IMG/VR virus record: IMGVR_UViG_3300029448_000328
Coordinates: 1-27,658 of that record
Strand: one strand, 5' to 3'
DNA length: 27,658 nt
DNA from: a virus
Shown here piece after piece: positions 1-27,658 of this stretch; the stretch's first letter is position 1; each line of letters opens with the position of its first letter. Position numbers and translations under genes: made by a program. The notes under the pieces were generated by a model. It was not told where the DNA came from and made no database searches. It saw only the letters and a list, made by a program, of their open reading frames with translations.

Positions 1-796
1 CAATGTGATTAGCTGTTGCTGTAGATGACATATGACCACCTAATACTTTAAAGAAGTTCGAAGTTGAACTTGCTGCAAAGTTGTTTGTCATATATACATC
101 CATGTTCATGATTTTACCGCTAAGTACCTTACCATTTCTTAATGGTGTTGCATTACCAGTTGTATCACTCATTAGCTTAGAGTTTGCTTGACCTAATTGT
201 TCTACAAATTCAGGACCTGCTAAGAACCATCTGTTCTCTTCAGGCACATCAGCCGCATTAAGCAGTCTGTTGTGTTTTGAAATTGTGTCAACTGGGTCAA
301 CTTCACTTGAACCAAAACCTACGTCTTGGTCTTGTCCAGAACCTGAATCAGCACCTAATAGGTGGTCAGGACTGGATGAGCTAACACCCGCTACCATAGC
401 TGCAATTACGTTTTTGTCGTATTCATTCTTGAGTGCATAAGCACCAGAAGAACTTGCAATCGATTCAAAGTTAACATGTGAATGTCTTTCTTCAATGTCA
501 TCAACTTTAAATGCAAATGCGTTTGCTTGGTCGACTACTAATTGGATTTGGTCGTCTGCGATATCTTGTGTATCAACGACTGAACCCCTTGAGTACGCAC
601 TTACAGTAATAGTAGGTTCTTTAATGATGTTAACGGTGTCACCAAAGTTCTCAATCTCACCTGCGTAGTCTGTATTTGTAATAGCTTCTACGACAGATGC
701 TGTACGGAAGAACTTCTGGACTTTTTGGGAATAGATAATTGGACTAAAATTCCCACTAGGTAAGTTATTATTACCTGATACGCTTGAAAAAGCCAT
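1..796 (-). CDS. Major capsid protein (3' end outside window)
   Basis: This partial gene encodes the likely major capsid protein, the shell subunit assembled around the scaffold. About 265 residues are visible from the start MAFSSVSGNNNLPSG; the stop lies beyond the left edge. The start has a clear Shine-Dalgarno (AGGAG, 7 nt upstream). The visible protein has an acidic, mixed alpha/beta composition with phrases typical of phage coat proteins, such as a segment on DNA-phage-like 'VVEAITNTDYAGEIENFGD' and 'NRWFLAGPEFVEQL'. It follows the scaffold gene after a 49-nt gap, the usual scaffold-coat order. The fold (HK97 type) is inferred from family knowledge, not shown. It is last in the visible late operon, and no promoter of its own is evident. 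Confidence 0.85.
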   Translation of the reverse strand, partial: MAFSSVSGNNNLPSGNFSPIIYSQKVQKFFRTASVVEAITNTDYAGEIENFGDTVNIIKEPTITVSAYSRGSVVDTQDIADDQIQLVVDQANAFAFKVDDIEERHSHVNFESIASSSGAYALKNEYDKNVIAAMVAGVSSSSPDHLLGADSGSGQDQDVGFGSSEVDPVDTISKHNRLLNAADVPEENRWFLAGPEFVEQLGQANSKLMSDTTGNATPLRNGKVLSGKIMNMDVYMTNNFAASSTSNFFKVLGGHMSSTATANHI

Positions 797-845
797 CGTT
801 TTTCTCCTCTATTATTGTTATTAAAATTGATATGAGTTAACTAAT

Positions 846-1694
846 TTATACAATGCGACCTTCTCTATGAGCTTTGTCGATTTCCTCTTCAAACTTAGCA
901 TATACATCAGGCTTCATTTTTTGTATTTCAGCCCATTTCCATGTTTTCTTTTCAGATGGTGTTTCAGATACTTTAGTTTTAGAAACTGCTTTCGCTGCCT
1001 CTTTCTTTGCATCATAGTTTACCTTCTTCGTAGAAAGCCCTCTGTCATACTTGTACAAATCTATTGCACGTGCTGCAGATTTTGGATTGTCTGTATTATC
1101 ATAAAGCCAAGATTGTACTGTGCTATCTTGAACTGAAGCCCATTCATGGAAGTCTGCACTATCTCTGATATCTTTAAAATCAGGATGTTTCTTAGCAAGT
1201 TCTACTTCTGCTCTATCTCTAGCTAATGAAGTTTGCTGTTTTTTAATTTGTAACAACTCCTCTTGCATTTCTTGTTTAGCTTTCATAGTAGCTTCTGTTG
1301 TCATTTGCATTACAGAATCATACATGTCTGGATAGTCTCTTCGCCATTCCTCTAATTCTTCTTTAGATTTAAAGATTGGTTTAGATGCTATTGCTTCTTT
1401 TTCTTTTTTTAGTTTTAAGAGTTCGTCTTTATGCTTATTGACTGTCTCATCATAATGCCTCTTCAAGTCGTCATATCTCTTCTTAAATACGGCATCTTCT
1501 ACTCCTACAGGGTGGTCCTCTTTAGGTTTCGTCTCGTCAGATTCTTCCTTAGATTCTTCAGTAGCTGTTGTTTCGATTTCCTGGTCCATCAAATTCCTAT
1601 TCGGATGTTTGTATGGAGTTGGAGTTGCAATTTCCTCTGTTGCTTCGGAAACTTTTTCTTCTACAACTTCAGATTTGTTTTCGTCTTTTTCCAT
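846..1694 (-). CDS. Capsid scaffolding protein
   Basis: This 282-residue protein is the probable scaffold that guides procapsid assembly and then leaves. The first 65 residues are Glu/Lys/Thr-rich and look disordered. Residues about 70-150 are a charged helical, coiled-coil stretch (KKRYDDLKRHYDETVNKHKD and onward), and the C-terminus is basic and helical. This matches podovirus scaffolds in size, composition and position directly before the coat gene. The start has AGGAG five bases upstream. No catalytic motif is visible. Assignment rests on composition and gene order rather than on a conserved signature. Confidence 0.8.
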   Translation of the reverse strand: MEKDENKSEVVEEKVSEATEEIATPTPYKHPNRNLMDQEIETTATEESKEESDETKPKEDHPVGVEDAVFKKRYDDLKRHYDETVNKHKDELLKLKKEKEAIASKPIFKSKEELEEWRRDYPDMYDSVMQMTTEATMKAKQEMQEELLQIKKQQTSLARDRAEVELAKKHPDFKDIRDSADFHEWASVQDSTVQSWLYDNTDNPKSAARAIDLYKYDRGLSTKKVNYDAKKEAAKAVSKTKVSETPSEKKTWKWAEIQKMKPDVYAKFEEEIDKAHREGRIV

Positions 1695-1730
1695 TTATTC
1701 TCCTTTGGGGTGCTGTTGGATTCAGGTCGC

Positions 1731-1758
1731 CCCTATATGCAGGGCCTCTATTGAGAGG
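1731..1758 (-). other. Twin hairpins before the scaffold gene
   Basis: Two small perfect inverted repeats sit back to back in the short gap between two late genes: CCCT-6 nt-AGGG at 1731-1744 and CCTCT-ATTG-AGAGG at 1745-1758. The second overlaps the upstream stop codon. No T-run follows on the minus strand, so this is not a typical terminator. It may be an mRNA stability or processing element ahead of the highly expressed scaffold and capsid genes. Confidence 0.3.
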
Positions 1759-2083
1759 GTGGCTGCGTCATCATTCCCTCACCAGTCGTTGGTGCAGGGC
1801 TTTCACTTTGTGGTGAAACTGGTTGTTGAGTTTGTTGTGGTTGTGGTATTCTAGTTTCCATTATAACACCAAACTCAGGTCCAAAAATTTTGGACATAAA
1901 ACTTCTAAATTGTGGAACATTTAATTGTGTAATTAATTGCATTTCTTGTTCACTAAGGTTTTGTAAATTTTGTGAAACTCTATCCCCCACTAAATTTATT
2001 AATGGATTGTCTTTATCATCAACAAGAGCAGGAGTTGTTTGAACATCTGCACCCATCATACCTTGTCTTATTTCTTCTTCCAT
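1748..2083 (-). CDS. Hypothetical late protein, 111 aa
   Basis: I do not recognise this protein. From the start MEEEIRQGMMGADVQ it is acidic, with a helical middle (residues about 30-75) and a Pro/Gln/Ser-rich tail of about 35 residues. I prefer this internal ATG over the one 27 bases upstream because it has AGGAG ten bases before it, while the upstream ATG has no ribosome binding site. The start overlaps the end of the 629-residue protein gene in another frame, suggesting translational coupling. Its place between the portal region and the scaffold suggests a virion or assembly role; this is inference only. Confidence 0.7.
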   Translation of the reverse strand: MEEEIRQGMMGADVQTTPALVDDKDNPLINLVGDRVSQNLQNLSEQEMQLITQLNVPQFRSFMSKIFGPEFGVIMETRIPQPQQTQQPVSPQSESPAPTTGEGMMTQPPSQ

Positions 2084-3957
2084 GTTTTGATTACTCCTGT
2101 TATATAACATAGTGGTTCTAGTAGATTACTATAAATTTTACCTAATAATGAAGGTTTACTATTAAACATTATGTGTTTTAAATGTTGTGTTCTATGTTTA
2201 GCTACATGAGAACCTAACTCTTTTATGATTTTATTTTTATGCATACCTTTTACAAAAGGTTTAAATAATTTATGATAGCCTTCTTGATGTTGCATAGTTA
2301 AATATCTTTTTTGATATATGTACCATATTCTCATAGCTTTAGCCCAATCTTGTAGCCCTGTGCTTTGATACATAGCAGTGCATACTATACTCTTAGGACT
2401 TCCTCCTCCAGAGCCTCCGCCCCCTCCACCACTTTTAGGTGCAGGATTAGTGACGACTTTACCATTACCATCTCTAACTGGATTTCCGTATCTATCTGTA
2501 ACTGCTCTCATAGTAGAATCACCAGTCTGTTTTTGTGCTTCTCTATCAGAATCTCTTTTATTAGCATCTATAATATCTTGGTCTATGTTTTGACCATAAC
2601 CAATTCTAGCCTTTTGTTCTTTTTCTTTTTGTTTTCTTTCTTGTCTTTCTTGAGTTTTTTGCTGTCTTAAAAAATCAGGTTCTTGTCCTGCAGGTTCTGA
2701 TACTCTGTCTAATCTTCTAGTATCTGTCATTAAGCCTCTTTGTGCATCCGCACCTGAAGCTGCATCACTTGCAGTAGTAGGTCTTGTAGATGTTTGTCTA
2801 CTTTGAACTTCTTCCATGACAGAAGCATCTCCACCTGTTTGTGTAATAGGTATTGTGCCTGTATCTAACTTACCAAAGTCTCTATTATAAAATGCTTCAT
2901 CTATTTTACCTAAAGTTTGTCTTGCAGGAATCATATCATTTAATTCTTTTAGTAATTTATTTTTTTCTTCTGCGTTTAATGCATCTGTTTGTGCCGCTGT
3001 TCTTGTTTCAGGTTTAAATAAAACTTTAGAATATGGATTTATTTGAACTGGCCCTTGAATCATTAGTTGACCATTAGGTGCTCTTATAATATTTCCTTGT
3101 GCATTTGTTTTTTGTGTACTAGCAACATTACCAGATAAAGATTCTGCAGTTAATAATCTACCAACATTAGCTTTACCTTGATTGTTTGTTATGAGTACAT
3201 TTCTTGTACCATCTTTATTTTTAGTAACTGTTATGCCTTCAGTGCTATCACCTAAACTTTCTAATTTTTTATCGGCAGGACCTTTATTAAATGCACTATC
3301 AAGTAATTTTCCAATACCCCCAAAAAAAGATAAACCAGTAGAATTATCTATTGTATAGTTTACATCATCTTGATATGTTCCATCTTGAGTAACACCTTGC
3401 TCTCTTAAAACATTAGTTATTTGACCTAATGCTTGTGCTGTATCTCCTATATTTCTAGGTTTATTTACTAATGGTTCTTGTTTATCACTTCTAGGTTGTT
3501 CAATTGGAACACATCTTTGTAATACTGGGTCATATTTAAATCCGGGAGGACAAGGGTCTATTGCAGGTTGCTCTGGTTCTACAGGTGTAGTTATTGGTGG
3601 AGTAGGAGCAGGAGTTACATCCTCTACTATACCCTCACCAGGTTTAGGTAAAGGTTTTTCCATACCTGTTATAGGGTCTATGCTAAATTTAAATGGTGAA
3701 CCTGCTAACATACCTGAATCAGGCTCCACTAAATTTCTTTGACCCTCTGCACCATATCTAATAACTGCAGGACCTTTATAAACTTCACTAGGGTCTATGG
3801 GTTGAACTGCTACTTCTTTAGTCTTAGACATAATACTATCTGTAGTTGTATCTAATACAGGTTGAGTAGTTTGTTTTTTAACAGCAGTTCCAAAAGGAAA
3901 CATAATTCCTTCTGATTCTTTCTGTAACTTTTTTTGTAAATCGCTTAGTGTAGACAT
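2068..3957 (-). CDS. Large virion-type protein with Gly-linked C-terminal domain
   Basis: This 629-residue protein lies between portal and scaffold. The first 130 residues are Pro/Thr-rich, with a CPPGFKYDPVLQRC segment near residues 136-149. The middle is Asn/Gln/Thr-rich and charged. A glycine/serine linker (near residues 508-520) leads to a separate C-terminal domain of about 105 residues, rich in Trp, Tyr, His and Lys and beginning near SIVCTAMYQSTGLQDWAK. That domain resembles C-terminal regions seen by eye in other marine phage virion proteins; its function is unknown. There is no strong Shine-Dalgarno: the ATG directly follows the stop of the 66-residue overprinted gene (TAA-ATG), implying coupled translation. 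It could be an internal or injected virion protein. Confidence 0.75.
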   Translation of the reverse strand: MSTLSDLQKKLQKESEGIMFPFGTAVKKQTTQPVLDTTTDSIMSKTKEVAVQPIDPSEVYKGPAVIRYGAEGQRNLVEPDSGMLAGSPFKFSIDPITGMEKPLPKPGEGIVEDVTPAPTPPITTPVEPEQPAIDPCPPGFKYDPVLQRCVPIEQPRSDKQEPLVNKPRNIGDTAQALGQITNVLREQGVTQDGTYQDDVNYTIDNSTGLSFFGGIGKLLDSAFNKGPADKKLESLGDSTEGITVTKNKDGTRNVLITNNQGKANVGRLLTAESLSGNVASTQKTNAQGNIIRAPNGQLMIQGPVQINPYSKVLFKPETRTAAQTDALNAEEKNKLLKELNDMIPARQTLGKIDEAFYNRDFGKLDTGTIPITQTGGDASVMEEVQSRQTSTRPTTASDAASGADAQRGLMTDTRRLDRVSEPAGQEPDFLRQQKTQERQERKQKEKEQKARIGYGQNIDQDIIDANKRDSDREAQKQTGDSTMRAVTDRYGNPVRDGNGKVVTNPAPKSGGGGGGSGGGSPKSIVCTAMYQSTGLQDWAKAMRIWYIYQKRYLTMQHQEGYHKLFKPFVKGMHKNKIIKELGSHVAKHRTQHLKHIMFNSKPSLLGKIYSNLLEPLCYITGVIKTWKKK

Positions 3958-4158
3958 TTATTTATTATTCAGTTGGTCCTTGAGGTTGAGTATTTGGTGC
4001 AGTAAAGCCGCTCTCCCCTGGAGTTTGTGGAGTTCCGACTCCGATATTGCCACCTCCAGACCCTTGTGTGTCAGTGACAGTTGCTCCTGCAGGTACTCCT
4101 CCAGTAGCTCCCATGCCGCCTTGTTGTTGGTTATTGCCTTCAGCTTGTTGATTTGCAT
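3958..4158 (-). CDS. Small protein overprinted on portal 3' end, 66 aa
   Basis: This 66-residue protein is read in a different frame across the last 194 bases of the portal gene. It looks real for three reasons. It has a strong Shine-Dalgarno (TAGGAG, six bases before the ATG). Its sequence is compositionally normal and helical (WELLEEYLQEQLSLTH, then LHKLQGRAALLHQILNL). Its stop is immediately followed by the ATG of the 629-residue gene, which has no ribosome binding site of its own. The layout of a Trp-containing helix, then a 'LQGRAALL' helix, resembles small head-associated proteins found after portal genes in other phages. Function is unknown. Confidence 0.75.
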   Translation of the reverse strand: MQINKLKAITNNKAAWELLEEYLQEQLSLTHKGLEVAISESELHKLQGRAALLHQILNLKDQLNNK

Positions 4159-6091
4159 TCATTTCTCCTATCATCTTTGCAAAGATTGCTGCTTTCTCAG
4201 GGTCGTTAACTAACTGGTCAGGGTCAATATCCATTGACTTTGCAATCTCTCTAATAATGCTATGCCATTTTACAAAAGGTGCTAAGAATTGATTTGATGC
4301 AACTTGCATAAATGTCATCAATCTTTGAGACCTTACTTCTTTCTGCATTAAAGAACTTGTGCCTTGTGCTTTGACATCTAAGTCTCCTTGTATATCTGGA
4401 ATATCTTTATTAAATTGCATATTCCATTGAAATAAAGTTTCACCTAATGGCCTTAATAAATAATCATCTACATTTTTAACAACTGTTTTTATATTTAGTG
4501 CTGCAGCTCCCATTAACATAGACATGCCTGATGCTGTTCTTGTAGTAGACATAACTCCAGTTGTGCCATGTGAATAAGATGGTATACCTGTAGCTTCATC
4601 TGCTAATTGTCTAAACTTGTCAAATATCTGCATATTCTCAGGTGCAGTATTTGGAAATCTTAAACCATGTAGTGCTTGTCCTGTTTGACCACTTTGTCTT
4701 CTAAATATTTTTCCGGGATAGATAGTCATATCTTGCCCAGGGACTAACATAGTTTCATCTACATCAAAAACTAAATTACCTGCTAATGCTAAGTTATCAA
4801 TAGCCATTCTTGCATGACCATTCATAATTGTTTGTGCATCATCCATATTCTCAGGTATGCCCACGCCAAAGAATTGATAAGGATTGATTTCATAAGGACA
4901 TACCATAAAAGGATTTCTTGCAGGTGTAAAAGGATTTAAAACTAATCTAAGTATTTGGCCATTTGAAATCCAAGCGTTAATTTGAACTTCATCTAACTCA
5001 TCTGAAATATCATCAGGCATCTCAATACCTGCTTCTTCTACTAAGGCTTTATCTATTGTGCCCCAGTATTCTAAAACTTCAAATCTATTTTTATTATACT
5101 CTTCTTGATTCTCTCTATCAAACAATGCAGTTTCATAACTTCTTGTTTCATAGTTTGGACCACCTGCTAATAATTCTTCTATAGCTGATTTTCTAAAGAA
5201 AGGTCTATTAGCTAAATCTCTAACCTGCCCCCTGTTGTATATATGTCTTTGTATGACATAATCTGCATCTTCAATATTAATTGCATCAGGGTCAGGGTAT
5301 AAATCCCAACAACTCACTGCTTCTATTCTAGGAACTAACTTAGTGCTAGGAGTATATTCTCTTTCTCCTGCATCATTTAATGACCATTTATGCAAAGATT
5401 GTTCATAGTTAAATGGACCTTTTAGTATTCCTGTGCCCAATAAACACATTTCGAATAACACATGACGCATTACTGAAATAGCATGGGATTCTTCTAATTG
5501 GTCATGAATTAGCTTTTGCATATTACGTGCAGCTTCTTCAGCAGGTTCTATCTGTGGCATAGTTTTTAAATCAGGTGCAGGACCTTTTTCAAAACCTACG
5601 TTAGCATATTTTTCTGCTAGACCATTTAAAATACTATCAGCAGTAGCTCCAGGTTCTACGTTTCTACCGTCTCCCTCAAAACCATAAATATCCTCCATGC
5701 GAGGATTCTTCATGTTATCTGGTTTTAAATGGGCGTACTGCTCCACTCCACTCGGGTCAGTAGTAGGGGAAACAGTAATAGGAAATTTTCCTTGAGAAAA
5801 TAAAACCTCTATTAATTGTCCGTATGCAGCGAGAACTTTTGTCTTTGTTACTTTAACAAAAACTTTAGACTTTTCAGAATCACGAAAAGCCATATCAGAA
5901 CCATAGATACCTCTATAGTTTCTGTATGCTCTTAACCATCTTTTTTCGTCATAAAGACGTGCTTGTTCTGATTCCTTTAGTCTAGATTCAATAAGATAAC
6001 CTAAATTACTATAGGATTCATCTTTCTCCTCCGATAAAGAATTAACTTCATCAGATTCAGATGTCAAGCCACTCGTATTAGAATGTGGCAT
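3965..6091 (-). CDS. Portal protein
   Basis: This 708-residue protein is the head-tail connector that forms the DNA entry ring. Visible hallmarks of podovirus portals are the early ESRLKESEQARLYDEKRWLR helix, the VLEYWGTIDKALVEE segment, and the long conserved core from NPYQFFGVGIPENMDD through GIPSYSHGTTGVMSTTRTAS to the helical LNIKTVVKNVDDYLLRPLGE region. Size is in the normal range. GAGAGG lies five bases before the ATG. The last 65 or so residues are low-complexity Gly/Gln/Thr/Pro, exactly where another gene is overprinted in a different frame, so this tail may be constrained mainly by the other gene. Confidence 0.92.
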   Translation of the reverse strand: MPHSNTSGLTSESDEVNSLSEEKDESYSNLGYLIESRLKESEQARLYDEKRWLRAYRNYRGIYGSDMAFRDSEKSKVFVKVTKTKVLAAYGQLIEVLFSQGKFPITVSPTTDPSGVEQYAHLKPDNMKNPRMEDIYGFEGDGRNVEPGATADSILNGLAEKYANVGFEKGPAPDLKTMPQIEPAEEAARNMQKLIHDQLEESHAISVMRHVLFEMCLLGTGILKGPFNYEQSLHKWSLNDAGEREYTPSTKLVPRIEAVSCWDLYPDPDAINIEDADYVIQRHIYNRGQVRDLANRPFFRKSAIEELLAGGPNYETRSYETALFDRENQEEYNKNRFEVLEYWGTIDKALVEEAGIEMPDDISDELDEVQINAWISNGQILRLVLNPFTPARNPFMVCPYEINPYQFFGVGIPENMDDAQTIMNGHARMAIDNLALAGNLVFDVDETMLVPGQDMTIYPGKIFRRQSGQTGQALHGLRFPNTAPENMQIFDKFRQLADEATGIPSYSHGTTGVMSTTRTASGMSMLMGAAALNIKTVVKNVDDYLLRPLGETLFQWNMQFNKDIPDIQGDLDVKAQGTSSLMQKEVRSQRLMTFMQVASNQFLAPFVKWHSIIREIAKSMDIDPDQLVNDPEKAAIFAKMIGEMNANQQAEGNNQQQGGMGATGGVPAGATVTDTQGSGGGNIGVGTPQTPGESGFTAPNTQPQGPTE

Positions 6092-6102
6092 TTATACCTC
6101 TC

Positions 6103-6321
6103 TTAATAATCTTTTTCGTCTGCCATGGTAAAAACTTTACCATCTACATATGACTTTTTATCTTTAGGGAAGTCTTTATTTACTCCACCTTCAGCATAGT
6201 CAGCAGGAAAAGCTGAACCACCTTTTACAACATTAGTCTTGGAATCACCTTGCTTTGCAGCTTCGTTTCCATACATGTTCTCAGGTAATTCACCTTGTAC
6301 ATATTTCTTCATGATTGCCAT
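6103..6321 (-). CDS. Hypothetical small late protein, 72 aa
   Basis: This 72-residue charged protein starts MAIMKKYVQGELPENMYGNE and ends with an acidic FTMADEKDY. It is rich in Gly, Lys and Asp and has no predicted membrane segment. AGGAG sits nine bases before the ATG, inside the end of the preceding gene, whose stop is one base upstream. It lies directly before the portal gene. I recognise no domain. Similar short proteins next to the portal are common in marine podoviruses, so a head-completion or assembly role is possible but unproven. Confidence 0.75.
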   Translation of the reverse strand: MAIMKKYVQGELPENMYGNEAAKQGDSKTNVVKGGSAFPADYAEGGVNKDFPKDKKSYVDGKVFTMADEKDY

Positions 6322-6322
6322 T

Positions 6323-6643
6323 TTAGTTTTCTCCTTTTAATTGTTTTTGTATGTAAGGTAACAACCAAGGGTTATCTACACACACAGTCGTTAGTCCATT
6401 CGCAAGAGTATTGCAAATTTTTTCTTCTTCTTTTTCATCTAATTCTATTCCCCATTGAAATACAATAGCGTGTAATATTTCATGCACTAAAGTATTAACA
6501 TGAGATACAGAATCTTCTGTAGATGATAAAGCTATCATTCCATCTGATGCAAGAAACTGTCCATTTATTTCATTGCATTTAGATACAATAGAATCTAAGT
6601 TTTTTACTTTATAACTTTTATATCCTACTTTAATATCTTTCAT
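6323..6643 (-). CDS. HExxH metallopeptidase-like protein, 106 aa
   Basis: This 106-residue protein carries HEILH (near residues 54-58) in the context LVHEILHAIVFQWGI, the zinc-binding and catalytic signature of metallopeptidases. An acidic cluster about 15 residues later (DEKEEEKICNTLANGL) could supply the third ligand. The C-terminus NPWLLPYIQKQL matches the ending of many small phage proteins with this motif. The start overlaps the end of the preceding gene by four bases. It sits among packaging and head genes, so a role in head maturation or host-protein cleavage is possible; neither is shown. A catalytically weak or structural zinc protein is the alternative. Confidence 0.75.
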   Translation of the reverse strand: MKDIKVGYKSYKVKNLDSIVSKCNEINGQFLASDGMIALSSTEDSVSHVNTLVHEILHAIVFQWGIELDEKEEEKICNTLANGLTTVCVDNPWLLPYIQKQLKGEN

Positions 6644-6966
6644 TTTAAATTAAACTCTAAACCTATAACAATACCTATGTTTCCTGTTGTTTCATATGCA
6701 GGTGCAATAAAAAAATTATCTTTTTTAATTCTTAACATTGGTGCTATAGTTGCTCCAGTATATCCTGTAACTAAACCATATTCTATTTCTAAATCTTTAT
6801 AGTCATAGGTTTTACCTACATAAGAACTTATATTATATTCACTATTATAATATGCTCCTAGGATAGTATTATCTATTGTACATCGAGCATGAGGATGTAT
6901 AGAATTATAATTATTTTCTAAACCTACATGCATTGATACTGCAACAAGTAAAGATAAACAACTCAA
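6640..6966 (-). CDS. Small exported beta-rich protein, probable TTG start
   Basis: This protein has a short hydrophobic N-terminus (SCLSLLVAVS) resembling a signal sequence, followed by alternating short beta-type segments such as ILGAYYNSEYNISSYVG, LEIEYGLVTGYTGATIAP and GNIGIVIGLEFNLK. The pattern resembles small outer-membrane beta-barrel-like proteins found in other phages. The open frame has no ATG before residue 12; the TTG overlaps the terminase stop codon (TTGA), so coupled translation from TTG fits and keeps the signal-like segment. An ATG start at 6933 would remove it. Function is unknown; outer-membrane location is inference. Confidence 0.6.
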   Translation of the reverse strand: MSCLSLLVAVSMHVGLENNYNSIHPHARCTIDNTILGAYYNSEYNISSYVGKTYDYKDLEIEYGLVTGYTGATIAPMLRIKKDNFFIAPAYETTGNIGIVIGLEFNLK

Positions 6967-8591
6967 TATCCGAAAACTTTATCTGCCACTACATCTTTAG
7001 TTTGACCAACACCAAAGTCATGAAACTTTTGTGATACTGGGTGAACAGGTCTACTCATACAACCATATCGAAGTGCATCATAAGCATGGTCTTCTGCATG
7101 AGTATTTACATCTTCAGGATTATTTTTATCAATCGGTAACATGGGTAATGTTCTAATTAAATTTATACAATTATCAAAAATAAATAATGTAGGAAATCCT
7201 GTATCTTCGTTTAACTTTAATCTCTTATGTAATTCTAATTTACCTGCTACTCTACTTCTTGGACTCCTATCAGACGGTCTCCAACGACATCCCTCTTGCA
7301 CCATTGTCTCTGCAATACTAGGACCTATATCCCCTCGTCTAGCCCATGTTGAAGAATCAAGAACTCCATAACGAATATATTCACCCTCTTCTAACTGTAA
7401 TACTTTTTGAGCAAATAAATCTGCAGTTAGTTTTTTTGTATACAATTCTCTGTAAACAAAAATATTATTATCAAAATCTATTGCAAACCATAAACAACAA
7501 GCAGGTGAACTATATCCCCAGTCTGCTGCTCTGAATCTCATCCAACCCCTCGGTATATCAAAAGATTTAACTACATGAACATCTTTGTTAAATTCAGGGA
7601 AAGATGAATCTTCAAACGCTTCCCAGTTACCATCTAAGAATTGTTTTCTTTGTACTTCAGGTAATGATGCTAACATTGCATAGTAATCATCAGTCTGCAT
7701 AAGATACGGATTATCTTGTAGTTTAGCAGGAATGAATCTTCTTGATATCTTTTTTATACCAGTTGGTGTCTTAATGTCAATATCAAATTTAGTGTTTGGT
7801 GTAGAGGGGTCAACAAACATTTCCTTAACCCACTGTGAGCCAACATTTCCCGGATTGCCTGTAGCTCTCATAAACACTGGAATCTCAGGGTCTACACTTC
7901 TTAAAGATGAACGTAAGAAATTATAGATATCTTGTGTGGGATATTGTGGTAATTCATCAATTCCAATCCATGTATATGACTGTCCTTGATATCTTAAAAC
8001 ATCTGTTAGATTTTCTGCATATCCAAATTCTATTCTAGCACCTGAAGGAAACTTCCATTCTTTTTCTTGTTCTCTCCATTTAGCACCAGGGTATGCTTTT
8101 GGATATAACTGTTGAGAATGATTTATTAAGTCTCTTAGTTCAGGCATTGTCCTACGAATAAGCAATGCTCTGTGTTTTTGTTTATCACAATAACGAAGGG
8201 GGTCTACTAACATAGCGTAAGATTTACCGCCACCTCTTGCACCACCATAAAAAACTTCTCTTTCTGATGCTGCTAAAAATTCTGTTTGAGGACCATCATT
8301 AGGTTCAAAGATAACTTCTTTTTCTTTTATTGCATTTTTAATGCTAGGTGTTGTGTCCTCTATCTTATCTTCTTCAATAAGATTCTTTTCACCTGTAAAA
8401 ACTTTATCTATTTCTTTTAGACTATTTTTTGTAGCCCAATAATTCTTTTGTGCCTTAACTAATTCTTTTTTCTTATCTGCTAATTTTTCTTGTGCAGATT
8501 TTTTAGCTTTCTTTTCTTTAACTGTTAAAGTTTTATTTAAGTCAGCTACTCTACGTCTACCAGTATTTTTAGGTTTAGGCTCGTCTACCAC
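6963..8591 (-). CDS. terL: Terminase large subunit (packaging ATPase/nuclease)
   Basis: This 542-residue motor protein packages DNA into the procapsid and cuts the concatemer. The ATPase domain shows Walker A GGARGGGKS at about residues 116-124 and a Walker B YTWIGIDEL ending near residue 214. The C-terminal nuclease of RNase H fold has the expected acidic residues in RAADWG (D357), YGVLDSSTW (D412) and HAYDALRYG (D505). The first 90 residues are an unusually Lys-rich extension. It overlaps its upstream neighbour by 7 bases and shares its stop with the start of the beta-rich protein. The partner small subunit is two genes upstream. Confidence 0.95.
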   Translation of the reverse strand: MVDEPKPKNTGRRRVADLNKTLTVKEKKAKKSAQEKLADKKKELVKAQKNYWATKNSLKEIDKVFTGEKNLIEEDKIEDTTPSIKNAIKEKEVIFEPNDGPQTEFLAASEREVFYGGARGGGKSYAMLVDPLRYCDKQKHRALLIRRTMPELRDLINHSQQLYPKAYPGAKWREQEKEWKFPSGARIEFGYAENLTDVLRYQGQSYTWIGIDELPQYPTQDIYNFLRSSLRSVDPEIPVFMRATGNPGNVGSQWVKEMFVDPSTPNTKFDIDIKTPTGIKKISRRFIPAKLQDNPYLMQTDDYYAMLASLPEVQRKQFLDGNWEAFEDSSFPEFNKDVHVVKSFDIPRGWMRFRAADWGYSSPACCLWFAIDFDNNIFVYRELYTKKLTADLFAQKVLQLEEGEYIRYGVLDSSTWARRGDIGPSIAETMVQEGCRWRPSDRSPRSRVAGKLELHKRLKLNEDTGFPTLFIFDNCINLIRTLPMLPIDKNNPEDVNTHAEDHAYDALRYGCMSRPVHPVSQKFHDFGVGQTKDVVADKVFGY

Positions 8592-8872
8592 CCTTTATTT
8601 ATTTTCCTTTTTAATACTTCTCGTAATCCCATTCCTGTAATTGTTCTACCTGAATGATGAGATAACCATTCTGCAGTTTCTCTATAACTACAATTACTTT
8701 CTATAAATTTTTTTGCTTTATTTAAAAGTTCTATTTCTTCAGGAACTTCTACTAATAATTTATCGTTTTCTTCTGATACCTCGTAACCAAAAGGAATAAG
8801 CCTAGATACTCTACGTCTAGTTATTCTTAGGGGGGAGGATGAAGATTCCGTGTGCGACTTTTGCATTGACAT
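8585..8872 (-). CDS. Helix-turn-helix-like protein between terminase subunits
   Basis: This 95-residue basic protein has a disordered Ser/Arg-rich start, then IPFGYEV and a helical region containing LNKAKKFIESNCSYRETAEWL and TITGMGLREVLKRKINKGW. The spacing resembles the helix-turn-helix 'recombinase-type' DNA-binding segment, in which 'YRETAEWL' would be the first helices and 'TGMGLREVLKRK' the recognition end. It overlaps the small terminase gene by 56 bases and the large terminase gene by 7. This position suggests a packaging accessory that binds DNA, but this is inferred from context. Start choice is uncertain. Confidence 0.65.
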   Translation of the reverse strand: MSMQKSHTESSSSPLRITRRRVSRLIPFGYEVSEENDKLLVEVPEEIELLNKAKKFIESNCSYRETAEWLSHHSGRTITGMGLREVLKRKINKGW

Positions 8873-9200
8873 CTATCTTTTCCTTTTTAACTAATCCTAT
8901 TCTATCTAAAACTTGTTTTGCTGCTTCTAATCTAACATTAGCCCCAGGGGTTGTGCTCTCTTCTAAACCCATAGTGTTAATAACTTGCATACTTGCTTTA
9001 GGTGCAAATCCTGCTAAAACTTGTTCTGCCCTATCTATAATTTCTTCTTTTAACGCTTTTAGTGGAACAGTATAATGAGAATATCCTGCAATCTCTCCTG
9101 CAAGTTTAGGGTCTCCATTAGCTTCACCAAACAAAGCATCTAAAAAATCTTTTTGCTTATCTGTTAAATCTACAGATTTATTATCACTAGGAACTAACAT
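8817..9200 (-). CDS. terS: Terminase small subunit
   Basis: This 127-residue protein matches the marine-phage small terminase pattern. An N-terminal LTDKQKDFLDALFGEANGD leads into a helix-turn-helix-like ELAGEIAGYSHYTVPLKALK region, then a helical middle (VRLEAAKQVLDRIGLVKKE) and a C-terminal hydrophobic FILPPK. Such proteins bind the packaging site and load the large subunit. AAGGT precedes the ATG closely. It overlaps the 95-residue helix-turn-helix-like gene that separates it from the large subunit, an unusual insertion in the common TerS-TerL pair. Confidence 0.85.
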   Translation of the reverse strand: MLVPSDNKSVDLTDKQKDFLDALFGEANGDPKLAGEIAGYSHYTVPLKALKEEIIDRAEQVLAGFAPKASMQVINTMGLEESTTPGANVRLEAAKQVLDRIGLVKKEKIDVNAKVAHGIFILPPKNN

Positions 9201-9483
9201 TTCTTACCTTTTGTAAATGTCTTTCTGTTCTTTCTTTTAACCAGTCAGGAGATTTTCTAATACCTACCTGCTCTTCTATTTGTCTTTCTTTCATACCTTG
9301 ACGAGCAGCACTTATCATTTGGTCTCTACCTTTATGTTCTGCTCTTTCAATAAAACCTAGCATAGGCGCAGTAAGAACTTGTTCTATATTTTTATCTTTT
9401 AATAATTCTTCTCTTTCTTCAAAAGATAATATCTCATCCCAAACTTTTCTTGTCTTTTTATTTTTAAAAGAATACAGTGGCAT
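9187..9483 (-). CDS. FmdB-like small late protein, 98 aa
   Basis: This 98-residue protein starts MPLYSFKNKKTRKVWDEILS. It resembles the start of FmdB-type and T4-like phage proteins ('MPxYxF...W.E.MS...') but lacks the cysteines of the zinc ribbon. The phrase NIEQVLTAPMLG is also typical of that phage family. The rest is helical and basic. It overlaps the small terminase gene by 14 bases and directly abuts the upstream gene. Function is unknown; similar genes lie near packaging or tail genes in other marine phages. Confidence 0.7.
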   Translation of the reverse strand: MPLYSFKNKKTRKVWDEILSFEEREELLKDKNIEQVLTAPMLGFIERAEHKGRDQMISAARQGMKERQIEEQVGIRKSPDWLKERTERHLQKVRNVSS

Positions 9484-10247
9484 TATTTTATAACCTCAAA
9501 ATATTTACGTTGATATTTATTTAAGTCTGATAAAGATTCTATATCTGTATCATACTCACATAATTTTTTATATAAACTTTTATTATTTATCCAACCTCGA
9601 CCATTCCAAAATTCAAATCCATCAAATCTAGATTTATAAGAATTACTTTTTTCGTAACCATAAGATAAATAATATTTCTTACACTTATTTTTTATAGACC
9701 AGTCTATCTCGTATAAAGTCGCATAAGTTCCCATTCCTAATTTTGGATTCTGATAATCCCAAGCAAACTGGCCTGTTAGAACGTGTTTGCTATTAAAAAC
9801 TTTAACCTCTGTAAACGCTACCGGTTTATCTTTGTAATAGTAGATAAAATATTTCCAATCAATGTAGTCTTGTTTTTCAAATACTTCACTTTCTTCTTCA
9901 AAGTTTTTTTCATGAAACTTCTTATGTTTAATATATTTTTTATAAATACTGGAAATAATAGTGAAAAGTGTGTCATCTAACTTATCGTATATTCGTACCG
10001 TAATATCTTTTTTTCGTAATGTCTTTTTTTGTTTTTTACTAAATGTATATTTATTTAATTGTAGTCTCGTATTTCTAGCGTTAATCCAAGTGAGTTCATT
10101 TAGGGGTGTGTAATACCATGATAAAGGAATCCACCCATTTTCAAAAGCATAACAATATTCATCTTCATTAAATTTTGCTAATGCTAAAGAATAAATAAAA
10201 TCGTAGTTCGTTAGCTTTCCTGTAACGTGGTCAAAGAATATTTTCAA
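9483..10247 (-). CDS. ATE/Bpt-type aminoacyl-tRNA-protein transferase-like GNAT protein
   Basis: This 254-residue protein closely follows the C-terminal GNAT-like domain of arginyl- and leucyl-tRNA-protein transferases, which add an amino acid to protein N-termini. Visible features are the basic TRLQLNKYTFSKKQKKTLRK strip, the LFTIISSIYKKYIKHKKFH helix, and DYQNPKLGMGTYATLYEID. The last corresponds to the family's 'DP...SLGTYxxLxEI' core. It is followed by KKYYLSYGY and KSRFDGFEFWNGRGW, matching 'Y.YLGY' and 'YKxxFxPxE..ngxW'. The N-terminal cysteine domain of classical ATE1 is not evident. It overlaps the upstream gene by four bases. Alternatives are another FemAB/GNAT acyltransferase acting on protein or cell wall. 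Confidence 0.75.
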   Translation of the reverse strand: MKIFFDHVTGKLTNYDFIYSLALAKFNEDEYCYAFENGWIPLSWYYTPLNELTWINARNTRLQLNKYTFSKKQKKTLRKKDITVRIYDKLDDTLFTIISSIYKKYIKHKKFHEKNFEEESEVFEKQDYIDWKYFIYYYKDKPVAFTEVKVFNSKHVLTGQFAWDYQNPKLGMGTYATLYEIDWSIKNKCKKYYLSYGYEKSNSYKSRFDGFEFWNGRGWINNKSLYKKLCEYDTDIESLSDLNKYQRKYFEVIK

Positions 10248-10912
10248 AGATGACCTTTACCGCTATCGTAACTAGAACCTCCCTCTTTCTTAAACTCTGT
10301 CATATAAGAATCGTCAGTAGTTTCTGTATCTCTAGTATTCTCTACAGTGTAAAATGTTTGGTCTATTTTATATCCCGGATTCTGTTTTAATCTATCTGAG
10401 ATATATGCATCATCCATCCATACTATTCTGTTATTGGGGTAAATAAAGAAATTACCATCATCCATCTTGAACACGTGTCCACACTTATGTTCAGGGTCTT
10501 CAGAATAATTAGTATCTGTCATCCCTGCTTTATTTTCCCAAGCCCAGTCTAGAGTAAACATGTATGTGCCTCTTCTCCAAACACCTTTGTAGTCTACTAA
10601 GTCTGCTCGACAATTTGCTAGTCTATTTCGTCTGTTAACATCCACGTAAGGAGAAAAACAATCCCAGTACATATGTATATTTAAATTATGTATGGGTGCA
10701 TCTTTCTTCCAACAAAAAGCATGGATAGGTCTTCTAGTCCAGTTCACACCATTTTCTAATAAACATTCAAACAAAGGAACTCTTCGTTCTAGACTAGCTA
10801 CGCTGTGTACATCACAGACGCTAAACTCTCCATGACCTTTCTCATGGTCGTACATATACTCATCTCTAATATAACAATTAAAGGTGGGTAAATTATGATT
10901 TAGAAATGCCAA
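10244..10912 (-). CDS. Conserved marine phage protein of unknown function, 222 aa
   Basis: This 222-residue protein begins MAFLNHNLPTFNCYIRDEYMY and has the features of a conserved protein seen in many marine podo- and siphoviruses. These include VASLERRVPLFECLLENGV, RRPIHAFCWKKDAP, MYWDCFSPYVDV, GTYMFTLDW, then HKCGHVFKMDDGNFFIYPNN. It is rich in Trp, Tyr, Cys and His and looks mostly beta. Function is not known to me. The ending is low-complexity and polar. The four-base overlap with the transferase-like gene suggests coupled expression. Confidence 0.8.
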   Translation of the reverse strand: MAFLNHNLPTFNCYIRDEYMYDHEKGHGEFSVCDVHSVASLERRVPLFECLLENGVNWTRRPIHAFCWKKDAPIHNLNIHMYWDCFSPYVDVNRRNRLANCRADLVDYKGVWRRGTYMFTLDWAWENKAGMTDTNYSEDPEHKCGHVFKMDDGNFFIYPNNRIVWMDDAYISDRLKQNPGYKIDQTFYTVENTRDTETTDDSYMTEFKKEGGSSYDSGKGHL

Positions 10913-11080
10913 TTACTTTTTCTTCTTTGTAGTTTTCTTTTTAGTTGGCTTTTCTTTTACTTCCATCTTTTTTAATTTGCCATCATTAATCATGGCATAA
11001 AAGATATTTTTACCTTTCTTTGGTCCATATCTTTTTGTAAATTCTTCTAGGGTTCTTTTACCTTGACTTGTTAGAGGCAT
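10913..11080 (-). CDS. Small basic protein, 55 aa
   Basis: This 55-residue protein runs from MPLTSQGKRTLEEFTKRYG to a Lys-rich tail (about 15 of the last 25 residues are Lys). The motif RTLEEFTKRYGPKKGKNIFY followed by AMINDGKL is a coherent small fold, with the tail probably binding nucleic acid. AAGGAAA lies four bases before the ATG. It overlaps the 97-residue gene by 23 bases in another frame and fills the gap before the 222-residue gene. Function is unknown. Confidence 0.75.
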   Translation of the reverse strand: MPLTSQGKRTLEEFTKRYGPKKGKNIFYAMINDGKLKKMEVKEKPTKKKTTKKKK

Positions 11081-11351
11081 TGTGTTTCCTTTTTAAATCT
11101 AATTTTGCTTTCTTAGCAATAGCTACGACTTGATTCTTCCCCATAACTTTTGCACGTTGTTCCATAACTGTGAGGATTTGAATCTTTCTAGCATAAGGTT
11201 TATTAACTTTACGTACCTTCGCCACAGTATTCTTTGCATCCGTTGGTGTTGCAAATTTAATACTAACAGTGTCTTTAGGATTTTCATCTGTGTATAATCT
11301 TCTTCCTGAACCTTTTGGTTTCTTGCCTGTACCTTTCTTAGGGTCAGCCAT
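11058..11351 (-). CDS. Basic protein, 97 aa, probable nucleic-acid binding
   Basis: This 97-residue, Lys/Arg-rich protein has a disordered start (MADPKKGTGKKPKGSGRR) and a folded part around VSIKFATPTDAKNTVAKVRK and YARKIQILTVMEQRAKVMGK. It looks like a short beta strand plus two helices. The charge suggests DNA or RNA binding. The ATG overlaps the previous gene's stop by one base. I know of similar small proteins in marine phages but not of a function. Confidence 0.7.
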   Translation of the reverse strand: MADPKKGTGKKPKGSGRRLYTDENPKDTVSIKFATPTDAKNTVAKVRKVNKPYARKIQILTVMEQRAKVMGKNQVVAIAKKAKLDLKRKHNASNKSR

Positions 11352-11746
11352 TAAAATTTAAAATTTAATCCTACTTTAACTTTATCTTTGTCTGCAGATA
11401 ATTCTGTTTTTAAATCGTCTGTAAAAGATTTAGATAAGTTTAAACTCGTTTCTCCTTTGTTATTAACTGTAAAAGAACTATTATAAGTTTTTCCACCAAG
11501 TTTTAAACCTAATTTATTAGAACCTACTAACATATTATCACTAAAAGGAATCTTCCCAATAGCATTTTCTATTTTATTTTTAACATTTTTTACAACAGGA
11601 GTATTTAATACTACGCTACCTAGTGCTGCAGTTGCTGCTTTTTTAGAAGACTTAATTGCTTGTTTCTTTTGATTATCTGCATCTGCTACTTTTTTTAACT
11701 CCTCAATAATTCTAACATTGTTAGAGTATTTACTTTCGTTAGTCAT
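11351..11746 (-). CDS. Hypothetical late protein, 131 aa
   Basis: This 131-residue protein has a helical, Lys-rich N-terminal half and a Thr/Ser/Asn-rich C-terminal half of likely beta strands ending KVKVGLNFKF. The terminal aromatic residue and alternating pattern (SSFTVNNKGETSLNLS, then KVKVGLNFKF) are reminiscent of beta-hairpin or barrel ends, but there is no signal peptide. The N-terminal segment AATAALGSVVLNTPVV is a weak hydrophobic helix. Function is unknown. The start overlaps the end of a possible 30-residue peptide (ATGACTAA). Confidence 0.65.
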   Translation of the reverse strand: MTNESKYSNNVRIIEELKKVADADNQKKQAIKSSKKAATAALGSVVLNTPVVKNVKNKIENAIGKIPFSDNMLVGSNKLGLKLGGKTYNSSFTVNNKGETSLNLSKSFTDDLKTELSADKDKVKVGLNFKF

Positions 11747-11831
11747 CTCTGTTATTTTCTACAATCTCTACAGCCTCTGTCCCTTTGACTGCCCTATACA
11801 CATTACCCTTTGGACTTACGGCCTTTAACAT
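11739..11831 (-). CDS. Possible 30-aa peptide
   Basis: This short frame encodes MLKAVSPKGNVYRAVKGTEA and ends VEIVENNRDD. Its stop overlaps the next gene's ATG, and it fills the 56-base gap after the 116-residue gene, so it could couple translation across the gap. No ribosome binding site is visible and the length gives little statistical support. Part of a longer open frame here is clearly a shadow. Treat as tentative. Confidence 0.3.
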   Translation of the reverse strand: MLKAVSPKGNVYRAVKGTEAVEIVENNRDD

Positions 11832-12153
11832 GTTTCTGAGACTTAGGAGGACTTTTTGTACTCCCCCCTGGACCAGACCAAAGAACTTTATTAGCCCAAT
11901 AAGCGGCACTGGTAGGACCTTTTGCAATGTTTTTTGCATGACGTGCTTTAAAAGATTTCCTAGCTTCTGCGGAATAGTTGTGACCCATAGAAGCGTCACC
12001 GAAGCGAATAAGGCGGGGCTTCCCACCCTCGAGTATAGCGACCTTACCTTTTTTACCGCCTTCAGTAGTCCTAACTGCTTTATTAAATCTAGAAAGACCA
12101 TGCTTTTTAAGAAACTTTTTTCTTTTTTCTGTTTGACTTTGTTTTTCTGCCAT
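11803..12153 (-). CDS. Basic phage protein with RKSFKARH motif, 116 aa
   Basis: This 116-residue basic protein contains GKPRLIRFGDASMGHNY, then RKSFKARHAKNIAKG and SAAYWANKVLW. This order, 'IRFGD..M....RKSFRARH......ARYW..K.W', is common in small proteins of marine phages and is also seen in some large viruses. Function is unknown; the charge and His/Arg motifs suggest nucleic-acid binding. A competing frame over the same DNA (11739-12101) is a shadow: it is hydrophobic, has no family pattern, and this frame fits the family motif. Confidence 0.78.
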   Translation of the reverse strand: MAEKQSQTEKRKKFLKKHGLSRFNKAVRTTEGGKKGKVAILEGGKPRLIRFGDASMGHNYSAEARKSFKARHAKNIAKGPTSAAYWANKVLWSGPGGSTKSPPKSQKHVKGRKSKG

Positions 12154-12235
12154 TCTTTTTAGGTTTCATTTTACCCACTGCTATCATAATCACAGTTTTA
12201 TCTTTAGGTTTTTTTGTTTTTGTACTGTATGCCAT
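12107..12235 (-). CDS. Very small basic protein, 42 aa
   Basis: This 42-residue protein, MAYSTKTKKPKDKTVIMIAV and then a Lys/Arg-rich tail, has a short hydrophobic strand (TVIMIAV) before GKMKPKKNG. Its ATG shares one base with the stop of the preceding gene (TAATG), a typical coupled start, and it overlaps the start of the 116-residue gene. There is no strong ribosome binding site of its own. Function is unknown. Confidence 0.6.
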   Translation of the reverse strand: MAYSTKTKKPKDKTVIMIAVGKMKPKKNGRKTKSNRKKKKVS

Positions 12236-12402
12236 TAAACTTTTTTCATATTCTTTTGAATAGCCATCCCTCTTGCTTTTTCATAAGAAGATAGCTTACC
12301 ATCTTTATCTAAATCAGCTTTTGCTGTATCTAGTTTAAAGTTGGTAGTTCGATTGTTACGATTATCGGACTTACCATTAAATTTCATATCTTTTGGATTC
12401 AT
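12235..12402 (-). CDS. Small EF-hand-like protein, 55 aa
   Basis: This 55-residue protein contains the stretch KADLDKDGKLSSYEKARGMA, which carries the DxDxDGxLSxxE calcium-loop pattern of an EF-hand-like motif followed by a helix. Such single-motif proteins recur in marine phage late operons. A G-rich ribosome binding site (AGGGGGG) lies about 10 bases before the ATG. The stop overlaps the next gene's start. A structural calcium-binding role in the particle is a guess from the motif. Confidence 0.75.
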   Translation of the reverse strand: MNPKDMKFNGKSDNRNNRTTNFKLDTAKADLDKDGKLSSYEKARGMAIQKNMKKV

Positions 12403-12417
12403 CTTTGATTTTCCCCC

Positions 12418-12549
12418 CTATTTTTTACGCACAGTTTGTGCAGCACGTTTAAATTGTGCAGATGTAGGTGCTCCTTTAGCCCCTTTATTTCGCATTTTTT
12501 CTCCACGCTTCCTCTTAGCATGGATATTTGCGTACAATCCTTTTCTCAT
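12418..12549 (-). CDS. Small basic protein 'GLYANIHAKRKR' type, 43 aa
   Basis: This 43-residue protein begins MRKGLYANIHAKRKRGEKMR and continues with GAKGAPTSAQFKRAAQTVRK. The 'GLYANIHAKRKRI..GSGEKMR..G.KGAPT...F..SA' pattern is a widespread small protein in marine phages and some other viruses. It is very basic and probably binds nucleic acid. Its ATG overlaps the stop of the preceding gene (ATGA). Confidence 0.8.
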   Translation of the reverse strand: MRKGLYANIHAKRKRGEKMRNKGAKGAPTSAQFKRAAQTVRKK

Positions 12550-12791
12550 GTCTTCTTTTTAGCAGTTTTTTTCTTCTTTCCGCCAATTAAATCTTTATCA
12601 GCTTTCCTTGCACCACCTTTTCCAGTAGCAAAAGAGCGTACACGCCCTGCAGCCCACTGATGTTGTGATACTTTAGGTCTTGAACCTGCAGAAAAGTATG
12701 CTGCCAGTCCACGTGAGTAGACTTTACTTAATGTAGATTTAGAAATACCACTGGATTTGTGATATTTATCTATAACTGCTGCTCTACTCAT
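12546..12791 (-). CDS. DUF5824-like protein, 81 aa
   Basis: This 81-residue protein carries SGISKSTLSKVYSRGLAAYF, then GSRPKVSQHQWAAGRVRSFA and a 'TGKGGARKADKDLI' end. This is the pattern I associate with the DUF5824 family of phage and virus proteins, whose function is unknown. A Lys-rich tail follows. It abuts the upstream gene by one base and overlaps the downstream one by four. Confidence 0.8.
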   Translation of the reverse strand: MSRAAVIDKYHKSSGISKSTLSKVYSRGLAAYFSAGSRPKVSQHQWAAGRVRSFATGKGGARKADKDLIGGKKKKTAKKKT

Positions 12792-12997
12792 TATCCTTTT
12801 CTCCTATCTCTGTCTATTTTCTTCATCATTGCAGGAGTTAGCTTACCTTCTTTATACAATTTAGCTGTTCTTTTTATTTCAGCCTCTCTTGCCTTGGGGT
12901 TTTTAGCCCCACGCACATATTTCGTAGGTACTCCACCCTTTGTTTTAGGGACTGGGGGGAACTTACGTTTATTTTTTGTTTTAGATTTGGTCTTCAT
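12791..12997 (-). CDS. First gene of late operon: basic protein, 68 aa
   Basis: This 68-residue protein begins with a Lys-rich segment and contains GGVPTKYVRGAKNPKAREAE and IKRTAKLYKEGKLTPAMMKK, a motif order common in small phage proteins of unknown function. It is the first gene after the leftward promoter at 13097-13125, with a leader of about 90 bases. The purine-rich GGGAG is only one base from the ATG, an unusually tight spacing, yet no other in-frame start exists. Confidence 0.75.
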   Translation of the reverse strand: MKTKSKTKNKRKFPPVPKTKGGVPTKYVRGAKNPKAREAEIKRTAKLYKEGKLTPAMMKKIDRDRRKG

Positions 12998-13096
12998 ACT
13001 CCCTATTGGTTAGGTTATAGGCTGTTCGTGATGCCCTTTGTGTTACCTGAATGTGTGTGATGGTGTGTGGCCTTTGAAATCAGCCTACTATTATAT

Positions 13097-13125
13097 ATTA
13101 TACTCCCTTATATCACATCTGTCAA
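13097..13125 (-). promoter_or_regulatory. Perfect sigma70 promoter, leftward (late operon)
   Basis: Read on the minus strand this is TTGACA, exactly 17 bases, then TATAAT. It points at the structural operon that begins at 12997, with transcription expected to start near 13090. Both hexamers and the spacing match the bacterial sigma70 consensus fully, so strong use by host RNA polymerase is expected. None of the six TAACATATGTTA-type palindromes lies within this promoter or its leader. Confidence 0.88.
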
Positions 13126-13152
13126 GTAAAATATGAAATTTTTATTTTTTTA
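13126..13152. promoter_or_regulatory. AT-rich spacer between divergent promoters
   Basis: These 27 bases separate the two -35 boxes and consist almost only of A and T, with runs of T on the plus strand. Such sequence can act as an UP element for the alpha subunit of RNA polymerase for one or both promoters. Confidence 0.5.
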
Positions 13153-13181
13153 TTGACAGAATCGTCATAGGGGTGTATAAT
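13153..13181 (+). promoter_or_regulatory. Perfect sigma70 promoter, rightward (early region)
   Basis: The plus strand reads TTGACA, 17 bases, TATAAT. Transcription should start near 13188 and enter the early region. The first palindromic operator (13208-13223) lies about 20 bases downstream of the start point, a place where a bound repressor would block initiation or early elongation. Confidence 0.88.
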
Positions 13182-13207
13182 AGATATTATATATCCCACC
13201 TCCCCTA

Positions 13208-13223
13208 TATAACATATGTTACA
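13208..13223. promoter_or_regulatory. Operator palindrome copy 1
   Basis: TATAACATATGTTACA, 14 of 16 matches to TCTAACATATGTTAGA with the 12-bp core TAACATATGTTA intact. It sits just after the transcription start of the perfect rightward promoter. Confidence 0.65.
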
Positions 13224-13397
13224 TATATGCCCGACATATGGATTATAAATATTCTATACATAGGGCCAACATGTACTTTCAAACCTAATCCCAATATTTT
13301 AGCATAACCACGTATATATACATATACACACCCCCCCATGGCACATGCACATATACAACATATATCCCATATCTGACAAACATATAACCCATACGTA

Positions 13398-13413
13398 TCT
13401 AACATATGTTATT
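13398..13413. promoter_or_regulatory. Operator palindrome copy 2
   Basis: TCTAACATATGTTATT, 14 of 16 matches, with an intact 12-bp core. It lies inside the early leader, about 190 bases downstream of copy 1. Confidence 0.6.
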
Positions 13414-13506
13414 TCACTATATGAAACATATAAGGGGTATGTATTTTCAAGCTATAAGACACATATCAAACATGTGTAAATCTTACTTAATACTTTCAAA
13501 TACATA

Positions 13507-13522
13507 TCTCACATATGTTAGA
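13507..13522. promoter_or_regulatory. Operator palindrome copy 3
   Basis: TCTCACATATGTTAGA, 15 of 16 matches. It is adjacent to one arm of the 9-bp inverted repeat in the leader. Confidence 0.6.
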
Positions 13523-13599
13523 CATACCCCCCCTACACATAACCCATATATATTGAATCTAGGCTGAACATATCCTTTACATTTGTTTACAATTTATGT

Positions 13600-13621
13600 T
13601 TGACATAATCCAATATATATG
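13600..13621 (+). repeat. Inverted repeat element, left copy
   Basis: TTGACA, one T, then AATCCAATATATATG. The same element without the extra T lies in reverse orientation at 18282-18302. It sits immediately before the first early gene, and TATGAT (13618-13623) could serve as a -10 for a nearly leaderless transcript, although the spacing to TTGACA is too short for sigma70. Confidence 0.55.
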
Positions 13622-13625
13622 ATAC

Positions 13626-13877
13626 ATGTACTACATGTCTGTAAACAAACTATCTAAATTACTAAAAAAAGATGAGATTATTAACCTAGAATTAGGTGTT
13701 GATAAAATCAATCTTTCAGCTCGTATTTACTACAAACGAGGAAGTGACTTCGAGTATTTTAAAGGCATTAACTTAGATAAGAAATATTTAACAGTTAATG
13801 AGATAGACCAAATAAATCTTTTTATAATTGATTTATTATTTAAAAGAAAAGAGGACCTAGACAATAATCTAATATAA
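13626..13877 (+). CDS. Hypothetical early protein, 83 aa
   Basis: This is the first early gene, encoding up to 83 residues (MYYMSVNKLSKLLKKDEIIN and onward). It is Lys/Ile/Asn-rich with a hydrophobic helix near the end (INLFIIDLLFKRKEDL). No ribosome binding site precedes either the first ATG or the second at 13635, so translation may be leaderless or rely on another signal. I recognise no domain. Very AT-rich codon use matches its neighbours. Confidence 0.6.
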   Translation: MYYMSVNKLSKLLKKDEIINLELGVDKINLSARIYYKRGSDFEYFKGINLDKKYLTVNEIDQINLFIIDLLFKRKEDLDNNLI

Positions 13878-13945
13878 CTTTAAACAATAACTCTTTAATT
13901 AGGGTTATTGCTTAGGGTTATCCTAAGAGAAAGAAAAGGTGTATT

Positions 13946-14152
13946 ATGCATTATAAAAATACTAATATTCTTGATTATGATATTAATATAAAAGAACTGA
14001 ATGACACTAAAGTTAGAGTTATTGCAGAAAATTATAAACATACATTAATCAGATATTATGATGTCAAGGGAAGTTTTAACCAATATATAAGCGTTATTAC
14101 TCCAAAGATTAAACAGGCAATAATTGAAATGGAAAGGGGTTTAAATGTTTAA
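13946..14152 (+). CDS. Hypothetical early protein, 68 aa
   Basis: This 68-residue protein, MHYKNTNILDYDINIKELND and onward, has alternating charged and hydrophobic residues and probably mixes beta strands (TKVRVIAENYKHTLIRYY) with a C-terminal helix (IKQAIIEMERGL). AAAAGG lies eight bases before the ATG. It overlaps the next gene by eight bases. Function is unknown. Confidence 0.65.
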   Translation: MHYKNTNILDYDINIKELNDTKVRVIAENYKHTLIRYYDVKGSFNQYISVITPKIKQAIIEMERGLNV

Positions 14153-14432
14153 TACTAATATTGTAAAAAAATGGAACTATGGCAATTATTCAAGTGATAA
14201 CTATGGAAGCCACAGTCTAGCATTTACGGATAATTTTAATAATAGTTATTACTTCAGTTATAATACTTTAGTAGCCTTTACTGATGAAGACGGGCTTTGT
14301 ATTCGTGAAAATGTATGGGGAACAACCACGGGGAAGCATTTGAATTGGATTGATAGAGATAAATCAATAAGAGTGGATTCAAAGACCTTTGAGGATAGAT
14401 TACAAAGATTGAGAGATAAATACAAAAAATGA
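14145..14432 (+). CDS. DUF8033-like early protein, 95 aa
   Basis: This 95-residue protein matches a widespread small phage/bacterial domain: NYSSDNYGSHSLAFTD, then YYFSYNTLVAFTDEDGL, then VWGTTTGKHLNWIDRDK. I believe this is DUF8033; its function is unknown. The strong match to 'TTGKHLNWID' makes the call of a real gene secure. GGAAAGGGG lies just before the ATG, inside the previous gene. Confidence 0.8.
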   Translation: MFNTNIVKKWNYGNYSSDNYGSHSLAFTDNFNNSYYFSYNTLVAFTDEDGLCIRENVWGTTTGKHLNWIDRDKSIRVDSKTFEDRLQRLRDKYKK

Positions 14433-14509
14433 AATCATTTGTTATAATATATGGCTCAGTAGTCTTTCTTTATCTGTTTGCGCTATTCTATGGGGTAATT
14501 ACTCAATAA
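14429..14509 (+). CDS. Single-span membrane micropeptide, 26 aa
   Basis: This 26-residue frame reads MKSFVIIYGSVVFLYLFALF and ends YGVITQ. It is almost entirely one membrane helix with a positively charged start. Its ATG overlaps the stop of the DUF8033-like gene (ATGA), the usual coupled start of this genome, and it ends just before a strong terminator. Small membrane proteins are typical host-interaction genes in early regions, but the role here is unknown. Confidence 0.55.
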   Translation: MKSFVIIYGSVVFLYLFALFYGVITQ

Positions 14510-14529
14510 AACAATATAAAACATTTAAG

Positions 14530-14558
14530 GGCTATCTCTTCGGGGGTAGCCTTTTTTT
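14530..14558 (+). terminator. Rho-independent terminator with UUCG loop
   Basis: GGCTATCTC, loop TTCG, GGGGTAGCC form a 9-bp stem (two G-U pairs) and are followed by seven T. This is a textbook intrinsic terminator on the plus strand. It ends the first early transcription unit after the 26-residue membrane peptide gene. Confidence 0.93.
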
Positions 14559-14570
14559 ATTTTTAACTGT

Positions 14571-14598
14571 TTGACATTTTGAATCAAATTTATAGTAT
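14571..14598 (+). promoter_or_regulatory. Probable sigma70 promoter before ParB-like gene
   Basis: TTGACA at 14571-14576 and TAGTAT at 14593-14598 with a 16-base spacer, just after the terminator and just before the ParB-like gene. The -35 is perfect and the -10 matches four of six positions. No palindromic operator lies here, unlike the other rightward promoters. Confidence 0.6.
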
Positions 14599-14629
14599 TT
14601 ATTAATATATGAATATGAAAGGACAAATA

Positions 14630-15607
14630 ATGTCATTAATTACAAGTAGTGGAATCTTGCCCACTTTAAAAACAAGAATACCTAGACATGATGAGAATCA
14701 CGTCAGAGAAATAACAGTATTTCAAACAAAAGATTTTAGTATTTTTAAAAGTGTTGAAGGTAATAGAAGTCTTGATGAAAAGAATTTAAGAAGGATTAGA
14801 AAATCCATGCTAGGAGACGGATTGTTAAATCCTATAGAAGTTGCAAAAATAAAGGGTGAATCAGGTTTATTTGTTGCTAACGGACAACACAGGCTTGAAA
14901 ATTGTAAAATTTTATGTGATGAAGGAGTAAATTTTCCTGTTGAGTATTACATAAATTCAAAAATATTTGATAGCAAATATGATTTTGTTAATTATGTGCA
15001 AAAACAAAACTCTTTTCAGAAGAATTGGACACCTTTGGACCATCTAGATTCTAGATGTGAAGTTCATGCAGATAGAGAAGACCATATACGATTAAGAAGT
15101 TTAAAATATATGTTCCCTGTCGAAAAAGAAAATCCAAGTATGTCTCAAGCACTTTTAATTTGTTGTTATTTTGAAAATAGAAAAAGAATAGGCACAGTTA
15201 ATTATAAAAATGAAACAGTAAGATTTACTTGCTCTCAATCTACCATTGAAAAAGCTAAGAGTTTTTGGAATAGATTACATAAATCTCACTTACATTTTTC
15301 TAGGTGTAAAATTACATTAGCAGGTAATAAGAGCATTTATGTGCATGAATATTTCATAAGAGCAGTTTTAAATTTAATGAGATTTGGGAAAAATGCTGAA
15401 GGTCATATTTTTACTTTAGCAGAACTAGATAGGCAGTTTAAAAAACACGGTAAGCATTACAAACACATGGGAAATAATGACACCGATAATCTTAAAGAAA
15501 TATTAAAGATTTATAATTATGCAAAAAATAAAAATAATGCTACAATGATTGACTATGATGATTATTGCGCTACAAAAAGAGACGCTAAAGATAAAATAGA
15601 GATATAA
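14630..15607 (+). CDS. ParB-like domain protein, 325 aa
   Basis: The N-terminal third is a ParB/sulfiredoxin-like fold: FSIFKSVEGNRSLDEKNLRR, then GLLNPIEVAKI and LFVANGQHRLENCKIL. The GQHR signature stands where ParB has GERR. The C-terminal two thirds are a Lys/His-rich, helical region without a motif I know. I chose the third in-frame ATG because AGGA lies six bases upstream, and the two upstream ATGs lack a site and lie close to the expected transcription start. Such proteins bind DNA or cut it, or use a nucleotide for modification. It stands alone as one transcription unit. Confidence 0.75.
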   Translation: MSLITSSGILPTLKTRIPRHDENHVREITVFQTKDFSIFKSVEGNRSLDEKNLRRIRKSMLGDGLLNPIEVAKIKGESGLFVANGQHRLENCKILCDEGVNFPVEYYINSKIFDSKYDFVNYVQKQNSFQKNWTPLDHLDSRCEVHADREDHIRLRSLKYMFPVEKENPSMSQALLICCYFENRKRIGTVNYKNETVRFTCSQSTIEKAKSFWNRLHKSHLHFSRCKITLAGNKSIYVHEYFIRAVLNLMRFGKNAEGHIFTLAELDRQFKKHGKHYKHMGNNDTDNLKEILKIYNYAKNKNNATMIDYDDYCATKRDAKDKIEI

Positions 15608-15612
15608 AAGTT

Positions 15613-15657
15613 AGGGGGGATTGCCCTTTGCTAGTCATGGTGTCTGTAATCCCCCTT
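15613..15657 (+). other. Hairpin after the ParB-like gene
   Basis: AGGGGGGATT (15613-15622) and AATCCCCCTT (15648-15657) can form a stem of ten pairs (one G-U) with a 25-base loop. There is no T-run after it, so it is at best a weak terminator. It could protect the 3' end of the mRNA. Confidence 0.45.
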
Positions 15658-15803
15658 ATCCCCTTGAAATACTCCCCAAATAATATACAATAGATTCAAT
15701 GATTAATTTGTTTTGTAGGAAATTGCAAAGTGGCTTGTTCAATCTGATTAAATTCCTTCCTCCTTTAGTGGTAGTTTCTGAGTTGTGCAAATTAATTAAT
15801 TTA

Positions 15804-15860
15804 GGTAGTGGGGGATATTTTCTATTTCCTCCTTTTCTTTTTTACGATTCCCCCATTACC
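15804..15860. other. Long 12-bp hairpin with pyrimidine-rich loop
   Basis: GGTAGTGGGGGA (15804-15815) pairs with TCCCCCATTACC (15849-15860) over 12 positions with one G-U. The 33-base loop is nearly all pyrimidine (TTTTCTATTTCCTCCTTTTC and so on). It ends eight bases before a promoter -35 box. It may stop upstream transcription, regulate, or be part of an origin. The remaining sequence of the 336-base gap (15658-15803) shows nothing else I can support. Confidence 0.5.
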
Positions 15861-15867
15861 AAAAAAT

Positions 15868-15896
15868 TTGACATCTAACTAATTTTCCCCTAAAAT
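15868..15896 (+). promoter_or_regulatory. Sigma70 promoter before the 230-aa gene
   Basis: TTGACA, 17 bases, TAAAAT (one mismatch). Transcription should begin near 15903. A perfect operator palindrome follows at 15913-15928. Confidence 0.8.
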
Positions 15897-15912
15897 AAAT
15901 TTAAATAATAAA

Positions 15913-15928
15913 TCTAACATATGTTAGA
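15913..15928. promoter_or_regulatory. Operator palindrome copy 4 (perfect)
   Basis: TCTAACATATGTTAGA, a perfect 16-bp palindrome, located about +10 to +25 relative to the expected start of the 15868 promoter and just before the ribosome binding site of the next gene. Confidence 0.75.
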
Positions 15929-15943
15929 AGAAATGAGGTAAAC

Positions 15944-16636
15944 ATGGCAAAGACCATAGAAATAGAGGCAGAACAACACGAAGAACAAATTGATTCTAAG
16001 TTGTTAAGTCTCATTGAGGATAATATAACTGAGATAAGAAATAGTGAGAATAGTAATACGACTATCAAGCTAATTGATTATGTATCTCAAAATGTTTTTC
16101 CTAAATTCAAGAATAAAGACAAAGACAAAGAGATAAAAGGTGTTAGAAAATATCTTCTAGCCGTCTATCCTTTTGATGATTCAATCGGAGTATCGAGAGG
16201 TGCTTACGATATGATGAATCAAAGAGTATCTAAGGGTGGTCATTTAGTATTCAAGAAAAGAATTACTATTGATAAGGATAAACTCTTAGATAAAAAGGGG
16301 GATAGAATTGTCATCTCTAAACTAGATGAGTTGCATAATAAATTCATTGACAAGAAACCCAAAGCGATTGAGGTTGTTGATGAGCCAATTACTATGCCAC
16401 AGAATGACGATGAGTATATTCCTAGTTCTGATTTTAATGAGATATCTGATTCTTATAGACAAGCAGATGTTTTAATGGAAACATTTCAATCTTTAATGAA
16501 TTTGACTGATGCTGATTTTTCAGCTATCTTAGAGGAATATGATTTACAAACATTCGTCAAGGATAACTACAAACCCCTCAAACATATCTTTGATAGGGTG
16601 TTGGAATCAGGGAAGCAACAAAGCGAGGTTGCTTAA
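15944..16636 (+). CDS. Acidic early protein, 230 aa
   Basis: This 230-residue protein is the first gene after an operator-controlled promoter. It is acidic and charged. Residues about 10-60 are helical, residues 70-120 contain VRKYLLAVYPFDDSIGVSRG and KGGHLVFKKRITIDKDKL (possibly mixed alpha/beta), and an acidic linker leads to a helical end. GAGGT lies six bases before the ATG. I recognise no domain. The immediate-early position suggests host takeover or regulation, by inference only. A structured RNA segment follows the stop codon directly. Confidence 0.7.
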   Translation: MAKTIEIEAEQHEEQIDSKLLSLIEDNITEIRNSENSNTTIKLIDYVSQNVFPKFKNKDKDKEIKGVRKYLLAVYPFDDSIGVSRGAYDMMNQRVSKGGHLVFKKRITIDKDKLLDKKGDRIVISKLDELHNKFIDKKPKAIEVVDEPITMPQNDDEYIPSSDFNEISDSYRQADVLMETFQSLMNLTDADFSAILEEYDLQTFVKDNYKPLKHIFDRVLESGKQQSEVA

Positions 16637-16801
16637 CGTAGGTCAAAGTATGTGTGGTCCTATCCACATCACTTCGGTGAGAGGAATATCACTTAATCTC
16701 TGTTGCAAGTGGATTATGCGCAGAGTTCTTTGACAAAGACGGCTAGGGTAGTGCCGAGCAGTGAGATTCTGTCAAAACTACCCACTACGAAAGGGTATAT
16801 C
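16637..16801 (+). ncRNA. Candidate structured RNA / RNA switch in 5' leader
   Basis: This gene-free segment is clearly richer in G and C (72 of 160 bases at 16641-16800 by my count) than its surroundings. It can form hairpins TGTGG/CCACA (16653-16668), TCAC-TTCG-GTGA (16669-16680) and CTCTG/CAGAG (16698-16725), all enclosed by GTCAAAG (16642-16648) pairing with CTTTGAC (16728-16734). The same strand can instead pair downstream: TTTGACA (16729-16735) with TGTCAAA (16770-16776). GGGTAGT (16746-16752) can pair with ACTACCC (16777-16783), making a pseudoknot. Alternatively TACCC (16779-16783) pairs with GGGTA (16793-16797) and hides the AAAGGG ribosome binding site. It matches no riboswitch class I know. 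Confidence 0.6.
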
Positions 16802-17026
16802 ATGTTAGAAGTATCAAAGACTAAATTAAAAATTATAGCTTACAGATTACGAGACGCAGAAAAGATTCTGAGTTCCATGCAACAACAAATATTTGATATA
16901 CGAATGAAAGAAGTTGAGTTGATTGTTAGACAAGCCAATCAAGACTTATTAAACATATTAGAAGGAAACGATTTAAGAGATGTCGAAAAAGAAATCGAAA
17001 GATTACAAAGAAGTCTCACAAACTGA
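16802..17026 (+). CDS. Small helical coiled-coil protein, 74 aa
   Basis: This 74-residue protein (MLEVSKTKLKIIAYRLRDAE and onward) is almost entirely amphipathic helix with heptad-like spacing, so it probably forms a coiled-coil dimer. I chose this ATG because AAAGGG lies six bases upstream. An open extension back to a TTG at 16703 runs through the structured RNA and is rejected. It is the gene whose ribosome binding site the RNA structure could hide. It overlaps the next gene by 47 bases. Function is unknown. Confidence 0.7.
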   Translation: MLEVSKTKLKIIAYRLRDAEKILSSMQQQIFDIRMKEVELIVRQANQDLLNILEGNDLRDVEKEIERLQRSLTN

Positions 17027-17198
17027 AAGAAGAATCCAAGAACTTTTAGAGCAAGGATTCATTGAAAGGGTTAAATCAAATGGCTCTGCTTATTTTGTTA
17101 TCACACAAAAAGGTTTAGCCCTTTACGAAAAACTATCTCAATCCACAATTACTTTTATTCCTGACTTTGATGTGGATGACGAGCCTACAAAACATTAA
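16980..17198 (+). CDS. Winged-helix-like small protein, 72 aa
   Basis: This 72-residue protein has a Lys-rich start, then TERRIQELLEQGFIERVKS, NGSAYFVITQKG and LALYEKL. A helix, a two-strand wing and a second helix in this order are typical of the second half of a winged helix-turn-helix domain ('...GFI...YFVITQKGLALYE'). The C-terminus is acidic. It could bind DNA and is a candidate for the protein that recognises the palindromic operators, one of which lies about 340 bases downstream. That link is inference. The ribosome binding site is weak. Confidence 0.65.
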   Translation: MSKKKSKDYKEVSQTERRIQELLEQGFIERVKSNGSAYFVITQKGLALYEKLSQSTITFIPDFDVDDEPTKH

Positions 17199-17204
17199 TT
17201 CCCC

Positions 17205-17244
17205 CATACAAACACACACGAGGGTTTTTAAAACCCCCTGTATG
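17205..17244. terminator. Possible bidirectional terminator between convergent genes
   Basis: CATACA (17205-17210) with TGTATG (17239-17244) encloses GGGTTTT (17222-17228) with AAAACCC (17230-17236). It lies between the ends of the 72-residue plus-strand gene and the 57-residue minus-strand gene. The loop of the inner repeat is too short to form fully and no T-run follows, so termination is plausible from position more than from sequence. Confidence 0.4.
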
Positions 17245-17272
17245 CCTCTTAAAATGGTTCAAAAAACCTTGA

Positions 17273-17446
17273 TTATGCTACCTTTTTGAGTTTTTCAGCT
17301 TTGAACTTTTCAAAAGCCCACTCCCTGTCATAGGGTTTGTATTCGACTTCCACAAATTTTCTGATGCCATTTTCATTGTCATTATGCTGATAAAACATAT
17401 TAAGAAAAAAGCTGATAGATTTCTGAGTAATACCAAAAGCATTCAT
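17273..17446 (-). CDS. Lone minus-strand small gene in the early region, 57 aa
   Basis: This 57-residue protein, MNAFGITQKSISFFLNMFYQ through a Lys-rich end, is encoded against the direction of all its early neighbours. It has the strongest ribosome binding site in the area (AGGGAGGTG, five bases before the ATG). The middle FVEVEYKPYDREWAFEKFKA looks like a strand and an amphipathic helix. I recognise no family. Oriented back to back with the operator-promoter at 17517-17553, it could be a regulator. No convincing leftward promoter was found; TATAGA lies about 25 bases upstream of the ribosome binding site. Confidence 0.72.
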   Translation of the reverse strand: MNAFGITQKSISFFLNMFYQHNDNENGIRKFVEVEYKPYDREWAFEKFKAEKLKKVA

Positions 17447-17516
17447 AATTTCACCTCCCTTTAAATTTTTAAATCAATATCTATACAAAAATTACAACAC
17501 TTAGATTCTTGCTAAT

Positions 17517-17545
17517 TTGACAACTCAGATGTTATGTTCTAACAT
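17517..17545 (+). promoter_or_regulatory. Probable sigma70 promoter overlapped by operator
   Basis: TTGACA, 17 bases, TAACAT (four of six). The -10 lies inside the operator palindrome at 17538-17553, so a bound repressor would exclude RNA polymerase. It would drive the small genes from 17569. Confidence 0.6.
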
Positions 17546-17553
17546 AGGTTAGA
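17538..17553. promoter_or_regulatory. Operator palindrome copy 5
   Basis: TCTAACATAGGTTAGA, 15 of 16 matches. It overlaps the -10 of the 17517 promoter. Confidence 0.65.
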
Positions 17554-17568
17554 TAAAGAAAGGACTAA

Positions 17569-17736
17569 ATGATGATTAAAAATAAAAAAGAAACTAAAAA
17601 AAGTTGGGCTGAAGAACATTTAATAATTGAATGTGAAGGTCTTAGTAAGAAACAAAAGGATGAACTTAGAGATAGAATCATGGAAAGGGTAGCTAATAAA
17701 TTTGATAAGAAAGGAAATGTACGTGGGAAAAGTTAA
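17569..17736 (+). CDS. Small charged early protein, 55 aa
   Basis: This 55-residue, Lys/Glu-rich protein begins MMIKNKKETKKSWAEEHLII and contains ECEGLSKKQKDELRDRIMER. It looks helical. AAAGGA lies four bases before the first and seven before the second ATG. It is the first gene after the operator-promoter and overlaps the next by 20 bases. Function is unknown. Confidence 0.65.
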   Translation: MMIKNKKETKKSWAEEHLIIECEGLSKKQKDELRDRIMERVANKFDKKGNVRGKS

Positions 17737-17959
17737 AGAACATCTACAACAAGAATGTGAAGACTTTATTGGTGAAGTAGAAGAATCAATTAGAAAAGGT
17801 AAACTTACACATACACAGGCTTTTTCTTATGTATGGGAAAATCCTAAACATAAGAACTTATCATGGGATTTATGTGGGTTTGACGCAGAGAATTGGGAAA
17901 TGTTAAAAAGTGATATCATATCCTGGATAGAAGACATTGAGGTGGATAATGGAAAATAA
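17717..17959 (+). CDS. Hypothetical early protein, 80 aa
   Basis: From this ATG the protein has 80 residues (MYVGKVKEHLQQECEDFIGE and onward), acidic and helical, with a Trp-rich middle (YVWENPKHKNLSWDLCGFD) and an acidic end. AAAGGA is only two bases before the ATG; a GTG two codons later has better spacing, so the exact start is uncertain. An upstream TTG at 17702 is less likely. No domain is recognised. Confidence 0.65.
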   Translation: MYVGKVKEHLQQECEDFIGEVEESIRKGKLTHTQAFSYVWENPKHKNLSWDLCGFDAENWEMLKSDIISWIEDIEVDNGK

Positions 17960-18140
17960 ATACGTAGTTAGAGTTAATATAACTTATACTAAAAAATATT
18001 ATGTAGTTGCAGAATCAGAACAAGAGGCAGAAGAAACATATTTAATAAATGGCATTAGTTCTAATTTGAATGAAACAGAAATAGATAGAGAAGTTTTAAG
18101 TGTATTAACTATGGAAGAGGATGAAAAAGATGTTGGATGA
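17949..18140 (+). CDS. DpnD/PcfM-like small protein, 63 aa
   Basis: This 63-residue protein begins MENKYVVRVNITYTKKYYVV and continues AESEQEAEETYLINGI. A beta hairpin followed by an 'AESEQEAEE' helix is typical of small DpnD/PcfM-like and related phage proteins of unknown function. I use the ATG with GAGGT eight bases upstream, not the TTG four codons earlier. The end is strongly acidic. Confidence 0.65.
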   Translation: MENKYVVRVNITYTKKYYVVAESEQEAEETYLINGISSNLNETEIDREVLSVLTMEEDEKDVG

Positions 18141-18243
18141 TAGAACTGTATTAATAATTTGTGGTATTATAATACTTTTTGTATTCTTTTACGTTCTGTT
18201 TACTGCCGAGGATAACAATGATGATGATTCTGGCCCGTGGTAA
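18130..18243 (+). CDS. Single-span membrane protein, 37 aa
   Basis: This frame encodes MLDDRTVLIICGIIILFVFF, then YVLFTAED and an Asp-rich tail ending SGPW. It has one clear membrane helix and an acidic end. GAGG lies nine bases before the ATG; an in-frame ATG at 18121 adds three residues (MKK) and is also possible. It starts inside the end of the previous gene. Candidate host-membrane effector or superinfection protein; function is unknown. Confidence 0.6.
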   Translation: MLDDRTVLIICGIIILFVFFYVLFTAEDNNDDDSGPW

Positions 18244-18281
18244 GATAGTATGTAGGGGTGGGGAAGGGAATTAGATGTTAA

Positions 18282-18302
18282 CATATATATTGGATTTGTC
18301 AA
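18282..18302 (-). repeat. Inverted repeat element, right copy
   Basis: On the minus strand this reads TTGACA followed directly by AATCCAATATATATG, matching 13600-13621 apart from one inserted base. It ends at the primase start codon. Next to it is a 10-bp palindrome, ATGTTAACAT (near 18275-18284), built from the same half-site letters as the operators. Confidence 0.55.
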
Positions 18303-19091
18303 ATGGATTATAGACATCAATTAGAAATAGTAAAAGAACTTCAGGTTGAAGGAACAAGAAGGCTAGACTGCCCCTTTTGTTTAAATAGAAATACATTTGA
18401 TATCACTAACAAAGACGGAGTTTTAATGTGGAACTGTTTCCATGCTAGTTGCACGGCTAAAGGTAGTAGTGGTAGTAAGTTCTCAAGAGAAGATGTAGAA
18501 AATTTTATATCTCAAAAGAAACAATTACATAACCATAAATTTGTTATACCTAAAAGTTTTGTTAATTACGCAGTTCATCCTAAGTCTAGAGCATATTTAA
18601 ATACATATGACATACAAAATACAAGTGCTAGGGTTATGTATGATGTTAAACAAGAAAGAGTTGTATTCTTAATAGAGAATCAGGGGGAAGTGGTGAGTGC
18701 TATTGGCCGAGCCTATGGACACTTCCAACCAAAGTGGTTTAAGTATAGTAAATCAGATGTTCCTTTTATTACGGGCAATAATAAAGATATAGGAATAATA
18801 GTAGAAGATTGTGTAAGTGCTTGTGCCGTTGAGACTAGATGTGGATTCACGGGCATAGCCTTACTAGGAACAAGTTTACAAGATAGCTATGTAGAACATA
18901 TAGTTAATAGTGTAAAAAATGTTGTGGTTTGTTTAGACAGAGACGCAACAAATAAATCAATAGACATCAAGAATAAATTAGAATCAAAGGTCAATACTTA
19001 TGTTTGGATGTTGGACCTAGATTTAAAATATTATAAAGATGTCGATATGAAGAAGTGGAGTGATAAAATATGCAAGATGATTTCATTATGA
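18303..19091 (+). CDS. DNA primase (zinc finger plus TOPRIM)
   Basis: This 262-residue enzyme makes RNA primers for the phage fork. The N-terminal zinc finger has CPFC at residues 23-26 and CFHASC at 45-50. The TOPRIM domain shows the glutamate in IIVEDCVSA (E168) and the two aspartates in VVCLDRDAT (D212, D214). It corresponds to the primase half of T7 gp4; here the helicase is a separate gene. No ribosome binding site precedes the ATG, and the start abuts the inverted repeat element, so initiation may be leaderless. The length is short for a primase but both domains are complete. Confidence 0.88.
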   Translation: MDYRHQLEIVKELQVEGTRRLDCPFCLNRNTFDITNKDGVLMWNCFHASCTAKGSSGSKFSREDVENFISQKKQLHNHKFVIPKSFVNYAVHPKSRAYLNTYDIQNTSARVMYDVKQERVVFLIENQGEVVSAIGRAYGHFQPKWFKYSKSDVPFITGNNKDIGIIVEDCVSACAVETRCGFTGIALLGTSLQDSYVEHIVNSVKNVVVCLDRDATNKSIDIKNKLESKVNTYVWMLDLDLKYYKDVDMKKWSDKICKMISL

Positions 19092-19156
19092 TTCTCTCTG
19101 TTATATTTATTGTGGTTGCTTTTGTAAGCTACATTTTTATATTCGGTGGTTTATAG
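19070..19156 (+). CDS. Single-span membrane micropeptide, 28 aa
   Basis: This 28-residue peptide reads MQDDFIMILSVIFIVVAFVS and ends YIFIFGGL. Apart from the acidic start it is one membrane helix. GGAG lies nine bases before the ATG, inside the primase gene end, and its stop shares a base with the next start. Both facts support translation. Role unknown. Confidence 0.6.
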   Translation: MQDDFIMILSVIFIVVAFVSYIFIFGGL

Positions 19157-19248
19157 TGGGCAGTGTTTTAAAAAAGAAAAAACATAAAGGCCGTAGAAAA
19201 ATAGGCAGTAAGAAACGCAGAACAAGACGCAAACGTAGAAGGAGATAG
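19156..19248 (+). CDS. Extremely basic 30-aa protein (GTG start)
   Basis: This 30-residue protein, beginning MGSVLKKKKHKGRRKIGSKK and ending in an Arg-rich run, is about 60 percent Lys/Arg. The 'RRKIGSKKRR' pattern recurs in small marine phage proteins. The GTG overlaps the stop of the membrane peptide by one base, and the stop lies one base before the next ATG. It probably binds nucleic acid; function is otherwise unknown. Confidence 0.65.
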   Translation: MGSVLKKKKHKGRRKIGSKKRRTRRKRRRR

Positions 19249-19249
19249 T

Positions 19250-19531
19250 ATGGGTGTTAGAGGAAGCCGAGGCAGAGGTGATACTGTAAATAGTTTTAAT
19301 GCAAGAGACTTTATCAGTATCGAAAATTATGATACAAGTGAACCAATATATTTACGTATTCCGAAATGGGTACAACAAACTTTGAAATCAGAATTAGGTA
19401 AACATCAAACAGAAAACTTTGAGACTTACAATTCTGCAGTTGGAGTAAAAAGAATGTTAGAAACTAAATTTATTAAATTAGAAAGGAAAAGAATAGATGA
19501 GTGGTTTAGAAAACATGAGAAGCAATACTAA
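19250..19531 (+). CDS. Hypothetical replication-region protein, 93 aa
   Basis: This 93-residue protein starts MGVRGSRGRGDTVNSFNARD, with a basic Gly-rich head and a helical body (KWVQQTLKSELGKHQ, KRMLETKFIKLERKRIDEWF). AGGAG five bases before the ATG is strong. It lies between primase and helicase genes. The charge suggests DNA binding, but no domain is recognised. Confidence 0.7.
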   Translation: MGVRGSRGRGDTVNSFNARDFISIENYDTSEPIYLRIPKWVQQTLKSELGKHQTENFETYNSAVGVKRMLETKFIKLERKRIDEWFRKHEKQY

Positions 19532-19979
19532 TAAATTTTATGAGAAAGTAGAGGGTGAATACATTTTAGATTTAAAAGGGGTAGAGACCCACTGTATAGT
19601 TAATTCTGATAGGTATGATGACATATACAAGAAGCCTACTATCTCTTACCATTTTACATTTGAAAATTATAAGCTAAAACAATTAGGCGATGATGACCTA
19701 CATACATATGAGCCTACGAAAGTTTGCCCTACGAGTGGGGTGAAAATGGTTAATTTTAAAAGAAAGCCTGAATATAGATTGCCTTTTAGTGAGACAGGAT
19801 ATAAGTCCCACTTTTCAGGGTTTATAGACATGAGTAGCATGAACTTTCTTGGTGCTGATGATGTAGTTGTAGAGGTTAGTAAATGGATGATGATAGATGC
19901 AGGAATAAAAAGAAAGAAATATTTCTGTCCGAAAAGATTTGCAGATGTTCCTATTGTCAGTATAATAAAAAAGATATGA
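19497..19979 (+). CDS. Hypothetical protein, 160 aa
   Basis: This 160-residue protein from MSGLENMRSNTNKFYEKVEG has a probable beta-rich fold (GEYILDLKGVETHCIVNSD, TISYHFTFENYKLKQL, GADDVVVEVSKWMMIDAGI). Three cysteines are present but no clear zinc motif. AAAGGA lies about nine bases before the chosen ATG; an ATG at 19515 is possible. It overlaps its neighbours on both sides. No function is recognised; its place between primase and helicase suggests a DNA metabolism role. Confidence 0.65.
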   Translation: MSGLENMRSNTNKFYEKVEGEYILDLKGVETHCIVNSDRYDDIYKKPTISYHFTFENYKLKQLGDDDLHTYEPTKVCPTSGVKMVNFKRKPEYRLPFSETGYKSHFSGFIDMSSMNFLGADDVVVEVSKWMMIDAGIKRKKYFCPKRFADVPIVSIIKKI

Positions 19980-20185
19980 GATTTGTTTTTGTAGTATTAT
20001 TATTTATAACAGGATGTAGTTATAGTTTTAAAACTAACAAGGACAATAAAAATAATCTAGTAGCTAAGAATCAGCCCGTTGTGGAAAATAGAGAAATAAC
20101 AGTTGAAGAGCTTGGGGAACTACCAAGATTAGAACAAATTAAATTAGAAATGCAAGAAAGGTTGGCAAAAATAAAAAATGAATAA
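19976..20185 (+). CDS. Small lipoprotein, 69 aa
   Basis: This 69-residue protein begins MRFVFVVLLFITGCSYSFKT: a short charged start, a hydrophobic core and an ITGC lipobox with the acyl-accepting Cys at residue 14. The mature part is a polar linker and an acidic helix (ITVEELGELPRLEQIKLEMQ). I chose this ATG, which overlaps the previous stop, over longer in-frame starts because it gives an ideal lipoprotein signal. It would be anchored to the inner or outer membrane of a Gram-negative host. Candidate roles are superinfection exclusion or a spanin subunit; the early-region position favours the first. Confidence 0.7.
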   Translation: MRFVFVVLLFITGCSYSFKTNKDNKNNLVAKNQPVVENREITVEELGELPRLEQIKLEMQERLAKIKNE

Positions 20186-20468
20186 ATATTATATACAAAG
20201 ACTAAGTGCAGAAACATGTGAGGATGTATTAAAAAAATATAATCCTGATGACAAACAAGATGTAATTATTGTGAGAATGTATGATGAGCCTTTTGATTTA
20301 AAAGTTAAAATCAGAGAAGCAATGTCGGAAGATGAGTTTGAAACTTTTAGAAAGTTAGTAAATGGTAGTGGTGAGTTCAGAGATATCATAGACATTATCA
20401 TGAAGAAAAAAGAGCAAGAAACTCAAGAAGTTATAATCAACAAACAAGCCGAAGAAAACAATCAGTAA
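20178..20468 (+). CDS. Hypothetical protein, 96 aa
   Basis: This 96-residue acidic protein, MNKYYIQRLSAETCEDVLKK and onward, is charged and mostly helical with a short beta segment (DVIIVRMYDEPFDLKV) and a Lys/Glu/Gln-rich tail. It overlaps the lipoprotein gene by eight bases and ends next to the operator in front of the helicase. No domain is recognised. Confidence 0.65.
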   Translation: MNKYYIQRLSAETCEDVLKKYNPDDKQDVIIVRMYDEPFDLKVKIREAMSEDEFETFRKLVNGSGEFRDIIDIIMKKKEQETQEVIINKQAEENNQ

Positions 20469-20484
20469 TCTAACATATGTTAGA
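20469..20484. promoter_or_regulatory. Operator palindrome copy 6 (perfect)
   Basis: TCTAACATATGTTAGA, identical to copy 4, in the gap between the 96-residue gene and the helicase. It contains the ATG that a naive start prediction would choose. No clear -35 box is close; a TATAAT at 20432-20437 lacks a good partner. Bound protein could act as a roadblock to elongation. Confidence 0.7.
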
Positions 20485-20500
20485 AAAGAGGGAGAGAGTC

Positions 20501-21733
20501 TTGCCCGAGACTAATGGGAATGTTCGTAAATATTTATTAAAGTCTTTACTTAATAAAAAGTTCTACAACAAATTTCAAAAATATAATTTAGGAGATATTT
20601 ATAATCATAATATCTATAAGTGCATAGATTTAATCTACAAGCATGACAAAGAATTAGAATCAATATCTACCGAATACCTTGCTGATTTTTATGAAAAACA
20701 ATACGGCTCACGTATGGGATTCAATCAGTTAAGTGGTGATAAAGATATTATTTTTGGATTAGACAGAGTAAAAGAACCTAACGAAAAGACTGTAGATTAC
20801 ATTTTAAATCTTACACATAAGCAAAAGAAAGCAGAAGAACTTACCAAGAAAAGTTTTGCCCTGGTTAATAACCCTGATAAATATGACTTTTCCGAGATAA
20901 AAACCTTTGTTCAAAATATTGGTGGAATACAAAAAGAGTATGAAAGCAAAATGGACAGAGTGGATTTAGACCCACTACAATTAATTGAAGATGAAGAAAA
21001 GTTTGGCAATGTTAAATTTAATATTAAAAGATTACAAGACGCTACACACGGAGTGGGTGGTGGTAATTTTGTAGTTGTCTTTGCTAGACCTGAAGCAGGG
21101 AAGTCTGCGTTTTGGATTAGTTTAGTTGCTAATAAAAATGGTTTTGCAGAGCAAGGCAAGAAGTGTCATGCATTTATAAATGAAGAACCCGCTAAAAAAA
21201 TATTATCAAGATTAATTTGTTGTTGGACAGGAATTGTTAGAGATTTAATTAAAGAAAGAATAGATGAAGTTAGAAAAGAATGGAAGAAAGTAAAAGATAA
21301 TATTTTTATATATGATTCTGTGGATGTCAGTATGGATGATTTAAATAATTATTGTGAAGAAAATGAAGTAGATATTATTATCATTGACCAATTAGATAAA
21401 ATAAATATCCGTGGTAGCTACAATGCACAACATGAAAAGTTAAAAGAAATATATAAACAGGCAAGAGAGTTAGCTAAAAGAAATAATGTTTTAGTAATAG
21501 GAATCAGCCAAGCAAGTGCCGAAGCACATAATCAACAAAGAGTAGATTTTAATTGGTTGGATAATTCTAAAACAGGAAAAGCAGGAGAGGCAGATTTAAT
21601 TATTGGTATTGGAAAGCCTAGAGATTCTGATAAAGATTATGATAGGTGGTTATACTTATCTAAAAATAAATTAACAGGGGAACACATTGATATTGAGTGT
21701 TCGCTAAATCACACACTATCGAGGTATGAATGA
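20501..21733 (+). CDS. Replicative DnaB-like helicase (TTG start)
   Basis: This protein of about 410 residues is a RecA-fold replicative helicase. With the TTG start, Walker A (ARPEAGKS) is near residues 195-202 and Walker B (DIIIIDQLDKI) near 296, followed by GISQASAEAHNQQR and the C-terminal GKAGEADLIIGIG motif of the DnaB family. The Walker A has Ala in place of the first Gly. I chose TTG because AGGGAG lies six bases upstream, whereas the ATG at 20477 has none and lies inside the operator. It works with the primase at 18303. The stop overlaps the polymerase start (ATGA). Confidence 0.88.
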   Translation: MPETNGNVRKYLLKSLLNKKFYNKFQKYNLGDIYNHNIYKCIDLIYKHDKELESISTEYLADFYEKQYGSRMGFNQLSGDKDIIFGLDRVKEPNEKTVDYILNLTHKQKKAEELTKKSFALVNNPDKYDFSEIKTFVQNIGGIQKEYESKMDRVDLDPLQLIEDEEKFGNVKFNIKRLQDATHGVGGGNFVVVFARPEAGKSAFWISLVANKNGFAEQGKKCHAFINEEPAKKILSRLICCWTGIVRDLIKERIDEVRKEWKKVKDNIFIYDSVDVSMDDLNNYCEENEVDIIIIDQLDKINIRGSYNAQHEKLKEIYKQARELAKRNNVLVIGISQASAEAHNQQRVDFNWLDNSKTGKAGEADLIIGIGKPRDSDKDYDRWLYLSKNKLTGEHIDIECSLNHTLSRYE

Positions 21734-23766
21734 TAACAACACTAGATGTAGAGACTACGTATCAAGAGGGAGACCCTAGCCCTTATAATGAAAATAATAA
21801 ATTAGTATCTGTCGGTATTAATCAAGAATATTATTTTTTTAATCACAAAGATAATCCTAATGGGCATGATAACTTTGATAAGATTCAAGCTATATTAGAT
21901 GAATCTACTTTAGTTATTGGACATAATTTAAAGTTTGATTTGAGTTGGATGTATTGGCAAGGTTGGAAATATAAGGGTGATATTTATGACACAATGCTAG
22001 GTGAGTACATAATTAGAAGAGGACAAAAGGTAGATGAACATAATAAATTAATATCTTTATCTCTGAAAGAATCTTGTAAAAGAAGAGGTCTTGGAACTAA
22101 GTCAGATATATTATCAGCATATACAGATGATGGATTTGGTATTGATGAAATACCTATGGAAAAATTAGAAGAGTATGGCCGTATGGATGTAGAGATAACT
22201 TACAAACTATATCAATCTCAGATACAAGATTATCAAAGACAACATAATAAAAAATTAATACCTACAAGAAATATGATGAATCAATTTTTAAGAGTAATCA
22301 TTGACATGGAAATGAATGGTAATTGTATTAACGTAGATAACTTAGCAGACATAGAAAAACATTTAACTGAAGAACATTATAAATTAAAAACAGGTATAGC
22401 CGAAACAATTAAAGAAGTTATGGGTGATACTAATATCAACATATCTTCCGGAGAGGATTTATCAAAAGTAATTTATTCTAAGAAAGTTCATGACAAAGAT
22501 ATATGGGCTAAACTATTTAATATAGGAACAGACAAATATTCAGGTAGGGCAAAGAAAAAACCCTACATGACAGACCCACAGTTTAGAGGGATTGTAGATA
22601 AATACACAGACCCTGTTTATAAAACCATAGCTAATGTTTGTGAGCAATGTAAAGGTGTTGGCTTAGTTAGATTAATGAAAGTAGATGGAACTCCTTACAA
22701 GTCTATGAACAAATGTAAAAACTGTGGTGGTGAAGGTAGGCTGTATGTAGAAACAGATGCTATTGCAGGATTTAAATATAAACCTTATTCTTATAAAGAT
22801 ACTTGTGATGGTGGATTTAAAACAGATAAGTTTACTCTAGATAGAATCAGCACGTTTGGTCGTGGTAAAATAAAAGAGTTTGTAGATTCTTTAATGAAGT
22901 TTAGTGCTAATGAAAAACTACTGAATACTTTTGTCTCTGCATTGAAAGATAATGTTAGACCGAGTGGAATACTTCACCCTTCTTTTCACCAAGTAAGAAC
23001 TGCCACAGGAAGATTATCAAGCTCAGACCCTAACTTCCAAAACTTACCAAGAGATGGTGGTATTAAAAAAGTTATTATTTCTAGATTTGATAATGGTAAA
23101 ATATATGAAGTAGACTTTGCACAGTTAGAATTTAGAACTGCAGTATTCTTAGCACAAGATAAGCAGGGCATGGAAGATATTGCAAACGGTGTAGATGTTC
23201 ATCAATACACTGCAGATATTATTGGATGTTCAAGACAAGAAGCTAAAGCGCATACATTTAAACCTTTGTATGGTGGAATCATGGGTAATGAAAATGAGAA
23301 AAAATACTATAAAAAGTTTTTAGAAAAATATAAAGACATAGCTTTATGGCATCAGAACTTAGAACAAAGGGCTATTAAATATAAATTAATATCCATACCG
23401 AGTGGCAGAGAATATCATTTCCCCAATGTATACAGAACTAAATGGGGTGGTTGTAGTCATTCAACTACTGTAAAAAATTATCCTGTTCAGGGTTTTGCTA
23501 CTGCAGATATAGTTCCCATAGCTTGTATAAATGTTTGGTCTTTGATGAAAGAGAGAAATGTAAAAAGTTTAATTATCAATACTGTCCATGATTCTGTGGT
23601 GATAGATGTATATCCTGGGGAAGAAGACACTATTGAATCTATAATTAAAACAGGATGTAGTAGAGTGAAAGATTCTTTACTACAATATTATGATTGTGAT
23701 TTCAACGTGCCGTTAGATATCGAAATTAAAAAAGGTTCTAACTGGCTTGACTTAGAGGTCGCATGA
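21730..23766 (+). CDS. Family A DNA polymerase with DnaJ-like zinc insertion
   Basis: This 678-residue replicative polymerase has a 3'-5' exonuclease with LDVETT (D6, E8), GHNLKFD (D70) and YGRMD (D153). Its polymerase domain has motif A VDFAQLEFR (D462), motif B RQEAKAHTFKPLYG (R502, K506) and motif C VHDS (D621). Between them, CEQCKGVG starts at residue 304 and CKNCGGEG at 329: two CxxCxGxG units, half of a DnaJ zinc domain. This matches the partial DnaJ central domain known in the polymerase of phage HMO-2011. The insertion may bind DNA, a partner or act as a chaperone-like tether; its role is unproven. Confidence 0.95.
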   Translation: MITTLDVETTYQEGDPSPYNENNKLVSVGINQEYYFFNHKDNPNGHDNFDKIQAILDESTLVIGHNLKFDLSWMYWQGWKYKGDIYDTMLGEYIIRRGQKVDEHNKLISLSLKESCKRRGLGTKSDILSAYTDDGFGIDEIPMEKLEEYGRMDVEITYKLYQSQIQDYQRQHNKKLIPTRNMMNQFLRVIIDMEMNGNCINVDNLADIEKHLTEEHYKLKTGIAETIKEVMGDTNINISSGEDLSKVIYSKKVHDKDIWAKLFNIGTDKYSGRAKKKPYMTDPQFRGIVDKYTDPVYKTIANVCEQCKGVGLVRLMKVDGTPYKSMNKCKNCGGEGRLYVETDAIAGFKYKPYSYKDTCDGGFKTDKFTLDRISTFGRGKIKEFVDSLMKFSANEKLLNTFVSALKDNVRPSGILHPSFHQVRTATGRLSSSDPNFQNLPRDGGIKKVIISRFDNGKIYEVDFAQLEFRTAVFLAQDKQGMEDIANGVDVHQYTADIIGCSRQEAKAHTFKPLYGGIMGNENEKKYYKKFLEKYKDIALWHQNLEQRAIKYKLISIPSGREYHFPNVYRTKWGGCSHSTTVKNYPVQGFATADIVPIACINVWSLMKERNVKSLIINTVHDSVVIDVYPGEEDTIESIIKTGCSRVKDSLLQYYDCDFNVPLDIEIKKGSNWLDLEVA

Positions 23767-23795
23767 TATACACTTTAAATAAATAGGAGACAAAT

Positions 23796-24605
23796 ATGTC
23801 GAATGAAATAACAAACCTAGATAACTTATCTTCAGACAAGATTATGAGTTTTATTGGTCAAGATGCATCAGTAGACCCTAAACTTGCTAAGTTATCTATC
23901 AACAAACAATCTGAAGATGATGCAGGAAATAAACTTCAAGTAGGAACTTTCAGACTTGATGGCACAACTGCGGGAACTATAATTGGAAAACCCATATTGT
24001 TTAGACCTTTACTTACGACTTATCAATACAAAAAGTATGATGAGGACAACGAAGAAAATAACTACAAATCTGTAATGTTTACGTCATGGACAGACCCGAT
24101 TCCTGATACAAACGGTACGCAGAAGTGTGGTAGTGTTGCAAAAGCAGATAGAGACAAACTAGACCCCATTGAAAAGTTAGAGCAAAACAAGATTACTTGC
24201 TATAAACATACGTGGGGATTAGCTACTATGAAAGGCGTATCACCTGAAGGTAAAGAACTATCTGTAGAAAATGAACCTGTGTTATACACGGCAAGAGGTA
24301 CAAACTTTCTACCTATTGTAGAAGTATTGCGTGGTCTAAGTAAACGTGGGAAGATAATGTATAATAGTATTCTAGAGTTTTATGATACTGAAAAGCAAAC
24401 TAGAGGCTCTAATACTTGGTATATTGGAAAGATACGAGACACTTTCAAACATGCTGAATTCACAGAACAAGACAAAGAAACTTTAAAAGGTTATCTTGAG
24501 ATTGTAAAAAGTGAAAATGATTATGTATTATCTGAACATAAAGCAAAGCAGAAAGCTACAAGTGAGGTATTAGACGATGACATAGTTGCAGAAGTAAATC
24601 AATAA
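23796..24605 (+). CDS. Candidate single-stranded DNA-binding protein, 269 aa
   Basis: This 269-residue protein follows the polymerase and precedes the exonuclease. It has an acidic N- and C-terminus and a basic, aromatic-rich core (KLQVGTFRLDGTTAGTIIGK, FRPLLTTYQYKKYDEDNEEN, GLATMKGVSPEGKELSVENE). An acidic C-terminal tail (LDDDIVAEVNQ) after a beta-rich core resembles phage ssDNA-binding proteins. I do not recognise a named family, so the role is inferred from position and composition. GGAG lies seven bases before the ATG. It shares one base with the next start (TAATG). Confidence 0.7.
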   Translation: MSNEITNLDNLSSDKIMSFIGQDASVDPKLAKLSINKQSEDDAGNKLQVGTFRLDGTTAGTIIGKPILFRPLLTTYQYKKYDEDNEENNYKSVMFTSWTDPIPDTNGTQKCGSVAKADRDKLDPIEKLEQNKITCYKHTWGLATMKGVSPEGKELSVENEPVLYTARGTNFLPIVEVLRGLSKRGKIMYNSILEFYDTEKQTRGSNTWYIGKIRDTFKHAEFTEQDKETLKGYLEIVKSENDYVLSEHKAKQKATSEVLDDDIVAEVNQ

Positions 24606-25504
24606 TGACGTTTCTAGAAGAGGTTAAGTCTCTTTTAGTAGAGGCACAAAGACGGCCAATAGAGATTCCTAAACAAGTTCAGAAAGAATTTGCCAAAGAT
24701 TGTTTAACTGCTGTTCACAAACAATTTACAGATGATAGAGAATCTGAATTTAGAATTAGGATGTCAAATGTTGGTCGGCCTTTGTGTCAATTGCAAATGG
24801 AAAAGAAATATTCTACAGATTCTTCAGTAGGATATGCAGATAATTATAATACTAAATTAAGAAATTTATACGGGGATATAATAGAAGCAGTTATAGTCAT
24901 GCTTCTTAAAACAGTTAAAGCAAAGATAGAAGGACTTCAAGGTAAAGTAAGATTAAAAACAAAATACTTTGACATTAAAGGAACTTATGATATTATAATT
25001 GACGATAGAGTTTACGACATCAAGTCAGCTTCTTCTTTCTCATTCCGAAATAAGTTCGGTCAAGGTTTTCAATCAATTGCTAATGATGACATATTTGGAT
25101 ATTTGCCACAAGGTTATTTATATGCCGAATCTTTAAATAAAAAATTTGGTGGTTGGATAGTAGTTAATAAAGAGACAGGGGAAATGTTAATTACAGAACC
25201 CCCGCATGATGATGAAGATTACAAGAAGGATGCACTTGCTAGGGCCAATAACAATATCAAGGCTCTCATGGAAGATAAACCTTTTGAGAGACAGTTTGAA
25301 TTAAAGAATGAAAAGTTTGGTAGAAATGAAACAGGGAATAAGATATTGGGGACAGTGTGTTCCTTTTGTCAATACAAGCACAAGTGTTGGGGTGAAGAGA
25401 TTCAATATCTCCCACAACAACAATCTAAGTCTGCTAATCCCTCTTATCACTGGTATGTCGAACTTAATAATCCAAGGCAGGTAGAAAGTGAAAAGAGTAA
25501 ATAA
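24605..25504 (+). CDS. Cas4-like PD-(D/E)XK exonuclease with four cysteines
   Basis: This 299-residue nuclease shows a PD-(D/E)XK core: GDIIEAV (E94), GTYDIII (D129) and VYDIKSAS (D138, K140), followed by a helix with GYLPQGYLYA. A cysteine at residue 61 (RPLCQ) and three near the end, CSFCQYKHKC (252, 255, 261), reproduce the four-cysteine pattern that binds an Fe-S cluster in Cas4/AddB-type exonucleases. It probably degrades host DNA or processes phage ends during replication or recombination. The ATG overlaps the previous stop. Confidence 0.85.
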   Translation: MTFLEEVKSLLVEAQRRPIEIPKQVQKEFAKDCLTAVHKQFTDDRESEFRIRMSNVGRPLCQLQMEKKYSTDSSVGYADNYNTKLRNLYGDIIEAVIVMLLKTVKAKIEGLQGKVRLKTKYFDIKGTYDIIIDDRVYDIKSASSFSFRNKFGQGFQSIANDDIFGYLPQGYLYAESLNKKFGGWIVVNKETGEMLITEPPHDDEDYKKDALARANNNIKALMEDKPFERQFELKNEKFGRNETGNKILGTVCSFCQYKHKCWGEEIQYLPQQQSKSANPSYHWYVELNNPRQVESEKSK

Positions 25505-25760
25505 GAATGATGATAATGTAATCACTATATACGTTAAGCCGTATAGTGAAAATAAATATGCTTGTGGTGTAGACCCCGAGTATAAACCCGATACTCCCGA
25601 AAAAGAAATGGCCTATATTGTAGCTCTAGGTCTTAGACAAATATCCATTGATGACCCTGATTTAGTTTATGGATTAGGTAAAGAGATGTTTGATTTAGAA
25701 AAAACTGAAGAAGAAAATAAAATAATTCAATTAGAAGAGTGGAGGAAGAAGTTACACTAA
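25488..25760 (+). CDS. Hypothetical protein, 90 aa (GTG start)
   Basis: This 90-residue protein starts at GTG with AGG six bases upstream and overlaps the exonuclease gene by 17 bases. It has a beta start (VITIYVKPYSENKYACG), a middle segment KEMAYIVALGLRQISIDDPDL and a charged helical end (NKIIQLEEWRKKLH). No domain is recognised. The next gene begins at its stop codon. Confidence 0.6.
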   Translation: MKRVNKNDDNVITIYVKPYSENKYACGVDPEYKPDTPEKEMAYIVALGLRQISIDDPDLVYGLGKEMFDLEKTEEENKIIQLEEWRKKLH

Positions 25761-26140
25761 TGAAATATAAAAGTGATTTTACTTGTGATTTAATACAAGG
25801 CAAGGTAGGTGAAAAACTTATCGGTGAGATATTAGAAGGTGATAAAGTTGAGGTTAAATCTGAAATAGATAAATGGATTAAGAGTGGTAACCATTATTGT
25901 GAATACAAAAGCCGTGGAAAAGATAGTGGTATAAGCACAACTGAATCTAAATATTGGGCTGTTAATTTTTATAAAGGTAAGAAGTTTTGTTTTGCTGTGT
26001 TTACAGAAACGGCAAAAGTAAAAAAGATGATAAAAAATAATAAGTATAGGTCTGTTCCTGGGGGTGATAATAATACATCTTGGGGTTGGCTAATACCTAT
26101 TAAAGAGTTGGTGGATTACAGTAACTATGAGAATAATTAA
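25760..26140 (+). CDS. Probable PD-(D/E)XK nuclease-like protein, 126 aa
   Basis: The pattern LIQGKVGEKLIGEILEGDKV and VEVKSEIDKWIKSGNHYCEY resembles small restriction-like endonucleases: a G..E helix, then a D...EVK catalytic pair and a following E (CEYK). After this come SGISTTESKYWAVNFY and a Lys-rich strand. Such proteins in phages include resolvase- or nickase-like enzymes. I use the ATG that shares its first base with the previous stop (TAATG) rather than a GTG seven codons earlier; the earlier GTG remains possible. Catalysis is inferred from motif order only. Confidence 0.68.
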   Translation: MKYKSDFTCDLIQGKVGEKLIGEILEGDKVEVKSEIDKWIKSGNHYCEYKSRGKDSGISTTESKYWAVNFYKGKKFCFAVFTETAKVKKMIKNNKYRSVPGGDNNTSWGWLIPIKELVDYSNYENN

Positions 26141-26378
26141 AGACCCATTTACAGGAGACTTACTACTATCTCTAGATTCTTTTGAATCAAAGCAAGTAAA
26201 GGACAAAGGGTATGTAAAGATATCCACTAAAACAAATTTCTTTGGTTATCTAAAAATATTGCATGATGATTTATCTGCAATTATTACAGAAGAACTAAGA
26301 AGCATCCAACTAAATAAGGAGAAACAAGAATATGCAAAAATACGAAATAAGTCAAAAACTAATACAAGCAATAGTTAA
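26127..26378 (+). CDS. Hypothetical protein, 83 aa
   Basis: This 83-residue protein, MRIIKDPFTGDLLLSLDSFE and onward, begins with beta-type segments and ends in a long charged helix (IITEELRSIQLNKEKQEYAK) and polar tail. It overlaps the nuclease-like gene by 14 bases and the next gene by 47. No domain is recognised. Confidence 0.6.
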   Translation: MRIIKDPFTGDLLLSLDSFESKQVKDKGYVKISTKTNFFGYLKILHDDLSAIITEELRSIQLNKEKQEYAKIRNKSKTNTSNS

Positions 26379-26487
26379 TTTTTTATCCACACTTCCGTGG
26401 AATCAAGTTAATCAAATATTAGGTTCTATTGCGTCAGAGGTAAAAGAAAATGAAGAAAAGAGTATCGCCAAAGAAAACAAAAAATGA
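26332..26487 (+). CDS. Small conserved-type protein 'QKYEISQ', 51 aa
   Basis: This 51-residue protein begins MQKYEISQKLIQAIVNFLST and continues LPWNQVNQILGSIASEV. The pattern 'KYEIS..LAQAILNYL...P..EV...I..I' is a common small phage protein of unknown function. AGGAG lies ten bases before the ATG, inside the previous gene. Its end overlaps the next gene by 38 bases. Confidence 0.75.
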   Translation: MQKYEISQKLIQAIVNFLSTLPWNQVNQILGSIASEVKENEEKSIAKENKK

Positions 26488-26785
26488 TTTTGTTCTTTAT
26501 AATCTTGATGTGTGGTATTGTGCTGAGGACAATAATTTTTATTGGGATGAGGACTGTATTGATTCTGAAGAACTTATCAGAGTTTTTAAGAATAAGTATG
26601 GGATATCCAAATATTATGGATTTAAGCCTGATGAGAATGACCCTTGGGAAGGTACTCACATTGAAGAGAATACACTAAGAACACCGTTGCCTTTTATTCT
26701 AAAGGCACTTACAAAACATTTACAAGAACATACAAATAAAAGTTATAAGAGTAGTCAGGAACTATTGAATAGACTTATTGCGTGA
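26450..26785 (+). CDS. Last early gene: hypothetical protein, 111 aa
   Basis: This 111-residue protein starts MKKRVSPKKTKNDFVLYNLD and contains VWYCAEDNNFYWDEDCIDSE and RTPLPFILKALTKHL. Two cysteines and several Trp/Tyr are present but no known motif. AGAGG lies nine bases before the ATG. Its 3' end overlaps the convergent lysozyme gene by 11 bases, so no terminator fits between the two units. Confidence 0.65.
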   Translation: MKKRVSPKKTKNDFVLYNLDVWYCAEDNNFYWDEDCIDSEELIRVFKNKYGISKYYGFKPDENDPWEGTHIEENTLRTPLPFILKALTKHLQEHTNKSYKSSQELLNRLIA

Positions 26786-27515
26786 CTAATCTATTGTAGA
26801 TTTCTGCAAACGTAGTATCATTCATAGCCTCTTCTTTCCTTCTATTAACTAAACCAGGAATTTGTATTTTTTCTACTCCCGTTTTTGGAGTTGTACCTTT
26901 AGTTATTCCTGCTTCGGGAGAAAATAATTCGAATACAAGACTTTCTAAATCAGGGCCTCCTGCTTTTGTTAGTGCAGCATATGCTTTAGGTGCTATACTT
27001 TTAAAAACACTATTGTCAGGACTGTCTGGTTCAATCATATTTTTTTCACTAGCTGAATTGTAAAGTAAAGATATTAAAGATACTTTTTGATTTACTGTAA
27101 GGGGAATAGATTTACCATCCTCACTTCTTATTGAGTTTAAATAATTTAACCTAGTTCTAACCTGTCTTCTTAAATCACTTTCTATTTCTTCTTTACTAGA
27201 AAAATCTGTTTCTCTTTCACTTCCAAAGCCTACAGTTTTGTTACCTGATACATCATTGTAAGCCTTAGTTACAGGTATTTCTTTAGTTTTCTCATTAGGC
27301 TTATAAGTATCTTTGCCTTTTCTTAAAGCCTCTTCTAGTGCAGGATTTTCAGACTTTTTTATAAACTGAACTGCTTTATTAAAAACTTCATTGTCTAAAA
27401 ATTGTCTTTTTGCTCCTGCTTCCATAGCTGTAGCCATTCCCCTAACATTACTTTCTTGTTTTATATTATTTTGTGGGCTAGAAAAAGCCTTAGATATAAG
27501 TCTAGAGTCTCTCAT
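26775..27515 (-). CDS. T4-type lysozyme (GH24), endolysin
   Basis: This 246-residue protein contains a T4-lysozyme-like glycoside hydrolase 24 domain after an 75-residue N-terminal extension without signal peptide. The catalytic triad has the classical spacing: E79, D88 in AYNDVSGNKTVGFG, and T94 (E-x8-D-x5-T). LTVNQKVSLISLLYNSAS matches the family's 'LT..Q..AL.S..FN.G' helix, and GLVNRRKEEAMN matches the 'GL.NRR..E' end. It cuts cell-wall peptidoglycan for lysis. The ATG overlaps the stop of the probable holin (TAATG). Confidence 0.85.
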   Translation of the reverse strand: MRDSRLISKAFSSPQNNIKQESNVRGMATAMEAGAKRQFLDNEVFNKAVQFIKKSENPALEEALRKGKDTYKPNEKTKEIPVTKAYNDVSGNKTVGFGSERETDFSSKEEIESDLRRQVRTRLNYLNSIRSEDGKSIPLTVNQKVSLISLLYNSASEKNMIEPDSPDNSVFKSIAPKAYAALTKAGGPDLESLVFELFSPEAGITKGTTPKTGVEKIQIPGLVNRRKEEAMNDTTFAEIYNRLVTQ

Positions 27516-27658
27516 TATTTCTTAACTAAACTACCACCAAAATATAATCCAACAATAGCAGACATCAAGTGAGTATCTAACGGTGTAATTACTAAACCTA
27601 AGAACTCTCTATCTAGTAGTATTTCTTTTTTATCTATTAAGAATAAGAATCCATTTGT
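27515..27658 (-). CDS. Probable holin, C-terminal part only
   Basis: Only the last 47 residues are in the window, ending ATAGT-independent in VGLYFGGSLVKK. Visible are FLFLIDKKEILLDREFLG, a hydrophobic LVITPLDTHLMSAIVGLYFG and a basic tail. A terminal membrane helix with Lys at the end and the stop overlapping the lysozyme start make a holin likely. The start and any other membrane helices lie to the right of the window. Confidence 0.55.
   Translation of the reverse strand, partial: TNGFLFLIDKKEILLDREFLGLVITPLDTHLMSAIVGLYFGGSLVKK

What the first reader, a model, noticed from the sequence alone, without database searches (positions are those of the whole stretch)
16637..16801. Possible new RNA switch upstream of a small early gene
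A 165-base gene-free stretch is GC-rich for this genome and can form several hairpins, one with a UUCG tetraloop, inside a 7-bp closing helix (16642-16648 with 16728-16734). The 3' strand of that helix can instead pair with 16770-16776, and ACTACCC at 16777-16783 can either pair with GGGTAGT at 16746-16752 or release, letting TACCC pair with the ribosome binding site at 16793-16797. Two mutually exclusive states ending at a ribosome binding site are the architecture of a translational riboswitch. I match it to no class I know.
Basis: partly seen in the sequence, partly recalled or inferred. Interest (0 to 1): 0.8.

Follow-up and report, generated by a model that had tools for sequence, protein, structure and literature searches.

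The report
Shuffled structured RNA cassettes in phages
The flagged stretch is not one riboswitch but two separate folded RNAs, drawn from a large, apparently uncatalogued set of folded RNA cassettes that a group of abundant ocean viruses of bacteria swap among themselves between genes; what the RNAs do is not yet known.

Summary
In detail: 16637-16801 is a non-coding, GC-rich (45% against 33%), structured gap with no Rfam match. The riboswitch reading does not hold. Relatives show two independent RNA modules. Module E (16642-16734) has a closing helix, an inner hairpin and a pseudoknot, all with compensatory changes among six viral contigs. Module A (16740-16783) is a compact H-type pseudoknot (GGC/GCC stem; loop GGGTAGT pairs ACTACCC) found in about 75 viral contigs with many unrelated inserts in its third loop; both stems covary. 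E and A occur without each other, so the proposed alternative pairing between them is not conserved, and the ribosome-site pairing is lost in all nine relatives that have the site. In other contigs A lies in arrays of unrelated structured RNA cassettes (e.g. L034 1-870, L140 1-700) that are reshuffled between phages. Several arrays end in an intrinsic terminator before the next gene. The window is an HMO-2011-type phage (closest isolate Pelagibacter phage HTVC033P). Function is inferred, not shown: I favour autonomous RNA effectors, perhaps decoys against host defence; intercistronic mRNA control is the main rival. The system appears new; the literature check covered open-access papers only.

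The parts
15868..15896 (+). promoter-like site TTGACA-17-TAAAAT upstream of the gene before the RNA region
   Evidence: consensus scan, 11 of 12; the region as a whole has no clear excess of such sites over shuffles, so suggestive only
15944..16636 (+). gene 1, 230 aa, no Pfam match; fixed left border of the RNA island, 47-92% identical in 12 viral contigs
16637..16740 (+). module E, a structured RNA cassette; relatives in L167 (=L004), L144, L230, L232, L233
   Evidence: model R1: six loci at E below 1e-21, no others below 0.7
16642..16734 (+). module E helix P1: 16642-16648 with 16728-16734
   Evidence: compensatory changes at two pairs; poorly kept in the three distant relatives
16662..16714 (+). 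module E pseudoknot: ATCCAC 16662-16667 with GTGGAT 16709-16714
   Evidence: A-U, G-U and G-C variants of the first pair; all cells paired
16670..16679 (+). UUCG hairpin of module E; enlarged to CACTA..TAGTG in L230 and absent in L144, L232, L233
16698..16725 (+). module E helix P3: CTCTG 16698-16702 with CAGAG 16721-16725
   Evidence: three of five pairs change on both sides, 100% paired
16736..16789 (+). module A, H-type pseudoknot cassette
   Evidence: about 75 viral contigs; in tandem in L004
16740..16756 (+). module A stem S1: CGGC 16740-16743 with GCCG 16753-16756; two-base loop 16744-16745
   Evidence: outermost pair U-A, C-G, A-U; innermost C-G to U-A
16746..16783 (+). module A stem S2: GGGTAGT 16746-16752 with ACTACCC 16777-16783
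   Evidence: 100% paired in 29 copies; G-C to A-U on both sides at two pairs (L230, L235, L240)
16757..16776 (+). variable insert of module A (hairpin GCAG..CTGT in the window); replaced by unrelated sequences of about 9-82 nt in other copies
16792..16797 (+). ribosome-binding site (AGGGTA here, AGGATA in nine of nine relatives)
16802..17026 (+). gene 2, 74 aa, no Pfam match; right border in most relatives, replaced or displaced by other genes in L003, L005, L006
16980..17198 (+). gene 3, 72 aa, weak winged-helix similarity (below cut-off)
15613..15660 (+). module F: another conserved hairpin-forming segment in the gap after the 332-aa gene; reappears directly 3' of module E in L004

Best explanation
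16637-16801 holds two autonomous structured RNA cassettes, E and A, between two conserved genes of an HMO-2011-type marine phage. They belong to a larger stock of cassettes, several of which are built as a constant frame (for A the GGC/GCC + GGGTAGT/ACTACCC pseudoknot; for another family an AAATTTA/TAAGTTT closing stem) with an exchangeable inside. The cassettes are shuffled between phages singly or as arrays of several. Shown by sequence comparison: the folds, the compensatory changes, the independence of the modules, the exchange, the sense orientation and the lack of coding. Inferred: they are transcribed with the neighbouring genes and act as folded RNAs in their own right, most likely in trans by binding host (or phage) RNA-binding proteins or RNAs, with turnover driven by an arms race, i.e. 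a counter-defence repertoire of RNA decoys or inhibitors. Not shown: transcription, any partner, any effect on phage growth. The anatomy I hold at about 0.95; the confidence below is for the functional reading.
For: Covariation: module A 4 of 11 pairs changed on both sides, 97.8% paired; module E 6 of 21; another array module (AAATTTCCGTAAGGAG...) 12 of 28. Exchange: the same interval carries A alone (L005-L008), C+A (L011), C+D+A (L002), other+D+A (L003), other+B+other+A (L010), E+A (window), E+F+gene+B+D+A+A (L004), although gene 1 is 79-92% identical to the window's in these (56% in L011). In L055 and L108 flanks about 92% identical surround swapped hairpin tips and a swapped module-A insert. 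One insert is found in three variants of the A frame. Arrays: L034, L140, L159, L163, L194 and others share modules in different orders. RNA rather than DNA function: the next long ORF lies on the same strand for 70 of 76 copies. Independence from a downstream gene: arrays in L140, L165, L191, L192, L194 end in an intrinsic terminator. Phage-specific so far: the 13 hits among 84,980 prokaryote species lack the 5' arm. Precedent for phage RNA mimicry of a defence RNA: pseudo-ToxI of phage PhiTE (PMC3475682).
Against: No host target, no host RNA resembling a module, and no defence system was identified; the decoy role rests on turnover and arrangement only. In 36 of 87 copies module A lies within 60 nt of a Shine-Dalgarno-ATG, as in the window, which also fits a cis role in translation or mRNA stability. 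Rapid exchange can also come from neutral recombination at a permissive gap. The S2 sequence GGGTAGT is nearly invariant across copies, partly because most were found by searching for it.
Confidence: 0.4

Rival explanations
1. The modules are cis-acting intercistronic or leader elements: folded barriers that protect or process the early polycistronic mRNA, or set translation of the next gene, with many structures serving equally well and therefore freely exchangeable.
For: Sense orientation with the next gene, and 36 of 87 copies within 60 nt of a Shine-Dalgarno-ATG; in the window E and A sit between genes of what looks like one operon; modules E in L232 and L233 lie directly before a ribosome site.
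Against: Several arrays are followed by a terminator and a promoter-like site rather than by a gene; pseudoknots with conserved loops and arrays of up to about 900 nt are more than a simple barrier needs; E is missing in most relatives without change of the flanking genes.
Confidence: 0.3
2. Selfish or mobile DNA: the segments spread as recombination cassettes and fold only because hairpins help their movement (as attC sites of integrons do).
For: Clear exchange of cassettes and of tips inside frames.
Against: Strand bias (70 of 76 co-oriented) and pseudoknots with compensatory changes including G-U intermediates point to RNA; no common target-site duplication or integrase site was noticed, though none was searched for systematically.
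Confidence: 0.12
3. Phage RNAs that act on RNA polymerase (as the put RNAs of phage HK022 do) so that it reads through terminators at the array ends.
For: Arrays in several contigs lie just before intrinsic terminators.
Against: Many copies, including the window's, are not followed by a terminator; tandem arrays of unrelated folds are not needed for this. The comparison rests on memory and was not tested.
Confidence: 0.07
4. The first reader's translational riboswitch with two exclusive states across 16637-16801.
For: The pairings exist in the window letters.
Against: E and A occur separately, and the ribosome-site pairing is lost in nine of nine relatives.
Confidence: 0.03

Closest known systems
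Type III toxin-antitoxin RNA antitoxins (ToxI) and the pseudo-ToxI of phage PhiTE (PMC3475682)
   Same: Short H-type pseudoknots, tandem arrangement, phage-borne non-coding RNA evolving by expansion and recombination.
   Different: ToxI arrays repeat one unit of about 36 nt next to a toxin gene or mimic one; here the units are unrelated to each other, carry exchangeable inserts, and no toxin gene was recognised next to those examined.
Riboswitches of marine phages (glutamine riboswitch of the tmRNA region in Melnitz, PMC9004378)
   Same: Structured RNA in marine phage genomes near genes.
   Different: No Rfam riboswitch match; module not tied to one gene; no conserved alternative state.
Comparative-genomics candidate structured RNAs (e.g. 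PMC2864571)
   Same: Found by covariation, function open.
   Different: Those are described as separate motifs (my understanding); here many motifs are shuffled as cassettes with constant frames and variable insides.
Integron cassette arrays (from memory)
   Same: Arrays of exchangeable units with folded borders.
   Different: Units here are non-coding; no integron integrase was noticed beside them (not searched for systematically).

Membership tests
translational riboswitch | conserved aptamer upstream of genes of one pathway | tested here: not met
   modules A and E stand before different genes, and A in arrays closed by a terminator
translational riboswitch | conserved alternative pairing that hides the ribosome site | tested here: not met
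   ribosome-site pairing absent in nine of nine relatives; E-A pairing impossible where modules occur apart
translational riboswitch | ligand binding | not testable with these tools
   needs in-line or SHAPE probing
any Rfam 15 family | covariance-model score above the curated threshold | tested here: not met
   window and 13 array loci: none; permissive searches gave only chance-level hits
type III RNA antitoxin (ToxI-like) | H-type pseudoknot RNA | tested here: met
   both module A stems covary
type III RNA antitoxin (ToxI-like) | tandem copies of one repeat | tested here: not met
   one copy in the window, two in L004, L034, L189; neighbours are unrelated modules
type III RNA antitoxin (ToxI-like) | cognate ToxN-like endoribonuclease gene or binding | tested here: inconclusive
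   window neighbours have no Pfam toxin match; genes beside other arrays and binding not tested
tRNA or tmRNA | detected by ARAGORN | tested here: not met
   none in the window or 19 array loci
HMO-2011-type phage (the genome of the window) | primase, DnaB-type helicase and family A DNA polymerase in order, similar to HMO-2011 and HTVC033P | tested here: met

The most novel reading that the evidence does not exclude
Marine phages carry a combinatorial, rapidly exchanged repertoire of structured RNA effectors, with constant scaffolds holding interchangeable specificity loops, that disarm host defences or reprogramme host RNA-binding proteins: an RNA counterpart of anti-CRISPR loci.
Probability: 0.3. 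Interest if true: 0.95.

Novelty: categorically new. Interest (0 to 1): 0.78.

Why it matters
Phage counter-defence and host take-over are studied almost only as proteins. Here a group of ocean phages appears to carry many unannotated, structured RNAs that are exchanged as cassettes, some of them as several hundred nucleotides of non-coding RNA beside the replication genes. If they are trans-acting they would be a new layer of phage-host conflict; if they act in cis they would still be a large new set of RNA folds and a natural example of scaffold-and-insert RNA evolution. They can be tested, since relatives of these phages are in culture.

Tried and rejected
Rfam at gathering and permissive thresholds: nothing. 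Similarity search of the region and of an array among 50,697 annotated phages: nothing. Module A in prokaryote genomes: 13 exact pattern hits without the GGC arm, four of them one shared sequence that looks coding; 1 of 399 genomes of one phylum, again that kind. Coding reading of the gap or of module A: rejected. tRNA or tmRNA: none. Module E model over 68 sources: only the six known copies. Sequence homologues of the modules in HTVC033P: none, although that isolate has similar unannotated structured gaps. The window's own insert (GCAGTGARATTCTGTCA) occurs only in the A frame (the one other hit, L245, shows no such frame), so not every insert has been seen to change frame. Literature searches for such arrays found nothing comparable in open-access papers; subscription journals are not covered.

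Full report
What is in the window. G000 is a virus record of 27,658 bases. Its primase, helicase and DNA polymerase genes identify an HMO-2011-type phage; the closest isolate is Pelagibacter phage HTVC033P. The gap 16637-16801 lies between a 230-aa gene and a 74-aa gene of unknown function. It is GC-rich (45.5% against 33%) and folds, but not better than many shuffles (z = -1.4). No Rfam family matches.

Relatives resolve the gap into modules. Protein searches gave 12 and 13 viral loci for the two flanking genes. Between the same genes the non-coding DNA ranges from about 70 nt (L007, L008) to an insertion of more than 1 kb that includes a gene (L004), and it is mosaic. The common element is the 3' part, module A: GGCTNGGGTAGTGCC, a variable insert, then AAAACTACCC. 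It is the sole element in L005-L008, is doubled in L004, and in L015 is followed by another module. The 5' part of the window's gap, module E, is shared with L004 and, more distantly, L144, L230, L232 and L233. A covariance model of E finds only these six among 68 sources.

Module A is a pseudoknot. A pattern scan found 76 stretches in viral contigs; 67 distinct copies with the full frame were listed. In 84,980 prokaryote species the same pattern gave 13 hits, none with the 5' GGC arm. To avoid fixing the stem by the search, I searched with one insert only: L235, L236 and L240 carry the same insert in a frame with both stems changed in step (GGT/ACC and GAGTAGT/ACTACTC), and L239/L241 have GGATA/TATCC. 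L230 has AGGTAGT/ACTACCT. On 29 aligned copies 97.8% of cells pair, four of eleven pairs change on both sides, and the covariation score exceeds all 500 shuffles and every slid control. Stem two is spanned by a two-base loop, as in classical H-type pseudoknots (established knowledge); the insert takes the place of the third loop.

Module E is a separate structured RNA. Six sequences support the closing helix (two compensated pairs, weak in the three distant relatives), an inner helix P3 (three compensated pairs, 100% paired) and a pseudoknot ATCCAC/GTGGAT with A-U, G-U and G-C forms. The UUCG hairpin is an optional extension: longer in L230 and missing in L144, L232 and L233.

The proposed switch fails. 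The alternative helix would join E to A, but each occurs without the other. The ribosome-site pairing needs GGGTA, which only the window has; nine of nine relatives have GGATA.

The wider system. In many contigs module A is one element of a non-coding array. Pairwise matches show blocks of about 50-130 nt that recur in different orders. One block, with an AAATTTA/TAAGTTT closing stem, has a three-way junction with 12 of 28 pairs compensated in seven sequences; the same closing stem holds entirely different interiors in other contigs. In L055 and L108, whose flanks are about 92% identical, a 19-bp hairpin has a different tip, another hairpin is present or absent, and the module-A insert is replaced. 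So exchange acts on whole modules and on the insides of modules. The next ORF of 100 codons or more is on the same strand as module A in 70 of 76 cases. In 36 of 87 cases a Shine-Dalgarno-ATG follows within 60 nt; in others the array ends in an intrinsic terminator, in L140, L192 and L194 just before the primase gene. Module A is not coding, and no tRNA was found.

Reading. What is shown: two independent structured RNAs in the window, drawn from an exchangeable stock found so far only in viral contigs. What is inferred: they work as RNAs in their own right. Arrays closed by terminators, many unrelated folds at one site, and fast exchange between otherwise similar phages fit a counter-defence or host-control repertoire better than gene-specific riboswitches. 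I put that at 0.4, and an intercistronic mRNA role at 0.3. The nearest documented precedent is the pseudo-ToxI RNA of phage PhiTE, which mimics a host antitoxin RNA (PMC3475682); membership in that family is not claimed, because the tandem-repeat feature was tested and not met.

Limits. Most copies of A were found through its conserved sequence, so the constancy of stem two is partly a search effect. Expected chance hits were not computed for every scan. The alignments are small and counts are of sequences, not events. ORF calls in the contigs are mechanical. Literature coverage is open-access only. No expression data were available. The rating 'categorically new' refers to the architecture (shuffled arrays of unrelated structured RNA cassettes with constant frames and exchangeable insides), which I know from no described system; if the function proves to be a known one, it would move to a new variant of a known kind.

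Noticed in passing
15613-15660: Hairpin-forming segment after the 332-aa gene (GGGGGATTGCCC...GTAATCCCCC) that reappears directly 3' of module E in L004: a further module in the same phage.
   Followed up: partly
13097-13181: Two perfect sigma-70-like promoters (TTGACA-17-TATAAT) back to back between the leftward and rightward gene blocks, followed to about 13640 by many repeats of the type ACATATGTTA; probably the early control region.
   Followed up: no
L055 island 1453-1540 and L108 island 838-900 (island coordinates): A 19-bp hairpin with identical stem but a different tip in two phages with about 92% identical flanks.
   Followed up: partly
L109 about 4700-4820: tRNA-like segment (GCATGGCCAAATGGCTGAGG ... 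GTTCAAATCCCC) next to a module-A island, not called by ARAGORN; possibly a tRNA mimic.
   Followed up: partly
L210 2069-2284 and 4217-4400 (HTVC033P): Unannotated structured gaps in a cultured Pelagibacter phage, one closed by a GGGGTAG/CTACCCC stem; not similar in sequence to the window's modules but a practical test system.
   Followed up: partly
L140 655-720; islands of L194 and L192 near their 3' ends: The 3' arm of the array terminator (CTTGACTTTTT) doubles as the -35 box of a promoter-like site before the primase gene.
   Followed up: no
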